The notes under the pieces: model-generated
Told to the model about the DNA's origin: nothing
The model's database searches: none
Seen by the model: only the letters and a program-made list of their open reading frames with translations
Made by a program: the position numbers and the translations under genes
Source of the DNA: Tolypothrix sp. PCC 7910
GTDB lineage: Bacteria > Cyanobacteriota > Cyanobacteriia > Cyanobacteriales > Nostocaceae
Length of the DNA: 64,000 nucleotides
Reading direction: 5' to 3'
NCBI RefSeq assembly: GCF_011769525.1
Contig: NZ_CP050440.1
Coordinates: 7,069,501-7,133,500, forward strand
Shown: positions 1 to 64,000 of the stretch, one piece after another
How the letters are laid out: every line of letters begins with the position of its first letter
How positions within the stretch are numbered: position 1 is the stretch's first letter

Positions 1-1130
1 TCAGCTTCTTCTGTCTTAGCTGTTCCGGTCATTCCTCCTAACTTAGGATACAGCAAGAACAGGTTTTGATAGGTAATTGTTGCCAAAGTTTGAGTTTCTG
101 GCTGAATTTCTACATGTTCTTTAGCTTCAATAGCTTGGTGCAGACCGTCACTCCAACGCCTTCCCGGAAGCACCCGTCCGGTAAATTCATCAACAATCAC
201 GACTTCGCCGTTGCGGACAATATAGTTGACATCCTTAAGGAACAGTTCTTTGGCTTTAATTGCATTAAACACAAAGTGCGCCCAAGGGTCTTCTGGGTCA
301 AATAAATCGGTTACACCCAAAAGGTTTTCGGCTTCCGCAAAGCCTTCATCAGTTAATAGCACGTTCCGCGCTTTTTCATCTACTTCATAATGCTCATCTT
401 TTTTGAGAGCAAAGGAGATTTCAGCTGCTTGTAAATACTTTTCTGTAGGTCTTTCCACCTGTCCAGAAATAATTAGCGGTGTCCGTGCTTCATCAACTAA
501 AATCGAGTCTACTTCGTCGATAACGCAGTAATTGAATGGGCGTTGCACCACATCTGCCATTGACGTGGCCATATTATCCCGGAGGTAATCAAAACCTATC
601 TCACTATTAGTGACATAAGTAATATCACAGTCATAATTTTTCTGACGCTCACTGGGAATCATGTTCGCCTGAATTAGACCTACACTCAATCCCAGAAAGC
701 GATGCACCTGACCCATCCATTCCGCGTCCCGACGCGCCAGGTAATCATTCACGGTAATAACATGTACACCTTTACCAGTGAGGGCATTTAAATAACTTGG
801 CAATGTCGCCACCAGGGTTTTACCTTCCCCAGTTTTCATTTCTGCGATTTGCCCACTGTGCAAAATAATACCACCCAACATTTGCACATCAAAGTGCCGC
901 AGGCCTAAGACTCGCCGTCCCGCTTCCCGAACCACCGCAAAAGCTTCTGGCAGAATATCATCCAGAGTTTCACCTTTGGCAAGCCGCTGTTTAAACTCGC
1001 TTGTTTTGCCTTTTAACTCCTCATCGGAAAGCGCTTTAATATCTTCCTCTAAGAGGTTAATTTCCGTAATGTAAGGTTGGTATTTTTTAAGTTTACGAGC
1101 GTTGGGATCGCCCAACAAAGTTTTTAGCAT
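1..1130 (-). CDS. secA: Preprotein translocase ATPase SecA, N-terminal part (runs off the window)
   Basis: SecA is the motor ATPase that drives unfolded preproteins through SecYEG at the plasma and thylakoid membranes. Only the first 376 codons are present; the gene continues to the left of base 1. The translation starts [17 protein letters not shown], has the Walker A segment MKTGEGKT at about residues 98-105, the DEAD-like Walker B segment [25 protein letters not shown] stretch near residue 205, and the IRELF-free cyanobacterial preprotein cross-linking region after it ([25 protein letters not shown] is recognisable in two parts). The ATG at 1130 gives the normal SecA start. It is the first gene in the window and its upstream region (1131-1460) is non-coding. 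Identification is very secure; only the C-terminal two thirds cannot be seen. Confidence 0.97.
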
Positions 1131-1460
1131 GGCAGGTTATGACACTAAATAGAGGGGGATGGGAATTAAAGTTTCGGCAATAGATTATAAAAATTTAACC
1201 CAACCCAGCGATTTTGGTTGTTGATGGGTATGAAATGAGAATTAACTCACAAACAGCAAAAACGCTGGCCAATCAGTTTACTAAATGATTGGTTTTATTT
1301 CATATCTTATTGTTAGAACTCTATTAATAGTATCATTTCACCCCTGACTGAGGCAGAGAACGCCCACCATGCTCAAGTAGCGATTTCACCCAATGTTGGG
1401 GATTGGGTAATTGGTAATTAGTAATTGGTAATTGTTCTTTTTCCCTCATCTCCTAACGCT
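1131..1460. other. Intergenic region upstream of secA
   Basis: No gene is seen in these 330 bases. There is one inverted repeat, CCAATCA at about 1270-1276 pairing with TGATTGG at about 1287-1293 and followed by TTTTATTT. It could be a plus-strand terminator, but no plus-strand gene lies upstream, so it may be part of the secA leader. Bases 1392-1435 are a short-sequence repeat of the TTGGTAATTGGTAATT type. Confidence 0.5.
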
Positions 1461-1826
1461 TCAGCCGTCCTCTGTATCAAAATCAGCTAGAATATTGCGG
1501 ATTTCATTTGCAGCAATATCTTCTTGGTCAGATTTGGAATAAATCGTTAATAGCAAAATACTTGTGGGTGACTCAAGTTGATAGATGAGGCGGTATCCAG
1601 CGCTTTTACCCTTTTGAATATTGCTGTTGCGAACTCTCACTTTGTAAACAATATACTCCTCACCAAGACCGCTAATCCTGTCTCCTACAATATTTCCTTG
1701 TTGTAGTTGCTCGATAATTGGTTGAACATCAGAGCGAATATTGCGAAATCTTTTCGAGAGTCTGTAGAGTTTCTCCTCAAACTCATCAGCAAATCGAATT
1801 GAAACCCTGTTATCACTCTGCATCAA
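1461..1826 (-). CDS. RelE/ParE-type toxin of a type II toxin-antitoxin pair
   Basis: This 121-residue basic-fold protein resembles the RelE/HigB/ParE toxin superfamily, whose members cleave mRNA on the ribosome or poison gyrase. Visible features are a helical N-terminal half (FADEFEEKLYRLSKRFRNIRSDVQPIIEQL) and a C-terminal beta-rich half with GYRLIYQLESPTSILLLTIYSKSDQEDI, the usual RelE-like core ending in a KSDxEDI motif. The start overlaps the end of the upstream antitoxin-like gene by 14 bases, so the two are translated from one mRNA. The order antitoxin then toxin is the common one. The exact subfamily and target cannot be decided from sequence alone. A second ATG follows directly after the first. 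Confidence 0.75.
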   Translation of the reverse strand: MMQSDNRVSIRFADEFEEKLYRLSKRFRNIRSDVQPIIEQLQQGNIVGDRISGLGEEYIVYKVRVRNSNIQKGKSAGYRLIYQLESPTSILLLTIYSKSDQEDIAANEIRNILADFDTEDG

Positions 1827-2070
1827 TTCTGTCCCATAACTCGCTAATTGGTCGAGTTTGTCCCATTTTTGCTTGCTTTAAGGCTCTCCTCAAGCTGGCT
1901 TTAATTTCCTCAACTGGTGTATCATCTGGGTCGAGTTCTTCTGATTCTGCTGGTTCTGGAACCAATACAATCACTCGCACCTGATGAGGATAGGTTGTTC
2001 CGTGAATTGGCTCATCTAGTATTAGGTTTCCTTGAGCGTCAATCTTACCAGTCACTTCGATCGCTTTCAT
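1813..2070 (-). CDS. Probable antitoxin partner of the RelE-like toxin
   Basis: An 85-residue acidic protein (MKAIEVTGKIDAQGNLILDE) with a beta-strand N-terminus of the kind seen in cyanobacterial toxin partners and an acidic middle (PEPAESEELDPDDTPVEE) that leads into an amphipathic helix (IKASLRRALKQAKMGQ). It ends 14 bases inside the toxin gene. The ATG at 2070 is chosen over a GTG at 2082 because AAGGTGG lies 11 bases in front of it, whereas the GTG sits inside that Shine-Dalgarno sequence. No DNA-binding domain is obvious, so autoregulation is possible but not shown. The role is inferred from size, charge, order and overlap. Confidence 0.65.
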   Translation of the reverse strand: MKAIEVTGKIDAQGNLILDEPIHGTTYPHQVRVIVLVPEPAESEELDPDDTPVEEIKASLRRALKQAKMGQTRPISELWDRIDAE

Positions 2071-2140
2071 CTGCCGAGCCACCTTATTTTTGTTGCAGAT
2101 CCTAACACGCCTAAATCCAGCCCCGAGTCAAGCCTTGTAG

Positions 2141-2160
2141 AGACGCGATTCATCGCGTCT
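2141..2160. repeat. Perfect 9-bp palindrome AGACGCGAT-TC-ATCGCGTCT
   Basis: A hairpin of the widespread cyanobacterial GAGACGCGAT type lies 71 bases upstream of the antitoxin start. The bases up to about 2255 are CCCCAATCCCC-type short-sequence repeats, so the 2083-2250 spacer holds repeats only. Confidence 0.6.
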
Positions 2161-2250
2161 TTACTCAAAAGTCATTTATCCGCCTTTTCCCCAATCCCCA
2201 TTACCCCTTATCCCCAGAGGGGGCCCCGAGTTCCCCAATCCCCAGTCCCC

Positions 2251-2805
2251 TCACGGCGAATTCTCCATTTCTGGACTCAACTGACGGAAATTGAAATCTG
2301 CGGCGCTGGGGTGACAGCTAACACAGCTATTAATTTGTACAGGACGTTGTAGCTTGACTTTAGGATGCAAAGCTTTGAAATAACGTGAATTGTTGACGCG
2401 ATAGGGTGTTTCTTCGTCTTTGCGTTGCGGACGGGAAAAAGTTTGCAGATACCGCCAAACTAAGACACGTGGCGGATCGATTAAAGGCTGTAGCTGTGCG
2501 CCGTAGTGCTGTGAGTCTTGGAGGAGGTTTTTCCAAGTTTGAGTGGGTAAAACTTCTGGTGGTATGGGGATGTGACAAGTTGAGCAGTTTTCTACATATA
2601 ATTCTTGTCCCAGTTTGTATTGTGCAGGTACTACGTCAACTGTACCCACTTGTGATGTCGGGGTAGCACCTTGGACGTTGCTAGCTAAGGCTAACAGCCA
2701 ACCCATAGCTAAACTCCAGGCCAATACTACCAAGAGTAAACCCAAAGGTCGGCGTTTAAATTGGCGATCGCGATCGCGGACTTTCCGCTTCACAAGATTT
2801 GACAT
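2251..2805 (-). CDS. Membrane-anchored or exported diheme cytochrome c
   Basis: A 184-residue protein with an N-terminal basic stretch and a hydrophobic segment at about residues 20-42 that serves as signal anchor or uncleaved signal. Two haem-c attachment motifs follow: CSTCH at residues 74-78 and CVSCH at 161-165, the second close to the C-terminus. This matches the small diheme cytochrome c (DHC-type) family of cyanobacteria, an electron carrier on the lumenal or periplasmic side; the redox partner is unknown. The gene is single and divergent from the CHAT-TPR gene, with a 141-base shared upstream region. The start codon follows GGGGAATGTGAGG. The cytochrome call is firm and the physiological role is open. 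Confidence 0.85.
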   Translation of the reverse strand: MSNLVKRKVRDRDRQFKRRPLGLLLVVLAWSLAMGWLLALASNVQGATPTSQVGTVDVVPAQYKLGQELYVENCSTCHIPIPPEVLPTQTWKNLLQDSQHYGAQLQPLIDPPRVLVWRYLQTFSRPQRKDEETPYRVNNSRYFKALHPKVKLQRPVQINSCVSCHPSAADFNFRQLSPEMENSP

Positions 2806-2946
2806 TCCTCACATTCCCCAATAGTTAAATTCAGCGCTGATCTCACTGTATGGCTCGACGCTCAAATTTTTGCATATGTTCTCCCTGTCTGTGAGATATA
2901 GATGATTGAGGGCGCAATTTATATTACTGCTATTTAAGGAATTGCC

Positions 2947-5900
2947 ATGAAATACCATGTTAAATCTCTTACCGTCTTTACTTTAATACTTTCTTTAATT
3001 TGCCCGCTTGCAGCAGCAGCTAATAACCGTCCATCAGTCAAAAATACTTTAGCCCAATCAACAACTGCGAACAATCGCCAAGCTCAAGCTAATCGGCTAT
3101 TACAGCAAGGAATTAAACAAGCGAATACTAAACAGCTAGATGCTGCATTGCAATCTTTACAACAAGCATTAAATATCTATCAACAAATTAAAGATTTGGC
3201 GGGACAGGGTCAAACTCTACAAAAATTAGGTGATGTTTATGTTGCCAAAAAAGATAGTAGCAAAGCCATCTCTGCTTACGAGCAAAGTTTGGTAATTGCA
3301 AGACAAATTAATAACCGAGATTTAGAGGCTAGAAATCTGCTGAATTTAGGTGTGCTATACAACAGCCTCAAGAAATATGATAAAGCGTTGGAGTTTTTAC
3401 CCCAGAGTTGGCAAATCGCCCAAGATATTAAAAGTCGTGAGTTGCAATTGCAGTCTTTAATTCAGTTATTGGAAGCTTATAAGGCTCAAGGTAATACTGC
3501 CAAATTGCAAGAATATCAGCAGCAATTAGCTACTAATTTTGGTGACGTAATCAAATATGTAGTAGTATTTCAATCCTACAGCCAAATATCTGTATTAACC
3601 CAACAAAAACAATACCAAAAAGCTATTGAACTTGGGCAGCAGGTACTAGAGTTTTTTCAAACCAATAAACTTAATAGTGATGATAGTAAATTATTAATCA
3701 GTTTATCTGGTATTAACGATGCATCAATTAAACCAGAATTACTGCAGAAAACGCTGCAGTTAGCAGTAATGGTTGAATTAATTCAAACTTATGATGCTAT
3801 AGCTGACTATCCCAAAATTATCCAGATTGGGGAACAGTTGCTCGCATCTGTACGTAATCTCAATGAAGATGAGTGGACAATACTAGCTAATATTTCTGGT
3901 CAGCAACAAACTAATTCCTTGACAGAATTTAAGAAATTATCAGAAATGGGTGTTTTGTGGTTACTAGCAAAATCACATGATATTTCTGGAGAATATAATA
4001 AAGCTATTCCTTTGGCACAACAAGCTATACAAATATCGCGGGAACTAAAAAATCCAGAGTATGAAGCTAATGGATTGCTAACTCTAGCTAGTGCTTCTAA
4101 ATCGCTAGCTGTAACTGATGCAGAACATCGTCAGGCTTTGGAATTAGCCCAACAAGCTTTGACAATTGGCAAAAACATCAAAAACCCAGAGATTGAATCA
4201 GATGCTTTAAATGCGATCGCGGAGATTTACAGTAATGTAGATGAATATCAAAAAACGATTGAATTTGCTTCTAAGAGTTTAGAACTTGCTAAGAAAAGCC
4301 AGAATCCGGCTGCAACAGTCAAACCTTTATTGACATTATCTAGCACCTATATCAGTTTAGGAAACTACCAAAAATCTAGCGAGTTATCTCAAGAAGCATT
4401 AAGCATTGCTCGCAAGATTAAGCAAATTCCTATAATTGAAGCCACATCTATGTTGTATTGGACTTTTAATCAGTTTATTCAAGGAGACTATCAAAAGACT
4501 ATTGCTTCATCGCAAGAAGGGTTAAATTTAGTACCTCAGATTAACATCCCCTATTACCAACAACAATTTTTGATGTTGAACAATCTATTTTTAGGTATTG
4601 GGTATGGGGGATTAAATGATAACCAAAAAGCCCTAGATTACATTCAAAAAAGCGTACAAATAGCGAGAAATGCTCAAGATGCTCAATCAGAAGCGCAAAT
4701 GCTAGTATATCTAGGCGGCTTTTATCGAAGGGCGAAACAATACCAGCAAGGAATTGATGCATATAAGCAAGCTAGTACTATTGCAGATAAATTAAATTAT
4801 TCTGGTAATCGAGCTATTTTATATGCAGGTTTAGCGAGAATTTATCGAGATTTAAAGCAACAAACAACAGCGATTGCTTATTATCAAAAGTCAATTAATG
4901 ATATTGAGAAAGTTCGGGAGAAGAATCGGGGGCTTTCGCGAGACTTACAAACATCTTTTCTACAATCTGTGCAAGATGCAGAGCGGACAAATATTGCTGA
5001 TATCTATCGTGAATATGCTAACTTATTACTGTCTCAAAATCGCAGTTTAGAGGCTAGCCAAGTTTTAGAACTGTTGAAGGTACAAGAGTTAAGCGAATTT
5101 ACCAATAATAACAGAGTTGCGAATCTACCCAAGCCAATGGGTCAAACCCCTACAGAAACCAAATTGATTCAAAATTATGGGAGTTTGATTGCTTTTGGAC
5201 AAAAATTTGATGAATGCCAAAAAAATAATTGTGGGGAGAAAACTAAATTAGCCGATGAACGAGATGCTTTGATTTCTGAGTTTAATCAAAAGATTCAAAA
5301 CTTAGAGAAAAATGTGCGCGATCGCCTGTCGAAAGACCGAGGTAATCTTGATACCCAAGACCTGAGAAGTATAGGCAAGAAAATTGTCGAATCGCAACCA
5401 GGAACAGTTTTAATGAATGTGTTTGTGGTAGAAGATAAAACTTGGTTGTTGTGGGTATCAAAAGGAGGCGTGGTTAAAAGTGTAGAAGTCTCTGTAGGTG
5501 AGCCAAAAATTAGAGAAACGGTGAATAAATTCCGCAAATTGCTGCAAAATCCTAGTTCTGATATTAATGAGGTGAAAGCAACCGGAAAACAACTCTATGA
5601 CTGGCTAATTAAACCAGTAGAACCGGAATTAAAAGCTAATAAAATTGAAAATCTCGTATTTTCTTTGGATCGTGCGGCACGTTATATACCCATCAGCGCT
5701 TTATTTGATGGTAAGCAATATCTAGTAGAAAACTATAATATTTCTACAGTTCTTTCTGCTGGTTTAACAGATACAGATTCACGTCTTCCGGCTGGAACCG
5801 CCAATACAAAAGTTTTAGGCTTAGGTTTATCTAAGGCTGTCCCCGGATTTAATGCTTTACCTAATGTTCCTGCAGAATTAGATGCAATTATTCGCCAAAA

Positions 5901-6513
5901 GCCTAGCGATAAAAATGGGATTTATCCTGGTCAAGAATATCTCAATCAGGCATTTGATTATCGCACTTTACGCGATAATCTCAAAGGGCATAATATTTTG
6001 CATATCGCCACACATGGCGTATTTGTCCCAGGAAAACAAGATGATTCTTATTTAGTCTTAGGGACTGGGGAAAAATTACCAATTCCCAAAATTGATAATT
6101 TGGAAGATTTAAGTGATGTGCATTTGGTAGTGCTTTCTGCTTGTGAAACTGCATTAGGTGAAACAGCAAAAGACGGGTTAGAAATTCCTGGTGTCAGCTT
6201 TTATTTTCTCAACCGTCGTGCGAAGGCTGTTATGGCTTCTTTATGGCTGGTAGATGATGCTAGCACTAGTTTACTAATGCAACAATTTTATGCAAACTTA
6301 GCGAAAGATAGCCACCCAACAAAAGCCCAAGCTTTGCGTCAAGCGCAACTGAGTTTATTGCGTAGTAATAATTCTGCAAACAGCAATGTTGAACGAGGTG
6401 CAATTAATGTCGAAGCCGTACCAGGCGCAGCAACAACACCAAAAAGAAATCTTACTAACTTTACACATCCTTATTATTGGGCACCATTTATTTTGATGGG
6501 TAATGGTTGGTAA
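2947..6513 (+). CDS. Exported TPR protein with C-terminal CHAT (caspase-like) domain
   Basis: 1188 residues. Residues 1-26 form a signal peptide (MKYHVKSLTVFTLILSLICPLAAAA). From about residue 45 to 720 there are many TPR-like helical repeats (for example GQGQTLQKLGDVYVAKKDSSKAISAYEQ in two pieces). The last 340 residues are a CHAT domain: the catalytic-type histidine is His1023 in HIATHG and the cysteine is Cys1066 in LSACET, both intact, so a cysteine peptidase activity is plausible. CHAT proteins are clan CD peptidases related to caspases and separase; secreted TPR-CHAT proteins are abundant in filamentous cyanobacteria and their substrates are mostly unknown. The gene stands alone; a hairpin-containing MITE-like element follows it. 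Confidence 0.9.
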   Translation: MKYHVKSLTVFTLILSLICPLAAAANNRPSVKNTLAQSTTANNRQAQANRLLQQGIKQANTKQLDAALQSLQQALNIYQQIKDLAGQGQTLQKLGDVYVAKKDSSKAISAYEQSLVIARQINNRDLEARNLLNLGVLYNSLKKYDKALEFLPQSWQIAQDIKSRELQLQSLIQLLEAYKAQGNTAKLQEYQQQLATNFGDVIKYVVVFQSYSQISVLTQQKQYQKAIELGQQVLEFFQTNKLNSDDSKLLISLSGINDASIKPELLQKTLQLAVMVELIQTYDAIADYPKIIQIGEQLLASVRNLNEDEWTILANISGQQQTNSLTEFKKLSEMGVLWLLAKSHDISGEYNKAIPLAQQAIQISRELKNPEYEANGLLTLASASKSLAVTDAEHRQALELAQQALTIGKNIKNPEIESDALNAIAEIYSNVDEYQKTIEFASKSLELAKKSQNPAATVKPLLTLSSTYISLGNYQKSSELSQEALSIARKIKQIPIIEATSMLYWTFNQFIQGDYQKTIASSQEGLNLVPQINIPYYQQQFLMLNNLFLGIGYGGLNDNQKALDYIQKSVQIARNAQDAQSEAQMLVYLGGFYRRAKQYQQGIDAYKQASTIADKLNYSGNRAILYAGLARIYRDLKQQTTAIAYYQKSINDIEKVREKNRGLSRDLQTSFLQSVQDAERTNIADIYREYANLLLSQNRSLEASQVLELLKVQELSEFTNNNRVANLPKPMGQTPTETKLIQNYGSLIAFGQKFDECQKNNCGEKTKLADERDALISEFNQKIQNLEKNVRDRLSKDRGNLDTQDLRSIGKKIVESQPGTVLMNVFVVEDKTWLLWVSKGGVVKSVEVSVGEPKIRETVNKFRKLLQNPSSDINEVKATGKQLYDWLIKPVEPELKANKIENLVFSLDRAARYIPISALFDGKQYLVENYNISTVLSAGLTDTDSRLPAGTANTKVLGLGLSKAVPGFNALPNVPAELDAIIRQKPSDKNGIYPGQEYLNQAFDYRTLRDNLKGHNILHIATHGVFVPGKQDDSYLVLGTGEKLPIPKIDNLEDLSDVHLVVLSACETALGETAKDGLEIPGVSFYFLNRRAKAVMASLWLVDDASTSLLMQQFYANLAKDSHPTKAQALRQAQLSLLRSNNSANSNVERGAINVEAVPGAATTPKRNLTNFTHPYYWAPFILMGNGW

Positions 6514-6540
6514 GAAACTAAATTGAAATTTTTCGTAGCG

Positions 6541-6565
6541 TGCGTTAGGTGTAAGCCGTAACGCA
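6541..6565. repeat. TGCGTTA...TAACGCA hairpin repeat, copy 1
   Basis: TGCGTTA and TAACGCA flank an 11-base centre. The same hairpin recurs at about 11572-11596 and 29361-29385, in each case in intergenic DNA, so it is a small dispersed palindrome. Here it starts 27 bases after a stop codon and may terminate transcription. Confidence 0.6.
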
Positions 6566-6585
6566 CGAAAAGCATTGTTATAGGT

Positions 6586-6790
6586 CAATACGCTTGGGTT
6601 AAGCTGATTAGCGATTGATTTGTTAGTTATTCAAGAAGCCAGAAGAATTGGGGGATTCTCCCCCAAACCGCCGATTGGGTGACGGTTGCGTCCCCCAAAC
6701 CCCCTCCAAAAGTATTGTTCTGTTTTTTGTTGAGTAACTAGTTCTTTGGTTTTGTGATCAATTAATTTTTTAACTGAACTGTATTTTGTT
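6586..6790. mobile_element. MITE-like element, family 1, copy A
   Basis: It begins CAATACGCTTGGGTTAA and ends near CTGAACTGTATT, whose complement starts AATACAGTTCAG. Its interior (GGGGGATTCTCCCCC, then ...GTTGCGTCCCCCAAACCCCC, ...GTTGAGTAACTAGTT) is nearly the same as bases 11700-11826. The ends of the two copies are swapped variants of one terminal inverted repeat, CAATAC(G/A)xTT. No coding capacity is present. Confidence 0.7.
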
Positions 6791-7203
6791 ATGGGTGCTG
6801 TACTCTCGCTGCTAACACACCCTACAACTTGATTAACTGTACATTGCTTATTGTTAGAAATTAACTTAAACGGGGAAGACTATATAAAATTGTCGCTTGG
6901 ATTTCTTTTTCCAAGGCAAAATTTTATTGTATTTTTTTGGTTTGACTAGCTTTAACCTCGTCGACGCAATTTCAGCTTTTTGACACTCAGCAAAGTATAT
7001 CGATTTCTCGTTATAAAGTGACTAAAAATGGGAAGAATATACAGATAAGTAGGCGCGATTAAATCAAACTGTATCAAGTTGATAAAGGAATCAGGGTAAA
7101 AGGTTTCCTTTTTATCCCTACCCTTTATTATTCTGAATATGGTTGTGATTTATAGTCATCGATTTACTTAAATGTGTTTATATCTTGACTGCTGAGAAAT
7201 ACA

Positions 7204-7809
7204 ATGCAACCCCAACGTACTGCTGTGCTATTGATTGGTTTTCAAAATGACTACTTTGCTGCTGATGGGATTCTACATAATGTAATTGAGGAAGCTTCAA
7301 CATCTACCAAAGTATTAGAAAATACTGTTGAGCTTATACGATGTTTGGTGCAAACTCCAGTATTACTGATTGCGACACCAATTTTTTTTACGCCGAACTA
7401 TCAAGAATTAATTGAACCTGTGGGAATTCTCAAAACTATTAAGGAAGTTGGGGCTTTTCAAGTTGGTACCAAAGGTTCGCAGATGATTGATGAGTTGTTA
7501 CCCTTTCATAGCCAAATTCTCGAAGTCCCTGGAAAACGAGGATTTAATGCTTTTATTAATACAAATTTAGACGAGATTCTTCAAGAAAAAGAAATTACTT
7601 ATGTAGTTTTGGCTGGTGCTGTTACTTCAGTTTGTATTGATTCTACAGGTCGTTCTGCTCATGAAAAAGGCTATCAGGTAACAGTTTTGTCTGATTGCAC
7701 CTCTGCTCGCACTGTGTTTGAGCAGGAATTTTATCATACTCATGTTTTCCCCTTGTACGCGGATACAATCAACCACACGGAATTACTTCAACGTTTAGCT
7801 ACAGTATAA
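7204..7809 (+). CDS. Isochorismatase-family cysteine hydrolase
   Basis: A 201-residue protein with the complete isochorismatase-like catalytic set: Asp16 in GFQNDYF, Lys111 in VPGKRGF and Cys144 in VTSVCIDSTGRSA. Family members hydrolyse amides or vinyl ethers (nicotinamidase, ureidoacrylate or N-carbamoylsarcosine amidohydrolase, isochorismatase); the actual substrate cannot be read from the sequence. No signal peptide, so cytoplasmic. Its stop codon overlaps the start of the following histidine kinase by one base (TAATG), which means translational coupling and a likely shared function. The pairing of a small hydrolase with a PAS kinase is unusual. Confidence 0.88.
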   Translation: MQPQRTAVLLIGFQNDYFAADGILHNVIEEASTSTKVLENTVELIRCLVQTPVLLIATPIFFTPNYQELIEPVGILKTIKEVGAFQVGTKGSQMIDELLPFHSQILEVPGKRGFNAFINTNLDEILQEKEITYVVLAGAVTSVCIDSTGRSAHEKGYQVTVLSDCTSARTVFEQEFYHTHVFPLYADTINHTELLQRLATV

Positions 7810-9149
7810 TGTCAGATTTCAACAATGAATTGCATACACAAATTCAGTACAGTTTGATTGAGAAATTGTCTGAATCAGAGCGACGTTATCGGGAATTGGT
7901 GAATAGTCTGCGCGAAATTGTGTTTAAATGCGATCGCTTGGGTAATGTGAAATTCCTCAACCAAGCTTGGACTAAAACCCTTGGCTATCAGGTAGTAGAT
8001 GTCATTGGTAGCCCTTTAAGCAATTTCATTGACGCAGATGATCGGCACTTATGGCAAGTAACTTTAGAAAAGCTGCAAACTGGAATTGAAGTCTGTCAAG
8101 AACTCCGCTTTCACCATCAAACTGGTGTGATTGTGTGGCTGGAACTGTCTATTCAACCTTGTGATGAATCTGAATTCTCGGGTTCACTGATCCATATTAA
8201 TGATCGTAAGCAAGCGGAAGTATTACTGAAGCAAACCAATGAAGAACTGGAAGCTAGAGTAGAACAACGCAATACTGAGCTAATTCAAGCAAACCAGGAA
8301 TTAAAATTAACTTTAGAGAAACTCAAATATACTCAGGCTCAATTAGTACAAACTGAAAAAATGTCGAGTCTGGGACAATTAGTAGCAGGGATTGCTCACG
8401 AAATTAACAATCCAGTTAACTTTATTTATGCTAATCTCACCTATGCATCAGAGTATACAGAAGTATTATTCCAAATTTTAGAACTTTACGAGCAAGCTTA
8501 TCCAGTTCCACCGCTACATATTCAAGAAGCAATTAAAGATTTTGATTTAGAATTTATTCAAAAAGACCTAGCAAAGCTGTTGCAGTCAATGCAAGCAGGT
8601 AGCGATCGCATCAGAGAAGTTGTACTATTGTTACGAAATTTTTCCCGGTTGGATGAAGCAGAAATCAAAAATGTTGATATTCACGTCGGTATCGATCACA
8701 CAATTATATTACTGCGTCATCGCCTCACAACCCATTCGGGAATGATGGTAATTCAAATAGTGAAAGATTATGGAGTAATTCCCCTCATCAAGTGCTATCC
8801 AGCGCAGATGAATCAAGTATTTATGAATATTATTAATAATGCTATTGATGCTTTACTGGAGGCAATTAACCAATCTCAACTGTTAATGCCTACAATTTGG
8901 ATTAGTACAGAAATCATTGATGAAGTTTGGCTGAATATTCGCATTAAAAACAATGGTTTGCCTATACCTGAATCTGTAATAGGGAAAATCTTCGATCCGT
9001 TCTTTACAACTAAGGCTGTGGGTAAGGGAATTGGACTTGGTTTATTTGTGAGCTATCAAATTGTGGTAGAAATGCACCAAGGTAAATTAACCTGTACTTG
9101 CTTACCAAATCAAGAAACAGAATTTTGCATCCAAATTCCCATTGTGTAA
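7809..9149 (+). CDS. PAS-domain sensor histidine kinase with degenerate G1 box
   Basis: 446 residues. A PAS domain covers about 21-140 ([20 protein letters not shown]...), followed by a coiled coil at about 140-185. The dimerisation and phosphoacceptor region has His197 in [12 protein letters not shown], and the ATPase domain has the N box [13 protein letters not shown] box FDPFFTTK and G2 box GKGIGLGL. The G1 box, normally ADNGIGM, reads KNNGLPI: the adenine-contacting Asp is Asn381 and the second Gly is Pro385. The other three kinases of this type in the window keep DNG. ATP binding may be impaired. No membrane segment is present. Its TAA stop lies in the terminal repeat of a MITE-like element. 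Confidence 0.88.
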
Positions 9150-9250
9150 TACCAATTTAAATAATGTTGGCGACACATCAATATATTCTAGAGGGCAAGG
9201 CACTGCCTTGCCCCTACAGTCTGTCATATTCTTTTTTCAAATTAATATTA
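9147..9250 (-). mobile_element. MITE-like element, family 2, copy A (104 bp)
   Basis: Begins TAATACCAATTTAAATAATG and ends with TTCAAATTAATATTA. Read on the minus strand it matches the copies at 10553-10656 and 49381-49478: GACAGACTGTAGGGGCA, a GGCAxTGCC centre, CCTCTAGAATAT, GATGTGTCGC. TGCGACA-type inner repeats and AATACCAA-type ends give it terminal inverted repeats. It supplies the last bases of the kinase gene, including the stop. Confidence 0.75.
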
Positions 9251-9339
9251 CTCTACAAATCATGAACGATGACCAATGACCAATTTGAAATATAAACGGT
9301 AGGATAGAGATTCAGCATCCATTTGTGATTGATTAATTT

Positions 9340-10440
9340 ATGTCTGCTACGCCGCTTGTATCTCAGGTTGACTCACCCAACTCAGAAAAGTTAGAAAATA
9401 TTCCTCCTCTACTAGGTGCGTCTGTTACCGAGTTAACTGCTTGGGTACAGCAGCAAGGACAACCGGGTTATCGAGGTAAGCAGTTACATGATTGGATTTA
9501 TCACAAAGGCGTGCGATCGCTTGCTGATATCACTGTCTTTCCTAAACAATGGCGTGCGGATTTAGCAGAAATTCCTATTGGACGTTCCAAGATACATTAC
9601 CGCTCGGAAGCAAGGGATGGCACAGTTAAGTATCTACTGCAACTGTCCGACGGGCAAATTATCGAAACTGTGGGGATTCCCAGTTTTGGTAAAGGGGGAG
9701 AAATTTCTAAAACCCGGTTAACAGTCTGCGTCTCTACTCAGGTGGGATGTCCGATGGCGTGTGATTTCTGCGCTACTGGTAAAGGCGGCTTTAAGCGCAA
9801 CTTAGCCACACATGAAATTGTCGATCAGGTGTTGACTGTACAAGAAGATTTTCAGCAACGGGTCAGTAATGTAGTATTCATGGGATTGGGCGAACCGTTG
9901 TTAAATACGGAAAATGTCTTAGCAGCCCTGAAATCCTTAAATCAAGATGTCGGTATTGGACAGCGATCGCTTACTGTTTCTACAGTGGGTATTCGCGATC
10001 GCATTCGTCAGTTAGCCCAACATCATCTCCAAATTACTCTTGCTGTCAGTCTCCACGCACCTAACCAAGCACTGCGAGAACAACTCATACCCAGCGCCCG
10101 CCCCTATCCTTTAGAAGATTTATTAGCGGAATGCCGGGAATATGTAGAAATTACTGGTCGTCGTGTAACTTTTGAATATATTTTGCTGGCTGGTGTCAAC
10201 GATTTACCAGAACATGCTTTGCAATTAGCAAAATGCTTGCGTGGTTTCCAAAGCCATGTCAATTTAATTCCCTATAATCCTATTCAGGAAGTAGATTATA
10301 AACGCCCCAGTAGCGATCGCATTCAAGCCTTTCTCAATGTGCTTCAGCAACAAAATATTGCGGTTAGCGTCCGCTATTCTCGTGGTTTAGACGCTGATGC
10401 TGCTTGTGGACAACTGAGAGCAAGTAAATCACGCCTTTAA
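9340..10440 (+). CDS. rlmN: 23S rRNA (adenine(2503)-C(2))-methyltransferase RlmN
   Basis: A 366-residue radical SAM enzyme that methylates A2503 of 23S rRNA (and A37 of some tRNAs in bacteria). The 4Fe-4S ligands are Cys137, Cys141 and Cys144 in [11 protein letters not shown]. The C-terminal catalytic cysteine is Cys356 in [11 protein letters not shown], and the cysteine that forms the methyl-enzyme intermediate is in the expected place. Length is normal, with a slightly extended N-terminus. The gene is monocistronic, is bracketed by inverted copies of the family 2 MITE-like element, and is followed after 30 bases by a perfect 20-bp hairpin. The identification is secure. Confidence 0.97.
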
Positions 10441-10470
10441 TTCACACAATTACTCATGAGGTTTTTTGAC

Positions 10471-10513
10471 TGTGAAGCGTTGACTGTTAACTATTAACAG
10501 TCAACGCTTCACA
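10471..10513 (+). terminator. Perfect 20-bp stem behind rlmN
   Basis: TGTGAAGCGTTGACTGTTAA (10471-10490), loop CTA, and its exact complement at 10494-10513. It is followed by an AT-rich stretch rather than a clean U-run. Position suggests a terminator or 3' stabiliser for rlmN. Confidence 0.65.
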
Positions 10514-10552
10514 AATTTAGGCTGAATAATTTATTTATTTCTTTCTTGGAGT

Positions 10553-10656
10553 TATACCAATTTGAAAAAAGAATGCGACAGATTGTAGGGGCACGGCACT
10601 GCCGTGACCTCTAAAATATTATTGATGTGTCGCAAACATTATTTGATTTGATATTA
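10553..10656 (+). mobile_element. MITE-like element, family 2, copy B (104 bp)
   Basis: TATACCAATTTGAAAAAAG... GCGACAGATTGTAGGGGCA ... GATGTGTCGCAAACATT ... ATTTGATATTA. It is the same element as 9147-9250 but in opposite orientation, so the two form an inverted pair around rlmN. Outer ends are inverted repeats of the type TAATACCAAxT with TGCGACA further in. Confidence 0.75.
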
Positions 10657-10665
10657 CTTGTGATT

Positions 10666-10845
10666 CTATTTTTTGGCATGAATACCAGGAGCATAAGCCT
10701 CAATAACTCTACCAGTACGAGTACAACTGATCATTAAGTAGTCACAAGTTGGGCATTGTGTGCGAGTTATTTCGCTAGCAAAAATGTAGTGACGTTCAGC
10801 CCCACTGCCACAGTTTGGGCAACAAATGTTTTGTATAATCTGCAT
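10666..10845 (-). CDS. Small zinc-ribbon protein (often labelled PriA-like), 59 residues
   Basis: Reading the minus strand from ATG at 10845 gives a 59-residue protein ending AYAPGIHAKK. It has two CxxC knuckles, CCPNCG near residues 8-13 and CPTC near 31-34, a typical four-cysteine zinc ribbon, and further the conserved-looking stretch TGRVIEAYAPG. I recall cyanobacterial proteins of this form annotated as 'replication restart DNA helicase PriA', but it contains no helicase domain; that label probably comes from the zinc motif. Function unknown, nucleic-acid or protein binding is likely. Its start faces a 1-kb non-coding region, which would carry the promoter. Confidence 0.75.
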   Translation of the reverse strand: MQIIQNICCPNCGSGAERHYIFASEITRTQCPTCDYLMISCTRTGRVIEAYAPGIHAKK

Positions 10846-11850
10846 TTTAAAAACCCTTGGTTGTAACTAATAACATTAGAAGACAAAGTCAGCCTAACCA
10901 ATAAACACTACTGGTTTCACACCACTTAATAACAAGCCTATATATTGGGCTAATTACTTTAAGAAAATTTAATTCGTACAAGCAAACGCTATTGTATATC
11001 TATTATCTTAGTCTATGTCCTTAGTTATCATCTCACTTTAGATATATAAGTTAATTTTTTACCTACCCACTATTTAGAAATGGAATGATCCCTGCTACTA
11101 ATACCTTCATATCACGTTATTTACAGTGATCTCCAGGAATAGTAAGTATATTAATAGCAAAAAGTTAAAGTCAAGAAAATACTGTATAATTGGTCACAAA
11201 TTAATTTTATTTAAGCTTTGCTTAAGATTTATGCTATTGAAATAGCAATGAAATGATGGGGAAATAATTTAATTAAAACTTCCAATCTTGATAGTTCAAA
11301 GCCTGGTTAATGTCTGTTAGTCTAGTTGTTGGTAATGGGTAATGGGGAATGGGTAATCGGTATTGGGTTCTCCCAACTATCAATTACCCATCACTCTCTT
11401 CTTGACCTTCTTAAGATTTTTAACAGCATCGATTAAGGAATATTAAAGTTACGTTCGGTCTGCTGAAGTGCGGGGTTGAATGCTAGATATAGCAAGAGTA
11501 GAAAAGGAACAGGGAAAGGTTTCAAAAATTGAAGATGATTACAACGCCTCATACATTGCTATACAAAATGATGCGTTAGGCTGAAGCCGTAACGCACCCT
11601 ACAAATTGGCTATTTTCTAACTGAGAAGTGCTTATATCTCAATACAGTTCAGATAGGATGATGAGTAACTGATTTGTCGGTTGTGGAAACAGCTAGCTCA
11701 ATTGGGGGAGAATCCCCCAAACCCCCGATTGGGTGAAGGTTGCGTCCCCCAAACCCCCTCCAAAATTATTGTTCTGTTTTTTGTTGAGTAACTAGTTTTT
11801 TGGTTTTGTTGTCAATTAATTTTCTTAACCCAAGCGTATTGCCTTATATC
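10846..11850. other. 1-kb intergenic region between the zinc-ribbon gene and uvrC
   Basis: No gene is supported. Bases 10860-11320 are AT-rich with no repeat seen. Bases 11330-11395 are a short-sequence repeat (GGTAATGGGTAATGGGGAATGGG and reverse CCCATTACCC-like forms). Bases 11572-11596 hold the TGCGTTA...TAACGCA hairpin, and 11637-11844 is MITE-like family 1 copy B. Short open frames such as the one at about 11481-11585 have no features of a gene. Confidence 0.5.
11637..11844. mobile_element. MITE-like element, family 1, copy B
   Basis: Starts CTCAATACAGTTCAG and ends TTAACCCAAGCGTATTG, the latter being the exact complement of the start of copy A at 6586. The interior from 11700 to 11826 matches copy A almost base for base. 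It ends seven bases from the uvrC stop codon, so uvrC transcripts must read into it. No open frame of note. Confidence 0.7.
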
Positions 11851-13719
11851 TTAGGGATGAAAGTAATCGTAGATTTCTTGGGCTAAACGCGGCCCAATAC
11901 CTGATACTTCCGCTAGTTGTGCGGGTGTGGCTTGCCGAATATAATCAACAGATCGGAAATGTCCCAATAGCACTTTTTGACGATGGTGTCCTAACCCAGG
12001 AATCTCATCTAAGCGCGATCGCTTTAATTTATCACTACGCTGTTGACGATGGAAACTCACAGCAAAGCGATGGGCTTCATCCCTTAATCTTCGCAATAAC
12101 TGTACTCCTGGTTGTTCTGCATCAGTTTCTAAAGGTTGGGATTCTCCTGGGAGAAAAATCTCCTCTCGCCGTTTCGCTAAACTGACAACCCGCAAGTCTT
12201 CTAATAAATTCATCTCTTGCAAAATGGCGACAACGGATGATAATTGACCTTTACCGCCATCAATCATCACTAAATCTGGCCAGTCAGGATTACCCGCACG
12301 GGTTAATTGCGGATCTTCAATATACTTGCGAAAGCGACGCTGAATTACTTCTGCAAGACTGGCGAAATCATCTGAATGTCCGGCGGTGACTGTGGGATTT
12401 TTAATTTTGTAGTGACGATAGTGTTGTTTGGCGGGTAACCCATCAATAAATACTACCTGGGAAGCAACTGCATTCGACCCTTGAATGTGGGAGATATCAT
12501 AACCTTCGATGCGGTGGGGTAAGTCGGGTAAATCCACAATTGCAGCTAAATCTTGCATTGCTTGCTGGTTGCGATCGCCCAATTTTTGCATTCTTTGTAA
12601 TTCATATTGGGCATTACGCTCCACCATTTCGATTAATTCTGCCTTGGTTTGGCGCTGGGGTGCAAGAATTGTGACTTTTCTCCCTTTTTTCCCAGTTAAG
12701 ACATCTGCCAATATCTCACTATCTGGTAACTCATGCTGAACTAAAATTTCTGTGGGAATTTCCACCGAGTCAGCAGTTTGGTAATGTTCTTCTAACACCC
12801 GTTGTAAAATAGCGCCAAATTCCGCTTGTGCATTCGCCACAAATCCTAAGCGTCCGACTAATTGCCCTGCACGAATTTGGAATAATTGAATACAAGCGTG
12901 TTGGTCATCAGCTGCCAAGGCGATCGCATCCCGTGAAACTGTATCATCTGGTAAGGCAACTTTTTGATCCGCCGTCAGCGACTTTAACCCAGCTATTTGA
13001 TCGCGAATCCGCGCTGCTGCTTCAAAGTTCAGTGCTTCTGCGGCTTTATCCATCTGCTGCTTCAGGATATCAATCAGTTCCTGAGTTCTTCCCTGAAAGA
13101 CCATCGCTACCTTTTGTACAGTTTTCCGGTATTCTTCTGGGGAAATCAGCTGTTGACACACACCAGGACAGCGTCCTAAATCATAATTCAAGCAAGGACG
13201 GTCTTTAAATAATGGTTGAGGTCGTTGGCGTAAGGAAAAAATTCGCTTAGAGATGCGTAAGATTTCGCGTAATAAACCTGCATCTGTATATGGCCCGTAG
13301 AATTTATCTTTTTCTTTTCCTAGTTGACGCTTACGGGTAATAAAAATCCGGGGATAGTCTTCTGACCAAGTGATGCAAACATAGGGATATTTTTTATCAT
13401 CCTTGAGCAGCACATTAAAATATGGCTGGTGCTGCTTAATCAAGTTAGCTTCCAGCGCCAAAGCTTCCGCTTCGGTATCGGTGACGATAAATTCAATTTC
13501 TGCCACCTGTTTCACCATTGTGGCAATGCGATCGCTTTTGTTGTAGCCATCACGGAAATAAGAACGGACACGCGATCGCAATTTCCGAGATTTACCTATA
13601 TAGATAATGCGATCGCTTGCGTCCCGCATAAAATAAACACCCGGTTCTGGTGGAATTTCAGCTAGACGACTTTCTAGGCGTTCTGGATCTTTAACCAGTG
13701 TGGGAGAAGATTTTGTCAC
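11851..13719 (-). CDS. uvrC: Excinuclease ABC subunit C
   Basis: UvrC makes both incisions in nucleotide excision repair together with UvrAB. The 622-residue protein has the GIY-YIG nuclease domain at the N-terminus ([19 protein letters not shown] at about residues 25-44), the cysteine cluster [13 protein letters not shown], a UVR motif ([18 protein letters not shown]), the RNase H-like 5' nuclease domain ([28 protein letters not shown]) and C-terminal tandem helix-hairpin-helix motifs ending [15 protein letters not shown]. Length and order are standard. It stands alone, with a response regulator 160 bases upstream on the same strand. Confidence 0.97.
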
Positions 13720-13879
13720 AAAACAGATCTAGGTAATTTCATAAATTCACCTATTTCTATTTTAAATAATATTGATTTTTTGTGTTGTTTCCCTAACCTG
13801 CTCTCCCGCTTATATCAACTACACACGCAACTAGCATTTAGCCTAAATTATTTCTCTTTCAAGGGTTAGCTGACATCGC

Positions 13880-14293
13880 TTAACAAGCTAGTCTTTCTTG
13901 GATTGTCATCATTAAAGCTTTGAGATTGATAGGTTTTACAAAGTAACGCCAAGCACCTAAATTCATTGCTCTTTGTTGATCGATTTCAAAAGCAAAAGCT
14001 GAAACTACAATAATGGGGATTTTGGCAAACTCTGGTTTTTGCTTAATTTGGGCTAACAATGAATAGCCATCAATATCTGGTAATTTTAAATCCAGTAATA
14101 TTAACTCCGGCTGAAATTTTTCGACAGCGGTAAATAAAGCAGAGCCTAATGAAAGACTTTGGACATCGTAGCCAAAGTGGTTGAGATAGTCGCTGAGCAA
14201 CATTCTATTAACATCATTGTCTTCAATTAATAGAATTCGTCTGATTGCTGGAGACTTGAATCGCTCGTTAAGAGATAGTAATTGTGCCGTCAT
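13880..14293 (-). CDS. Single-domain response regulator (CheY-like)
   Basis: 137 residues with one receiver domain after a 17-residue N-terminal tail. The acidic pocket is Glu24-Asp25, the phosphoacceptor is Asp68 in LLDLKLPD, the switch Ser is Ser98 in VVSAF, and Lys120 lies in VKPIN. No output domain is present, so it works through protein contacts, probably as part of a phosphorelay with one of the many hybrid or orphan kinases. There is no kinase next to it; the neighbouring uvrC is co-directional but 160 bases apart. The first 15 residues are not part of the receiver. Confidence 0.92.
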   Translation of the reverse strand: MTAQLLSLNERFKSPAIRRILLIEDNDVNRMLLSDYLNHFGYDVQSLSLGSALFTAVEKFQPELILLDLKLPDIDGYSLLAQIKQKPEFAKIPIIVVSAFAFEIDQQRAMNLGAWRYFVKPINLKALMMTIQERLAC

Positions 14294-15015
14294 TGTTCGC
14301 TATAATCTGATATTAATTTCAATCGAATTGGCATGATAAATTGAAATCCGAAAGCCTCTCCTTGCCTGTTTAAGGACTTTATAGCTAAATAAACCAATCA
14401 CAAAAAACAGAGGTTGGCGGAATTAGATCTGAAGTCTCTCATGCTCATGATTTTCCGCAACCTATTGTCATTTTTCACTCTTTTCGAGTTGAAAATGTGT
14501 TTATAAAGACTTTTAATTTCTCTATGTTGGAAAATTAAAAATCTCAAATTCGGACATCAATTATTGCACAAGATAGGGAACAAAAATCCAGCCAAGTCAA
14601 TGGAAAATGTCAGTCGAATGATAAATTTGCTGAATGAAAATCATTCAAAATTTTAATAAATCGAATTTAGTTTTTGTTTATCTGTGTTTCATAATATTAT
14701 CTTAATAGTCTTACTTCCACAAAAAGTTAATATTTTTTTAAACTGTCTATAGTTATAATTGTGGTATTAAATAATTGGAATTAAATTATCTTTGTTAATC
14801 ATAAAGAGTGGGTAATCTATCTCTATATATGAGTTTTGACAAGGTAGATTGTATTTTTCCACTCAAAAAAGCGCTTAAATAAGAGCTAATACACAACTTT
14901 AACTCAACAAAAGACTGAGCAATTTCGTTAAAAATATTAGGGTGCATTAGATATATTTAATGCACCCTAATATGCTATAAGTATTCGTCAAATCAGCCAA
15001 CGCTCACAATCAACC
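14294..15015. other. AT-rich intergenic region
   Basis: No gene seen in 720 bases. The DNA is very AT-rich with several runs of A or T. The only clear structure is the terminator at 14934-14973. Confidence 0.5.
14934..14973 (-). terminator. Rho-independent terminator of the aminotransferase gene
   Basis: A perfect 16-bp stem, ATATTAGGGTGCATTA at 14934-14949 with its complement at 14958-14973. Read on the minus strand it is followed by TTTTT, as in an intrinsic terminator. It lies 43 bases behind the stop of the gene. Confidence 0.75.
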
Positions 15016-16254
15016 CTACAGAAACTCAGCAATTCTCTCAACAGCAGTTTCCAGCAAAGGTGGCTCATGCACCAAAGCAAAGCGCACATATCCTTCACCA
15101 GATTTACCAAAGCCAGTACCAGGAGAAGCAGCTACACCAGTTTTCTCAACTAGTTGAGTACAAAATTCTCGAGAATTTTGGCTCCAGGTAGGAGGTAGCT
15201 TGGCCCAAATATACATTGTGGCCTTGGGTGTAGGAACGTGCCAGTCAATGCGGTGTAAAGCAGTAATAAAAGCATCACGACGTTTGCGGAAAGTCTCAAC
15301 AGCTTTTTCCACTCCCGCTTGCGGGCCAGTCAAAGCAGCGATCGCTCCATCCAAAATCCCGCGATATTGATTAAAATCGACGGCTGCTTTAACTTGACGT
15401 AAAGCACGAATCAGTTCAGCATTACCAATTGCATAGCCAATTCTAAAGCCACCCATATTGTAAGACTTAGACAGGGTGAAAAATTCAATGGAAATGCTTT
15501 TATCTGGGTCAGCTTGTAAAATTGAGGGCACAAGGGCTTGGTGATTAGGTATTGGGGATTGGGTATTGGGTATGAAAGCCGAATTCTCTCCCAGTCCCCA
15601 GTCCCCAGTCCCCTCAAATACCAAATCTACGTAGGGGAAATCATGAACCAGGACAATATTATGTTGTTGGCAAAATGCCACGGCTTCTCTAAAGAAAGCT
15701 AGAGGCGCGATCGCAGCTGTGGGATTGTGGGGATAACTCAAAACCATCATTCGCGACTGTGCTAAGACAGTAGCCGGAATATCACTCAATACTGGTAAAA
15801 AATTGTTTTCTGCCCGTAATGGCATCGGATAAATTTGTCCACTAGCTAAGTATACACCTCCAGCATGGGAAGGGTAGCCAGGGTCAAGTAGCAAGGCAAA
15901 ATCGCCAGGATTGAGCAATGCTAGAGGTAAATGGGCTGTACCTTCCTGAGAACCGATTAAAGGCAATACCTCCGTTTCCGGATCGACCTTAATGCCAAAT
16001 TTTTTTTCGTACCAACTAGCCGCCGCTTGACGAAAGCTTTGAGTAGCGTGAAACAGCAAATAACCATGTGTACTCGGATCATGAAGCGATCGCGCGATCG
16101 CTTCAATTACATGAGCTTCCGTTGGTAAATCCGAAGAACCTAGCGACAGGTCAATAATCTCTCTACCAGCAGCCAAAGCGATTGCCTTGGCTCTATCCAT
16201 ATCTGCAAATACATTAGATTGCAGGGGTTGTAAACGCTTTGCAAATTCAATCAT
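15016..16254 (-). CDS. PLP-dependent class I/II aminotransferase with repeat-derived insertion
   Basis: A 412-residue fold-type I aminotransferase of the aspartate/LL-diaminopimelate aminotransferase group. The Schiff-base lysine is Lys263 in TLSKSYNMGGFRIGY; SYPHNPTAA holds the Asn that contacts PLP and HDFPYVDL the Asp/Tyr pair. The substrate is not certain. The ATG at 16254 follows AGGGG by six bases and is preferred to a TTG at 16260. Residues about 216-242 (TGDWGLGENSAFIP...) do not look like aminotransferase sequence: the DNA (15529-15609) is the GGGGACTGGG/GGGTATTGGGGATTGGG short-sequence repeat found between genes elsewhere here, inserted in frame between VDLVFEG and the LVPSILQADPDK region. 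Confidence 0.9.
   Translation of the reverse strand: MIEFAKRLQPLQSNVFADMDRAKAIALAAGREIIDLSLGSSDLPTEAHVIEAIARSLHDPSTHGYLLFHATQSFRQAAASWYEKKFGIKVDPETEVLPLIGSQEGTAHLPLALLNPGDFALLLDPGYPSHAGGVYLASGQIYPMPLRAENNFLPVLSDIPATVLAQSRMMVLSYPHNPTAAIAPLAFFREAVAFCQQHNIVLVHDFPYVDLVFEGTGDWGLGENSAFIPNTQSPIPNHQALVPSILQADPDKSISIEFFTLSKSYNMGGFRIGYAIGNAELIRALRQVKAAVDFNQYRGILDGAIAALTGPQAGVEKAVETFRKRRDAFITALHRIDWHVPTPKATMYIWAKLPPTWSQNSREFCTQLVEKTGVAASPGTGFGKSGEGYVRFALVHEPPLLETAVERIAEFL
15529..15609. repeat. Short-sequence repeat inside the aminotransferase gene
   Basis: TATTGGGGATTGGGTATTGGG and CCCAGTCCCCAGTCCCCAGT tracts of the type seen in the spacers at 2190-2255, 17296-17360 and 22120-22185. About 81 bases, a multiple of three, so the frame is kept. 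Confidence 0.8.
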
Positions 16255-16260
16255 AATCAA

Positions 16261-16891
16261 CCCCTAAGGGTAATTCAAAATTCAAAAAGGAGAAAATAAA
16301 GGTCAAAAAATGGCGGTGTAAAACCAATTCCAAATTCACAATTCAAAATTAAGAAAGCCAGATTTTTCATCGGTTTCCGAGTTTGAATCTGTTGCTGAAT
16401 TTTGGAGACTTGGTACCAGGCTTGATATAGATGAGTCCGCTCAATAAAATTGATTAGCTCAAACAAGGATGCTGTTAACTTCCGACTCAATAATTGTTGA
16501 TAAAAGAGAAAATGACAAGGGGAAAGAGGTAAAGAAAATACCTTTAACTCTTTCTCTGTTATCTTTTCTTTAAAACCAATTTCGAGTGTAAAACTCTATC
16601 CTTTGCAGTCTTGCTCACAGATTGGCACTTTATGCCCAATACCCTTACACCCGCCGTAAAGGGCTTTGTCATCTATTTAGACTTGAGACTTTTGACAGTA
16701 GAAAGGATAAAGGATGTTCGCCCTTGGCGCTCCCGTTCGCGTAGCGTCCCGTAGGGAAGGGTAGGATGAAGGAAGAATTGGTAAAAGCGTCCTTAGGTGA
16801 AAAAATAACACTTTTTTTGTAATAAGTACCCCATCTATTAATTAGTGGAGTCATTTTATCCTTGATACTTCACACTTCAGCCTTCCTTTGA
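16261..16891. other. Intergenic region between thioredoxin and aminotransferase genes
   Basis: No gene I can support. It holds AATTCAAAATTCAAAA-type repeats (16275-16350) and a copy of the CGCTCCCGTTCGCGTAGCG TCCCGTAGGG repeat (16727-16758) that recurs in reverse near 57274-57300. A 71-codon open frame at 16275-16490 on the minus strand has no recognisable feature and contains the repeat, so I do not call it. Confidence 0.45.
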
Positions 16892-17227
16892 CTAATTACT
16901 ATTTAAATGTTCATCTAAAAAACTGAGTAATTTGTCTTTACCAATGACACCCTCAGAGGATGCCAAAAGTGCATTGTCTTTAATAAGCCTTAAGGCTGGT
17001 ACACCTTCTACCTGATACTGCTTCACAGTAAGTGGGTTGGGGTCAATTTCCATTTTGACAACTTTTAGGCGATCGCTGTATTTGGTAGCAGCTAAGTTAA
17101 TTAATGGTGACATTAGCCGACAAGGCCCGCACCAAGAAGCCCAAAAGTAAACCAACACTGGCAGATCGGTTGTTAAGACTTCGGTTTCAAACTCAGCATC
17201 AGTTACGGTGATTACACCCTTACTCAT
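16892..17227 (-). CDS. trxA: Thioredoxin
   Basis: A 111-residue thioredoxin with the redox-active WASWCGPC motif, the VPALRLI cis-proline region and the usual length. It is a cytoplasmic dithiol reductant for target enzymes. The start at 17227 (MSKGVITVTDAEF) is chosen because GGAG lies about six bases upstream; longer reading to 17269 would add residues (MCAHFDKCHLMETA) foreign to the family. Vipp1 lies 249 bases upstream on the same strand. The cis-Pro is preceded by Val, and the buried Asp of typical TrxA (near residue 26) appears replaced, so it may be a divergent isoform. Confidence 0.93.
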   Translation of the reverse strand: MSKGVITVTDAEFETEVLTTDLPVLVYFWASWCGPCRLMSPLINLAATKYSDRLKVVKMEIDPNPLTVKQYQVEGVPALRLIKDNALLASSEGVIGKDKLLSFLDEHLNSN

Positions 17228-17295
17228 TGCAGTCTCCATGAGGTGGCATTTATCAAAATGGGCACACAAAATACTCTATCCCAAACTGAGGACAT

Positions 17296-17420
17296 ATGGG
17301 GCATTGGGCATTGGGCATTGGGAATGGGTAATGGGTAATGGGTAATGGGTAATGGGTAATAATAATTTCCCGTTTTTCCTTTCCCCTTTCCCCTTTTCCC
17401 CTTTTCCCCACCCTCCAGAC
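17296..17420. repeat. Tandem heptamer repeats GGGTAAT/GGGCATT
   Basis: GGGCATT is repeated three times and GGGTAAT about five times, followed by a CCCCTTTTCCCC tract. It occupies most of the thioredoxin-vipp1 spacer. Confidence 0.85.
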
Positions 17421-17476
17421 ACAAAATCCCACAACCAAAGGGCGTGGGATGAGCTTTCATCAGTGTTTTGAAGATA

Positions 17477-18265
17477 TTACATCTGATCCAATTGCTTGCG
17501 TAAAGACTCTAACTCAGCATCCACCACTTCATTAGATTTTGGCTGTGTGCTTTGTGGTTGGGGTGTTTCAGGTGGTAGTGCGGGTTGATTGGCTGAGCTA
17601 GCAGGGCCTAAAGTCATTTGGGCTTTCAAGGCTGCTAATTCATCGTCAACATCACTACCCGCTTCTAAAGCGGCAAATTGGCTTTCTAAATCAGTACCAG
17701 CCAATTCTCCTACTGACTGCGCCCTAGCCTCTTGTATTAAGACTTTTTCTTCCATGCGCTCAAAAGCAGCCATTGCACTGCTGGTATTCATACCCCGTAC
17801 CATGCCTTGCAGTTGTTCTTGGGCTTTGGCGGTGGTAATCCGGGCTTTGAGCATTTCTTTCTTGGTTTTAGCCTCAGAAATCTTGCTTTCTAGCTGGATG
17901 AGGTTGCGCTTGAGGGTTTCAACTTGCACGCTTTGTTGATCTAAGCTAGTTTTCAGAGCAGTACCAGTCTCAGTGTAAGTTTTTTTGCGTTCTAAGGCTT
18001 GCCGTGCTAGATTTTCATCACCTTTTTGCAGGGCTAATTGGGCATTACGTTGCCATTTATTAATTTCATTTTGGGCATCATTGTACTGTTTTTCAGTGCG
18101 TTTTTGTGCCGCGATCGTTTGAGCAACACCCTGACGCAGCTGTACTAAGTCTTCCTGCATTTCCAGGATGGCTTGTTCCAGCATTTTTTCAGGATCTTCA
18201 GCTTTATTTACCAGGTCGTTGAGATTGGCACTGACTACTCGCTTAATCCGATCAAATAATCCCAT
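17477..18265 (-). CDS. vipp1: Vipp1 / IM30 membrane-remodelling ESCRT-III-like protein
   Basis: 262 residues, PspA/IM30 family. The N-terminal amphipathic helix MGLFDRIKRVVSANLNDLV is present and is followed by long coiled-coil helices (about 25-215). What marks it as Vipp1 rather than PspA is the C-terminal extension after about residue 220: a Pro/Gln/Ser-rich linker and a final short helix VVDAELESLRKQLDQM. Vipp1 forms rings and filaments on the plasma and thylakoid membranes and is needed for thylakoid upkeep. The gene is next to its paralogue pspA on the same strand, 316 bases apart, a likely tandem duplication. Confidence 0.93.
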   Translation of the reverse strand: MGLFDRIKRVVSANLNDLVNKAEDPEKMLEQAILEMQEDLVQLRQGVAQTIAAQKRTEKQYNDAQNEINKWQRNAQLALQKGDENLARQALERKKTYTETGTALKTSLDQQSVQVETLKRNLIQLESKISEAKTKKEMLKARITTAKAQEQLQGMVRGMNTSSAMAAFERMEEKVLIQEARAQSVGELAGTDLESQFAALEAGSDVDDELAALKAQMTLGPASSANQPALPPETPQPQSTQPKSNEVVDAELESLRKQLDQM

Positions 18266-18581
18266 AACTTTGTTTTTTCCTTGTGTTGTTTACGCAATTT
18301 GTTGGACAGTTAAGCTTTTTACTGTTTAATAGCTACTTATTCCAATGTAATCTTTCCGGTCTGGAACAGTACCTCCCAACACCCCTTAATTGTTAAGATA
18401 TACTCCCGCCTCAGTAATTGCCCAATCTATAGTTAGTCTTGAGTGCTGAGTTCTGAGTAATGAGTCGAGATTTCTAATTCAGCACTCGTTACTGGGAACT
18501 GTCACAGCCCCTTTTATAACCCCTGCGGTGGAAAGATTTTCCGCCGCAGGAAACTAGCACTCAGCACTACATAATCAGTAC
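18266..18581. other. Spacer between vipp1 and pspA with two inverted repeats
   Basis: No gene. CCTGCGGTGGAAA (18522-18534) pairs with TTTCCGCCGCAGG (18538-18550), a 13-bp stem behind pspA. Around it GAGTGCTGAG at about 18439-18448 pairs with AGCACTCAGCAC at about 18556-18567, so the spacer may be one larger folded repeat. Confidence 0.5.
18522..18550 (-). terminator. Hairpin behind pspA
   Basis: A 13-bp GC-rich stem with one G-U pair, 32 bases behind the stop of pspA. There is no clean U-run after it, so it might be a processing or attenuating element. Confidence 0.5.
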
Positions 18582-19289
18582 TTATGACTTTTCATTGTTG
18601 GGTAACTGTTGTGATGGTGTGTTATTTGCATCATCAAAAACCTGCACTTTCATTGCTGCTAGTTCAGCATCAATATCATTGGTAGATTCTAATGAAGCAA
18701 ATTTCTTTTGCAGATCATCGCCACCCAGTTGCACCATTGCTTCTGATTGGGCTTCTATTTGCAAAACTTTGTCTTCCATACGCTCAAATGCATTGAGGCT
18801 GCTGGTTGAGGAAACTCCGTTGAGCATTTCCTGGAGCTTTGTGGACGCTTCTGCGGAACGGGCGCGGGCAATAAACATATCTTTTTTGGTTTTGGCTTCA
18901 GATATTTTTAATTCCAGCGTCCGCATATCCTGTTTGAGTTTATCCACCACACCATTTTGCTCAGATCTTTGATTAGAGAGAGCCTTGGCAGTTTCTTGGT
19001 AAACTCGGCGTTTAGTGAGAGCTTCTTTTGCCAGGGTTTCGTTACCTTGTTGTAGAGCCAGTTGAGCGCGACGATACCATTCTTCTGCTGTAGACTCAGC
19101 CGCAGCAGCTTGTCGTTCGGTACGTTTTTGGATTGCGATCGCTTGTGCTACTCCCCGCCGGAGTTGCATTAAATTTTCTTGCATATCCAAGACGGTTTTT
19201 TCCAGAATCTGCTCTGGATCTTCCGTACTGCCGATCAAACTATTGAGGTTAGCGCGAAACACCCGCAGGATACGCTTCATCACTTCCAT
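18582..19289 (-). CDS. pspA: PspA-type phage shock protein (PspA/IM30 family)
   Basis: 235 residues, homologous along its length to the neighbouring Vipp1 but without the C-terminal Vipp1 tail; the end is NNTPSQQLPNNEKS, unstructured. The N-terminus MKRILRVFRANLNSLIGSTEDPEQ is an amphipathic helix and the rest is coiled coil. PspA guards the plasma membrane under stress. The start ATG at 19289 has GGAG seven bases in front. Cyanobacteria such as Synechocystis carry both proteins, at separate loci; here they are adjacent in the same orientation. Confidence 0.9.
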   Translation of the reverse strand: MEVMKRILRVFRANLNSLIGSTEDPEQILEKTVLDMQENLMQLRRGVAQAIAIQKRTERQAAAAESTAEEWYRRAQLALQQGNETLAKEALTKRRVYQETAKALSNQRSEQNGVVDKLKQDMRTLELKISEAKTKKDMFIARARSAEASTKLQEMLNGVSSTSSLNAFERMEDKVLQIEAQSEAMVQLGGDDLQKKFASLESTNDIDAELAAMKVQVFDDANNTPSQQLPNNEKS

Positions 19290-19519
19290 ATCGGCTCTCC
19301 ATTCATTGTGTACCAGTCAACCCAACTCCTTTGGCGAAATTTAAAAGTCAAAAAACTTTAATTTTAGGCTTTTGGATGATGTTGTAACTGAGTTCGCTGT
19401 TTGCTCTCCAGCTTTTTTGCAAGGTAGGGTATGGTATTTTTCTTTCCATCATGCTGTACTGGGCAGAAGCTAATTATTGATATTTACTTCATTATCGCCT
19501 AGATTTTCGACACTTATGG

Positions 19520-20812
19520 CTATTCCACTCTGGCTTGAATTCCCCGTTTTTGTAACATTTCCAGATGTTTTTGTACTTCTTTTTGAGTTTTAAAAGCACC
19601 TAGAAAAATCAACCTCTTATCAGTTGATAAATAAGCATCAGGAATTACTTGTCGTACCGAGGCAAAAGTCCTTTCATTTTGATTATCGATGACTACATGA
19701 TAAAACCCATCTGCTGAAGGTTTGGTCTGTGGATTTAGTACGACTGGGGCGGAGTTGACTGATGACGTAGGTGGATTGATGGGAGATGCAGGTTCTACCG
19801 TTTGTAATGGCGCTGCTGCTGTCGGATTTGCGGGTTGTGCTGCAGATAAGCCTGTGGGGGGTTGTACTGGTGGCGCGACTTTTTGTGCTGGGATCTGGTT
19901 AGGTAATGCTGCTGTATTTACTTGGCCTTTGGGTGTTAAGCCAACAATATCATTAGGATCTTTGACTTCGGGAAACTCTTTAGCCGCCAAATTAGGATAC
20001 TTGGGTATGGGTGTGAGTAATGTTTCCGGTTGCGTTTGGATATTAGCCACTACGTTTGTAGTATTGTCCGCTGGTTCGGAAGATTTACCATTAAACACAT
20101 TACTCAGCTTTAACTGTGTCAAGCTTTTAGGATTAAACACCACATAGCCTAGAGTTAAACTTGCTAGTAATAGCAGCAACATTGAACCTATACCCAAAGG
20201 TGAAAGTATTCCGTCATTAGAACTGCTGTTGGGTCTTTTCGCTGGCGATTCTTCGTCTGTAACGCTACGCAACAGCGCTTCACTAGATTCTAAGTAGTTA
20301 TCAGGTTCGATAGGCGTATCATCTGGCTGTAAAAGAGTATCACCCTCATCAGGCTGTCCTGTACGTACTATGCTGCTGGCAGGGGTTGGTGGGGTTGATG
20401 GCGTTGGTGGGATTGGTGGGATTGATGGCGGTGGTGGCGGTGGTGGAGTTAACGTTGTTGCCACCTCTGGAGTTGAGGGTAACTGGAGATGATCTAGTTC
20501 CTCAAACTGTACTGTATCTGTTGCTGCTTCTATCTGAGGATCTGGCATTACAGGCGCAGGTGGCGTGGGGAGTTTAATTTCTCCTGTCTGAGATTGTTCT
20601 AGAATTGCTGCTGCGATCGCTTGGGGTGAACTGCCAATATAACTAACTACACGAGGATTTGCTAATCTCGAGGTATCGCGTGTGCGTCTATACCGCGCTA
20701 ATTCTTGATCTAACTGGACTTCTAAGCTTGCCAATGCCGCTGCTAGCGGTGGCTTCAGCCCAGGTATTTTAGAAGATTGAGTACGGGAATCTATTGGTAA
20801 ATTTTGACTCAT
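19520..20812 (-). CDS. Membrane protein with proline-rich region and C-terminal SPOR-like domain
   Basis: 430 residues. The first 70 residues include a helical region (PLAAALASLEVQLDQELARYRR). A proline-rich linker (about 105-145, PPPPPPPSIPPIPPTPS), a single transmembrane helix (about 208-230, GIGSMLLLLLASLTLGYVVF) and another Pro/Thr-rich segment follow. The final 65 residues (FYHVVIDNQNERTFASVRQV... LIFLGAFKTQKEVQKHLEML) have the fold pattern of a SPOR peptidoglycan-binding domain. By topology the N-terminus is cytoplasmic and the SPOR-like part periplasmic. The ATG at 20812 has GGAG in front. I know no named function; septal or cell-wall localisation is an inference. Confidence 0.75.
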   Translation of the reverse strand: MSQNLPIDSRTQSSKIPGLKPPLAAALASLEVQLDQELARYRRTRDTSRLANPRVVSYIGSSPQAIAAAILEQSQTGEIKLPTPPAPVMPDPQIEAATDTVQFEELDHLQLPSTPEVATTLTPPPPPPPSIPPIPPTPSTPPTPASSIVRTGQPDEGDTLLQPDDTPIEPDNYLESSEALLRSVTDEESPAKRPNSSSNDGILSPLGIGSMLLLLLASLTLGYVVFNPKSLTQLKLSNVFNGKSSEPADNTTNVVANIQTQPETLLTPIPKYPNLAAKEFPEVKDPNDIVGLTPKGQVNTAALPNQIPAQKVAPPVQPPTGLSAAQPANPTAAAPLQTVEPASPINPPTSSVNSAPVVLNPQTKPSADGFYHVVIDNQNERTFASVRQVIPDAYLSTDKRLIFLGAFKTQKEVQKHLEMLQKRGIQARVE

Positions 20813-20824
20813 GGCCTGCTCCAT

Positions 20825-21538
20825 AAATTTTGATAATTGAATTGCCGCCTTGCCATCACGGTCAATTTATCAATCATAATTAGGACAACTGTAAAGACGT
20901 TGTGACAGTGGTACACTAGCCGTCACAACACAGGGAAGTCTTGCAATGGACTGGCTCATTTTTTCAGCATCCTGAATGAATTGTTCTAGTATAGACTCGA
21001 GAAACAAACTCAATCATGGCTTATGTAACTGACCCAGATCTGTTTGCTAAGGGGGTCAACAGCAACTCAAGCATATTAAAACTGGTTTTCAACTTCTTAT
21101 CAGCGAAAATACATTTAATTTGTATATTAAATTTTATCAATCTCTTGTGGGACAGCATCTTGCCCGCCGCCCTGAGGATGTAACTTGAAAATAAGGCAGG
21201 AGGCAGGAGGCAGGATTAATATTCCGTCCTGTGCCAAAACAGGGGCGTGAATGACTAATTTGAATGTTAATGAGCTTATCTGAAAAAGACGCGATCGCTA
21301 CACTTAACGTCTTCTCTACAACAAAGCCCTAATTTGCAAGCTCCCATAACCATCCTAAGAGTGAAATCAAATAACAACTTTAGGTGGTAACTAAAAAAAT
21401 TATTAATAGATAACATAGTTTAACTAATGCCTGAGCAAATAATTACGAATTACGAATTATTTTGAAATTATCTGTTGCCAATGCTAGGTAATAGATTGCC
21501 ATCGCTCAAAAAGCAGTACTAACTAGCGGAGGATCATC
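20825..21538. other. Intergenic region with inverted repeat GTTGTGAC-15-GTCACAAC
   Basis: A perfect 8-bp inverted repeat (20899-20906 and 20922-20929) lies 87-117 bases upstream of the SPOR-like gene, an operator candidate. A 55-codon open frame on the plus strand at 21016-21183 (starting MAYVTDPDLFAKG) has no convincing ribosome site or known match and is not called. The AAGACGCGATCGC tract and AATTACGAATTACGAATT repeat follow. Confidence 0.45.
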
Positions 21539-22069
21539 ATGAAAGCAGAAGACCTTCTTTCTAACTATGCCGCAGGCACAAGAGATTTTACTGCAGTCAA
21601 CCTCAGCGAAGCCAATTTGAGAGAAGCCAATCTGAGTGGGGCAATTTTAGATAGAGCAATTTTAGATGGTGCGAATCTTAGCCATGCAAATTTAAGCCAA
21701 ACTAGCCTGATTGAGGCAGATCTCAACGGTGCAAATTTGAGTGATGCTGACCTCACAGGGAGTAATCTCACTGGAGCTATCTTAGATGGCGCTATTTTAG
21801 ATGGTGCTGTTTTAGATAGTGCTAATTTGACTCAGGCTGATTTAACTGTTGCCAAGCTAATTGAAGCTAATCTGAATGAGGCGGAGTTACATGAAGCAAC
21901 TTTGGTAGCTGCAAATCTAGATAAAGCCGATTTAAGTGGCGCAGACTTAACCGTAGCTGACCTCAGCCAGGCGAATCTTGCTCAAGCAGACTTAAACCAA
22001 GCCAACTTAAACGGCGCAAATTTAGAGCAAGCTAATTTGGAAGGGACAATTTTGGATGAGAATGGTTGA
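21539..22069 (+). CDS. Pentapeptide-repeat protein (176 residues)
   Basis: From residue 17 to the end the protein consists of A(D/N)LxX pentapeptides (LSEANLREANLSGAILDRAI...), about 30 consecutive units, enough for a right-handed quadrilateral beta-helix of some seven coils. There is no signal peptide or other domain; the first 16 residues (MKAEDLLSNYAAGTRD) are the usual short cap of cyanobacterial members. A strong Shine-Dalgarno sequence (GGAGGATCATC) precedes the ATG. Function is unknown for most members, although some mimic DNA or bind partners. Single gene, flanked by repeats. Confidence 0.92.
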   Translation: MKAEDLLSNYAAGTRDFTAVNLSEANLREANLSGAILDRAILDGANLSHANLSQTSLIEADLNGANLSDADLTGSNLTGAILDGAILDGAVLDSANLTQADLTVAKLIEANLNEAELHEATLVAANLDKADLSGADLTVADLSQANLAQADLNQANLNGANLEQANLEGTILDENG

Positions 22070-22074
22070 ATTTG

Positions 22075-22190
22075 TCATTTGTCATTTGTCATTGGTAATG
22101 GGAATTTATCCCTTTGTCTACCTCATCTCCCTAATCCCTAATCCCCAATCCCTAATCCCCAATCCCCAATCCCCAATCCCCACAACAAAG
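22075..22190. repeat. Short-sequence repeats (GTCATTT, CCCTAAT/CCCCAAT heptamers)
   Basis: Two to three GTCATTT copies at 22075-22095 and about ten CCCxAAT units at 22126-22183 just behind the pentapeptide gene. Confidence 0.85.
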
Positions 22191-22302
22191 AGAATCCAGG
22201 GAGACAAGGGAGAGACTTCTGCCATAATTCTCCCTTGTCTTCCTTATTCACCGCTGTTGTGACAAACTGATTTCAATTAAAAATCAAAAATTAATTTCTG
22301 AT

Positions 22303-22827
22303 TTATCTGCCCATATAACGACTAGCCATTTTGATAGCGTCAGAAATATCGACATCGCCATCATTATCAGAATCCAGGAAACTGCTGAGTACTGGATTTC
22401 CCCCAGCTTGGAAACCTTGGGTGTTGGCTCCAGATTGTAAGAAGTTCAGCACCACAGGCACAATTTGGGGTAGCAATTGTTGAATCATCCCAGCATCCAA
22501 GCCAGTGCGTTGAGCAGCAAATTCCGCAACTTGTTGCTGTAACGCAGGAGAAAATATGGAATTAACTGCTGCGGAATTAGGCGAAGTCCCTGCAAATTCA
22601 TTGACTACAGATTGCACAGCTTCATTACCTTCTGTGGCTTGCTTTTCTTGTAAAGCCGATCGCACTTGACCACCTACAACCGACAACAGTGATTGAATTG
22701 TAGAAGCATCTGCACCAGTGCTATTACTCAATTGATCTACAGTGCTAATAATACTTCCCAATTGTCCCAAACTGCCTTGCTGATTAGGATTGGCGACAGC
22801 ACCAAGAATTTGATCAAAAAGTCCCAT
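22303..22827 (-). CDS. DUF937-like (YidB-like) protein with C-terminal calcium-loop motif
   Basis: 174 residues. The N-terminal 145 residues are alanine- and glutamine-rich helices of the DUF937 type (MGLFDQILGAVANPNQQGSLGQLGSIISTV..., LLPQIVPVVLNFLQSGA). The last 25 residues hold DSDNDGDVDISDAIKMAS, an EF-hand or dockerin-like loop with ligands at positions 1, 3, 5 and 12, so calcium binding is likely. A TTCTCC/GGAGAAAA site lies in front of the ATG. No signal peptide. Function unknown; the calcium loop fused to DUF937 is the notable trait. Confidence 0.82.
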   Translation of the reverse strand: MGLFDQILGAVANPNQQGSLGQLGSIISTVDQLSNSTGADASTIQSLLSVVGGQVRSALQEKQATEGNEAVQSVVNEFAGTSPNSAAVNSIFSPALQQQVAEFAAQRTGLDAGMIQQLLPQIVPVVLNFLQSGANTQGFQAGGNPVLSSFLDSDNDGDVDISDAIKMASRYMGR

Positions 22828-23471
22828 AAGTTTTTTCTCCTTATGTTAGTCTCAGAATCAGTGGTTGATGGCACATCGTCTTCGATGAATCATCCCTACA
22901 AGCATCTTAGAGGAAAACTGCAGAGACATCAGTTGCTAGCCTAAATAATTAGTAATAAAGGCTGCGATTTTAGTAACGAATATCGCAATAGAACTCAGAT
23001 ATTTATAAGTAAAATAAGCATAAATAAATACGTTTGATTAATAAAATATTTCTGTTGACAAAGAAAATTGAACAGAAAAATAGGTGTATCTGAACTTTAT
23101 TGAGACATAAATAAGTATTTTTTATAGGCTAAAAAAGTAGTTTTTTATTCGGATATTTCATTGAAATTGCTATCACAACAGTATTAATCACCTCAACCTT
23201 GAAGCTTCGCAGGAAATTGATTGTAAAAATAGAAAGTTGTAAAAGTAAATTGAATTAATAATTAAAATTATAAGAAGTGTAAATAGATTTATGTACAGAT
23301 AAATACGTAGATTCATGTAGTGATTTTTAAAGCTTATATAAAGAATCAATCTATTATTGCAAAGATAGCCTCAAGGTTCCTGATGTCGTGAATATCACGT
23401 GCTAAATGTTACTAGGAATTTGGATCTTGTTTCAGCACCAGTAAGATTTATTACAAAAATGGGAATGAAAA
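22828..23471. other. AT-rich intergenic region
   Basis: Nothing supportable in 640 bases. It is strongly AT-rich and probably contains the promoters of the two divergent genes. Confidence 0.5.
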
Positions 23472-23687
23472 ATGGCACAATCTAATTACGATAACTTCCA
23501 GATTGGTGATAACTTTGAAATAGATGATGTTAATAAACTTAGACAAAATCTATTTACTATTAAGCAGCTAATAGATAATAACTCTGACTTAGCAGATGAT
23601 TATAAAGAAACTGTCTGTCATATTCTCAGTTGTCATCCTGATTTGAGATATGAATTTCAATATCTTTGGAATCGTTGTGGATGCTGA
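23472..23687 (+). CDS. Small hypothetical protein (71 residues)
   Basis: MAQSNYDNFQIGDNFEIDDV... is acidic, helical in the middle (KLRQNLFTIKQLIDNNSDLADDY) and ends with two cysteines (RCGC); it has four cysteines in total (CHILSC, RCGC). No family is recognised. Support for a real gene comes from its position alone between two long non-coding stretches, a normal codon pattern for the region, and a strong stem-loop that starts two bases after the stop. The ATG is preceded by GGGAATGAAAA, a weak ribosome site. Confidence 0.55.
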   Translation: MAQSNYDNFQIGDNFEIDDVNKLRQNLFTIKQLIDNNSDLADDYKETVCHILSCHPDLRYEFQYLWNRCGC

Positions 23688-23729
23688 TAAAGAAGATAAA
23701 CAATTGAGGAGCAATGTTTATCTTCTTTA
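23688..23729 (+). terminator. Terminator of the 71-residue gene
   Basis: AAAGAAGATAAACA (23689-23702) pairs exactly with TGTTTATCTTCTTT (23715-23728), with further pairing in the loop, followed by AATTTAG. The stem begins right at the stop codon. Confidence 0.7.
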
Positions 23730-23779
23730 ATTTAGTAAGATTACATGCTTACCATTTTTCACTATTCTTTAAGGGAAGA

Positions 23780-23815
23780 AAGATAATAAAGCTTTTTTCC
23801 CTTAAAATATATTAA
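23780..23815. terminator. Second hairpin, TTTAAGGGAA type
   Basis: TTTAAGGGAAGAAAG at about 23769-23783 pairs with CTTTTTTCCCTTAAA at about 23792-23806 with one G-U pair. It may be a back-up terminator for either strand. Confidence 0.45.
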
Positions 23816-23953
23816 TAGGACTTACGCAAGTGTCACATTTTTTTGTTTAGGCTCTCCAGGGTCAAGAGTAAAAAGTCCAAAAAAACTAAATTTTTGACCA
23901 TTAACTCTTGACTCTTAAACCACAAAATAGGTGTACCAGTTGCATAAGTCCTA
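23816..23953. mobile_element. MITE-like element with TAGGACTTACGCAA ends, family 3 (138 bp)
   Basis: Left end TAGGACTTACGCAA (23816-23829), right end TTGCATAAGTCCTA (23940-23953), the same sequence inverted with one mismatch. The interior holds another inverted pair, GGTCAAGAGT and ACTCTTGAC. A direct repeat ATTAA lies on both sides (23811-23815, 23954-23958), as a target duplication would. GGACTTACGCA-like ends are familiar from cyanobacterial insertion sequences, so this is probably a non-autonomous derivative. Confidence 0.75.
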
Positions 23954-24150
23954 ATTAATTATTTTTCTGCTATATAAGGGTCATACTTGATTTATAAAAC
24001 AAGCTAGTACAAAGCGGCGGAAATAAGGGTATCATCAGAAATAGCCAAAAATATTGCAGTATTAAGTATTCTTTCTTTTGAGTTTTGCCTTTTATATTTA
24101 TTCTCCTACGGATGCAAATCTTTTCTGGAATTACTGCGGATTTCCATGCA

Positions 24151-25809
24151 TTATTTTTTTATTTTTTCAATCTCAATTCCTAAAAGAAATAAATATCCCT
24201 GCAATCTTTGCAATGCTTCATAAGATAAATTTCCTGATTCAGAACTTACCAATTTAGGAATCACCTCTTCTCGAATTTCATTAAGCACATCTAAATATAT
24301 AAATTGAGGCATTTTCAAAACAATTACATCAGCAACAACGGGCTGCGTATGTGTAGACAGACTTTCGACTACAACATTTAAGCAGTTACCAATATCTTCA
24401 GCAAGTTGAGAAATTTTATCCTGTGTTTCTAGCAAACCTCCTAATTGATGCATCTCTGGATACTTATTTAGAAAACTTCTAATTCCTAAATCTGTTAGAT
24501 TGATGTATTTAGGTTTTAACCATTCACTGGCGAGGATATCAAATTCCTTTCGCCTTTGAACTTTCTTTTGCCCCTCTTCTCTATTATCGTGAAGATTCTG
24601 TAACTCCTTTCTTAGTTCTTCTTCTACTTCTTTTTTAGGAGAAACTTTAGCCTTTAACCATTGTGTAACTACTTCACTGATAATTGATTCTAATTCAATG
24701 CTATCTTTTGTTGATAAAGTTGGACTATTATTGATCAATTCAAGTGCCGTATTAATTTTTTGTTGCAATTCTATTATTTGTTGGTGTTTATTTGGTTCGG
24801 ACATCATAAATAATTTTGTTAATGATAGCAATAAATTATCTGTTAAAATTGTTTTGTTTGATTCTATAATATTTAATTTATCATCAACTTCTTCCCTAAG
24901 GAATAATTCACCTAGTTCAGGCGCAAAATCTTTTGAATATTTAGCTTTTTGCCAATTTTTAGCTTTTTGAATTTGATTGATATTCAAGTTTTTAGCACCC
25001 ACAAATATTGCATTTTCTATATTAGCACCGCTGAGATTTGCTCTCCATAAATCGGCACCTCGAAAATCCGCACCTGATAAATCAGCTTCTTGCAGTTGAG
25101 CATTTTCTAAAAGTACTCTTTGCATATTTGCTCCCTTAAGTATTGCACCCTGAAGCTCAGCTTTATCTAAGTTAGCTTCTTCTAACTTGGCTCGACGTAA
25201 ATTTGCATTTTGTAATTTTGCTTCTTTTAAATTAGCCTGTCTTAGGTTAGACTCTTGAAGATTAGCTTTTATTAAGTTACTGCGTTGGAGTAAGCTACCT
25301 TGAAGATTTGCTTTTTCTAGAACAGCTCCTTGCAGGTTAATCTCCATCAAATCTGCGTTTTCTGCATCTAAACCTTTTAAGGAAACTTTATCTTCATATA
25401 GTTCCTTAAGTGCTAGAATTCTAGCTCCACTTGTCTCCGATTCTCTAGAACCATCTATCAAGCTCCATGCCTCACGATATGCCCTTTTTTTACGTTCAAA
25501 TGTATCTAAAATAAATAAGAAAGCAATAAAAACTACACTAAAATTCTGAATTTGCTGCAATAATTTTGAATTACCTAGTCTACAAATAAAATTTTCAATT
25601 TCTACCTTTCCTTGCTGACAAACTAGTTCTCCTTTTTCATTCTTTGTTTGTGGTTCCCAATAAGGAATCCCAATGAATATAGTAGAAGTAAATACAAAAG
25701 CAATCAGTATTTGACAAAATCCTTGAATAGTGCTTCTTCTGGTCAACACTGGTAACAGAGAATTTTTAATTTTTGACCATTTTAATGATTGAGTCATAGG
25801 TAAAAGCAT
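24151..25809 (-). CDS. Two-TM pentapeptide-repeat protein with long helical C-terminus
   Basis: 552 residues. Two hydrophobic segments lie at about 31-50 (GFCQILIAFVFTSTIFIGIP) and 87-105 (NFSVVFIAFLFILDTF), with a short loop carrying Cys64 and Cys75. From about 140 to 275 there are some 27 A(N/D)LxX pentapeptides. The remaining 270 residues are charged helical sequence without a recognised domain. Topology suggests two membrane passes with the repeat solenoid and the helical tail in the cytoplasm. It resembles a membrane-tethered adaptor. ATG codons at 25809 and 25797 are both possible starts. No operon partner. Confidence 0.8.
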   Translation of the reverse strand: MLLPMTQSLKWSKIKNSLLPVLTRRSTIQGFCQILIAFVFTSTIFIGIPYWEPQTKNEKGELVCQQGKVEIENFICRLGNSKLLQQIQNFSVVFIAFLFILDTFERKKRAYREAWSLIDGSRESETSGARILALKELYEDKVSLKGLDAENADLMEINLQGAVLEKANLQGSLLQRSNLIKANLQESNLRQANLKEAKLQNANLRRAKLEEANLDKAELQGAILKGANMQRVLLENAQLQEADLSGADFRGADLWRANLSGANIENAIFVGAKNLNINQIQKAKNWQKAKYSKDFAPELGELFLREEVDDKLNIIESNKTILTDNLLLSLTKLFMMSEPNKHQQIIELQQKINTALELINNSPTLSTKDSIELESIISEVVTQWLKAKVSPKKEVEEELRKELQNLHDNREEGQKKVQRRKEFDILASEWLKPKYINLTDLGIRSFLNKYPEMHQLGGLLETQDKISQLAEDIGNCLNVVVESLSTHTQPVVADVIVLKMPQFIYLDVLNEIREEVIPKLVSSESGNLSYEALQRLQGYLFLLGIEIEKIKK

Positions 25810-26347
25810 CCTGGGTAAAGTATGTTAATTATCATATATATGTACGGATATAGTATTGACTAATTTTACAAAAATACCCAATTAGACCTGAAGTGAATTA
25901 CAAACTGCTCTTTCCCCATATAGGTGTCAAGACTTTTGAGAAATCGTTGTTTTGAAACTATCTACGAAATTACAAGGTTTTGGGCACTCATTTCACATTA
26001 GATGTAAATTGCCTATCGACTCAAAAAACATGAGGCATCATATAAAAGAGGTAAGTCAGAACTCTGCCTTGGTTCAATGGTAATGGCTGAAGTTTGTTCT
26101 AACTCCTCAGTAATGACTTTTAATAGCAAATTTATTAGAGATTGAACACGCACTCTTGTCATACGAATGCGAGAGAGATAAGTTACCCGCTATATTAAGT
26201 ACCAATCAAGTACTGAGATAGCGATCGCACTCAACCCCATCTTCAAAAATGCGATCGCACTTTGCTATTGTCGGTGTTTTCCACAGGGATTTGGGCACTA
26301 TATGGCCAGCCTTTGTTGCAATATGATGCCAGACTCTTGCTCAAATC
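25810..26347. other. Divergent intergenic region
   Basis: No gene. AT-rich, with two HIP1 sites at about 26220-26260 in a short direct repeat (GCGATCGCACT twice). It must hold the promoters of the pentapeptide gene and the histidine kinase. Confidence 0.45.
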
Positions 26348-28627
26348 ATGTCCTTTAACTCTGCCAATAAGCACCTTCTGAAATCAAATAACCGGATACA
26401 ACTCAACTTAATTCTCATTGTGCCCTTTGTACTGCAAATTTTTGCGGCTGTGGGATTAGTTGGGTATCTCTCATTCAAAAATAGTCAAAAAGCTGTGAAC
26501 AATCTGGCTGAACAGTTGATTGATAAAGCTGGTCAGCAGGTTGACGATCGCCTGGATATGTATCTGGCGTTACCCATTCAATTAACCCAAATAAATGTAG
26601 ATGCGATCGCTAATCGCGAATTAAATCTCAACGATCCCATAGCTAGCGGACATTATTTTTGGAGACAAGCTAAAGCTTTTCCTCATCTCAGCTATGTGGG
26701 CTATAGTTTAATCGACAAAAGAGAAGCTGGCGCAGGACGTTGGATTAAAGGAGTTGACCTAGTACTCTATGAAAACTTGAGCAGCGGTAAAGCTTCAGAC
26801 TATGTTGCTGATGCTCAAGGTAAGCGCGCTAAACTTTTACAAAGCTATGATTTCAATCCGTTAACTGAGCCGTGGTATAAAGACACCGTCACCGCAGGCA
26901 AGTTGACCTGGAGTAAAATTAAAGCGGCTGAAATTCGTAATTCACAATTTACTGAGGCGGGAAAAGCACTGCAAAAGCAGGATAATTCTTTAGATAATGG
27001 GCTTGACTATTACATTGCGGTTTCGGCTGCGGCTCCATTCTACGACACCAACCGCAAGTTGCTGGGCGTTACAAGTATCGATTTGGCACTAACTAGTATT
27101 AGTGATTTTCTGCGTCACCTTAAAGTTAGCCCTGCTGGGCAGGTGTTTATTATTGAGCGTAATGGTAAGTTGGTTGGGAGTTCTGGGAATTTTCCCATCT
27201 TGTACAAGGTAAATAACCAGGTAGAACGATACAGCGTCTTTGACATTCCCGATCGCTTCATTCGCACTATAGCGCAAGGCTTGCAAAAGCGGTTTCATAC
27301 CCTGCAAGCAATCCACAATCAGCAAGAGTTTAATATTGTTTTCAACCAAGAAAGAGAGTTTGTGCAAATTAAGCCGTGGCGAGATAAGTACGGTTTAGAC
27401 TGGCTGGTGGTTGTGGCTGTACCCGAATCGGATTTCATGGCACAAATTCATGCCCACAATCGTACAACTATGATGTTGTGTTTGGGGGCTTTGGTAATTG
27501 CCACAATTATTGCAATTTCTACTTCTAGGCGGATTGCTCAACCTATTTTACGGCTGAGTCAAGCAGCAGAGGCGATCGCTAATGGCAAATTGGATCAAAA
27601 TGTTGCATCCTCAAATGTCCGCGAATTAGATATTCTGGCTCGTGCTTTCAACTACATGGCGCAGCAATTGCAAGAATCATTTCAGGCTTTAGCACAAACC
27701 AATGAACAATTAGAACATCGCGTAGAGGAACGGACTGCGGATTTGACAAATACTCTCCAAGAACTGCAACAAACCCAAGCGCGAATGATTCAATCCGAAA
27801 AAATGTCCAGCTTAGGACAAATGGTTGCAGGAGTTGCCCACGAAATCAATAATCCGGTTAATTTTATTCATGGTAACGTCGATTTTGTCCATGATTATAC
27901 TGAGAGTCTTTTGGAGTTAGTGCAACTATACCAAAGCGAATATCCCAACCCCACATCAGCGATCGCAGAAAAAATTAGCGATATAGATTTAGAATTTGTT
28001 AGCGAAGATTTGCTGAAGTTACTCACCTCCATGAAACTGGGGACTGAACGCATCCGCGAAATTGTCAAATCTCTGCGAAACTTCTCCCGCCTAGACGAAG
28101 CGGAAATCAAAGAGGTTGATATTCATGAAGGTATTGAAAGTACATTGTTAATTTTGCATCATCGCTTACAACCTGAACCTGGTGCTGTGGCGATCGCAGT
28201 GATTCGCGATTATGCTAGCTTACCGCTAGTCGAGTGTTATCCTGGGCAACTCAATCAAGTATTGATGAATATTCTGGCAAACGCCATCGATGCTATAGAA
28301 GAAGCCAACATTCACCGCACATCTGGGGAAATTCCAGCCAATCCCAGCCAAATTACCATCTCCACTGCAGTCATCGATGGTGATTGGATAAAAATTGCGA
28401 TCGCAGACAACGGCTTAGGAATGACAGAAGCCGTCATTCAGCATATCTTTGACCCTTTCTTCACTACAAAACCTGTCGGTAAGGGAACAGGTATGGGTAT
28501 GTCAATCAGCTATCAAATAATTACAGAAAAACATGGCGGTAAATTAGAGTGTTTTTCCACTCTTGGTAAGGGAACAGAAATTTTAATTCAAATTCCGATC
28601 CGCCAGGTAAATGAAGTAAACGGGTAA
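26348..28627 (+). CDS. Transmembrane sensor histidine kinase with dCache and HAMP domains
   Basis: 759 residues. TM1 at about 22-44, a periplasmic double-Cache sensor at about 45-370 (PWYKDTVTAGKLTWSK and ISAAAPFY-like YIAVSAAAPFYDTNRKLLGVTSIDL), TM2 at about 376-394, HAMP at about 395-448, coiled coil to about 490, then the phosphoacceptor His in [15 protein letters not shown] and an intact ATPase domain (N box LMNILANAIDAI, G1 IADNGLGM, F box [10 protein letters not shown]2 GKGTGMGM). Cache domains bind small metabolites outside the membrane. There is no receiver domain, and no response regulator gene adjoins it. Kinase catalytic parts are closely similar to three other kinases in this window. 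Confidence 0.93.
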   Translation: MSFNSANKHLLKSNNRIQLNLILIVPFVLQIFAAVGLVGYLSFKNSQKAVNNLAEQLIDKAGQQVDDRLDMYLALPIQLTQINVDAIANRELNLNDPIASGHYFWRQAKAFPHLSYVGYSLIDKREAGAGRWIKGVDLVLYENLSSGKASDYVADAQGKRAKLLQSYDFNPLTEPWYKDTVTAGKLTWSKIKAAEIRNSQFTEAGKALQKQDNSLDNGLDYYIAVSAAAPFYDTNRKLLGVTSIDLALTSISDFLRHLKVSPAGQVFIIERNGKLVGSSGNFPILYKVNNQVERYSVFDIPDRFIRTIAQGLQKRFHTLQAIHNQQEFNIVFNQEREFVQIKPWRDKYGLDWLVVVAVPESDFMAQIHAHNRTTMMLCLGALVIATIIAISTSRRIAQPILRLSQAAEAIANGKLDQNVASSNVRELDILARAFNYMAQQLQESFQALAQTNEQLEHRVEERTADLTNTLQELQQTQARMIQSEKMSSLGQMVAGVAHEINNPVNFIHGNVDFVHDYTESLLELVQLYQSEYPNPTSAIAEKISDIDLEFVSEDLLKLLTSMKLGTERIREIVKSLRNFSRLDEAEIKEVDIHEGIESTLLILHHRLQPEPGAVAIAVIRDYASLPLVECYPGQLNQVLMNILANAIDAIEEANIHRTSGEIPANPSQITISTAVIDGDWIKIAIADNGLGMTEAVIQHIFDPFFTTKPVGKGTGMGMSISYQIITEKHGGKLECFSTLGKGTEILIQIPIRQVNEVNG

Positions 28628-28659
28628 GGGCTGTGTCCTGCTTTGTTGAAATATTTTCA

Positions 28660-28700
28660 TGAAGCCCCGCAAGAGTTTTACGCTCAATGTAAAGGGGCTA
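28660..28700 (+). terminator. Hairpin behind the dCache kinase
   Basis: AGCCCC pairs with GGGGCT, with TTTTAC/GTAAA inside, about 34 bases after the kinase stop. It lies between two converging genes and could serve both. Confidence 0.5.
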
Positions 28701-28807
28701 CATAAGATACCACTAACTAAATTTACTACTAATTATTTGGCAGTTAATATTACAAAAACTTCTATTATTATACTAAAAAATGCTAGCCCTAAGTAGAGAA
28801 ACAATAT

Positions 28808-29245
28808 CTATTTGTACAACATAATTTTTTGCACATTTGTGTAATTTTCATATTGTCTAGAGCCTTTATATTGTTCACCAAAAGTATCAAGAATAGAAAA
28901 GTTTACTAGCTTTTGCTGCTTAAACGAGGCGGTTAAATCTTCACTATTTAAGAACTCTTTAATTTTTTTCATCCGCAGAAAAGCACCCCGATGATGATGC
29001 ACCCACCATGCATCTATAAACCAAAATAAAATAGGTAATATAGCTGTAATAATAACAAACTTTCTAAGTTCAGCCTGACCAAGAAATACAGTTATACTAG
29101 CTACCCAAACCACAACAGAAAAATTTTTAACGTTCTGAGTAATAGTTTCTAACCGGGAAATTGCTCTATCTACCAAGTCAATTTCTATTTTTAAGCAATC
29201 TAGTCGATAATTAAAACTTTGTTGCTCAACTTCTGGTATTTCCAT
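28808..29245 (-). CDS. Hypothetical two-TM protein (145 residues)
   Basis: Two hydrophobic segments at about 43-57 (FSVVVWVASITVFLG) and 63-82 (FVIITAILPILFWFIDAWWV), preceded by a helix and followed by a His-rich turn (WVHHHRGAFLRMKKIKEFL) and a soluble C-terminus. The pattern TM-TM-FWFxDAWW-basic helix resembles small membrane components associated with bacterial conflict or effector systems, but I cannot name a family with certainty. The gene is single, converging with the kinase upstream. Start ATG at 29245; no strong ribosome site. Confidence 0.65.
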   Translation of the reverse strand: MEIPEVEQQSFNYRLDCLKIEIDLVDRAISRLETITQNVKNFSVVVWVASITVFLGQAELRKFVIITAILPILFWFIDAWWVHHHRGAFLRMKKIKEFLNSEDLTASFKQQKLVNFSILDTFGEQYKGSRQYENYTNVQKIMLYK

Positions 29246-29589
29246 AACTTATTATCTCTCAGCTGTATTAACATTAAAACTTAGTCACGTATTCTCTAAA
29301 AGTTTTGAATAGTTTCAAAACTTTCATCTGTTATAGCAAGAGTATATAAGTTCATGTAGGATGCGTTAGCGATAGCGTAACGCATCCATAACGCATCAAT
29401 GCGAATGGGCTTGATTTATTCCCATGAATGGCAAACTGCAACTATCAAGCAACTATTCTCAAATAAAATCCCCCAGTGGAGTGCTGAGGGATTTACTCTG
29501 GAACGCGATTTGAGAACAATATACAATACAATTGTACTATATACGCACTAAAAAATTATTAAGAAAATTCTATTGTGGTGTCATAATTC
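29246..29589. other. Intergenic region with two hairpin repeats
   Basis: No gene. It holds ATGCGTTAGCGATAGCGTAACGCAT (29361-29385), the third copy of that hairpin type, and AAATCCCCCAG...GAGGGATTT (29466-29494), a terminator-like stem behind the PhnD-like gene. Confidence 0.5.
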
Positions 29590-30390
29590 TCACAAAGACT
29601 CATAGCCAGCCTTGAGAGATGCATTGTAGATATCAGCGATCGCGTTATAATCTGCTAACTTCACTGTCGCAAAGTGCTTGACTCCTACTCGTTGCATTGC
29701 TGTCTGTAGTTCAGTATCCGGCTCAAGCAAAGCTAACTGTATCTCCTGAATTATAGATTTCCCCAAATGCTCGGCTGCAACTAAAGGCGGCATGGGACAG
29801 GGGCCGAGTGCCTCAACTACGCGCAAGTACTGATATAACTCGGGAAAATTATGTAATTCTTGTTCTAGTACCACACTATCAATAGCCGCACAATCTACCT
29901 TTCCTAGTGCTACCCAGCAAATAGAATTTTGGTGAGAACCTGATTGTATAGCTTTGCTAAAAAATGGTTGGGGATATCTTCCCTGTAACAAGCGATGACG
30001 CAGCAGATTATAGCCGCTATTAGAACCTGGATCGTTGTAGCACACCGTTTTACCAGCTAAATCATCAAATTTGATGACATCACTATCAGCATTGACTATC
30101 ACATCCGAAAAGTAAATTGGACGGTTGCGATAACGCAGTGCTTGCATCACGGGTGCAACCACAGGCTGCAACTGATCCAACACTATCTGAGAATAACGAA
30201 TCAGGGGTAATCCGCAAATGAAAGCTAGGTCTAGTTGGTCTTTTAAAATTAGAGGATCTAATAAAGGGTCGCATTCACCCTGCTTTAATTGCGTTTTTGC
30301 TCCCAAAACCCGATCTAAATAAGCCAATACTGCTTCGTAGAAACTAAACCAATTGGGAGCTAAATAGGAAATAGCTTGTAATTTTTTCAA
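29590..30390 (-). CDS. PhnD-like phosphate/phosphonate-binding family protein without signal peptide
   Basis: 266 residues with the periplasmic type II binding-protein fold of the PhnD/PtxB group: LDLAFICGLPLIRY, the hinge segment DLAGKTVCYNDPGSNSGYNLLRHRL, SGSHQNSICWVALGKVDCAAIDSVV. Unusually it begins MKKLQAISYLAPNWFS with no hydrophobic signal and no lipobox, so it is probably cytoplasmic or membrane-associated via a partner. The start is TTG at 30390, one base after the stop of the upstream membrane protein, so the two are coupled. No ABC permease or ATPase genes follow. Ligand unknown; a sensory use is possible. Confidence 0.78.
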   Translation of the reverse strand: MKKLQAISYLAPNWFSFYEAVLAYLDRVLGAKTQLKQGECDPLLDPLILKDQLDLAFICGLPLIRYSQIVLDQLQPVVAPVMQALRYRNRPIYFSDVIVNADSDVIKFDDLAGKTVCYNDPGSNSGYNLLRHRLLQGRYPQPFFSKAIQSGSHQNSICWVALGKVDCAAIDSVVLEQELHNFPELYQYLRVVEALGPCPMPPLVAAEHLGKSIIQEIQLALLEPDTELQTAMQRVGVKHFATVKLADYNAIADIYNASLKAGYESL

Positions 30391-30391
30391 C

Positions 30392-30691
30392 TTATTTACT
30401 AGTAGATTCTACTGTTTCTTGAGCAATGTTGAAACCTGAAATTAGCTTGCGGGAATACCAATGAAAACCTAAGAAAATCATACTCACCAAGGTCAGCAGC
30501 ATCACACTAAAAATCGTTCCGTATGCTTTAGTATGCCACCACAATTTTTGTACTGCTGCACCAGCTATTCTTACAACACTCCAAAAGCTACCTTGATTGA
30601 TATGCTGAGAAGCGTGAATTATGATTTCCTCGGACGTTGCTGTGTTTTGCTGTTCTAATATGCCCAAGGGCTTATTACTCAACATCGCCAT
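30392..30691 (-). CDS. Small single-TM protein coupled to the PhnD-like gene (99 residues)
   Basis: MAMLSNKPLGILEQQN... with a soluble N-terminal part, an amphipathic stretch at about 38-55 and one clear transmembrane helix at about 58-80 (IFSVMLLTLVSMIFLGFHWY), then a short tail. The start at 30691 is supported by GAGGAG eight bases upstream; a longer reading to 30721 lacks a ribosome site. It ends one base before the TTG start of the PhnD-like protein, so the pair is co-translated. No family recognised; a membrane anchor or partner for the binding protein is an inference. Confidence 0.65.
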   Translation of the reverse strand: MAMLSNKPLGILEQQNTATSEEIIIHASQHINQGSFWSVVRIAGAAVQKLWWHTKAYGTIFSVMLLTLVSMIFLGFHWYSRKLISGFNIAQETVESTSK

Positions 30692-30841
30692 TTTGATAAC
30701 TCCTCTAGACCCTAAAATCAATCAGCTCTCTAAAAACTACGGTAAGTCGATAGGGATAAAGAGCTTTATAAAAATATGCCATAGCTTGGTTGAAGACGCA
30801 AGCTAGGCGTTAGCCATTGATGTTTGTAGTTGCAGAGGGAA

Positions 30842-30978
30842 TGAGGCAGGGAGCAGGGAGCAGGGGGAGAAATAATTAATAACAAACACCAAACACCAAA
30901 CACCCAACACCAATGACCAATGACCAATTACCCATTACCCATTACCCAATGACAAATAACAAATGACAAATGACAAAT
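30842..30978. repeat. Short-sequence repeats running into the eda start codon
   Basis: GGGAGCAGGGAGCAGGGGG, CAAACACCAAACACCAAACACC, CAATGACCAATGACC, CCCATTACCCATTACCC and CAAATGACAAATGACAAATAA tracts follow one another. The last one contains the ATG used by the KDPG aldolase gene. Confidence 0.85.
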
Positions 30979-31632
30979 AAAGCTTGGTTATCAAAATTGC
31001 GACAACACCGCGCGATCGCAGTTATTCGTGCGTCAAAGATGGAATTAGCAAAGCAAATGGCTTTGACAGCCGCATCTGGGGGAATGCAGCTGATTGAGAT
31101 TACTTGGAATAGCGATCGCGCTGGGCAATTAATTAGCCAACTCCGCTCAGAATTACCAAACTGTACAATTGGTACTGGTACGCTATTTAACGTCCAGCAG
31201 TTACAACAAGCGATCGCCTGTGGTGCAGAGTTTCTATTTACGCCTCATCTAGACATAGCAATGATTCAAGCTGCTTTAGAGCAAAATATACCGATTATTC
31301 CCGGGGCTTTGTCACCTACAGAAATTGTTACTGCCTGGAATCATGGTGCTAGTTGTGTAAAAGTTTTCCCAGTGGATGCGGTGGGAGGGGCGAGTTATAT
31401 TAAAAGCCTGCAAGGGCCTCTCGGAGAAATTCCCCTCATTCCTACTGGGGGGGTGAGTTTAGACAACGCCAAAGAATTTTTGCAAGCAGGTGCGATCGCT
31501 GTTGGTTTAAGTAGTCAATTATTTCCTAAGCATTTAGTTACACAAAATAATTGGGTAGTAATTTATCAGCAAGTGCAAACTTTGATACAACAATTAGGGT
31601 ACTTTAGGGTAGAAACAGAATATTTTCCCTAA
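30970..31632 (+). CDS. eda: KDPG aldolase (2-keto-3-deoxy-6-phosphogluconate aldolase)
   Basis: 220 residues, class I aldolase of the Entner-Doudoroff pathway that splits KDPG into pyruvate and glyceraldehyde 3-phosphate; homologues also cleave 4-hydroxy-2-oxoglutarate. The Schiff-base lysine is Lys131 in GASCVKVFPVDAVGG, the catalytic Glu lies in MQLIEITWNSD, and the phosphate-binding loop is IPTGGVSLDN. The start codon lies inside an AATGACAA tandem repeat, with other ATGs at 30949 and 30963 in other frames and no good Shine-Dalgarno sequence. The L,D-transpeptidase that follows begins 24 bases later, so both may share a transcript. Confidence 0.93.
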   Translation: MTNKAWLSKLRQHRAIAVIRASKMELAKQMALTAASGGMQLIEITWNSDRAGQLISQLRSELPNCTIGTGTLFNVQQLQQAIACGAEFLFTPHLDIAMIQAALEQNIPIIPGALSPTEIVTAWNHGASCVKVFPVDAVGGASYIKSLQGPLGEIPLIPTGGVSLDNAKEFLQAGAIAVGLSSQLFPKHLVTQNNWVVIYQQVQTLIQQLGYFRVETEYFP

Positions 31633-31656
31633 ACACCATAGTTGAGTATATTTACG

Positions 31657-32169
31657 ATGAAAAATTGGAATTGTCATCGATGGATACACCGATTACCCAT
31701 ATTTTTGACTGGGGTAGCACTCAGTTTGATTGTTGCGAATCCCGGAATTTGTGAAGTTACCGCTAAAGCCAAAGATGATACCGTTACGCAAACAATCGAG
31801 ACACTAAAACAATCAGATCAACACTGGATTCAAATTAATCTTTCTAAGCAACGGCTAATAGCTTGGGAAGGTAAAACACCTGTTTATGCGATCGTGATTT
31901 CTACGGGTAAAAAGTCTACACCTACTCGTATTGGCTCGTTTAAAATTCAATCCAAACACAAATCTACGAGGATGCGTGGTAGAAATTACGATGTTCCAGA
32001 TGTACCTTATACCATGTATTATCAAGGCAGTTACGGAATTCACGGTGCTTATTGGCATAATAAATTTGGCACGCCAGTTAGCCACGGATGTATAAATGTT
32101 GCGCCCAATCATGCTAAGTGGTTATTTAATTGGGCATCAGTAGGAACTCCCATATTTATTCATAACTAG
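31657..32169 (+). CDS. L,D-transpeptidase (YkuD domain), first of a tandem pair
   Basis: 170 residues. Residues 1-30 are a signal peptide (MKNWNCHRWIHRLPIFLTGVALSLIVA...). The YkuD domain covers about 55-165: QINLSKQRLIAWEG, ISTGKKSTPTRIGSF, then the catalytic motif [17 protein letters not shown] with His and Cys in place. Such enzymes make 3-3 or lipoprotein cross-links in peptidoglycan using the L,D-reaction and resist most beta-lactams. ATG at 31657 is preferred to a TTG at 31642 because the signal peptide begins there. A 10-bp terminator hairpin follows at 32214-32248. Confidence 0.92.
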   Translation: MKNWNCHRWIHRLPIFLTGVALSLIVANPGICEVTAKAKDDTVTQTIETLKQSDQHWIQINLSKQRLIAWEGKTPVYAIVISTGKKSTPTRIGSFKIQSKHKSTRMRGRNYDVPDVPYTMYYQGSYGIHGAYWHNKFGTPVSHGCINVAPNHAKWLFNWASVGTPIFIHN

Positions 32170-32929
32170 CGAGTTTCATTGCAATTAAATACTATTCCCA
32201 AACAAGATTCTGAAGAGATTCCCATATCAAAGTTCCCTGGGAATCTCTGGAATATAAACACATGACATTGAAGTAAAATATAGAGTATAAGACTGATAAA
32301 CTCTTTCCTCAAGCAGGATGTAAATCTAAAACAATCCTGTATTACATCTTAGAGTAGGCACTATTGAGAATCAGGCTGGAAATGCAATATATATTAGTGT
32401 CGGTTCTCCTAAAATCGCTTGTGCTTAAAGCTTATTATTCCAACCTGACAAAATATACTTTTAAATTTCATAATTTAGAGTGATGAGAAACTGCACAAAT
32501 ACAATTATTTTGTGTAGCAATACTCTGAGCATATATTGCGTACTTCCTTAATTAATATTTAATTGAGTTTAGCTACATTTTACGTTAATAAGCGCTTAAT
32601 TACGCTGCTAAACAAGATTAGTATTTGTAGCGAGCGAACAGATTTAATAACTATTTTTCTATCCGTAGTGAAATTATCTGCATGATATATCTATATATGA
32701 ATTAATTCAAATATGATATATCACCGATTAATTCTTTCTAGAAAAATAAAATTTCCAACTGATGAATCAAATTAGCAATCTGGAAATTGTCATTTTAACC
32801 AATATTTAATCTTCTGATCGGTCTATACAAAATCAATATATCTCTGTCAAAAGGACATTGTGCAAAAAATGCCGAAAGATTCAAGGTTAAAGAAGCAAAA
32901 TTTAGCAGACGAAGAGAAGGTGAGACTTT
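32170..32929. other. 760-base intergenic region between the two L,D-transpeptidase genes
   Basis: AGAGATTCCC (32214-32223) pairs exactly with GGGAATCTCT (32239-32248), the terminator of the first gene. The rest is AT-rich, without an open frame of interest, and includes a TATATATGA-rich stretch near 32685-32720 and GGGAGA-free leader. It probably carries a long 5' leader of the second gene. Confidence 0.5.
32214..32248 (+). terminator. Terminator of the first L,D-transpeptidase gene
   Basis: Perfect 10-bp stem 45 bases behind the stop codon; no long U-run. Confidence 0.55.
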
Positions 32930-33466
32930 ATGCAAACCAGGATTTACAGGAGTTGGTTAAATCGCTCAGGTAATGGCTTTACAAGTTTAGTGTTAATATT
33001 GGCAACTTTATTTTCTTGGTCATCACCAGTTAATATTGACTCCAAATTTGCTCAAGCTAGCGCTGCTGCAATAGATAATCAGCAAAAAGTAGCTCAACCT
33101 CAAAAAAAATCTCCAACTCGTTGGATTGAAATTGACTTATCCGAGCAACGTTTATTGGCTTGGGAAGGTAAAAAGCTGGTTTACTCATATCGTATTTCTA
33201 CTGGTAAACGCGCAACTCCTACACCTAAGGGTAAATTTACAATTAATTCTAAGTATCGCTTTAACCGAATGCAGGGCGAAGACTACGACATTCCTGATGT
33301 ACCTTATGCTATGTATTTTTATGAAGGCTATGCTATTCATGGCGCTTACTGGCATAACAATTTTGGGACTCCAGTTAGCCACGGTTGTGTAAATTTGCGA
33401 GTTAAGCAGGCTCGTCAATTGTACAACTGGGCAAAAGTTGGGACTTTAGTAGTAGTACATAAATAG
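32930..33466 (+). CDS. L,D-transpeptidase (YkuD domain), second of a tandem pair
   Basis: 178 residues, about 60 percent like the first copy in the catalytic domain by eye. Signal peptide at 1-45 ([16 protein letters not shown]), then [36 protein letters not shown] and [20 protein letters not shown] with the catalytic His and Cys. It differs in the linker ([18 protein letters not shown]). The tandem pair is a duplication, with 760 bases between. It is followed by hisS after 148 bases, probably as a separate unit. Confidence 0.92.
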
Positions 33467-33614
33467 ATAGTCATTGACGACGGAGCGATCGCAGTTTATA
33501 TGCGGCATAGCTCATTCTCATCTAAAATCTGTCTTGAAAAGTTTGCTCAACGGGGGGAACCCCCGCACGCAACTTTCCGCAAATTCTCACGTCTAAAACT
33601 GGCAGTTTAAGGTT

Positions 33615-35003
33615 ATGGCAAAAGGTGACAGAATTAATTTTTCTACCCCTAGCGGGTTTCCAGAGTTTCTTCCTAGCGAAAAACGCCTGGAAGTATATTT
33701 ACTAGATATTATCCGCAGAGTTTTTGAAAGTTACGGATTCACGCCCATCGAAACCCCTGCTGTAGAACGCTTAGAAGTACTACAAGCAAAAGGTAATCAG
33801 GGTGATAACATTATTTATGGTATCGACCCCATCCTGCCACCAAACCGCCAAGCAGAAAGAGACAAAGCAGGGGAAACTGGTTCTGAAGCTAGGGCTTTAA
33901 AGTTCGATCAAACAGTTCCGTTAGCAGCATACATTGCCCGTCACCTCAACGAATTAACCTTTCCCTTTGCACGCTACCAAATGGATGTTGTGTTTCGGGG
34001 GGAACGCGCTAAAGATGGACGTTTCCGCCAATTTCGCCAATGTGATATTGATGTGGTTGCTCGCAGTCAACTCAGCTTGCTTTATGATGCTCAGATGCCT
34101 GCAATTATTACCGAGATATTTGAAGCCATTAACATTGGTGATTTTATCATTCGGATAAATAACCGCAAAATTCTCACAGGATTTTTTCAATCTTTAGGCA
34201 TAGCTGAAAATCAAATTAAAACTTGTATTGGTATTATTGATGACTTAGAGAAAATTGGTGAAGCCAAAGTCAAACAACAATTAGACAAAGAAGGCATTTC
34301 ACCAGAGCAAACCCAAAAGATTATTGAATTTATTAATATTAAAGGTACTGTGGATGAGGTATTAGATAAACTCAAGCACCTTTCACAAAATCTCCCCGAT
34401 GCAGAACAATTAAGTCTAGGTGTGAATGAAATAGAAACAGTAATTGCGGGAGTAAGAAATTTAGGCGTTCCCGAAAAACGTTTCTGTATTGATTTATCAA
34501 TTGCTCGAGGTCTAAATTACTATACTGGCACAGTTTACGAAACAACTCTCATCGGACATGAAGCTTTAGGCAGTATATGTTCTGGTGGCAGATATGAAGA
34601 ATTAGTAGGGATGTTTATCGGTGAAAAAATGCCTGGTGTCGGCATTTCTATTGGTTTAACTCGCTTAATTAGCCGATTACTCAAAGCCGATATTTTAAAG
34701 ACTCTACCTGCAACACCAGCCCAGGTAGTAGTAGTAAATATGCAAGAAGATTTGATGGCGACTTATTTGCAAGTTTCGCAACAGTTACGTCAATCAGGAA
34801 TTAACGTAGTCACCAACTTTGAAAAACGCCCTTTAGGTAAACAATTCCAAGCAGCAGACAAGCAAGGAATTAGATTTTGTGTAATTATTGGCGCTGACGA
34901 AGCAGCAGCCCAAAAATCATCGCTGAAAGATTTGCAAACAGGCGAACAAATAGAAGTGGCGTTAGCAGATTTAGCTGCACAAGTGAAACACAGGCTGCAG
35001 TAG
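33615..35003 (+). CDS. hisS: Histidyl-tRNA synthetase
   Basis: 462 residues, class II aminoacyl-tRNA synthetase. Motif 2 is in VVFRGERAKDGRFRQFRQCDIDVV, the histidine-specific motif in ARGLNYYTGTVYE, and motif 3 in GVGISIGLTRLISRLL. The C-terminal anticodon-binding domain follows (VVVVNMQEDLMATYLQVSQQLR). The N-terminal insertion ILPPNRQAERDKAGETGSEAR makes it slightly longer than the 420-430 residues of typical bacterial enzymes. The gene is followed by a hairpin terminator. The ATG is preceded by AAGGTT. Confidence 0.95.
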   Translation: MAKGDRINFSTPSGFPEFLPSEKRLEVYLLDIIRRVFESYGFTPIETPAVERLEVLQAKGNQGDNIIYGIDPILPPNRQAERDKAGETGSEARALKFDQTVPLAAYIARHLNELTFPFARYQMDVVFRGERAKDGRFRQFRQCDIDVVARSQLSLLYDAQMPAIITEIFEAINIGDFIIRINNRKILTGFFQSLGIAENQIKTCIGIIDDLEKIGEAKVKQQLDKEGISPEQTQKIIEFINIKGTVDEVLDKLKHLSQNLPDAEQLSLGVNEIETVIAGVRNLGVPEKRFCIDLSIARGLNYYTGTVYETTLIGHEALGSICSGGRYEELVGMFIGEKMPGVGISIGLTRLISRLLKADILKTLPATPAQVVVVNMQEDLMATYLQVSQQLRQSGINVVTNFEKRPLGKQFQAADKQGIRFCVIIGADEAAAQKSSLKDLQTGEQIEVALADLAAQVKHRLQ

Positions 35004-35011
35004 TTAAGCTG

Positions 35012-35048
35012 ATTGGGAAAAGAAAAGTAGAAAAGTCTTTTTCCCAAT
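35012..35048 (+). terminator. Terminator of hisS
   Basis: ATTGGGAAAAGA (35012-35023) pairs with TCTTTTTCCCAAT (35036-35048) with one bulge, nine bases after the stop. Confidence 0.65.
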
Positions 35049-35404
35049 AACTAACAATCAATTTAATAAGTTTTTTGACGAGAAGTTGATTTTTTATCTT
35101 TAGTTATGATCAATATTTGACACTAAATTATCAAATTTTAACTTTGCTTACATAAAAATAAAAAAAGCGATCGCATTCTCGAATTGTTACTCGGTAATGC
35201 GAATATTTACAATATTGTCTAATTTTTAGCCAGCGAAGAATTACTGACCAGTATCCTGATTTTTAGGTAAGTATTGCTCAAATGCTGTAAATAAAGGGCG
35301 TGGCAGCGTGGCTTCGATTCTAGAAGAAATACCCGTTCTGGTTTTTCATGAATGAGATTAGGTGGTATTGATGCGTTAGAAGTAATGTCTCGGATAGCGA
35401 AATT
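35049..35404. other. Intergenic region upstream of the HpcH aldolase gene
   Basis: No gene. AT-rich to 35160, one HIP1 site, then ordinary sequence. Presumably the promoter of the aldolase-RidA unit. Confidence 0.4.
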
Positions 35405-36199
35405 ATGTTCAGACCTAATAGACTGAAGAAAATGCTCCAAACCGACTCTCAACCAATCGGTTGCTGGATTTTCTTCTCAGATACTGACTCAATCGAACTG
35501 CTTTCTATGTGTGGTTTCGATGCCTTTATCATCGACCACGAACATGGTGCTATGGATATGGGTGTCTTAGTAGAGCAACTCCGGGCTGCTCAGGCAACAG
35601 ATGTTACCTGTATTTTGCGTGTACCTTCAAACGATCCAGTCTATATCAAGCGAGCATTGGAAATGGGCGTGGAAGGTATAGTTGTTCCAACTGTAGAATC
35701 AGCAGATGAAGCACGAGCTATTGTCGCCGCGACTCGCTACCGACCTCATGGTGGACACCGAGGTGTTGGTTATCCAGAAAGCCGCGCAGCTAACTGGGGT
35801 TTAGCAGAGCTTGAGTATCCTGCAAATTATCGAGAGAACCTAATTGTAGCGGTTATCGTTGAAACCCGTCGGGGCTTTGAGAATGTTAGGGAAATTGCCG
35901 CAGTTGAAGGAATCGATATGGTAATTTTAGGAGCAGGCGATTTGATGGCAGACATCGCGGAAGATTTTGCGGCACTGACTAAGTTAGGAACTTACAATAA
36001 TTCAGAACTTGACCGATTGTTGGCAGAAGCAGAAGCGATAGTTCGCTCCACCCCCGATTGTTGGCTTGGAGGTGTCAGTCGTCATGTTGCCGGAGGTCGC
36101 GAACTGTTTGCTAAGGGCTATAATTTTGTGCTACCTGCTGCTGATGGCTGGATGCTGACTGATGCAGCACGCTCGATTGTCACTGGTATGAGAGGTTAA
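35405..36199 (+). CDS. HpcH/HpaI-family class II aldolase
   Basis: 264 residues, TIM-barrel aldolase/citrate-lyase family acting by retro-aldol cleavage of 2-keto-3-deoxy acids or 4-hydroxy-2-oxo acids to pyruvate and an aldehyde, with a divalent metal. Visible are the catalytic His segment IDHEHGAMD (residues about 44-52), the phosphate/carboxylate-binding Arg in ILRVPSND, GVEGIVVPTVES, the family signature GVGYPESRA, and the metal ligands Glu in VIVETRRG and Asp in GAGDLMADI. Here GAGDL replaces the more usual GPxDLS. It precedes the RidA gene by 61 bases on the same strand and probably forms an operon with it. Substrate unknown. Confidence 0.88.
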   Translation: MFRPNRLKKMLQTDSQPIGCWIFFSDTDSIELLSMCGFDAFIIDHEHGAMDMGVLVEQLRAAQATDVTCILRVPSNDPVYIKRALEMGVEGIVVPTVESADEARAIVAATRYRPHGGHRGVGYPESRAANWGLAELEYPANYRENLIVAVIVETRRGFENVREIAAVEGIDMVILGAGDLMADIAEDFAALTKLGTYNNSELDRLLAEAEAIVRSTPDCWLGGVSRHVAGGRELFAKGYNFVLPAADGWMLTDAARSIVTGMRG

Positions 36200-36260
36200 A
36201 AACTGCCGTTCTCAAGTGAAACGAGGCTGATTTTTAGTTTAAAAGTTTGGAGCTACTTAT

Positions 36261-36716
36261 ATGGCAAAGACTCGTGAAGTCATTATTCCCAAAGGCATGG
36301 AAATTTTATATGAAAAGTATCACTACTGTCCTGGCATTAAGGTAGGCAATACTTTATATATTTCAGGACAGGTAGGACGCGATGAAAATTTACAGGTAGT
36401 AGAGGGAGTAGAAGCCCAATTTGTCCAGACTTTTGAAAATGTGAAAAAGGTACTGACAGCAGCAGGAGCGACTTTTGATGATGTGGTAGAGATGATTACT
36501 TACCATGTGACAGGAGTGAATCTCGGTAATTTGCAAGTTCCGCCTGCAGATGCTTCCGAACAGCGATTTACCATTCCCCACCTGCCACTGTTTATGCAAG
36601 TAAAAGACCGCTATTTTACTAATAACTTTCCTACTTGGACGGGATTTGGCATCAGTGCATTATCTACACCAGGACTAATTGTAGAAATTAAGTGTACAGC
36701 AGTCCTAGATAATTAG
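36261..36716 (+). CDS. RidA (YjgF/YER057c/UK114) family protein
   Basis: 151 residues, a little longer than the usual 125-135. The RidA core is seen in GNTLYISGQVGRD, ENVKKVLTAAGATFDDVVEMITYHV and FPTWTGFGISALSTPGLIVEIKCTAV; the carboxylate-binding Arg of canonical RidA (in xxARxxV) appears to be absent (TWTGFGI in its place), so it belongs to one of the Rid subgroups without proven imine deaminase activity. It ends nine bases before the converging alpha/beta-hydrolase gene. Context suggests handling of enamine/imine intermediates in the pathway of this cluster. Confidence 0.85.
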   Translation: MAKTREVIIPKGMEILYEKYHYCPGIKVGNTLYISGQVGRDENLQVVEGVEAQFVQTFENVKKVLTAAGATFDDVVEMITYHVTGVNLGNLQVPPADASEQRFTIPHLPLFMQVKDRYFTNNFPTWTGFGISALSTPGLIVEIKCTAVLDN

Positions 36717-36724
36717 AGTTTCAA

Positions 36725-37546
36725 CTATTCCGGATCATTGAGAAATTTGATGACTACCTGGGCTACTTCTTCAGCTATTTGATTCATCATGCAAATTGTG
36801 CCTTCTTCAAATTCCACGACTTTGCCATGAGGAATTGCTTGAGACAGAAAATAGCGATCGCCTGCTTTTGCTAAATTCAATTTTTCAAATTCTTTGACAT
36901 CATCCATTCCCCAAATAATCAGAGTTGGACACTTGATGGCACGAAATCTTTCTGGCGCATCTAGACAGTAATTGCCTACAGCCCAAACTGCATATAAAGG
37001 ATGACCAAAACATTTTAAATCGTCTAAAACCCAACGGTGATTTAATTCAGCAGAGCCGACATATCGAGAACGGGCTAACCATCTTTCCATGAGATGCGAG
37101 CCATCTTCTTGGATTTTAAAACCTTCCTCAACTCTTCTAAATAGCTCTGCTTGTCCTCCTTCACCAAAACCAGCTACGTTACCTAAAATCAATTTGTCAA
37201 CGCGATCGCTATAACTCGCAGCTATTTCTCCGGAAACAAAAGCGCCAGTATGGTTTCCCATAATACTGGTTTTTTCTATACCTAATTCATCTAAAAGTGC
37301 GATCGCTGTTTTTGCATAGTCGGCGATTGTATACATTCTGGGTGGTTTATCTGAATCACCAAACCCCATCAAATCCATTGCGATGACTCGTCTGTGTTCG
37401 GCCAGGAGTGGCATCAGTTCGCGATATTCATCACTACTGCGGGGATTCATGTGCAGTAGCAGAATGGGTTCACCTTCTCCGCCAATGCGATAAAGAATCT
37501 GTCCGTCTTCAGTATCTAAAAAAGCTCGTTTAATCTTTTGTGTCAT
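36725..37546 (-). CDS. Alpha/beta-hydrolase fold protein with His at the nucleophile position (copy 1)
   Basis: 273 residues with the complete alpha/beta-hydrolase core (ILLLHMNPRSSDEYRELMP, RRVIAMDLMGFGDSDKPP, DRVDKLILGNVAGFG, CPTLIIWGMDD). The catalytic points are changed: the nucleophile elbow is GNHTG with His99 where Ser is usual, the oxyanion HG is His32-Met33, and the position of the general-base His (GxGH before the last helix) is Thr250 (EEGTICMMNQ). Proteins with GHHTG-like elbows are known as a broad uncharacterised group. It is transcribed after the BKACE gene (82 bases apart) and shares over half its residues with the second copy at 39677. Confidence 0.85.
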   Translation of the reverse strand: MTQKIKRAFLDTEDGQILYRIGGEGEPILLLHMNPRSSDEYRELMPLLAEHRRVIAMDLMGFGDSDKPPRMYTIADYAKTAIALLDELGIEKTSIMGNHTGAFVSGEIAASYSDRVDKLILGNVAGFGEGGQAELFRRVEEGFKIQEDGSHLMERWLARSRYVGSAELNHRWVLDDLKCFGHPLYAVWAVGNYCLDAPERFRAIKCPTLIIWGMDDVKEFEKLNLAKAGDRYFLSQAIPHGKVVEFEEGTICMMNQIAEEVAQVVIKFLNDPE

Positions 37547-37628
37547 GATTTTTGAGCGATCGCAGTTAAATTTCTTTTTTTCTTTTTAGGTGGACATCGC
37601 CCACCCTTGTATATTAAAAGAACTGGTA

Positions 37629-38552
37629 TTAGTTAACGGTTGCCTGTAGCTTTTCTGTAACAGCAGGTCGCGGCGGCATCTTCAGAATCTCACGCGCTTG
37701 TGCTGGCGTTGCCACTTCCCGACCGAGTGTATGCGCCATCTTTGCAACCATCTCGACTAATTCGCCGTGGTGCGGCTTGCCAAAGCGAGTGTAAGCATAA
37801 TCTCCCAGTCCAATTGCAACGTGTCCGCCAAGGGTAATTGCCCAGGATGCGACCCTCATCACATCTCCATTCCAGCAAAGTACCAACCACTGGTTACCGG
37901 CAGGAACCTCAGCTATAAACGCCTGCAAACCCGGTAAAGTTACCGCAGCGCCAGCCGGCATTATTTCCCCAGTAAAGACAAACTCCCAAAGCGTTTCTTT
38001 GGGCAGCAGTCCCATTTCCTGAAAGCAACGCGCTGTTCGCATTTGCCCTACGTCCCAACAAACTGAACTCACATAGATATTGTGTTTTTTGAATACTTCT
38101 AGCACCGCCTTGAGGTTTTCCCGGCTATTAACATACACCTGATCGTAGGTGGTGAACTGTTTCGCCTGGGGATTCCAGAAGTCTACGTTGAGCGAGCCAA
38201 AATCCACTGGTGCCATGTCAACCCGCAGCACTGGATCATCATTCACTGCCAAGATATGCCGGACGCGATCCTCTACCTGATTCTGTGTAATGTAGCCCAG
38301 CGTCGGATGGATGAGGAGATCCGTCTGTTCACGAATTCCCTGTATCACTTCGAGATAAAGTTCAACATCGTTGCGTGGTGTCCCACTCTCTGGATCTCGT
38401 CCGTGCCAATGAAAAATTGAAGCCCCTGCTTCCCAAGCACGAACTGCTTCGCGGATGATCTCTTTTGGAGAGTAAGGTAAAGCAGGATTGTCCTCGCGTT
38501 TGGTGATTTCGTTACAACGACACTCGATAATCAATGGTAATTCGTTGTTCAT
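37629..38552 (-). CDS. BKACE family (3-keto-5-aminohexanoate cleavage enzyme-like, DUF849)
   Basis: 307 residues, TIM-barrel zinc enzyme that condenses a beta-keto acid with acetyl-CoA or another CoA ester to give acetoacetate and a CoA thioester. Zn ligands His48 and His50 are seen in FHWHGRDPESG; YSPKEIIREAVRAWEAGAS is the family's N-terminal helix, HVAIGLGDYAY holds the late conserved Gly-rich strand. The N-terminal ITxxxTG motif of KCE proper is altered (IECRCNEITKREDNPALP), so the beta-keto acid is probably another one. It has AAGGAAG before the ATG and heads the minus-strand pair with alpha/beta-hydrolase copy 1. Confidence 0.87.
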   Translation of the reverse strand: MNNELPLIIECRCNEITKREDNPALPYSPKEIIREAVRAWEAGASIFHWHGRDPESGTPRNDVELYLEVIQGIREQTDLLIHPTLGYITQNQVEDRVRHILAVNDDPVLRVDMAPVDFGSLNVDFWNPQAKQFTTYDQVYVNSRENLKAVLEVFKKHNIYVSSVCWDVGQMRTARCFQEMGLLPKETLWEFVFTGEIMPAGAAVTLPGLQAFIAEVPAGNQWLVLCWNGDVMRVASWAITLGGHVAIGLGDYAYTRFGKPHHGELVEMVAKMAHTLGREVATPAQAREILKMPPRPAVTEKLQATVN

Positions 38553-38861
38553 GGTCTTCCTTTCAGTAGGTAGGCAAATTTATTTATATATCTAATTGAC
38601 AGTTATATTTTTTGTTCTCTGCTCTCCCTCTATGCAAAAATGCTTAATTAATTTTGCACAATTACTGGCTGATTTTCCCAAAAATCAACTACTTTTAATA
38701 CGTTATTCGGAAATTTGATTGCAAGTTCTCAGAGTGCCATAGGGTACTTAATAAAACTAAATCTTTCTTTGATGGATGATGGCTGCTGGTTTATTATCCG
38801 TGTTGATGAGGAATTTATTATAAATATATACAGTATTTTCAGATAGACCTGGAGATGCCTA
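38553..38861. other. Divergent promoter region between BKACE and ABM-like genes
   Basis: 309 bases without a gene; AT-rich, with ATTATTTATTAT-like tracts. No operator could be recognised. Confidence 0.45.
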
Positions 38862-39320
38862 ATGACAAAACCAAGTACTTTTTTGAGTATTCTTTGGAGA
38901 TTGGTGATTTCCGTTATTGTACCACTTGCTGTTTTTACACAGATTGAAACCATTGCAGCATCAGCTGAACCTGTACCAAATAATTCTGCTACTACCCAAT
39001 CCAAGAAAGTTGTGGCTCGTATTTGGCATGGTACAACTCCGACATCGAAAGCAGATGAATACTATACTTATTTAGTAGAAGCGGGAATTAAAAAAATCGA
39101 ATCAATTCCTGGTAATTTGGGGACGCAAGTCCTTCGTCGCACTAATGGCAATAATACAGAATTTACTGTGATTTCTTACTGGGAATCACGAGATGCAATT
39201 CGTAAGTTTGCTGGTAACGACATTGAAAAAGTCAGACCTCTTCCAAGAGATAATGAATATCTCATCAACCCTGAAACCACAGTTAAACACTTTGATGTCA
39301 TAATCGACGATCGCAAATAA
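38862..39320 (+). CDS. Exported antibiotic biosynthesis monooxygenase (ABM)-like protein
   Basis: 152 residues. Residues 1-34 form a signal peptide or anchor (SILWRLVISVIVPLAVFTQIETIAASAE). Residues 48-150 look like a dimeric alpha-beta barrel of the ABM/YgiN type (VVARIWHGTTPTSKADEYYTYLVEAGI, LGTQVLRRTNGNNTEFTVISYWESRDAIRKFAG). Most ABM proteins are cytoplasmic, so an exported form is unusual. The gene is divergent from BKACE and followed directly by a 21-bp tandem repeat. Its role in the cluster is not clear, and it may be a bystander. Confidence 0.78.
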   Translation: MTKPSTFLSILWRLVISVIVPLAVFTQIETIAASAEPVPNNSATTQSKKVVARIWHGTTPTSKADEYYTYLVEAGIKKIESIPGNLGTQVLRRTNGNNTEFTVISYWESRDAIRKFAGNDIEKVRPLPRDNEYLINPETTVKHFDVIIDDRK

Positions 39321-39327
39321 TTTTAGG

Positions 39328-39558
39328 TCGTTACATTAGCAATGTCAGTCGTTGCATTAACAATGTCAACCGATACATTAACAATGTCAACCGATACATT
39401 AACAATGTCAACCGATACATTAACAATGTCAGCCGATACATTAACAATGTCAGCCGATACATTAACAATGTCAGTCGTTGCATTAACAATGTCAACCGAT
39501 ACATTAGCAATGTCAGTCGTTACATTAACAATGTCAACCAATACATTAACAATGCTGA
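39328..39558. repeat. Minisatellite: 11 units of 21 bp
   Basis: Units of the form CCGATACATTAACAATGTCA(A/G) with variants TCGTTACATT and TCGTTGCATT. Because the period is divisible by three and lacks stops, both strands are open (heptapeptide LTMSTDT on plus, DIVNVSV on minus), but neither has gene features. It lies seven bases after the ABM-like gene. Confidence 0.93.
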
Positions 39559-39676
39559 TGAAGCAACTTACTTGTGTGTACACCGTAGCCCCGCAAGCAG
39601 GGCGGGGATGTTTGTTGGATATTTTGGCTGTAGACAAAACTAAGGTGGGGTAATGCGGATCTTGATTAGCCGATGA

Positions 39677-40492
39677 TTAATTTTGCAGAAAATCGACTAC
39701 TAATTTTAATATTTCTGTTGGCATTTGATTTACCATCCACAGGTTTCCGCCTTCTAATTCGACACTTTGACTATGAGAAATTACTTCCTTGAGCCAAGAT
39801 TGATTTTCTGCTTTGGCTAAACCAGCTTTTTCTAATGCTTCTAATGCCTTGTCTCCCGACATAATCAAAGTGGGACAGTTAATTAAACGAAATCTTTCTG
39901 GAGCCGAAAGACAATAATTTGCTACTGCAACACCAGGATATATAGTAGAACCGAAAGATTTTAACTCATCTAAAACACAACGGTGATTTAACTCTCCTGT
40001 GCCAACATAATTAACACGAGATAGCCATCTTCCCATCAAATGAGAGCCATCTTCTTGCACTTTATATCCCTGGGAATATAGCTGGAGAATTTTGTCTTGT
40101 TCTTCTGCATCAAATCCAACTACATTACAGAGAATGAGTTTTTCCACTCTTTCTGGATAGGCGGCTGCAACTTCTCCAGCGATATAACCACCTGTCACAC
40201 TACCAAAAATGCTGACCTTTTTTATGCCTAACTCGTCCAAAAGTGCGATCGCATTTTTGGCATAGTCTGCAACTGAATACACTCTAGGCGGCTTGTCGGA
40301 ATCCCCTAACCCCATTAAATCCATTGCAATTACTAAGTTGGTAGCTGCCAAATTCGGCATCAATTCTTTAAATTCATCACTACTGCGGGGAGTCATATGC
40401 AGTAAAAGTATCGCTTCACCTTCTCCACCTATACGGTAAAGAATTTGCCCATCCTGTGTATCTAAAAATGCTCTTTTGATACTTTGGCTCAT
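39677..40492 (-). CDS. Alpha/beta-hydrolase fold protein with Val at the nucleophile position (copy 2)
   Basis: 271 residues, paralogue of the protein at 36725-37546 (the first 80 residues are nearly the same: IKRAFLDTxDGQILYRIGGEGE). Here the elbow is GSVTG with Val99 at the nucleophile position, the oxyanion HG is His32-Met33, and the general-base His position is Asn250 (EGGNLWMVNQ). No acyl-enzyme chemistry of the usual type is possible. It lies 39 bases behind the amidohydrolase gene and is very probably co-transcribed with it. The pair of paralogues accompanying two different enzymes suggests a pathway role. Confidence 0.85.
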   Translation of the reverse strand: MSQSIKRAFLDTQDGQILYRIGGEGEAILLLHMTPRSSDEFKELMPNLAATNLVIAMDLMGLGDSDKPPRVYSVADYAKNAIALLDELGIKKVSIFGSVTGGYIAGEVAAAYPERVEKLILCNVVGFDAEEQDKILQLYSQGYKVQEDGSHLMGRWLSRVNYVGTGELNHRCVLDELKSFGSTIYPGVAVANYCLSAPERFRLINCPTLIMSGDKALEALEKAGLAKAENQSWLKEVISHSQSVELEGGNLWMVNQMPTEILKLVVDFLQN

Positions 40493-40531
40493 TTTTTATA
40501 CTCCCTACATTACCAATCAAGGACGATACAA

Positions 40532-42019
40532 CTAAGCATTTAAGGCACTATGGGAACGTTTCAAATAACGTCCAGTAGGCGAACCTAAAACTTGACCATT
40601 GTTGTAAATCAAATTTCCTCGTAAAAAGGTACTCTTAACCCTTCCGGTTAACTCTGCACCTTCAAAAGGTGTGTAACCTTGTTGCGATTCCGACTCAGCC
40701 GCACGTACCACAAAGGTTTCAGTGGGATTTACTAATACTAAATCCGCATCATAACCAATAGCAATATCCCCTTTTTCTAACAAGCCAAAACGCCTTGATG
40801 GGTTCCAAGATAGCAACTTAGCCATGTGGTTGTAAGACATTCCTCGCTTACTTCCTTCACTTAAAACACCAGAAAGTAAATATTCTGTACCGCCAAAACC
40901 AGATTTAGCTAACCAAATATTATTTGGATCTTTTGGACTGCGTTTTTGTTCAGCAGAACAGCAAGCATGATCGCTAACTATCCAATCTACTTGATGATTT
41001 AGTACTGCTTGCCATAAATATTCCACATCAGCACGGGGACGAATTGGCGGATTAACTTTTGCCCAAGTACTATTAGGAGTATCAACATCTAAGAGTAAAT
41101 GTCCTACAGTAACTTCGCGCCGAAAATTAATATGAGGAAAAGCAGTTTGCATAGTTAAAGCTGCTTCCATTGCTTTCCGCGAACTGAGATGTAATAAATT
41201 GATATTTGCACAGTTTGTTTCATGTGCTAAATATGAAGCAATGCAAATTGCTAAACCTTCGGAATGTGGCGGACGTGCTGCACTGTAAGCTTTTAGTCCA
41301 CTCAAGCTAGAATCATTTTCAACTATTTTGGTGTAGGCATTGAGAATTTCTGCAACTTCACAATGCAAACTCAAACTAATAGTATCTCGCGCTGCTGGAT
41401 ATGCTTCCCTTAAGCGAGTGAGACCGCGCATAATAAATTCAAAATGGGCAAAGTCATAGCGTTCTTCTTTATTAATCATTAAAAAGAGATTTTGCTGGTT
41501 TGATAAACCATGCAAACCATAACCGCCATAAAACATAAAAATTTTAAACGAAGATACCCCATATTCTTCAAATAATAAGGGTATTTCTTCAATATGCTGT
41601 TTAGCTATTGGTGCAATGTGATAACTGTAATCAACAAAAAAATTACCTGCAGATAATGCTAATACTTCCGGAAAAAAATCTTTGTAAGAACCACCTTTAT
41701 TGAGATAATACTGCCCTGTACGAATGTAATTTAGGCTAGTAGTTACGCCTCCCATTGCTGCAGCTTTGCTTTCAGTTACGGCATCTTCTTCTAGAGGTTG
41801 ATAGATACCAATGTGCATATGAGCATCGACAACCCCAGGAAATCCTAGCAAGTTTCTGGCATCAAATACTTGTCGGCTTTTATCTGGGCTAATATGAGGA
41901 GCAATCTCGATAAATTTCCCATTCTTAATGCCTAAATCTAGTAGTTCGACCGTATCATTATGAGGACGAACTACGCGCACATTTTTGATAATTAAATCTA
42001 ATAGAAAAGCTTCAGACAT
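40532..42019 (-). CDS. Hydantoinase/dihydropyrimidinase-type cyclic amidohydrolase
   Basis: 495 residues, amidohydrolase superfamily. All binuclear-metal ligands appear: His67 and His69 in VVDAHMHIG, the carbamylated-Lys candidate Lys159 in SSFKIFMFYGG (compare SFKxFMAY of hydantoinases), His in LSLHCEVAE and LLHLSS, and Asp in IVSDHACCS. Such enzymes open cyclic amides or ureides (hydantoins, dihydropyrimidines, dihydroorotate, allantoin). The substrate loops differ from the known classes, so the substrate is open. The ATG at 42019 is preferred because GAGG lies six bases upstream; a TTG at 42031 sits in that site. First gene of a pair with alpha/beta-hydrolase copy 2. Confidence 0.87.
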   Translation of the reverse strand: MSEAFLLDLIIKNVRVVRPHNDTVELLDLGIKNGKFIEIAPHISPDKSRQVFDARNLLGFPGVVDAHMHIGIYQPLEEDAVTESKAAAMGGVTTSLNYIRTGQYYLNKGGSYKDFFPEVLALSAGNFFVDYSYHIAPIAKQHIEEIPLLFEEYGVSSFKIFMFYGGYGLHGLSNQQNLFLMINKEERYDFAHFEFIMRGLTRLREAYPAARDTISLSLHCEVAEILNAYTKIVENDSSLSGLKAYSAARPPHSEGLAICIASYLAHETNCANINLLHLSSRKAMEAALTMQTAFPHINFRREVTVGHLLLDVDTPNSTWAKVNPPIRPRADVEYLWQAVLNHQVDWIVSDHACCSAEQKRSPKDPNNIWLAKSGFGGTEYLLSGVLSEGSKRGMSYNHMAKLLSWNPSRRFGLLEKGDIAIGYDADLVLVNPTETFVVRAAESESQQGYTPFEGAELTGRVKSTFLRGNLIYNNGQVLGSPTGRYLKRSHSALNA

Positions 42020-42270
42020 AGTAGACCTCAAAGTTAAATTAGTATAATACTCAAATTTGATATCAATACAAAAGATGTAATTTTATTCAACTATTGTACA
42101 ATTTAAGCTTATATAGCAATCTCGATTTGATTGCTAAAATGACTTGCGTGGTGAGTGTAGCGCAAGCTAAGTAGAGAAATTTATACTGTAAATTTAGTTA
42201 CTTGCTGTGATTAGCACTTGCTTGATGGGCAAACTTAACTGAGAAGTTATGAAAGAGTTAGGTTTTGCTG

Positions 42271-45200
42271 ATGAACATGGTGGCTGATGGCACTGTAGCG
42301 ATCGCAGGTTACTCAATTACAAAACCAATTTATGCGGGTACGCGCACACTGGTATATCAAGCAAACCGCAACATAGATAAAATGCCAGTTGTCATCAAAC
42401 TGATGCGGAATGAATACCCCAGCTTTCCAGAAATTGTTCAGTTCCGTAACCAGTACACCATTACCAAAAACTTAGACTTGCCGGGAATTCTCAAAATTTA
42501 CAGTCTGGAAGCATATCGTAATGGCTATGCCCTAATCATGGAAGATATGGGAGGCATTTCTCTCAAGGATTGGGTAATACAAAAACAAGGCGATATTATC
42601 AATGATTTCCTCAGTGTTGCTATTCAACTTGCCACTCATTTAGAAGCCATACATCGCCACAGAGTTATCCACAAAGATATTAAACCTAGCAATATTTTGA
42701 TTAATCCCCAAACCCATCAGATAAAACTGATTGATTTTAGTGTTGCTTCTCTTTTACCCAAAGAAACCCCCCAGCTACAAAATCCTAAGATTTTACAAGG
42801 AACTCTGGCATATATTTCCCCCGAACAAACTGGCAGAATGAATCGGGGCATAGATTACCGCAGTGATTTTTATGCTTTGGGTGTGACTTTCTACGAACTT
42901 ACAACAGGAAAATTACCATTTTCATCTCCCGATCTAATGGAATTGGTACAGTCGCATATTGCCAAAATTGCCCCTCAAGTTCATACAATAAATTCATCTA
43001 TTTCACTGAATATTTCTAATATTATTGCTAAATTAATGGCAAAAAATCCCGAAGATAGATATCAAAGTGCTGCTGGATTAAAGCATGATTTAGAAATTTG
43101 CTTAACTCAGTATCAAGAAACGCAAAATATTGTTGAATTTGCTTTATGCAGTCGGGATATTTACGAGCATTTCTTGATTCCTGAAAAATTATATGGACGT
43201 ACAAGCGAAGTTGAAATATTACTAAAAGCATTTGAAAGGGTGAGTACTGGTAATACAGAAATGTTGCTCGTTGCAGGTTGTTCGGGAATTGGTAAAACTG
43301 CTGTTATTAATGAAGTTCATAAACCGATTTTGCAGCAACGGGGATATTTTATTAAAGGTAAATACAACCAATTTCAGCGGAATATACCTTTTTTAGGATT
43401 TGTACAAGCTTTTCAAGATTTGATCAGCCAAATTCTCAGTGAAAGCGATACCCAAATAAAAGTTTGGTGTAGCAAGATTCTCTCGGCTTTGGGTGATAAC
43501 GGACAAGTGATTATTGATGTGATTCCGGAATTAGAAAATATTATCGGTAAACAACCGCTTGTTACGGAATTATCTGGTAACTCTGCTCAAAATCGCTTTA
43601 ATTTATTATTCCTAAAATTTACGCAGGTTTTTAACACTCAAGAGCATCCGTTAGTCATATTTTTAGATGATTTACAATGGGCAGACTTGGCATCATTAAA
43701 ACTTTTAGAGATATTAATGAATGATGCTGACAGTTTATTGGTAATTGGCTCTTATCGAAATAATGAAGTGTCACCTGCTCATTCGTTAATGTTAGCTATA
43801 AAAGAAATTCGCAAAGCAGGGAAAATAGTTAATACAATTACATTAAATAATCTGACTGAAACAGATATTAATTATTTGGTTGCTGATACCCTAAGTTGTA
43901 ATGAGATGGTTGCTCAACCACTTGGCAAATTAGTTTATCAAAAAACTAAAGGTAATCCGTTGTTTGCGACGCAATTCCTCAAATTTTTATACCAAGAAAA
44001 GCTAATTACATTTGATAGAGATGGGAAATATTGGCAGTGTGATATTGCTCAGGTCAAAACAATTACCATTATTGATGATGTAGTGGAATTTATAGTACTG
44101 CAATTGCAGAAATTGCCACCAGCAACTCAAGATGTGTTGAAATTGGCGGCTTGTATTGGCGCTCAGTTTGATTTACATACATTAGCGATCGCATCTGCGC
44201 GATCGCCTGAAGCCACGGCTGCTGATTTGTGGAAAGCGTTACAGGATGGATTTTTGCTTCCCACGAGCGAAATCTATAAGTTCTTTACTGACGCTGATGA
44301 TTTACCGACATCTGTTATTCCATCTGCGGCTAACCCGACTTATAAATTTTTGCACGATCGCGTCCACGAAGCTGCCTATTCCTTAATTCCCGACGAGCGA
44401 AAACAGTCTACTCACCTGAGAATTGGGCAATTACTACTACAGAATATACCTACCTCAGAGCAGGAAGCCAGGATTTTTGATATTGTCAATCACCTCAGTC
44501 GTGGTATTGAAGTAATTAGCACCACCGCGCAACGTCAAGAACTTATCCTGCTTAACTTCTTAGCTGGGAAAAAAGCCAGAACTGTAACGGCTTATGGGGT
44601 GGCTGTTAACTATTTTGCGATCGCGAAAAGTCTGTTACCTGTCAACCACTGGCAACGGCAATATAATCTGAGTTTAGATATTTATCATGCTGCGGCTGAA
44701 GCCGCTTATCTGAGTGGCGATACTTCCCAAATGGAGCAGCTGATCGATGCAATTTTCCAAAATGCTGAATCTTTACTAGATACAATCAAAGCTTACGAAA
44801 TTAAGCTGAATAGCTATACCGTTAATCATCAACCCACACAATCGGTAGCGATAGGGCTAGAGGCTCTGAAACAATTAAAAGTCAAATTTCCCCAAAAACC
44901 AACGAAATTACATATAATTTTAGCTTTGCTGCAAATAAAGCTAGCTTTAGGGCGTAAAACTATCCAGGATTTACTAGCACTACCTCCCATGCAAAACCCC
45001 ACTGCTTTAGCAAAGATGTCTTTGTTAAGCAATATCGTCACAGCTAGCTATATATGCGAACCCAATTTACACCAGCTAATTATTTTAAAACAGCTAGAAC
45101 TGTCACTGCGTTATGGCAATTCTGCTTTTACTACCACAGCTTACGCCGCCTATGGTTGTATTCTCTGTATGTTGGGCGATATAGAAACTGGCTATCAATT

Positions 45201-47049
45201 TGGCGAACTGGGGTTAAGGCTAGCGGAAAACGGTTTGGGTAAGCAATTTCGCACAGAGGTATTATTTATCTTCTCCAATATGATTCGGATTTGGAAAGAT
45301 CCATTAGCTGCAACCCTAAAGACTTCATTGCAAGGTTATCAAACAGGTCTAGAGACAGGGAAACTTGAGTATGCGAGTTATAACGCGGCTGGTTACTGTG
45401 CGGCGTTGCTACATTCCGGTAAGCAGTTGGATGTAGTTTTAGCAGAATTTGCCAATTACACTCAATCACTCCAACAACTGCACCAAGACAAAGCGCTGAC
45501 ATATCATCTGATAGCGCAACAATTGGTATTGAACTTGATGGGAAAGTCAGCCGATCCTTGTTGTTTGGTGGGTGAGGTATATGATGAAATCGCCATGCGG
45601 CAGAAATATTTAGCAGCCCAAGAAGCCAATTCCCTTTCCCTCCTCTATACCTTGAAGACTTGGCTAGGAGTATTATTTGGGCAAGAACAATCAGCGGTGG
45701 AGAATGCTAGAGAAGCCGAAAAATGGATTGCTGGATCGCAGGGAACCTTGGTAACTTTCATTTTTTGCTTTTATCAATCCCTAGCGGATTTAGGTATTTA
45801 TCCCACAGCATCGAAATCGGCTCAAGCCAAGATTTTGCAGAAAGTGGGGAAGAACCTCAAGCGGCTGAAGCAATGGGCAGATTATGCACCCATCACTTAT
45901 TTGCACAAATGGTGTTTAGTCACAGCTGAGAGACATCGAGTATTAGGACAAATGTCTGCAGCTATGGAGATGTACGATCGCGCGATCGCTTTGGCAAAAG
46001 AAAACCAATTTCTCAACGAAGAAGCGATCGCCTGTGAATTGGCGGCTAAATTTTATCTCAGTTGGGGTAAAGCCAAAGTCGCCCAAGTCTATATGATTGA
46101 TGCTTACTACGCTTATTCTTCCTGGGGTGCAGCTGCTAAAGTTGGTGATTTAGAAAAGCGCTACCCACAAATCTTGTCATCTATCCGCCAACAAGTGCAA
46201 ACCCAACTGGTGCAAAGCGAGAAAATGTCTGCGTTGGGTAATCTTGTCGTTGGAGTCGCCCACGAAATCAATAACCCAATCGGATTTCTCAGTGGAAATA
46301 TCGACTATACATTGGACTACATCAAGGATCTGTTTGGTTTGATTGATTTATATCAACAGGAATATACTAATCCCAGTAATGCTATTGAGCACCAAATTAA
46401 AGCCATCGACTTCAACTATATCCGCAAAGATTTACCTAAGATGATTGCTTCCATGCAAGAAGCTGTGAATCGCATTTGTGATATCAGTAATAGCCTCAGA
46501 ACCTTCTCCCGCGTAGATAGCGATCGCCCCATTGCTTTTAATATACATGACGGCATCGACAGTACTATTTTGATTCTCAAACATCGCCTCAAAGCTTCAA
46601 AATCTCGCCCAGCTATTGAAGTTATCAAAAACTATGGTGAAATTCCCCTAATTAAATGTTATCCGGGACAACTCAACCAAGTATTTATGAACTTATTAGT
46701 CAATGCCATTGATGCTTTAGAAGAAATAAATATTGGCCGCAGTTTTGCAGAAATTCAAGCTCATCCTAATTATATCACTATTAATACTAGTTTCCGTGAA
46801 AACTCGCAGCAAGTAATTCTCAGAATTCAAGATAATGGTCATGGGATGACAGCAGAAACACAACAAAAGATTTTTACGCAATTATTTACTACTAAACCTG
46901 TAGGTAAAGGCACAGGTTTAGGATTAGCAATTGCTCGTCAAATTATTGTTGAAAAACATGGAGGCACAATCAATGTAAATTCTTCACCAGGACAAGGAGC
47001 CGAGTTTATCATTCGTCTCCCAATCGAGCCATCGTCTCATGATTTTTGA
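42271..47049 (+). CDS. Trifunctional Ser/Thr kinase - AAA/STAND ATPase - histidine kinase
   Basis: About 1592 residues. A Hanks-type kinase domain occupies 9-275 (VIHKDIKPSNILIN, LIDFSVASLL with DFS in place of DFG, GTLAYISPEQTGR). A STAND-like AAA ATPase follows (LYGRTSEVEILL, Walker A AGCSGIGKTAV, Walker B LVIFLDDLQWAD), then a long helical TPR-like region (about 700-1310). The C-terminal histidine kinase has VVGVAHEINNPIGF, N box FMNLLVNAIDAL, G1 IQDNGHGM and G2 GKGTGLGLA. The GAF domain that many relatives carry before the kinase is missing. It overlaps the reading of the next gene's upstream region and heads an operon with the FIST and kinase genes. A TTG at 42265 is a possible alternative start. 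Confidence 0.9.
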   Translation: MNMVADGTVAIAGYSITKPIYAGTRTLVYQANRNIDKMPVVIKLMRNEYPSFPEIVQFRNQYTITKNLDLPGILKIYSLEAYRNGYALIMEDMGGISLKDWVIQKQGDIINDFLSVAIQLATHLEAIHRHRVIHKDIKPSNILINPQTHQIKLIDFSVASLLPKETPQLQNPKILQGTLAYISPEQTGRMNRGIDYRSDFYALGVTFYELTTGKLPFSSPDLMELVQSHIAKIAPQVHTINSSISLNISNIIAKLMAKNPEDRYQSAAGLKHDLEICLTQYQETQNIVEFALCSRDIYEHFLIPEKLYGRTSEVEILLKAFERVSTGNTEMLLVAGCSGIGKTAVINEVHKPILQQRGYFIKGKYNQFQRNIPFLGFVQAFQDLISQILSESDTQIKVWCSKILSALGDNGQVIIDVIPELENIIGKQPLVTELSGNSAQNRFNLLFLKFTQVFNTQEHPLVIFLDDLQWADLASLKLLEILMNDADSLLVIGSYRNNEVSPAHSLMLAIKEIRKAGKIVNTITLNNLTETDINYLVADTLSCNEMVAQPLGKLVYQKTKGNPLFATQFLKFLYQEKLITFDRDGKYWQCDIAQVKTITIIDDVVEFIVLQLQKLPPATQDVLKLAACIGAQFDLHTLAIASARSPEATAADLWKALQDGFLLPTSEIYKFFTDADDLPTSVIPSAANPTYKFLHDRVHEAAYSLIPDERKQSTHLRIGQLLLQNIPTSEQEARIFDIVNHLSRGIEVISTTAQRQELILLNFLAGKKARTVTAYGVAVNYFAIAKSLLPVNHWQRQYNLSLDIYHAAAEAAYLSGDTSQMEQLIDAIFQNAESLLDTIKAYEIKLNSYTVNHQPTQSVAIGLEALKQLKVKFPQKPTKLHIILALLQIKLALGRKTIQDLLALPPMQNPTALAKMSLLSNIVTASYICEPNLHQLIILKQLELSLRYGNSAFTTTAYAAYGCILCMLGDIETGYQFGELGLRLAENGLGKQFRTEVLFIFSNMIRIWKDPLAATLKTSLQGYQTGLETGKLEYASYNAAGYCAALLHSGKQLDVVLAEFANYTQSLQQLHQDKALTYHLIAQQLVLNLMGKSADPCCLVGEVYDEIAMRQKYLAAQEANSLSLLYTLKTWLGVLFGQEQSAVENAREAEKWIAGSQGTLVTFIFCFYQSLADLGIYPTASKSAQAKILQKVGKNLKRLKQWADYAPITYLHKWCLVTAERHRVLGQMSAAMEMYDRAIALAKENQFLNEEAIACELAAKFYLSWGKAKVAQVYMIDAYYAYSSWGAAAKVGDLEKRYPQILSSIRQQVQTQLVQSEKMSALGNLVVGVAHEINNPIGFLSGNIDYTLDYIKDLFGLIDLYQQEYTNPSNAIEHQIKAIDFNYIRKDLPKMIASMQEAVNRICDISNSLRTFSRVDSDRPIAFNIHDGIDSTILILKHRLKASKSRPAIEVIKNYGEIPLIKCYPGQLNQVFMNLLVNAIDALEEINIGRSFAEIQAHPNYITINTSFRENSQQVILRIQDNGHGMTAETQQKIFTQLFTTKPVGKGTGLGLAIARQIIVEKHGGTINVNSSPGQGAEFIIRLPIEPSSHDF

Positions 47050-47074
47050 TGATATTTTTACCAAGGAGATAAAA

Positions 47075-48241
47075 ATGCTAAAAGTTGTTGTTGGACATAG
47101 TGAAGATCCAGATTCTCAAGATGCGATCGCAGAAGTTTTGGAACATTGCCTTAGCGATTTAGATGGTGTAATTCCTCAAGCAGGTATATTATTTGCTGCT
47201 ATTGATTTCGATCATGCTTTAATCGTTAAAGAAATTAACCAAGTCTTTCCCAAAATTGAATTGATTGGTTGTACTACCGATGGCGAAGCTTCCTCAGTTT
47301 TAGGATTTCAACAAGATTCTTTAACGCTGATGCTCTTGTACTCTGATAATGTAGAAATCTATGCTGGTGTCGGGTATGGAGCAAAAGATAACCCCTTAGA
47401 GGCGGCTAAACAAGCTGTACAACAAGCCACCGAAAAAAGTACCAATAGTGCCAAATTATGTATTACTGTTCCAGCCAGTTATATAGAAGATGGTTCCACA
47501 ACTAATGGCGAGCTAATTCTGCAAGGATTAAAACTAGCCTTAGGTTCGGAAATGCCAATTTTAGGTGGTACAGCTGGCGATCAATTTAGGTTTACCAAAA
47601 CCTATCAATTTTTCCGCAACGAAGTGCTAACAGATGCACTACCAGTTTTAATCTTTTCTGGAGATATCAAATTTTCCTATGGAATTGGTTGTGGCTGGGA
47701 ACCCATTGGACGCAAAAGTATTGTTACTAAATCACAGGAAACCGTCCTCTACGAGATAGAAGGTATCACGGCTCTGGCATATTATGAGCGCTATTTAGGC
47801 GATCGTCCTCCTACGGCAGAGCATCCATTAGCTGTGTATGAAGGAGATAGCGATCGCTATTATATGCGAGTACCTAATACTTACGATGTAGAAACAGGTA
47901 GCATCAATTTTCTTGGTAATGTGCCAGAACAAGCCACAGTTCAAGTTACAGATATTAGTAGAGATGATGTAATTGCTGCATCTGAAACGTCATTTAAAAA
48001 TGCTCTAGCAAATTATCCTGGAACGCAACCAGAAGCAGTTTTGATATTTTCTTGTTGCTGTCGCCGTTGGCTTTTAGGAACAAGAGCCAAAGAAGAATAT
48101 CAACTTGTAAAAAATGCATTGCGTGAAGAAGTACCCATTTGTGGGTTCTATACTTACGGTGAATTTGCACCCTTAGAACCTCATGGTTCCTCTTACTATC
48201 ACCAAGAAACTTTTGTAACTTTGCTTCTAGGAACTAAGTAG
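47075..48241 (+). CDS. FIST-domain sensor protein
   Basis: 388 residues: FIST N domain (about 20-215, IDFDHALIVKEINQVFPKIELIGCTTDGEASSVLGF) and FIST C domain (about 225-385, CGFYTYGEFAP near the end). FIST proteins are thought to bind small molecules such as amino acids and feed signals into kinases. The start at 47075 is supported by AAGGAGATAAAA directly in front; reading on to 47039 would run into the previous gene. It begins 25 bases after the large kinase and ends six bases before the next histidine kinase, so the three genes form one transcription unit. Confidence 0.9.
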   Translation: MLKVVVGHSEDPDSQDAIAEVLEHCLSDLDGVIPQAGILFAAIDFDHALIVKEINQVFPKIELIGCTTDGEASSVLGFQQDSLTLMLLYSDNVEIYAGVGYGAKDNPLEAAKQAVQQATEKSTNSAKLCITVPASYIEDGSTTNGELILQGLKLALGSEMPILGGTAGDQFRFTKTYQFFRNEVLTDALPVLIFSGDIKFSYGIGCGWEPIGRKSIVTKSQETVLYEIEGITALAYYERYLGDRPPTAEHPLAVYEGDSDRYYMRVPNTYDVETGSINFLGNVPEQATVQVTDISRDDVIAASETSFKNALANYPGTQPEAVLIFSCCCRRWLLGTRAKEEYQLVKNALREEVPICGFYTYGEFAPLEPHGSSYYHQETFVTLLLGTK

Positions 48242-48247
48242 AGGCTT

Positions 48248-49324
48248 ATGGAACCCACAGACAATGAGAGCAGACTCAAAGAGTTAGAAAAAACTGTTCG
48301 GATTCTGAAAAAAAAGTTAGAGCGATCAGAAGCCGATAGACTACAACTAGAGAACAATACTGAAGTTAGAGAAAGCGTTCTCAAAAATATGATTCGCGAG
48401 TTAGAAGATTCACAAACTGCTTTAAGACAAAGAGGTGATGAGCTAGAAAATGCCCTCAGAAATCTCGAAGCTTTACAAATGAAACTCGTAGAATCAGAGA
48501 AAATGTCTGCTCTCGGAGTTCTTGTGGCTGGAATTGCTCACGAAATTAATAACCCAGTTAGTTTTATTTACGGTAATTTAAATTATGCTTATGAATATTT
48601 TCAAGACTTATTAAAGCTAATTGCACTGTATCAAAAATATTACCCTGAACCAGAGGTTGAAATTAAACGAGAAATTCAAGTTATTGAATTTGAATTTGTT
48701 AAACAAGATGCAGATAAACTCTTTCGCTCTATGAATGTAGGAGCAGAGCGGATTCGTGAAATAGTTAAGTCACTCCGGACATTTTCTCGTTTAGATGAAG
48801 CCGAATTTAAAGCGGTAGATATCCATGAGGGAATCGACAGCACTCTAGTTATTTTAAACAGCCGTATTAAAGCATCCGTAGACAATTATCATGGCATCGA
48901 AGTTATTAAAAATTATGGAACACTCCCCTTAATAAAGTGTTATGCTGGACACATGAATCAGGTATTTATGAATCTGATTACCAATGCCATTGATGCTTTA
49001 GAAGATTCTTTATTAAAACAAAAAATAGCTGGAATAGAACAGAAAATCTATAAACATCCACAAATTAATATTAATACTAGCATCGTTGATAATTCTTGGG
49101 TAGAAATTCGCATTGCTGACAATGGTATAGGAATGGATGATAAAGTGCGAAGTAAAGTATTTGATCCGTTCTTTACAACTAAAGCTGTAGGGAAAGGCAC
49201 AGGTTTAGGTTTATCAATTAGTTACCAAATTATTAACGAACTGCATGGTGGTAAATTAGAGTGCTATTCACAACCAGGCGTAGGTACAGAATTTGTCATT
49301 CAAATCCCAATTCGAGAAAATTAA
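48248..49324 (+). CDS. Soluble histidine kinase (coiled coil - HisKA - HATPase)
   Basis: 358 residues. A coiled coil (1-75, [20 protein letters not shown]) takes the place of a sensor domain; the phosphoacceptor His is in [15 protein letters not shown], and the ATPase domain is intact ([36 protein letters not shown]). Without own sensor, it presumably receives its input from the FIST protein encoded six bases upstream. No response regulator is adjacent. A MITE-like element follows at 49381. The gene is the last of the operon that starts with the large kinase. Confidence 0.92.
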
Positions 49325-49380
49325 TTATCTCAGTTAATGCCAGATTTGACAGTAGCTTACAGACACATAATTTATAAAAA

Positions 49381-49478
49381 TAAGACAAATTTAAAAAAAA
49401 TGCGACAGATTGTAGGGGCACTGCCGTGCCCTCTAGAATATTATTGATGTGGCGCAAACATTATCTGGTTTGGTATTA
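49381..49478 (+). mobile_element. MITE-like element, family 2, copy C (98 bp)
   Basis: Same as 10553-10656 in orientation and sequence: AAATTTAAAAAAAATGCGAC, AGATTGTAGGGGCA, CTCTAGAATATTATTGATG, GGCGCAAACATTAT, TTTGGTATTA. It lies 56 bases after the kinase gene. Confidence 0.75.
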
Positions 49479-49562
49479 GACTAATTTTCAAGAAAAATAT
49501 GACAAATAAGTAAGGATACAGCACTGCTGTACCCTCCAAATAATTTCCCTGTAATTCAATTT

Positions 49563-50864
49563 CTATGTACGATTATTCCACTGTTGCGCTGCATCCTCCA
49601 TAGCTTTATCTACTGTTTTTTGGTCTAACATTGCTGCTTGCAAGTTCTCATAAATTGCCTTTTGCAATTTGTTAAAATCCTTCATTGTTGGCGTTAATAT
49701 TTCTGCTTGTTGTAGTTGTTGAGCGCTAATTACTCTTGCTTTATCTACTGTTGTTGCACTAGCAGGAACATCTTTAAAGTAACTATCAGAAAGTGATTTT
49801 ACGGTAGATGGCAAAACATTAGCCGCTTTAGCAAAAGCTAATTGGTTTTGATCGTTAGTGACAAACAGAGCAAATTTCACCGCACCATCTGCGTACTTGC
49901 TATCTTTGGGGATCACTAAGTTCATGACAGCAACATTCTTTTTACCAGTATCACCTGTAATTTGCGGTGCGATCGCAGAAGCTTGAGCAATTTTCGGAGC
50001 ATTGTTAGCGATCGTTTTCAGAAATTCAGGGCCGGAAGCTAAAAATGCTGTTTCTCCTGCTTGGTATAAATCTATTGCATGGCGATGTCCTTGAGTTAAA
50101 ACCTCTTTTGGAAGTAATCCTTTTTTGTATAAATCTACCCAATACTGAAAAGCTGCTTTGCCTTGCGGTGAGTTAAAAGCTGCTTTACCTTCGGAATCTA
50201 CTAAGGTGACTCCCATTTGCACAAATGATTCCAAAACTTCTCCGGAATCTTGCGGAACAAAAGTTACAAAAAAGGCATATTTCCCTGTTTTATCTTTAAT
50301 TTGTTGTGCCACTTGCCCTAATTCTGCGTAAGTATTCGGTGTTTTGTTGATACCTGCCTGTTTTAATAAATCAGTGTTATAAATAGTTAGCCGGGTAGTG
50401 AGGTACCAGGGAATACCAAAACTTTTACCATTGAGTGTGCTAGCTTTCCAAATATTTGGCAAATAGGAGGAACGTACTTCATTTGGGACTTTCGTATCCA
50501 AATCTAACCAGGCATTTCGTCCTGCAAGTTGAGACGCGAAATCCGGATTGAGGTTCACAACATCAGGTGGCGTTTTTGCTGAGACAGCTGTTAAGATTTT
50601 GTTCTCCATTGCTGCCCAAGGTATATCGACCCAGTTAATCTTTATACCTTTGTTTTGTGATTCAAAAGATGCAATCAGGTTCTGAAAGTAACTATTAAAT
50701 TGAGGTTGGAGTTGCATTGTCCAAAACTCAATTGTTGTTGCTCCCCCAGAAGCCTGTTCTGTTCGTGTGCCTATATTTCCTGTACTACAACTGACTATCC
50801 AGCTAGTCAATAAACCGAGCAGTACAAACACAGTCAATCGTCTGAATTTTGAAGTTTTAAACAT
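49563..50864 (-). CDS. Sugar ABC transporter substrate-binding lipoprotein
   Basis: 433 residues, family 1 extracellular solute-binding protein. A lipoprotein signal ends at SWIVSC with Cys26 as the lipidated residue. The type I carbohydrate-binding fold shows in TTIEFWTMQLQPQFNSYFQNLI, PPDVVNLNPDFASQLAG and DLYQAGETAFLASGPEF. It would bind a mono- or oligosaccharide in the periplasm. The two permeases and the ATPase that normally accompany it are not adjacent, so it is an orphan or uses a shared ATPase. It diverges from pilM with 141 bases between them. Confidence 0.88.
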   Translation of the reverse strand: MFKTSKFRRLTVFVLLGLLTSWIVSCSTGNIGTRTEQASGGATTIEFWTMQLQPQFNSYFQNLIASFESQNKGIKINWVDIPWAAMENKILTAVSAKTPPDVVNLNPDFASQLAGRNAWLDLDTKVPNEVRSSYLPNIWKASTLNGKSFGIPWYLTTRLTIYNTDLLKQAGINKTPNTYAELGQVAQQIKDKTGKYAFFVTFVPQDSGEVLESFVQMGVTLVDSEGKAAFNSPQGKAAFQYWVDLYKKGLLPKEVLTQGHRHAIDLYQAGETAFLASGPEFLKTIANNAPKIAQASAIAPQITGDTGKKNVAVMNLVIPKDSKYADGAVKFALFVTNDQNQLAFAKAANVLPSTVKSLSDSYFKDVPASATTVDKARVISAQQLQQAEILTPTMKDFNKLQKAIYENLQAAMLDQKTVDKAMEDAAQQWNNRT

Positions 50865-51005
50865 TTTACTAGTATATTTACGCTTGCTCTGAGTGAAAAG
50901 CTTATGCAGAATTGTCGAGATTATAGGCTAAATCAATTACCTAGTACCAAGAACGTTTTTTAGCATCATTTAACTTATCAATTTAGCAGTGCAACGGGCA
51001 TCAAA

Positions 51006-52112
51006 GTGGTGAAAAGCTTCAATAGTCTGTTTAGCAAATCTAATAAAGGGGTCGGTATTGAACTAGCACCAGAAAGGGTGAATATAGTTCAATTACGCAA
51101 ACAACGTCAAGGCTTAAAAGTAGAAGCCTTAACATCAATACCAGTTCCCGAAGGTGTAATGATGGACGGTCAAATCGCTGATGCGCCAGCGATGGCCCAG
51201 TTAATCCAACAGGGTCTGGCTGAAAGCAAAATTAAAGCTTCTCGGGTTGCTACTGGTGTAACAGGACGAGATTCAATCGTACGTTTAATACCTGTACCAG
51301 CAGAGTTAGATGATAAAGAACTGCGAGAAATGGTGCTAAACCATGAAGCAGCTTTGTATTTACCCTATCCGCGTGAAGAAGCTGATGTGGATTATCAAAA
51401 ACTTGGGTACTTTGTAGATGAAGATGGTATTGAAAAAGTACAAGTACTTTTAGTAGCTACACGTAAGGAGGTAACGGAATCATATATTAATACATTTGAG
51501 CAGGCAGGATTGCAAATCGATGTTTTAGAAATAAACAGCTTTGCAATGATTAGGACAATCCGCGATCAACTGCGGCAATTCAGCCCCCAAGAAGCAGCAG
51601 TATTGGTTGATATCGAATTTGACAGTTCCGAAATTGCCATTATTGTCAACGGAGTACCGCAATTTTCACGCACTGTGCCTATCGGTACTTATCAAATGCA
51701 ATATGCCCTCTCGAAGGCTATGAGTTTACCTGCAAGCCGAGATATGGAAATGTTGTATGGCATGACGATTATGACAACGAATGCCGATGGGGGCAAAACT
51801 GGGCTAACCGATATTAATCCGGGTATGGCAGCTTTATTAAGAGTTTTGGGGGAACTCACTGATGAACTGCGTCGTTCCATCGATTTTTACCTAAATCAAA
51901 GTGAAAATCTGGAGGTAGCGCAAATTTTTTTAGCTGGCCCAGGCGGTGGCTTGCAACAGCTAGATGAGTTTTTCACCCAAAGATTAAGCTTACCAACTGC
52001 CCAAATCGATCCGATAGCATCTTTGTCCTTAGAGGTTAGTGAGGAAAAATACCCTGTAGTACAACGCGCTGGTTTAGCGACAGTCATGGGTTTAGGAATG
52101 CGGGAGGTATAA
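51006..52112 (+). CDS. pilM: Type IV pilus assembly protein PilM
   Basis: 368 residues, actin-like ATPase of the pilus alignment complex at the cytoplasmic face (GVGIELAPERVNIVQLRKQ, VLVDIEFDSSEIAIIVNGVPQFSRTVPIG, IFLAGPGGGLQQLDEFF). Its PilN-binding groove normally takes the PilN N-terminus. The start is a GTG. It begins the pilM-pilN-pilO-pilQ series, with only four bases to pilN. In filamentous cyanobacteria this set drives hormogonium gliding and DNA uptake. Confidence 0.95.
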   Translation: MVKSFNSLFSKSNKGVGIELAPERVNIVQLRKQRQGLKVEALTSIPVPEGVMMDGQIADAPAMAQLIQQGLAESKIKASRVATGVTGRDSIVRLIPVPAELDDKELREMVLNHEAALYLPYPREEADVDYQKLGYFVDEDGIEKVQVLLVATRKEVTESYINTFEQAGLQIDVLEINSFAMIRTIRDQLRQFSPQEAAVLVDIEFDSSEIAIIVNGVPQFSRTVPIGTYQMQYALSKAMSLPASRDMEMLYGMTIMTTNADGGKTGLTDINPGMAALLRVLGELTDELRRSIDFYLNQSENLEVAQIFLAGPGGGLQQLDEFFTQRLSLPTAQIDPIASLSLEVSEEKYPVVQRAGLATVMGLGMREV

Positions 52113-52116
52113 CAGA

Positions 52117-52908
52117 ATGTACAGTTTGGATATTAACTTTCTTAAGGACCGTCCAAATTACCAAAATACGGCTACTAAAAAAGCAGGAGTCAAATTTCAG
52201 CTGCCTGTTGGCAACATGACACCATTATATATAGGAGTAGCTGTAGGCATTTGCTTACCCACCGTTTTAGGAGGCGCGTGGTGGTGGTTGCAAGCCAAAA
52301 ACATTGAATTAGAGCAAAATTTAGCACAACTAGATCAAGAAAGCAAGAGGTTAGATACAGAACTAGCAAGTATTAACAAAATTAAGGAAGAAACAACCAA
52401 AATTAAAGGCGAAACACAAGGTTTAGTTACAGTTTTTGACCAAATTCGTCCTTGGTCAGCCATGTTACAAGATTTGCGCGAACGTATACCAGCAAACGTA
52501 CAAATTGAGGACATCAAGCAAACCCCACCCATTCGTCCAGTCCAGGGTCAAGCAGGAGCTACTACTCCTGGCAACCCCGCTGGAGGAATAGAGATTAACG
52601 GCATGGCTCGTTCTTTTAATGATGTCAACGACTTTTTGTTAACTCTGCAACAGTCTAGCTTTTTAAAGGCCTCAGAAAGCAAAATTAAGACCGCTGAGTT
52701 AGTCAATGCACCTTCAGCACCATCAGCAGATGCTACTGCTAACAATGGTGTCACAATTCCACCACCTCAAGTAGTCAAATACACTATTCAATCAAGTCTG
52801 AGCGATGTTCCAGCTTCTGAGTTAATCCGGGAGTTAGAACAAAAAGGCACAGTGGGACTAGTAACTCGAATTCGCAGTATCCAAAAAACAGGAGTCATTA
52901 CAAAATGA
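52117..52908 (+). CDS. pilN: Type IV pilus assembly protein PilN
   Basis: 263 residues with the PilM-binding N-terminus MYSLDINFLKDRPN, one transmembrane helix (about 35-56, LYIGVAVGICLPTVLGGAWWW), a coiled coil (58-105) and a periplasmic ferredoxin-like domain. It is longer than proteobacterial PilN, as in other cyanobacteria. Its stop overlaps the pilO start by four bases (ATGA), so both are translationally coupled. Confidence 0.94.
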   Translation: MYSLDINFLKDRPNYQNTATKKAGVKFQLPVGNMTPLYIGVAVGICLPTVLGGAWWWLQAKNIELEQNLAQLDQESKRLDTELASINKIKEETTKIKGETQGLVTVFDQIRPWSAMLQDLRERIPANVQIEDIKQTPPIRPVQGQAGATTPGNPAGGIEINGMARSFNDVNDFLLTLQQSSFLKASESKIKTAELVNAPSAPSADATANNGVTIPPPQVVKYTIQSSLSDVPASELIRELEQKGTVGLVTRIRSIQKTGVITK

Positions 52909-53675
52909 CGCTTAGTGATGATTTGAATTTTGCAGAACAAAACGGAGAGTTTGCTCTAGAATCCCCAGCCTCTCCCGTTCTGTTTGGAATTAGCTTTACA
53001 CCCAAAATTATTGGGATTTTGGTTGGTTCTGTAGGAGTTTTGGGCGCGTTGTATGTAGCCTTCAATCTGTTAATGCCAGCGTGGGAAAACTATCAACAGC
53101 AACAAACAAAAGTTAACGAATTACAAGGACAAGTCGATCAAAAGAAAGCTAGTGTCAAAAAGATTGACCAAATAAAACAAGAGCTAGACCAAGCAAAACA
53201 GCAACAAATTCAGGTTCTAAGTTTGTTTTCTAACGAAAAAACCTTGGATACATTGTTACTGGATATGAATCGCTTGATTGAAACTGGTAATGCTCAAATT
53301 CCTGGTAATCCAGTTAAAGCGCAACTGAAAAAATTTGTGCCAGTTACACAACAACCAGAACCAATTATTGATGGTAGTTTGGGGCTACAGGCAGATGGCA
53401 AGCTGAAACGCAGCGTTATCCAAGTGGAAATTGTGGGTACTTATGAACAAACACAATCGATTCTTCGTAACATTGAGCGTTTACAGCCTTTGTTAATATT
53501 CAAAGATTATCAATCCATATTGATTCCACCGCCTAAAGCTTCATCAGAAAAAGGAGCTCCCATACTCAAACGCGGGCCAGCATCAATTACTACTACTTTC
53601 CAGCTACAAGCATTGATGCCACTTACTCCCGAAGAAAGAGCAATGGCTGCTGCGAAAGCTGCTCCTAAAAAGTAA
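52905..53675 (+). CDS. pilO: Type IV pilus assembly protein PilO
   Basis: 256 residues: a cytoplasmic N-terminal stretch, one transmembrane helix (about 36-60, IIGILVGSVGVLGALYVAFNLL), a coiled coil (63-110, QQQQTKVNELQGQVDQKK) and a periplasmic domain (VIQVEIVGTYEQTQSILRNIERL). It pairs with PilN in the inner-membrane alignment complex. No pilP gene follows, as usual for cyanobacteria; pilQ starts 223 bases downstream. Confidence 0.93.
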   Translation: MTLSDDLNFAEQNGEFALESPASPVLFGISFTPKIIGILVGSVGVLGALYVAFNLLMPAWENYQQQQTKVNELQGQVDQKKASVKKIDQIKQELDQAKQQQIQVLSLFSNEKTLDTLLLDMNRLIETGNAQIPGNPVKAQLKKFVPVTQQPEPIIDGSLGLQADGKLKRSVIQVEIVGTYEQTQSILRNIERLQPLLIFKDYQSILIPPPKASSEKGAPILKRGPASITTTFQLQALMPLTPEERAMAAAKAAPKK

Positions 53676-53898
53676 TAGCAAATAGTACTGGACTAAGAAA
53701 ATGGGATTGGGGTATCAAGACAACAACCGCTATAAATGTTCAATATAGAGGTGCATAGTTAAAGTTATCTCCAGGGACTAAATTCTTGTCAAACTTAGTT
53801 TTAAGTCTACCTGAGTAGGCTTGTGCTAATAGCTTCAGTACTGAAGTTCCGATCAAAAATTATTTGTCAACAAGGTTTTATCAGGTGAGGAATGAACT

Positions 53899-56334
53899 GT
53901 GAAACAGCTTCACGGTAATAGTTTATTATTAGGTACTGCTGCTTTTATCTTTCTAGCAGCTCAACCAGTTTGGGCAGATACTACCCAAATTACTGACGTA
54001 CAACTAAGTCAAGTTGATGGTGGAATTAGTCTTATTTTGAAAACTTCCTCTGGCTCAAGGCCGCAAGTTTTTACAACTAAAAGAGGAAAAGCCTTAGTTA
54101 CAGATATTATTAATACTCAACTGCGTTTACCACAAGGCAATAATTTCCGCCAAGACAACCCCGCTTCAGGAATTGCCTCAGTCGAAATTGTTCAGCTAGA
54201 TGCTAACAGCATCCGGGTGGTGGTAACTGGAAGCAACAACGTCCCTAGTAGTCAACCTGTAGGGAGAAAAGACAATCGTATTACCTTAGGCTTTAGCCCA
54301 TCTGGAGATACTACAGCATCAACACCTATACCAACAAAACCAACACAAACAACACCAACACCATCTAATCCTGCTGCGCCTCAAGTAGGGAAACAACCAG
54401 ATGTTTTAGTCCCCAACCCGGAAATCACTATTGACGGCAAGCCTGCACAACCAGCAGGCCCAGGTCAACCTCCGAATCAGGGGCCTCCTTTCTTACCTAG
54501 AGCCGTTGCTCCACCAGTAGGCGATATTGCCATCTCCAATATTGATGCTTCTCCAGTAAATATTGATTTAGGTACTCAGGAACGTGTACCAAGATTAGTA
54601 CTGCGAGATGCTCCTGTGCGTGAGGTTCTATCACTACTATCTCGTGCGGCTGGCCTGAATTTAGCTTATGTAGGAGGAGCCGCAAGTGGGGGAGCGTCTT
54701 CTGGTGGTCAGTCAGGTGCAGCTGCTAGCGGGCAAACAATCTCCTTAGATATAGAAAACGAACCAGTACAAGATGTCTTTAACTATGTCTTGCGTTTGAG
54801 TGGTTTAGAGGCTAATCGTAATGGTCGCACAATTTTTGTTGGGCCTAAACTTCCCAACTCTACCCGTGATACTGTGATGCGGAACGTGCGACTCAATCAG
54901 GTAACAGTGGGAGTCGCCCTTAACTTTTTAGTAGGTTTAGGTGCAGAAAGTGCTATTAGCCGTGAACGACTTGTTACTAGTGTGAGTGCTGTCCCTGTGG
55001 GTAATTCCACCGCCGCAGTTACCCAAACTCAAACAACTACGGAAACTAAACTAGAAACCCAACGGGTTGATTTTAAGGATTCTAACCCATTATTGAGAGG
55101 TTTACAGGCATTAGGAGATGAGCGTACCAATTCTGTTACTTTGATTGGGCCTGCTAGATTAATTGATATGGCTATGGCTCAATTGACTCAGCTTGATATT
55201 CGTCGTCGTCAAGTAGTAGTCAATGTCAAAATCATAGATGTTAACCTTACGGGAACCCAGGATTACAATACTAGTTTCTCGTTTGGTGTTGGGAATAACT
55301 TTTTTGCCGTTGATAATGGTGCCGCATCTCTCAATTTTGGTGGTTCTAGGCCTGCTACTGCTTCTGAATCTGCAACTAGTGTGACTGATACACCAGTTAT
55401 TACTAATCCTATTACAGGATCACCTTTCGTTAATCCAAATAGTACTGTCAGTATTCCTGGAACTACCCCAGGTACGATCATAGTCAATCCAGATGGTACA
55501 ACCACTAGAAGCCAAAACCCAGGCAGTGGAAATTTTTATCAACCTATTTCTCCTAGTAATAACAATCCTCTACAACCAGGTTTTTCTCAGATCACTCCGG
55601 CAACGGATAACATAGTTACAAGAAATGCTGATGGTACAACCAGCGTGACACAAGGTGCTCTTGGTACAGCTACGGCATCTTTGCCCTCTTTATATCAATT
55701 CCCCAAACGGTTACTAGCTAGTTTGCAAGCCCAGGTAACAAATGGCAATGCCAAGATTTTGACTGACCCAACTTTGATTGTGCAAGAAGGTCAGCAGGCT
55801 CTTGTTAACCTGACCCAGGAAGTTGTAGGGAACATTACTCTACAAACAACAGATACTTCCGGTGGCTCTAGGACAGAGAGACAGATTGAGAAACAAAAAG
55901 TTGGCTTAACCCTGAATGTGAAAATTGAACGGATTGATGACAATGGTTTTGTTTCTCTATCGGTTGCTCCTACTGTTAGCGCACCTACAGCATCACAAAA
56001 TACAGGAAATGGCCAAATAGTTTTAGTATCTGAACGCTCTCTGACTTCTGGAATGATTCGTCTACGAGATGGTCAGACGCTCATTCTCTCAGGTATTATT
56101 CAAGACCAAGACCGGACAACAGTCTCTAAGATTCCTATCTTGGGTGATATTCCCTTAATTGGTTCGCTATTTAGAAGTACCAACAGAAGCAATGAACGTA
56201 GAGAGGTGGTTGTTTTACTTACACCTCAAATTATGGATGATTCCGAGCGCTCGTCTTACGGCTATAACTATAATCCCAGCCCAGAAGTACGGCAAATGCT
56301 AGAGCGTCGGGGTTGGAAACCTTCTGGTAAATAA
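53899..56334 (+). CDS. pilQ: Type IV pilus secretin PilQ
   Basis: 811 residues. Signal peptide 1-26 (LLLGTAAFIFLAAQPVWA), AMIN domain (about 30-140) that targets peptidoglycan, a Pro/Thr-rich linker (140-205), N0/STN and N1 domains (about 220-430, with a Gly/Ser-rich loop GGAASGGASSGGQSG), then the secretin domain (about 590-805, VNLTQEVVGNI, ILSGIIQDQDRTTVSKIPILGDIPLIGSLF in parts, VVLLTPQIMDD). It forms the outer-membrane pore. The GTG start is chosen because it begins the signal peptide and follows AGGTGAGG. A terminator hairpin lies behind. Confidence 0.95.
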   Translation: MKQLHGNSLLLGTAAFIFLAAQPVWADTTQITDVQLSQVDGGISLILKTSSGSRPQVFTTKRGKALVTDIINTQLRLPQGNNFRQDNPASGIASVEIVQLDANSIRVVVTGSNNVPSSQPVGRKDNRITLGFSPSGDTTASTPIPTKPTQTTPTPSNPAAPQVGKQPDVLVPNPEITIDGKPAQPAGPGQPPNQGPPFLPRAVAPPVGDIAISNIDASPVNIDLGTQERVPRLVLRDAPVREVLSLLSRAAGLNLAYVGGAASGGASSGGQSGAAASGQTISLDIENEPVQDVFNYVLRLSGLEANRNGRTIFVGPKLPNSTRDTVMRNVRLNQVTVGVALNFLVGLGAESAISRERLVTSVSAVPVGNSTAAVTQTQTTTETKLETQRVDFKDSNPLLRGLQALGDERTNSVTLIGPARLIDMAMAQLTQLDIRRRQVVVNVKIIDVNLTGTQDYNTSFSFGVGNNFFAVDNGAASLNFGGSRPATASESATSVTDTPVITNPITGSPFVNPNSTVSIPGTTPGTIIVNPDGTTTRSQNPGSGNFYQPISPSNNNPLQPGFSQITPATDNIVTRNADGTTSVTQGALGTATASLPSLYQFPKRLLASLQAQVTNGNAKILTDPTLIVQEGQQALVNLTQEVVGNITLQTTDTSGGSRTERQIEKQKVGLTLNVKIERIDDNGFVSLSVAPTVSAPTASQNTGNGQIVLVSERSLTSGMIRLRDGQTLILSGIIQDQDRTTVSKIPILGDIPLIGSLFRSTNRSNERREVVVLLTPQIMDDSERSSYGYNYNPSPEVRQMLERRGWKPSGK

Positions 56335-56356
56335 TCACAATGAAGGCTCTCACATT

Positions 56357-56393
56357 TTTGGAAAGGGCGCAACAATGTTACGCTCTTTCCAAA
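56357..56393 (+). terminator. Terminator of pilQ
   Basis: TTTGGAAAGGGCG (56357-56369) pairs with CGCTCTTTCCAAA (56381-56393) with one G-U pair, 23 bases behind the stop. Confidence 0.7.
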
Positions 56394-56534
56394 TATCATA
56401 GTAATTCTATCTGTAGACACAGGTAATTAAAAATCAAAAATGTTGATACTAAAAGAGGAATTTCCTAAGCAAGGATAATGGGTTTAATTCTAATTCCTAT
56501 GTCAATGAAAAACCTCAATAAAAGAGTACGGTAA

Positions 56535-56978
56535 ATGACAACCTCTACCGACAGAAATCAACATATTTATCAACTGCGAGAACTCATTAAAGATATTGGT
56601 TGTAGTATGTTAACTACAGTCGATGAGGATGGTAGCTTGCACAGTCGTCCTATGGAAAAAAGTAGCGATATTCAGCCTGATGGAACACTGTGGTTTTTTA
56701 CCAATGCTAGTTCCCATAAAGTATTTGAAATTGAGCATAGTCAGCAAGTCAATCTCAGTTTCTCTTCGCCTAACCAAAAGCGATATGTTTCAATATCGGG
56801 TAGCGCAGAATTAGTCAACGATCGCAACAAGATGCAAGAACTATGGAAGCCAGAACTTGAAGCTTGGTTTCCCCAAGGATTAAATGAACCCGATATCGCT
56901 TTGTTGAAGTTGCAGATTAATAAGGTTGATTATTGGGATAGTCAAGCTGATTTTGCAGCACAAACTATCAATTTGTAA
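56535..56978 (+). CDS. Pyridoxamine 5'-phosphate oxidase-fold protein (general stress protein 26-like)
   Basis: 147 residues with the FMN-binding split barrel: IGCSMLTTVDEDGSLHSRPM, LWFFTNASSHKVFEIE, QVNLSFSSPNQKRYVSISGSAELV and DYWDSQADF near the end. Relatives bind FMN, FAD or F420, and the stress-protein 26 branch is linked with oxidative and salt stress; the reaction is unknown. It is a single cytoplasmic gene between pilQ and topA, followed by a terminator hairpin at 57013-57060. Confidence 0.88.
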   Translation: MTTSTDRNQHIYQLRELIKDIGCSMLTTVDEDGSLHSRPMEKSSDIQPDGTLWFFTNASSHKVFEIEHSQQVNLSFSSPNQKRYVSISGSAELVNDRNKMQELWKPELEAWFPQGLNEPDIALLKLQINKVDYWDSQADFAAQTINL

Positions 56979-57598
56979 GCTGTTTGATAAGACATTTTTT
57001 TTGGTTACAAGGGTAAAAGGTAAGTAGGAAGAAGGAAAACTTTTACCATTTACCTTTTACTTTTTGTATAGATAAGATTTAAATGATTTTATAAAATAAT
57101 TAAATAAGCGATTACGTATTTAAAGCGCATGATTTGGGAGACATATCCGTCTACTCCACAAATTTTATAGTTAATATATGTAACCCAGAAATACAGCAGA
57201 TGCCAGTTGGTAAGGTATAGATAATTTTAAGGGCAAGGCACTGCCGGACTTCCAACTAAAAAAATATTCCATCCCTGCGGGACGCTACGCGAACGCTGTG
57301 TATACAGAGGAGGACAGTTGCGTGGGCGGCTTTCCCGACTTGAGCAAACTGTCCGTGAGGCAGAGGAGAAAAAATCTACCACTGTGAAAATGGGATAATT
57401 TATTTTCTGGAAGTTCCCTACTTCTAAATTTGTGCAAAACAGGTGTACTATAAAAAACTAAGAAGTCTTCTTTTAGGAGATTTCCAGCAATTAATGTATC
57501 TAATTGTTCAGAGCGAAGACCATAATTGTATTCTTCCCCCTCTGCTTCCTCTGCTGACACAGCAATAGGATAATTTATTTGTTGATAATCCATCTGCT
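56979..57598. other. Intergenic region upstream of topA
   Basis: GTAAAAGGTAA (57013-57023) pairs with TTACCTTTTAC (57050-57060), followed by TTTTTG, a terminator for the PPOX-fold gene. Then come AT-rich DNA, a fragment GGGCAAGGCACTGCC (57231-57245) of family 2 MITE type, and the GCGGGACGCTACGCGAACGC repeat (57275-57294). A 102-codon open frame on the minus strand (57285-57593) overlaps this and is not called. Confidence 0.5.
57013..57065 (+). terminator. Terminator of the PPOX-fold gene
   Basis: An 11-bp stem with one wide loop and a following TTTTTG run, 35 bases after the stop codon. Confidence 0.6.
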
Positions 57599-59782
57599 AT
57601 GCCTAAACGCCTTCTGGTGGTTGAATCTCCGGGTAAAGTGAAAAAGCTCAGTCAAATTCTCGGTTCTGAGTGGATTGTACGCGCTAGTTGCGGTCACATT
57701 CGCGAACTGAGTAATGAGGGTGAGGATTCCCTGGGCTTTACGATGGATGGGAGTAATGTGCAGTGTCGCTATGTTCCCCGCGATCAACAGGCTAAGGAAA
57801 CGATTCAGCAGTTAAAGGCGGCGGTAAAGCAAGTACAGGAAGTTGTCTTAGCTACTGATCCAGATAGAGAAGGGGAAACCATTGCTTGGCATCTCAAGGA
57901 AGCTTTGGGACTGAGGCAACCAAAACGGGTGGTATACACTGAAATTACAGAAGCAGCAGTCAGAACAGCGATCGCACATCCTAGGGAATTAAATACAAAT
58001 TTGGTAGGGGCGGGATTGTGCCGCGATTGTTTAGATAAGCTGGTAGGTTATAAGGGCAGCCCTTTAGTTTGGGCGTTGAATAATGGGGCGAAAAGTGTCG
58101 GGAGAGTACAAAGTGCTACTTTACATTTAATTTGTCAGCGCGAGAGAGAAATTCAAACTTTTGTCCCCCAAGATTATTGGAGTGTGTGGGTAGATTACGC
58201 TGAAGGCTTCCGCGCTTTCTACAAAGGGATGGCGAATGCGCCTAAGGAAGCGGCAAAGGAAGAAACGGAAGTGAATGACGATGCGGCGGTGAATAGCACC
58301 CAAGCACCAGAATCTACCCGTGTACTTGCGGAAGCAGAAGCAAATCGCCTAGTTGATGAGGCGCGCCGCCATCCTCACAAAGTGGTGCAATTTGAAGGCA
58401 AAATTGTTAACCACCAACCACCACCACCATTTATCACCTCTACTTTACAGCAAGCTGCCGGTTCTCGGTTGCGCTTTGCCCCAGAGAAGACAATGCAGGT
58501 AGCACAAAAGCTCTATGAGGCTGGGCTAATTACTTATATGCGAACAGATTCAGTAATGCTCAGTCCAGAGTTCTGTGATAGCGCCCGTAAGTGGTTGGAA
58601 CAAAATGATCCGCAAAATGTCCCCCAAAAAACTACTAGACATAGGAGTAACAAAACTGCTCAGGAAGCCCATGAAGCGATTCGCCCTACAGATGTGTTTC
58701 GTCCTTCTGTGCAGTTACGCTTAGAACTAACTGAAGACGAGTTTAACTTGTATGTCTTGATTTGGAAAAGAGCGATCGCATCTCAATGTCGAGCAGCGCA
58801 ATTGCGAAAAACTCTGGTAATTACCCAATCTGGGGATATTTTCTGGCAAGCAAGAGGGCAAATTGTCGAGTTTTTAGGTTATGCGCGCTACTGGCCTAAC
58901 CTCAGTAAGGATAGTATTTTGCCTAATTTACAACAAGGGCAAATGCTAACTTTAGAAAATGCAGGACATGAGAAGAAGCAAACCCAACCGCCACCCCGCT
59001 ACAGCGAACCCAAATTAGTGCAGTTAATGGAGCGTAAAGGCATTGGTCGTCCTAGTACCTATTCTCCCACAATCGCCACACTGAAAAAACGCGGCTATGT
59101 GCAGTTAGCCAAAGATAGTTTACAGCCAACCACATTGGGTTTAGAAGTTGATGCCTTTTTACAGAAAGCCTTACCCGATTTATTAGAAACAGAATTTACT
59201 GCCAAAATGGAAGATGCCCTAGATGCGATCGCATCTGGTAAGCAACAGTGGCAGCAATATCTCACCAAATGGAATGAAAATTATTTTGCACCAGCCTTAG
59301 CCAAAGCTAAAACCATCGTCGTGAGTGCGGCGACTGGCGTGAAAAATTATCCTGTCGCTGAACGCAAATTTGAAAATTCCCGCACTCGTTGTCCACAGTG
59401 CAAGAATCATTTAGCCAAAATTCCCAGTAGTAAAGTTAAAAAGAAATATTTTCTCAAATGCGTCAGTGGGTGCGATAACATCGTGCTGTTTTGGAGCGAA
59501 TATAGCAAAAGTTGGGAAGCACCCCGTTCTCAAGCTGCGAAGGGAACACAGGAAACGAAGGAAGCAAGCCCCCAAAAATCCAAAGCTACCATCTCAAAAT
59601 ACTCCTGTCCCGTATGCCACAAGCCTTTAGAAGAGTACAGCTATGTCAAAGATGGACAGAACAAGAAAATGCTGCGCTGTTCCAATCCCCAATCCCGCAA
59701 CGATAAAAAACACAAAGACGTAGCCTACTTCAGCACTCAGAAAGGTTGGTGGAGTCCGAAGTTGGGAGAGTTGAAAGGGTGA
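57599..59782 (+). CDS. topA: DNA topoisomerase I (type IA)
   Basis: 727 residues. TOPRIM domain at 1-125 (LLVVESPGKVKKLSQIL, VVLATDPDREGETIAWHL), active-site Tyr313 in LITYMRTDS, RKGIGRPSTYSPTIATLKKRGYV in two motif pieces, and two C-terminal zinc knuckles (CPQCKNH...CVSGC, CPVCHKP...CSN). It relaxes negative supercoils. It is shorter than the main cyanobacterial topoisomerase I and has an acidic insert (about 225-250, EAAKEETEVNDDAAVN), so it may be a second paralogue; that cannot be settled without the rest of the genome. Single gene. Confidence 0.93.
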   Translation: MPKRLLVVESPGKVKKLSQILGSEWIVRASCGHIRELSNEGEDSLGFTMDGSNVQCRYVPRDQQAKETIQQLKAAVKQVQEVVLATDPDREGETIAWHLKEALGLRQPKRVVYTEITEAAVRTAIAHPRELNTNLVGAGLCRDCLDKLVGYKGSPLVWALNNGAKSVGRVQSATLHLICQREREIQTFVPQDYWSVWVDYAEGFRAFYKGMANAPKEAAKEETEVNDDAAVNSTQAPESTRVLAEAEANRLVDEARRHPHKVVQFEGKIVNHQPPPPFITSTLQQAAGSRLRFAPEKTMQVAQKLYEAGLITYMRTDSVMLSPEFCDSARKWLEQNDPQNVPQKTTRHRSNKTAQEAHEAIRPTDVFRPSVQLRLELTEDEFNLYVLIWKRAIASQCRAAQLRKTLVITQSGDIFWQARGQIVEFLGYARYWPNLSKDSILPNLQQGQMLTLENAGHEKKQTQPPPRYSEPKLVQLMERKGIGRPSTYSPTIATLKKRGYVQLAKDSLQPTTLGLEVDAFLQKALPDLLETEFTAKMEDALDAIASGKQQWQQYLTKWNENYFAPALAKAKTIVVSAATGVKNYPVAERKFENSRTRCPQCKNHLAKIPSSKVKKKYFLKCVSGCDNIVLFWSEYSKSWEAPRSQAAKGTQETKEASPQKSKATISKYSCPVCHKPLEEYSYVKDGQNKKMLRCSNPQSRNDKKHKDVAYFSTQKGWWSPKLGELKG

Positions 59783-59826
59783 AGGAGGCAGGGAGCAGGG
59801 GGATGCGGGGACAATAAACAATAAGA

Positions 59827-59878
59827 AAATACAATTGAGTTAAAAAAATTAATTGATAACAAAACCAAAAAACTAGTT
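59827..59878 (-). mobile_element. MITE-like family 1 remnant (end only)
   Basis: AATACAATTGAGTTAA and then AAATTAATTGATAACAAAAC, CAAAAAACTAGTT match, on the minus strand, the right end of the copy at 11637-11844. It breaks off exactly where the family 2 copy begins. Confidence 0.65.
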
Positions 59879-59937
59879 ATACCAATTCAAATAATGTTTG
59901 CGACACATCAATATATTCTAGAGGGCACGGCGTGCCC
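59878..59937 (-). mobile_element. MITE-like family 2 remnant, copy D
   Basis: TATACCAATTCAAATAATGT, TTGCGACACATCAATATATT, CTAGAGGGCACGGCGTGCCC match the first 60 bases of copy A (9147-9250). The other 40 bases are missing. Confidence 0.65.
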
Positions 59938-59969
59938 AGTTGTGTAACTTAACGCGAAACCCGTTTACG

Positions 59970-60090
59970 CAAGGAACTGAAGTTCTTTGCTCAAAGCCAA
60001 AGTCATCTCAAGATGACTAAATATCCTCAAAATCTTGAGTCTACTTCAGTAGACTTTGGCTTTGAGCTTGAGAATTCATTCTCAGGCGGA
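59970..60090. repeat. Palindromic cassette with mutually exclusive foldings
   Basis: GCTCAAAGCCAAAGTC (59989-60004) pairs exactly with 60052-60067. Inside and around lie GAACT-GA-AGTTC (59974-59985), GTCATC-TCAA-GATGAC (60002-60017), CTCAAGAT (60007-60014) with ATCTTGAG (60032-60039), AGTCTACT-TC-AGTAGACT (60038-60055) and TGAGAAT-TC-ATTCTCA (60069-60084). The AGTCTACT hairpin and the GTCATC hairpin use bases of the outer stem, so they cannot all form at once. The AGTCTACTTxAGTAGACTTTxGCTTTGAGC motif is of a kind I associate with dispersed cyanobacterial repeats. Confidence 0.8.
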
Positions 60091-60207
60091 CGGCAAAGCT
60101 AAGACAGAGGCTATTTTTAGCTTAAGTTGACACTTCTGAGCACTGCTAAACCCTGGATAGCTGATAAAATTGGGTGAAAATGCCTCGGCTTACTAGCATT
60201 ATCGAAT

Positions 60208-63200
60208 GTGAGTATTCAGCAACTTTCACAAAAGCAAAGAGCATATTTTACTTGGCTGGGTGTGTTAGCAGCAGATGCAACTATTACACCCCAAATGGCA
60301 GCAACGCTTTGGGATATGGCTTCTGAGGGTGATGCATTAGAAATATTAGCAGATTTACACAATCAAGCTTTACTATTACCTAGTGCTGCTCTGGCTGATG
60401 GGGCAAAAACCTATCAGTTGCAAGACTCATTCCACAATTTAGCACTTCATTTGTTAACTGCGCCGACAACGCCAAAGCATCCCGATGATTTACCAGGGTT
60501 AGGTATTTCTCTTGCTGATGCTCATGCTGCTTTATTGGCAAAGTATCGCCAGCAAACCCACAATAATTTATGGCATACCTTGCCTGATGATGGTTATATT
60601 CATCAGCATTTAGTTTGGCATTTGGAAACAGCAGGAAGAATTGAAGAGATTCACTCTTTATTACGGGAGGAGTCGCAGACAGGGGGTAATGGCTGGTTTG
60701 AAGTGCGGGAGAAATTGGGACAAACGAGGGGTTACATTGCAGATATATCTCGTGCTAGGGAATTAGCAGAGGAGAATTGGCAGGAATCAACGCCCCAAGT
60801 AGTAGGTTTGCAGTGTCGCTATGCTTTGATGATGGCATCGCTTAACAGTTTGCCTCATATACCCGTGGAATTGCTAGTGGCGTTGGTTAAAAATCATGTG
60901 TGGACGGGAGAACAAGGGCTAGCTTCTGCTCTACAATATCCAGAACCAGAGGAGAAAGCAAGAGCGCTGGGAGATTTAGTCAAGTATTTGCCACCAAATT
61001 TAACACAACGCGCAGTTTTAGAAGCGATCGCCACTGTAAATTCGCTGGAGTATGATAGCGATCGCGCTTATACCTTGATTCCTTTATTAGAAAAGCTGCC
61101 AAGTGAGTGGTTACAAGCAGCACTTACGGTTGCACGCTCAATTGAGGATGATAGATATCGCGCTAATGCTTTGAGTGCTTTCACAGAGAAACTGCCAGAG
61201 GTATTACCCGAAACACTCACCGCTATAGGCTTGACTCAGTCCGATCGCGATCGCGCTACTTTATTAATAGCTTTATTAGAGAAATTACCGTCTGAGTTAT
61301 TAGAAGTAGCACTCAATATTGCCCGCTCGATTCAGGATGAGTCAAATCGGGCTACTGCGTTAATTACCTTAGCAAAGCAGCTCCCAGAGATATTGCCCGA
61401 AGCACTCACCGCTGCGCGCTTGATTCAGGATGATTCAAGTCGTGTCTATGCTTTAATTAGCTTAGCAAAGCAGCTCCCAGAGGTATTGGCCGAAGCACTC
61501 ACCACAGCCCGATTGATTCAAGATGAATCAAGTCGCGCCAATGCTTTAATTAGCTTAGCAGAGCAGCTACCAGAGGTATTGGCCGAAGCACTCACCGCCG
61601 CGCGCTTGATTGCGGATGCGTGGTATCGTGCCTATGCCTTGAGTGACATAGCCCAGAAACTGCCAGAGGTATTACCCGAAGCACTCACCACCATAGACTT
61701 GATTGAGGATTCTAGATATCGTGCAGATGTTTTGAGAGAATTAGCAAAGAAAGTACCAGAAGTATTTCCCAAAGCACTCACCACCGCTTGCTGGATTTGG
61801 GATGGAGAATGGCGCGCCTATGCCTTAATTGGCTTAGCAGATAAACTGACACCCGATTTGCTAGTAGAAGCAATTAACGGCGCATACTCTATTAATGATG
61901 AGAGATTTACCGCCTATGCCTTGCTGGGATTGGCAGAAACATTCCCAGAAATTTTGCCAGAAGCCCTCTCTGCAGCAAGCTTGGCAATTGAGAATTCAGA
62001 ATCTCGCGAATATGCCTTGAGCGTTCTGACAGAGAATCTGCCACCTGACTTGTTACAAAAAGCACTCAAATTTGCCCGCTTGATTCAGGATGAGTTTGCT
62101 CGTGCTTATGTCTTGAGTGCTTTAGGCGAGGAAGTACCAAAGGATTGGTTACGAAAAGCACTTTCCGCTACATATGCAATTGAGAATAAGCTATTTCGCG
62201 GACTGGCTTTGAATGCTTTAACGGAGAAACTGCCACCTAAGTTGTTAGAACAAGCTTTAAATATTGCAGTTGCCCTTCAGGATGGGGAAGCTCGCGCCCT
62301 GGCTTTAAGTAACTTGCCAGAGAAAGTGCCACTAAAGTTGTTAAAAAAAGCACTCACAATCTTAAGCTCGGTTAGCTCTGTTTATTGTGCTGATGCTTTA
62401 AAAGCATTAGCAAAAAAGCTACCAGCAAATTTGTTAAAAACAGTACTTTCCACAGCGCGATCGCTTGAAGATGAAGAATCTCGCGCTTCAGTCTTAATTG
62501 ATTTAGCTCAGAAACTGCCAGAGGTATTACCAGAAGCACTCGCCGCCGCACGCTCAATTGAGGATGAGTTCCCGCGCACATTTGCCTTGATTGAATTAGG
62601 AAAACAACTACCAGAGGTATTAACAGAAGCACTTGCCACTGCACGCTCAATTGAGGATGAGTCTCAGCGCACATTTGCCTTGATTGAATTAGGAAAACAA
62701 CTACCAGAGGTATTAACAGAAGCACTTGCCACCGCACGCTTAATTGAAGATCAAGAATCTCGCGCCTTTACTTTGAGAGTTTTAGCAGAGAAATTCCCAG
62801 AAGTAATACCAGAAGCAATTTCCGCCGCTAACTTGATTGCAGATGAGGAAAAGCGCGCTGATGCTTTGAGTTCGTTAGCAGGAAAACTACCACCAGAGTT
62901 GTTAACAGAAGTACTCACTACCGCACGCTCAATGCAGAATGAGATCAGTCGCGCTTTTACGTTGATCAGGTTAGCACAGACACTACTAGAAGTATTGCCA
63001 GAAGCAATCTCCGCCACACAATCGATTGGAGATGAGCAATTTCGCGAGCAATTTAGCATTTATCCCTTGAAATTTTTAGCAGAGAAACTACCACCAGAGT
63101 TGTTAATCACATTACTCACCGCCATACTCTCAATGAAAGATGAGTATTATCGTGCAGAAGCTTTGAGTGCCTTAGCTTTCAGGCTGTCACAAATTCCATC

Positions 63201-63375
63201 TGACACACTGTTCCCCCTGTGGCAAGAAATAGTTGATATTCTATCTCTTGCTACTCGCCCTACTCTACTGCAAGATATCAAAGTATTATTTCCAGTTATT
63301 CTGGCATTAGGTGGCGAAGTAGCAAAGGCAGAATTTGCCAATGCAGTTTTGGATGTGACGCGGTGGTGGCAGTGA
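60208..63375 (+). CDS. Large helical-repeat protein resembling the C-terminal half of an NB-ARC/STAND protein
   Basis: 1055 residues. Residues 5-190 look like the winged-helix and helical regions that follow the NB-ARC ATPase in APAF-1-like bacterial proteins (LSQKQRAYFTWLGVLAADA, YQLQDSFHNLALHLL, LPDDGYIHQHLVWHLETAGR). From about 265 to 1015 there are about 23 units of 31-32 residues of the form ALTxARxIxDExxRAxALxxLAxKLPExLxE, an alpha-solenoid of HEAT-like hairpins. The nucleotide-binding domain itself (P-loop, Walker B) is missing: the GTG start lies where the winged helix begins, and the frame is closed by TGA at 60175. It could be a truncated STAND protein or a stand-alone receptor solenoid. 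Several repeat units are near identical at DNA level. Confidence 0.82.
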   Translation: MSIQQLSQKQRAYFTWLGVLAADATITPQMAATLWDMASEGDALEILADLHNQALLLPSAALADGAKTYQLQDSFHNLALHLLTAPTTPKHPDDLPGLGISLADAHAALLAKYRQQTHNNLWHTLPDDGYIHQHLVWHLETAGRIEEIHSLLREESQTGGNGWFEVREKLGQTRGYIADISRARELAEENWQESTPQVVGLQCRYALMMASLNSLPHIPVELLVALVKNHVWTGEQGLASALQYPEPEEKARALGDLVKYLPPNLTQRAVLEAIATVNSLEYDSDRAYTLIPLLEKLPSEWLQAALTVARSIEDDRYRANALSAFTEKLPEVLPETLTAIGLTQSDRDRATLLIALLEKLPSELLEVALNIARSIQDESNRATALITLAKQLPEILPEALTAARLIQDDSSRVYALISLAKQLPEVLAEALTTARLIQDESSRANALISLAEQLPEVLAEALTAARLIADAWYRAYALSDIAQKLPEVLPEALTTIDLIEDSRYRADVLRELAKKVPEVFPKALTTACWIWDGEWRAYALIGLADKLTPDLLVEAINGAYSINDERFTAYALLGLAETFPEILPEALSAASLAIENSESREYALSVLTENLPPDLLQKALKFARLIQDEFARAYVLSALGEEVPKDWLRKALSATYAIENKLFRGLALNALTEKLPPKLLEQALNIAVALQDGEARALALSNLPEKVPLKLLKKALTILSSVSSVYCADALKALAKKLPANLLKTVLSTARSLEDEESRASVLIDLAQKLPEVLPEALAAARSIEDEFPRTFALIELGKQLPEVLTEALATARSIEDESQRTFALIELGKQLPEVLTEALATARLIEDQESRAFTLRVLAEKFPEVIPEAISAANLIADEEKRADALSSLAGKLPPELLTEVLTTARSMQNEISRAFTLIRLAQTLLEVLPEAISATQSIGDEQFREQFSIYPLKFLAEKLPPELLITLLTAILSMKDEYYRAEALSALAFRLSQIPSDTLFPLWQEIVDILSLATRPTLLQDIKVLFPVILALGGEVAKAEFANAVLDVTRWWQ
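62555..62740. repeat. Recently duplicated 93-bp coding repeats
   Basis: Two consecutive 93-base units coding RTFALIELGKQLPEVLTEAL (62576 on and 62669 on) are almost the same base by base, including synonymous positions, so they arose by recent unit duplication. Confidence 0.85.
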
Positions 63376-63825
63376 GCAGCAGCACGCAAGTTTGAGTAAA
63401 TATTACTAAATCCCACATTCCGCAGGTTAGTTTGAAAATCTTGGTATTTTCTATAAACCCAAGCTGACAAGGATTTCAGCCATTAAACCTATATTCTGGA
63501 CTCTGAGATCGCAACTCTGGTAAGTGTCAAAATTCAGGTTATTGACACTATTCTCAATAAAATTAGCCCGTGTGAAACTAAAAATTTCGCTTACCCCTCA
63601 TAGTAGATAAAATGCGTGAATTTATTGCCTCAATTGAGTTTTAGCAGTTTTAGCAAAATTCAAGTTTTGACAAAACAACCTGCGGAGTCCAAAATTTTGA
63701 GTACAATTACTCATGCGGAATGTGGGCTAAATCGTAAAAACTACTTGCTATTTCCAGCAATCATACTAAAATCGCCAGGGAATACATCATTTTACTCTAA
63801 GTAGAATGCTTAACTGGAGTCAAAG
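63376..63825. other. Intergenic region
   Basis: No gene supported. A 62-codon open frame at 63616-63804 has no ribosome site or recognisable feature. Confidence 0.4.
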
Positions 63826-63972
63826 ATGACAAGCGATGCATCCACCAAAACTTCTGTGCAGCCTATTCCGCTAATTGTGAATGATGACGGCAGCCAGGAT
63901 GGAGTGACAGCGCTGGCGTTTATGCTGGCTAATCCTAAGTACAGTATTTGTCAATCCCCATTCTTCAACTGA
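63826..63972 (+). pseudogene. Truncated nucleoside hydrolase (N-terminus only)
   Basis: The 48-residue reading starting MTSDASTKTSVQPIPLIVN and going on DDGSQDGVTALAFMLANPKYS looks like the N-terminus of an inosine/uridine-type nucleoside hydrolase: the strand PLIVNDD, the metal/ribose-binding Asp cluster (DD...QDG) and the helix TALAFMLANPK. After KYSI it leaves the family pattern (CQSPFFN) and stops at 63970-63972. A functional enzyme needs about 300 residues, so this is a fragment, caused by a deletion, an insertion or a frameshift at about 63945. Whether more of the gene resumes beyond the window is unknown. Confidence 0.65.
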
Positions 63973-64000
63973 CATATTGCTTTTCTTTTTCCTCCTTTGT

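Follow-up and report, generated by a model that had tools for sequence, protein, structure and literature searches.

Cyclic amidohydrolases of the hydantoinase type hold their metals through an HxH motif, a carbamylatable Lys, two His and an Asp. In the hydantoinase/N-carbamoylase and dihydropyrimidinase/beta-ureidopropionase pairs, the second enzyme often belongs to the nitrilase superfamily. The cyanobacterial genes described here resemble these pairs in having a metal site of the same carbamylated-Lys type and a co-occurring nitrilase-superfamily amidase, while the other families of the set are, to our knowledge, absent from hydantoinase and dihydropyrimidinase pathways. A further likeness is to the Rut pathway of pyrimidine degradation, in which a Rid-family protein (RutC) and an atypical alpha/beta-hydrolase-fold protein (RutD) also occur together. 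No pathway with such a gene set was found described in the open-access literature searched, in agreement with an earlier note on this DNA, and the larger set, recurring in many cyanobacteria, is apparently undescribed.

The window, that is the whole stretch of DNA analysed, comprises 64,000 nucleotides of Tolypothrix sp. PCC 7910. Seven genes in four transcription units had been proposed at 35405-42019, and all seven open reading frames were found, with families above the Pfam cut-offs:

35405..36199, plus strand: HpcH/HpaI-type aldolase (HpcH); PF03328, 3e-31; best solved relative 1dxe
36261..36716, plus strand: Rid protein lacking the Arg, with Trp instead (as in Rid4 and Rid7); PF01042 (Ribonuc_L-PSP), 3e-20
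36725..37546, minus strand: ABH1, alpha/beta-hydrolase fold with His in place of the nucleophile (GNHTGAF) and without the catalytic His
37629..38552, minus strand: BKACE-superfamily enzyme, nearest to the cis-epoxysuccinate hydrolase CESH[D]; PF05853, 6e-72; 5zmu, E 7e-64
38862..39320, plus strand: ABM-domain protein with a hydrophobic N-terminal stretch (judged by eye); PF03992, 2.8e-07
39677..40492, minus strand: ABH2, paralogue of ABH1 (61% identity), Val at the nucleophile position (GSVTGGY)
40532..42019, minus strand: AMD, hydantoinase-type cyclic amidohydrolase, all metal ligands kept; PF01979

Intergenic gaps of 61 bp (aldolase to Rid), 82 bp (BKACE-like gene to ABH1) and 39 bp (AMD to ABH2) fit the pairing of these genes. 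AMD starts at an ATG, an alternative TTG would lengthen the frame to 42031, and most AMD queries covered 40532-42016, one codon less than the ATG start. The hydrolase family is indeed duplicated; the 20 other matches to ABH1 in the genome reach at most 38% identity over the matched stretch. The ABM gene is present in 8 of 81 loci.

AMD retains all six metal ligands, as do 16 of 16 aligned homologues, and the ligand motifs are invariant in 81 of 81 aligned rows, which agrees with its description as a hydantoinase-type amidohydrolase. It scores 230.5 bits against the allantoinase model (cut-off 357.85) and 179.6 bits against the D-hydantoinase/dihydropyrimidinase model (cut-off 393.25). In a tree of 16 rows AMD and actinobacterial proteins form one clade, which a 100/96 branch parts from the compared dihydropyrimidinases and allantoinases (two of each), and it is here that AMD differs from the enzymes of the described pairs. 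Orthology to dihydropyrimidinase or allantoinase was rejected on the sub-cut-off scores and the separate grouping among the proteins compared; orthology to a known dihydropyrimidinase whose operon lacks the other genes, an outcome that the earlier note had named as fatal to its proposal, was not what the tree returned. The closest relatives found outside cyanobacteria include one from Rhodococcus, inside a catabolic cluster, and one from Streptomyces, adjoining ORFs that by eye resemble an ABC transporter. More distant relatives have a carbon-nitrogen hydrolase, RidA and an LLM oxidoreductase nearby (Variovorax), or NTF2-family and isochorismatase-family proteins (Antarctobacter).

Co-occurrence was scored in 162 genomes of the same family, taken as Nostocaceae from the named relatives, and in 146 genomes across the phylum, both drawn without selection for AMD. 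All presence counts depend on the E-value limits chosen: 1e-120 for AMD, 1e-90 for the nitrilase, 1e-60 for the BKACE-like enzyme and HpcH, 1e-45 for ABH and 1e-35 for Rid. From at least 585 AMD relatives the best 80 gave the named loci, which, being taken from the top, are near relatives that carry AMD by construction. ORFs in the compared loci were called mechanically and may contain errors, above all in high-GC loci (Streptomyces, Nonomuraea).

Within the family sample presence is nested without exception: HpcH (8 genomes, each also carrying the BKACE-like gene) falls within BKACE-like (17), which falls within Rid (21), and this within ABH (53). The Fisher values for co-occurrence ignore relatedness. 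AMD is carried by 47 of the 53 ABH genomes, and a nitrilase-family amidase is present in 79 of the 80 AMD genomes, with 19 of 98 nitrilase genomes lacking AMD; phylum-wide the two occur in an identical 9 of 146 genomes. The distance between AMD and nitrilase is within 20 kb in 27 of these 79 genomes and greater on the same contig in 18, while 34 have the two on different contigs, a result that fragmented assemblies can cause; in Tolypothrix sp. PCC 7910 they lie 5.8 Mb apart. With near-complete co-presence and only 27 of 79 close together, co-occurrence is not just a matter of linkage, and this pairing gives the proposed set its strongest new support. ABH lies within 20 kb of AMD or its nitrilase partner in 46 of the 53 ABH-bearing genomes, and all 17 BKACE-like genes start no more than 6.3 kb from an ABH start, so that clustering of ABH with AMD, nitrilase and the BKACE-like gene exceeds chance. 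At the thresholds used ABH is missing from 33 and Rid from 60 of the 80 AMD genomes, and neither is thus essential to every version of the set.

Neighbourhoods in related genomes keep these genes together, contrary to the other refuting outcome named in the earlier note, and the proposal of a single set holds in that it recurs in many cyanobacteria. The list of families proposed was real but incomplete, since the nitrilase and further genes lie outside the window. Genes for an ALDH, DUF3598, Zn-ADH, SnoaL and an Asp-hydroxylase-like protein join the set in relatives; one genome of the same family (L101) has a unidirectional run of nitrilase-ALDH-DUF3598-ABH-ADH-SnoaL, and the actinomycete Nonomuraea has ALDH-DUF3598-nitrilase contiguously, at 51, 44 and 53% identity. 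In the source genome nitrilase-ALDH is found at C1:1.306 Mb, and the Asp-hydroxylase-like, Zn-ADH and SnoaL genes at C1:0.501 Mb.

The same layout could arise if two or three independent cassettes had gathered at an insertion hot spot beside hisS, a gene found within 28 of 81 locus stretches. Variable module content would suit such gathering, as would a Rid-ABH1-BKACE-like group sitting 2.7 Mb from AMD in one genome (G172). Against this, the genes are also linked where the stretch lacks hisS (L098, L101, L102, L107 and, in Lyngbya, L080), AMD and nitrilase co-occur even megabases apart, and the nesting has no exception in 162 genomes, which makes independent cassettes improbable.

ABH1 and ABH2 were correctly called pseudo-hydrolases: Ser is absent from the nucleophile elbow of all 41 cyanobacterial copies (31 loci), of which 28 have His there and 13 Leu or Val. 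The column of the catalytic His of PcaD holds Thr in ABH1 and Asn in ABH2, with His in 0 of 8 aligned ABH proteins. A serine-type alpha/beta hydrolase, with a Ser, Asp or Cys nucleophile, an acid and a His, was thus rejected, both nucleophile and catalytic His being missing. The dioxygenases HOD and AqdC and tomato MKS1 likewise have the alpha/beta-hydrolase fold with a dispensable or replaced nucleophile, but these nucleophile-free enzymes keep the catalytic His (PMC10548524), whereas ABH1 and ABH2 have lost it and have His (or Leu/Val) at the elbow. A literature search for the reaction of GxHTG alpha/beta-hydrolase-fold proteins returned no description.

The Rid protein carries a PTWTG motif, kept in 11 of 11 aligned orthologues, which aligns with PARAA of 3k0t and PNWTA of YjgH (1pf5). 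Arg is essential for imine hydrolysis by RidA, and in Rid4 and Rid7, which with the rest of Rid4-Rid7 had no known function in 2015, Trp replaces this Arg while Glu is kept (PMC4433059). Both traits are seen in the alignment of the window protein. With Trp for the essential Arg in all 11 orthologues, a RidA imine deaminase was rejected, and the imine/enamine chemistry once suggested for this protein loses its deamination part. The suggested parallel with Rut fares no better: the Rid protein scores 32.6 bits with the RutC model (cut-off 169.1), and ABH1 and ABH2 score 38.7 and 34.5 bits with the RutD model (cut-off 238.5). A variant of Rut-like pyrimidine degradation, with Rid as RutC and ABH as RutD, could draw on the shared broad superfamilies and these weak matches. 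It is nevertheless very improbable, and was rejected, as the scores fall far under the curated cut-offs, the Rid lacks the catalytic Arg and ABH the Ser and catalytic His, and a RutA-type LLM oxygenase was not found among the annotated part of the neighbour groups.

Class II aldolases of the HpcH/HpaI type have Arg, His, Glu and Asp in the active site, and the active-site stretches of HpcH align to 1dxe and 4b5s with identical residues at these positions, with no equivalog model reaching its cut-off. In BKACE enzymes of the Kce type the VRVGLED motif, as in 3lot, presumably contributes functional Arg and Glu residues beside the HxH metal site. The window protein keeps HxH and has VAIGLGD in place of VRVGLED; in 18 of 18 copies scored Gly stands where the motif has Glu, and where it has Arg the window protein has Ala and a majority of 5 has Gly. 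Its nearest solved relative by sequence is CESH[D] (5zmu; 121 of 288 alignment columns identical). Canonical BKACE was rejected on these grounds, and BKACE chemistry, as earlier claimed, is not upheld. Residues R11, E14, D115, E190 and D251 are given for CESH[D] in PMC6429283; from the residues flanking R11/E14 the chain numbering was deduced to be shifted by 20, and the positions were located accordingly. The window protein keeps R11, E14, D115, D251 and HxH (E14 and D115 being Asp and Glu in some orthologues), but has Val for the catalytic E190, a position taken by Val, Ile or Leu in all 19 orthologues, and it was not assigned to CESH[D]. Judged by sequence, canonical catalytic residues are missing in ABH1, ABH2 and Rid, and the 'BKACE' site is CESH-like, not Kce-like.

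Recurrent linkage, nested co-occurrence and a metal site of AMD that is intact at the residue level are consistent with the seven genes comprising AMD and an accessory module of a larger catabolic set of cyanobacteria, which is split over at least three places in this genome and works by ring opening; we put the chances of this reading at about even. The set probably dismantles a nitrogen-containing ring compound, and the substrate may be a nitrogen heterocycle or cyclic imide; maleimide or bilin fragments, hydantoins and pyrimidines were weighed as candidates. AMD would hydrolyse a ring amide or ureide bond via a binuclear metal centre, and the nitrilase-family amidase would then cut the resulting linear amide or carbamoyl group, two steps modelled on the hydantoinase/carbamoylase and dihydropyrimidinase/ureidopropionase pairs. 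ABH1 could handle an enamine-like or beta-keto product with the elbow His as general base, ABH2 may be its non-catalytic partner, and the Arg-less Rid may act by binding or isomerisation. A short hydroxy or epoxy diacid would be broken by the CESH-like metalloenzyme and HpcH, and the ALDH would oxidise a semialdehyde that then enters central metabolism; the sequence of these steps is conjectural. More tentatively, and somewhat short of even chances, this may be a new modular ring-opening pathway with parts common to cyanobacteria and actinomycetes, in which the GxHTG ABH family and the Arg-less Rid perform non-hydrolytic steps, giving Rid4-Rid7 a first pathway context. Such a small nested set with an intact first enzyme makes the functions of Rid4-Rid7 and GxHTG proteins directly testable, the substrate of AMD leading to the later steps.

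Rather than consuming external food, the genes could form a biosynthetic or metabolite-repair set that modifies or clears a damaged or reactive endogenous metabolite, such as an oxidised pigment or cofactor fragment. The hosts are photoautotrophs, accessory modules differ among strains, and no transporter was recognised in more than 4 of 81 cyanobacterial loci (45 commonest neighbour groups, by eye, part annotated). In our judgement the Arg-less Rid, the DUF4437 cupin and SnoaL would suit repair or tailoring. Sites for nitrogen control also lack enrichment: GTAN8TAC, the NtcA-type site, occurs upstream of AMD in 1 of 80 loci (shuffled mean 7), and upstream of ABH (2/41), nitrilase (0/20), ADH (0/35), DUF3598 (1/33) and hisS (1/27) each time under the shuffled mean. 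Upstream of BKACE-like (2/6) and Rid (2/11) it exceeds the shuffled means, not the shuffled maxima, and the window has one site at 42188-42201, in the gap between AMD and 42265. Nitrogen control by NtcA, unsupported in the absence of overall enrichment, was rejected; this result and the transporter count also weigh against the catabolic reading. A repair role is rather unlikely all the same: so patchy a distribution of AMD (9 of 146 genomes across the phylum) hardly fits a universal repair need, and outside cyanobacteria several relatives of AMD or the nitrilase unit lie beside uptake or catabolic genes (some annotated, some by eye). The findings suggest that annotation may have overlooked, in some photoautotrophs, a modular pathway for heterocycle degradation or repair, because its genes are dispersed in many genomes.

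Replacement of ABH by the DUF4437 cupin was also considered, with 22 of 81 loci dropped for having less than 5 kb on a side. Exclusion between the two is weak (Fisher p 0.052), 10 of 59 loci having both, and the idea was rejected. Rid, BKACE-like and HpcH genes occur in 0 of 37 scored loci with the cupin, and Rid in 8 of 12 loci with ABH only.

That a functional gene set exists is very probable. The seven genes which the earlier note had placed at 35405–42019 were all found in position as open reading frames (ORFs), their families agreeing with those named there, and the proposed division into four transcription units is consistent with short intergenic gaps of 61, 82 and 39 bp. The window (G000:C1:7069501–7133500, contig 1 of its genome) lies within a genome of 8.76 Mb, whose named relatives mark it as that of a Nostoc-like cyanobacterium, and the genes are arranged as follows.

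Plus strand: HpcH aldolase and Rid, an Arg-less Rid protein
Minus strand: ABH1, an alpha/beta-hydrolase-fold protein, and a BKACE-superfamily gene nearest to cis-epoxysuccinate hydrolase (BKACE-like or CESH-like)
Plus strand: ABM-domain gene
Minus strand: ABH2, a second alpha/beta-hydrolase-fold protein, and AMD, the hydantoinase-type amidohydrolase

ABH1 and ABH2 share 61% identity, and the 20 other matches to ABH1 in the same genome reach at most 38% over the matched stretch.

Occurrence was examined in 162 genomes of the window's own family, drawn without regard to AMD, and was found to be nested without exception, HpcH (8 genomes) falling within BKACE-like (17), Rid (21) and ABH (53) in turn. 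AMD is present in 80, 47 of which also carry ABH; six genomes hold ABH without AMD. Measured from start to start, the BKACE-like gene lies at most 6.3 kb from ABH in 17 of 17 genomes, at most 7.3 kb from Rid in 15 and at most 4.2 kb from AMD in 11. The seven window genes most likely comprise AMD and an accessory module present in only some strains. Across the phylum (146 genomes), AMD occurs in nine and ABH in six, all among those nine. In one of the nine (G042:C1:1443290–1444090) AMD has decayed, retaining residues 223–488 only, with three stop codons; the adjoining ABH is a full-length match.

The surroundings of AMD were surveyed by clustering ORFs from 80 named cyanobacterial AMD-carrying loci and the window, the resulting counts being lower bounds because some contigs are short.

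Genes around AMD (loci out of 81)
Asp/Asn-hydroxylase-like: 70
SnoaL: 41
Zn-ADH, quinone-reductase type: 35
DUF3598-like: 33
ABH: 31 (41 copies)
DUF4437 cupins, three groups: 29, 19 and 7
hisS: 28
ALDH: 22
Carbon-nitrogen hydrolase (nitrilase): 21
Rid: 11
ABM: 8
BKACE-like: 6
SDR: 5
HpcH: 4
Amdase-like: 4

Among 59 scored loci (from L011–L090), Rid, BKACE-like and HpcH occur only where ABH is present and cupins are absent (8 of these 12 loci carry Rid), and in none of the 37 DUF4437 cupin loci. From this exclusion the set seems to come in two alternative forms, on counts that ignore kinship.

A partner of AMD, a nitrilase-superfamily amidase, is encoded elsewhere in the window's genome, where two dispersed groups were located.

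C1:1.306 Mb: nitrilase-ALDH pair
C1:0.501 Mb: Asp-hydroxylase-like, Zn-ADH and SnoaL trio

The nitrilase is found in 98 of the family's 162 genomes; of the 80 that carry AMD, 79 have it. Among the 146 phylum-wide genomes, it and AMD occupy an identical set of nine. Of the 79 family genomes holding both, 27 have the two genes within 20 kb, 18 have them farther apart on one contig (the window's genome being the extreme, at 5.8 Mb) and the remaining 34 have them on separate contigs, so their link is more than an inherited neighbourhood. Locus L111 unites six of the seven window genes (with one ABH only) with nitrilase, ALDH, DUF3598, Asp-hydroxylase-like, ADH and SnoaL genes in a single cluster, while L101, of the same family, reads nitrilase-ALDH-DUF3598-ABH-ADH-SnoaL in one direction. 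ALDH, DUF3598 and nitrilase are also contiguous in the actinomycete Nonomuraea gerenzanensis (L120, 12631–15462; 51, 44 and 53% identity), and this three-gene unit therefore crosses phyla; ABC-transporter-like genes were noted nearby by eye.

The set is most likely catabolic, opening a cyclic amide, ureide or imide, with linear amide hydrolysis and carbon-skeleton processing to follow. AMD would open the ring, the nitrilase would hydrolyse the linear amide and the remaining enzymes may process the carbon skeleton. Confidence in a ring opening with subsequent amide hydrolysis is slightly better than even, and roles are assigned only weakly to ABH, Rid, CESH-like and HpcH. Two observations strengthen the main rival, a role in metabolite repair or biosynthesis: by eye, no transporter recurs commonly near AMD (81 loci), and a test for NtcA-type sites was negative, with sites upstream of 1 of 80 AMD and 0 of 20 nitrilase genes. 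One such site (GTAN8TAC) lies at 42188–42201, between AMD and the next gene, although the regions upstream of AMD in relatives show no enrichment for it. No description of the gene set was found in searches of one open-access library.

Outside cyanobacteria, the nearest AMDs in the plasmid collection (58–59% identity) belong to Rhodococcus, amid hydantoinase/oxoprolinase, amidase, MmgE/PrpD, CoA ester lyase and CoA transferase genes, and to Streptomyces, where adjoining ORFs resemble, by eye, a nitrate/taurine-type ABC transporter. Distant AMD relatives lie near carbon-nitrogen hydrolase, RidA and LLM oxidoreductase genes on a Variovorax sp. PBL-E5 plasmid (L130), and near NTF2-family, isochorismatase-family and LLM genes in Antarctobacter. 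ABH relatives are flanked by ALDH and an Asp/Glu racemase family gene in Shinella and adjoin Zn-ADH in Rhodococcus YL-1; BKACE-like relatives adjoin a CoA ester lyase in Octadecabacter and precede a putative quinol monooxygenase by three genes in Cupriavidus. Since these relatives, the first two AMDs excepted, show identities of about 29–41%, the parallels are suggestive only. The L130 cluster also includes F420 synthesis genes and may be a separate, F420-dependent heterocycle route.

Within the window, the ABM-domain protein (38862–39320) has a hydrophobic N-terminus, signal-like by eye and unusual with this domain. The interval from its gene to ABH2 contains a 21-bp tandem repeat (39332–39554; 10.6 copies, 88% match), which opens repetitive, probably spurious ORFs on both strands (39323–39653). 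A gene at 29590–30390 resembles, by eye, a phosphonate-type binding protein and is adjoined by a small gene (30392–30721); the ORF groups of the two (c43 and c44) appear again in L013, L024, L114 and L115, in the vicinity of hisS and L,D-transpeptidase-like genes.
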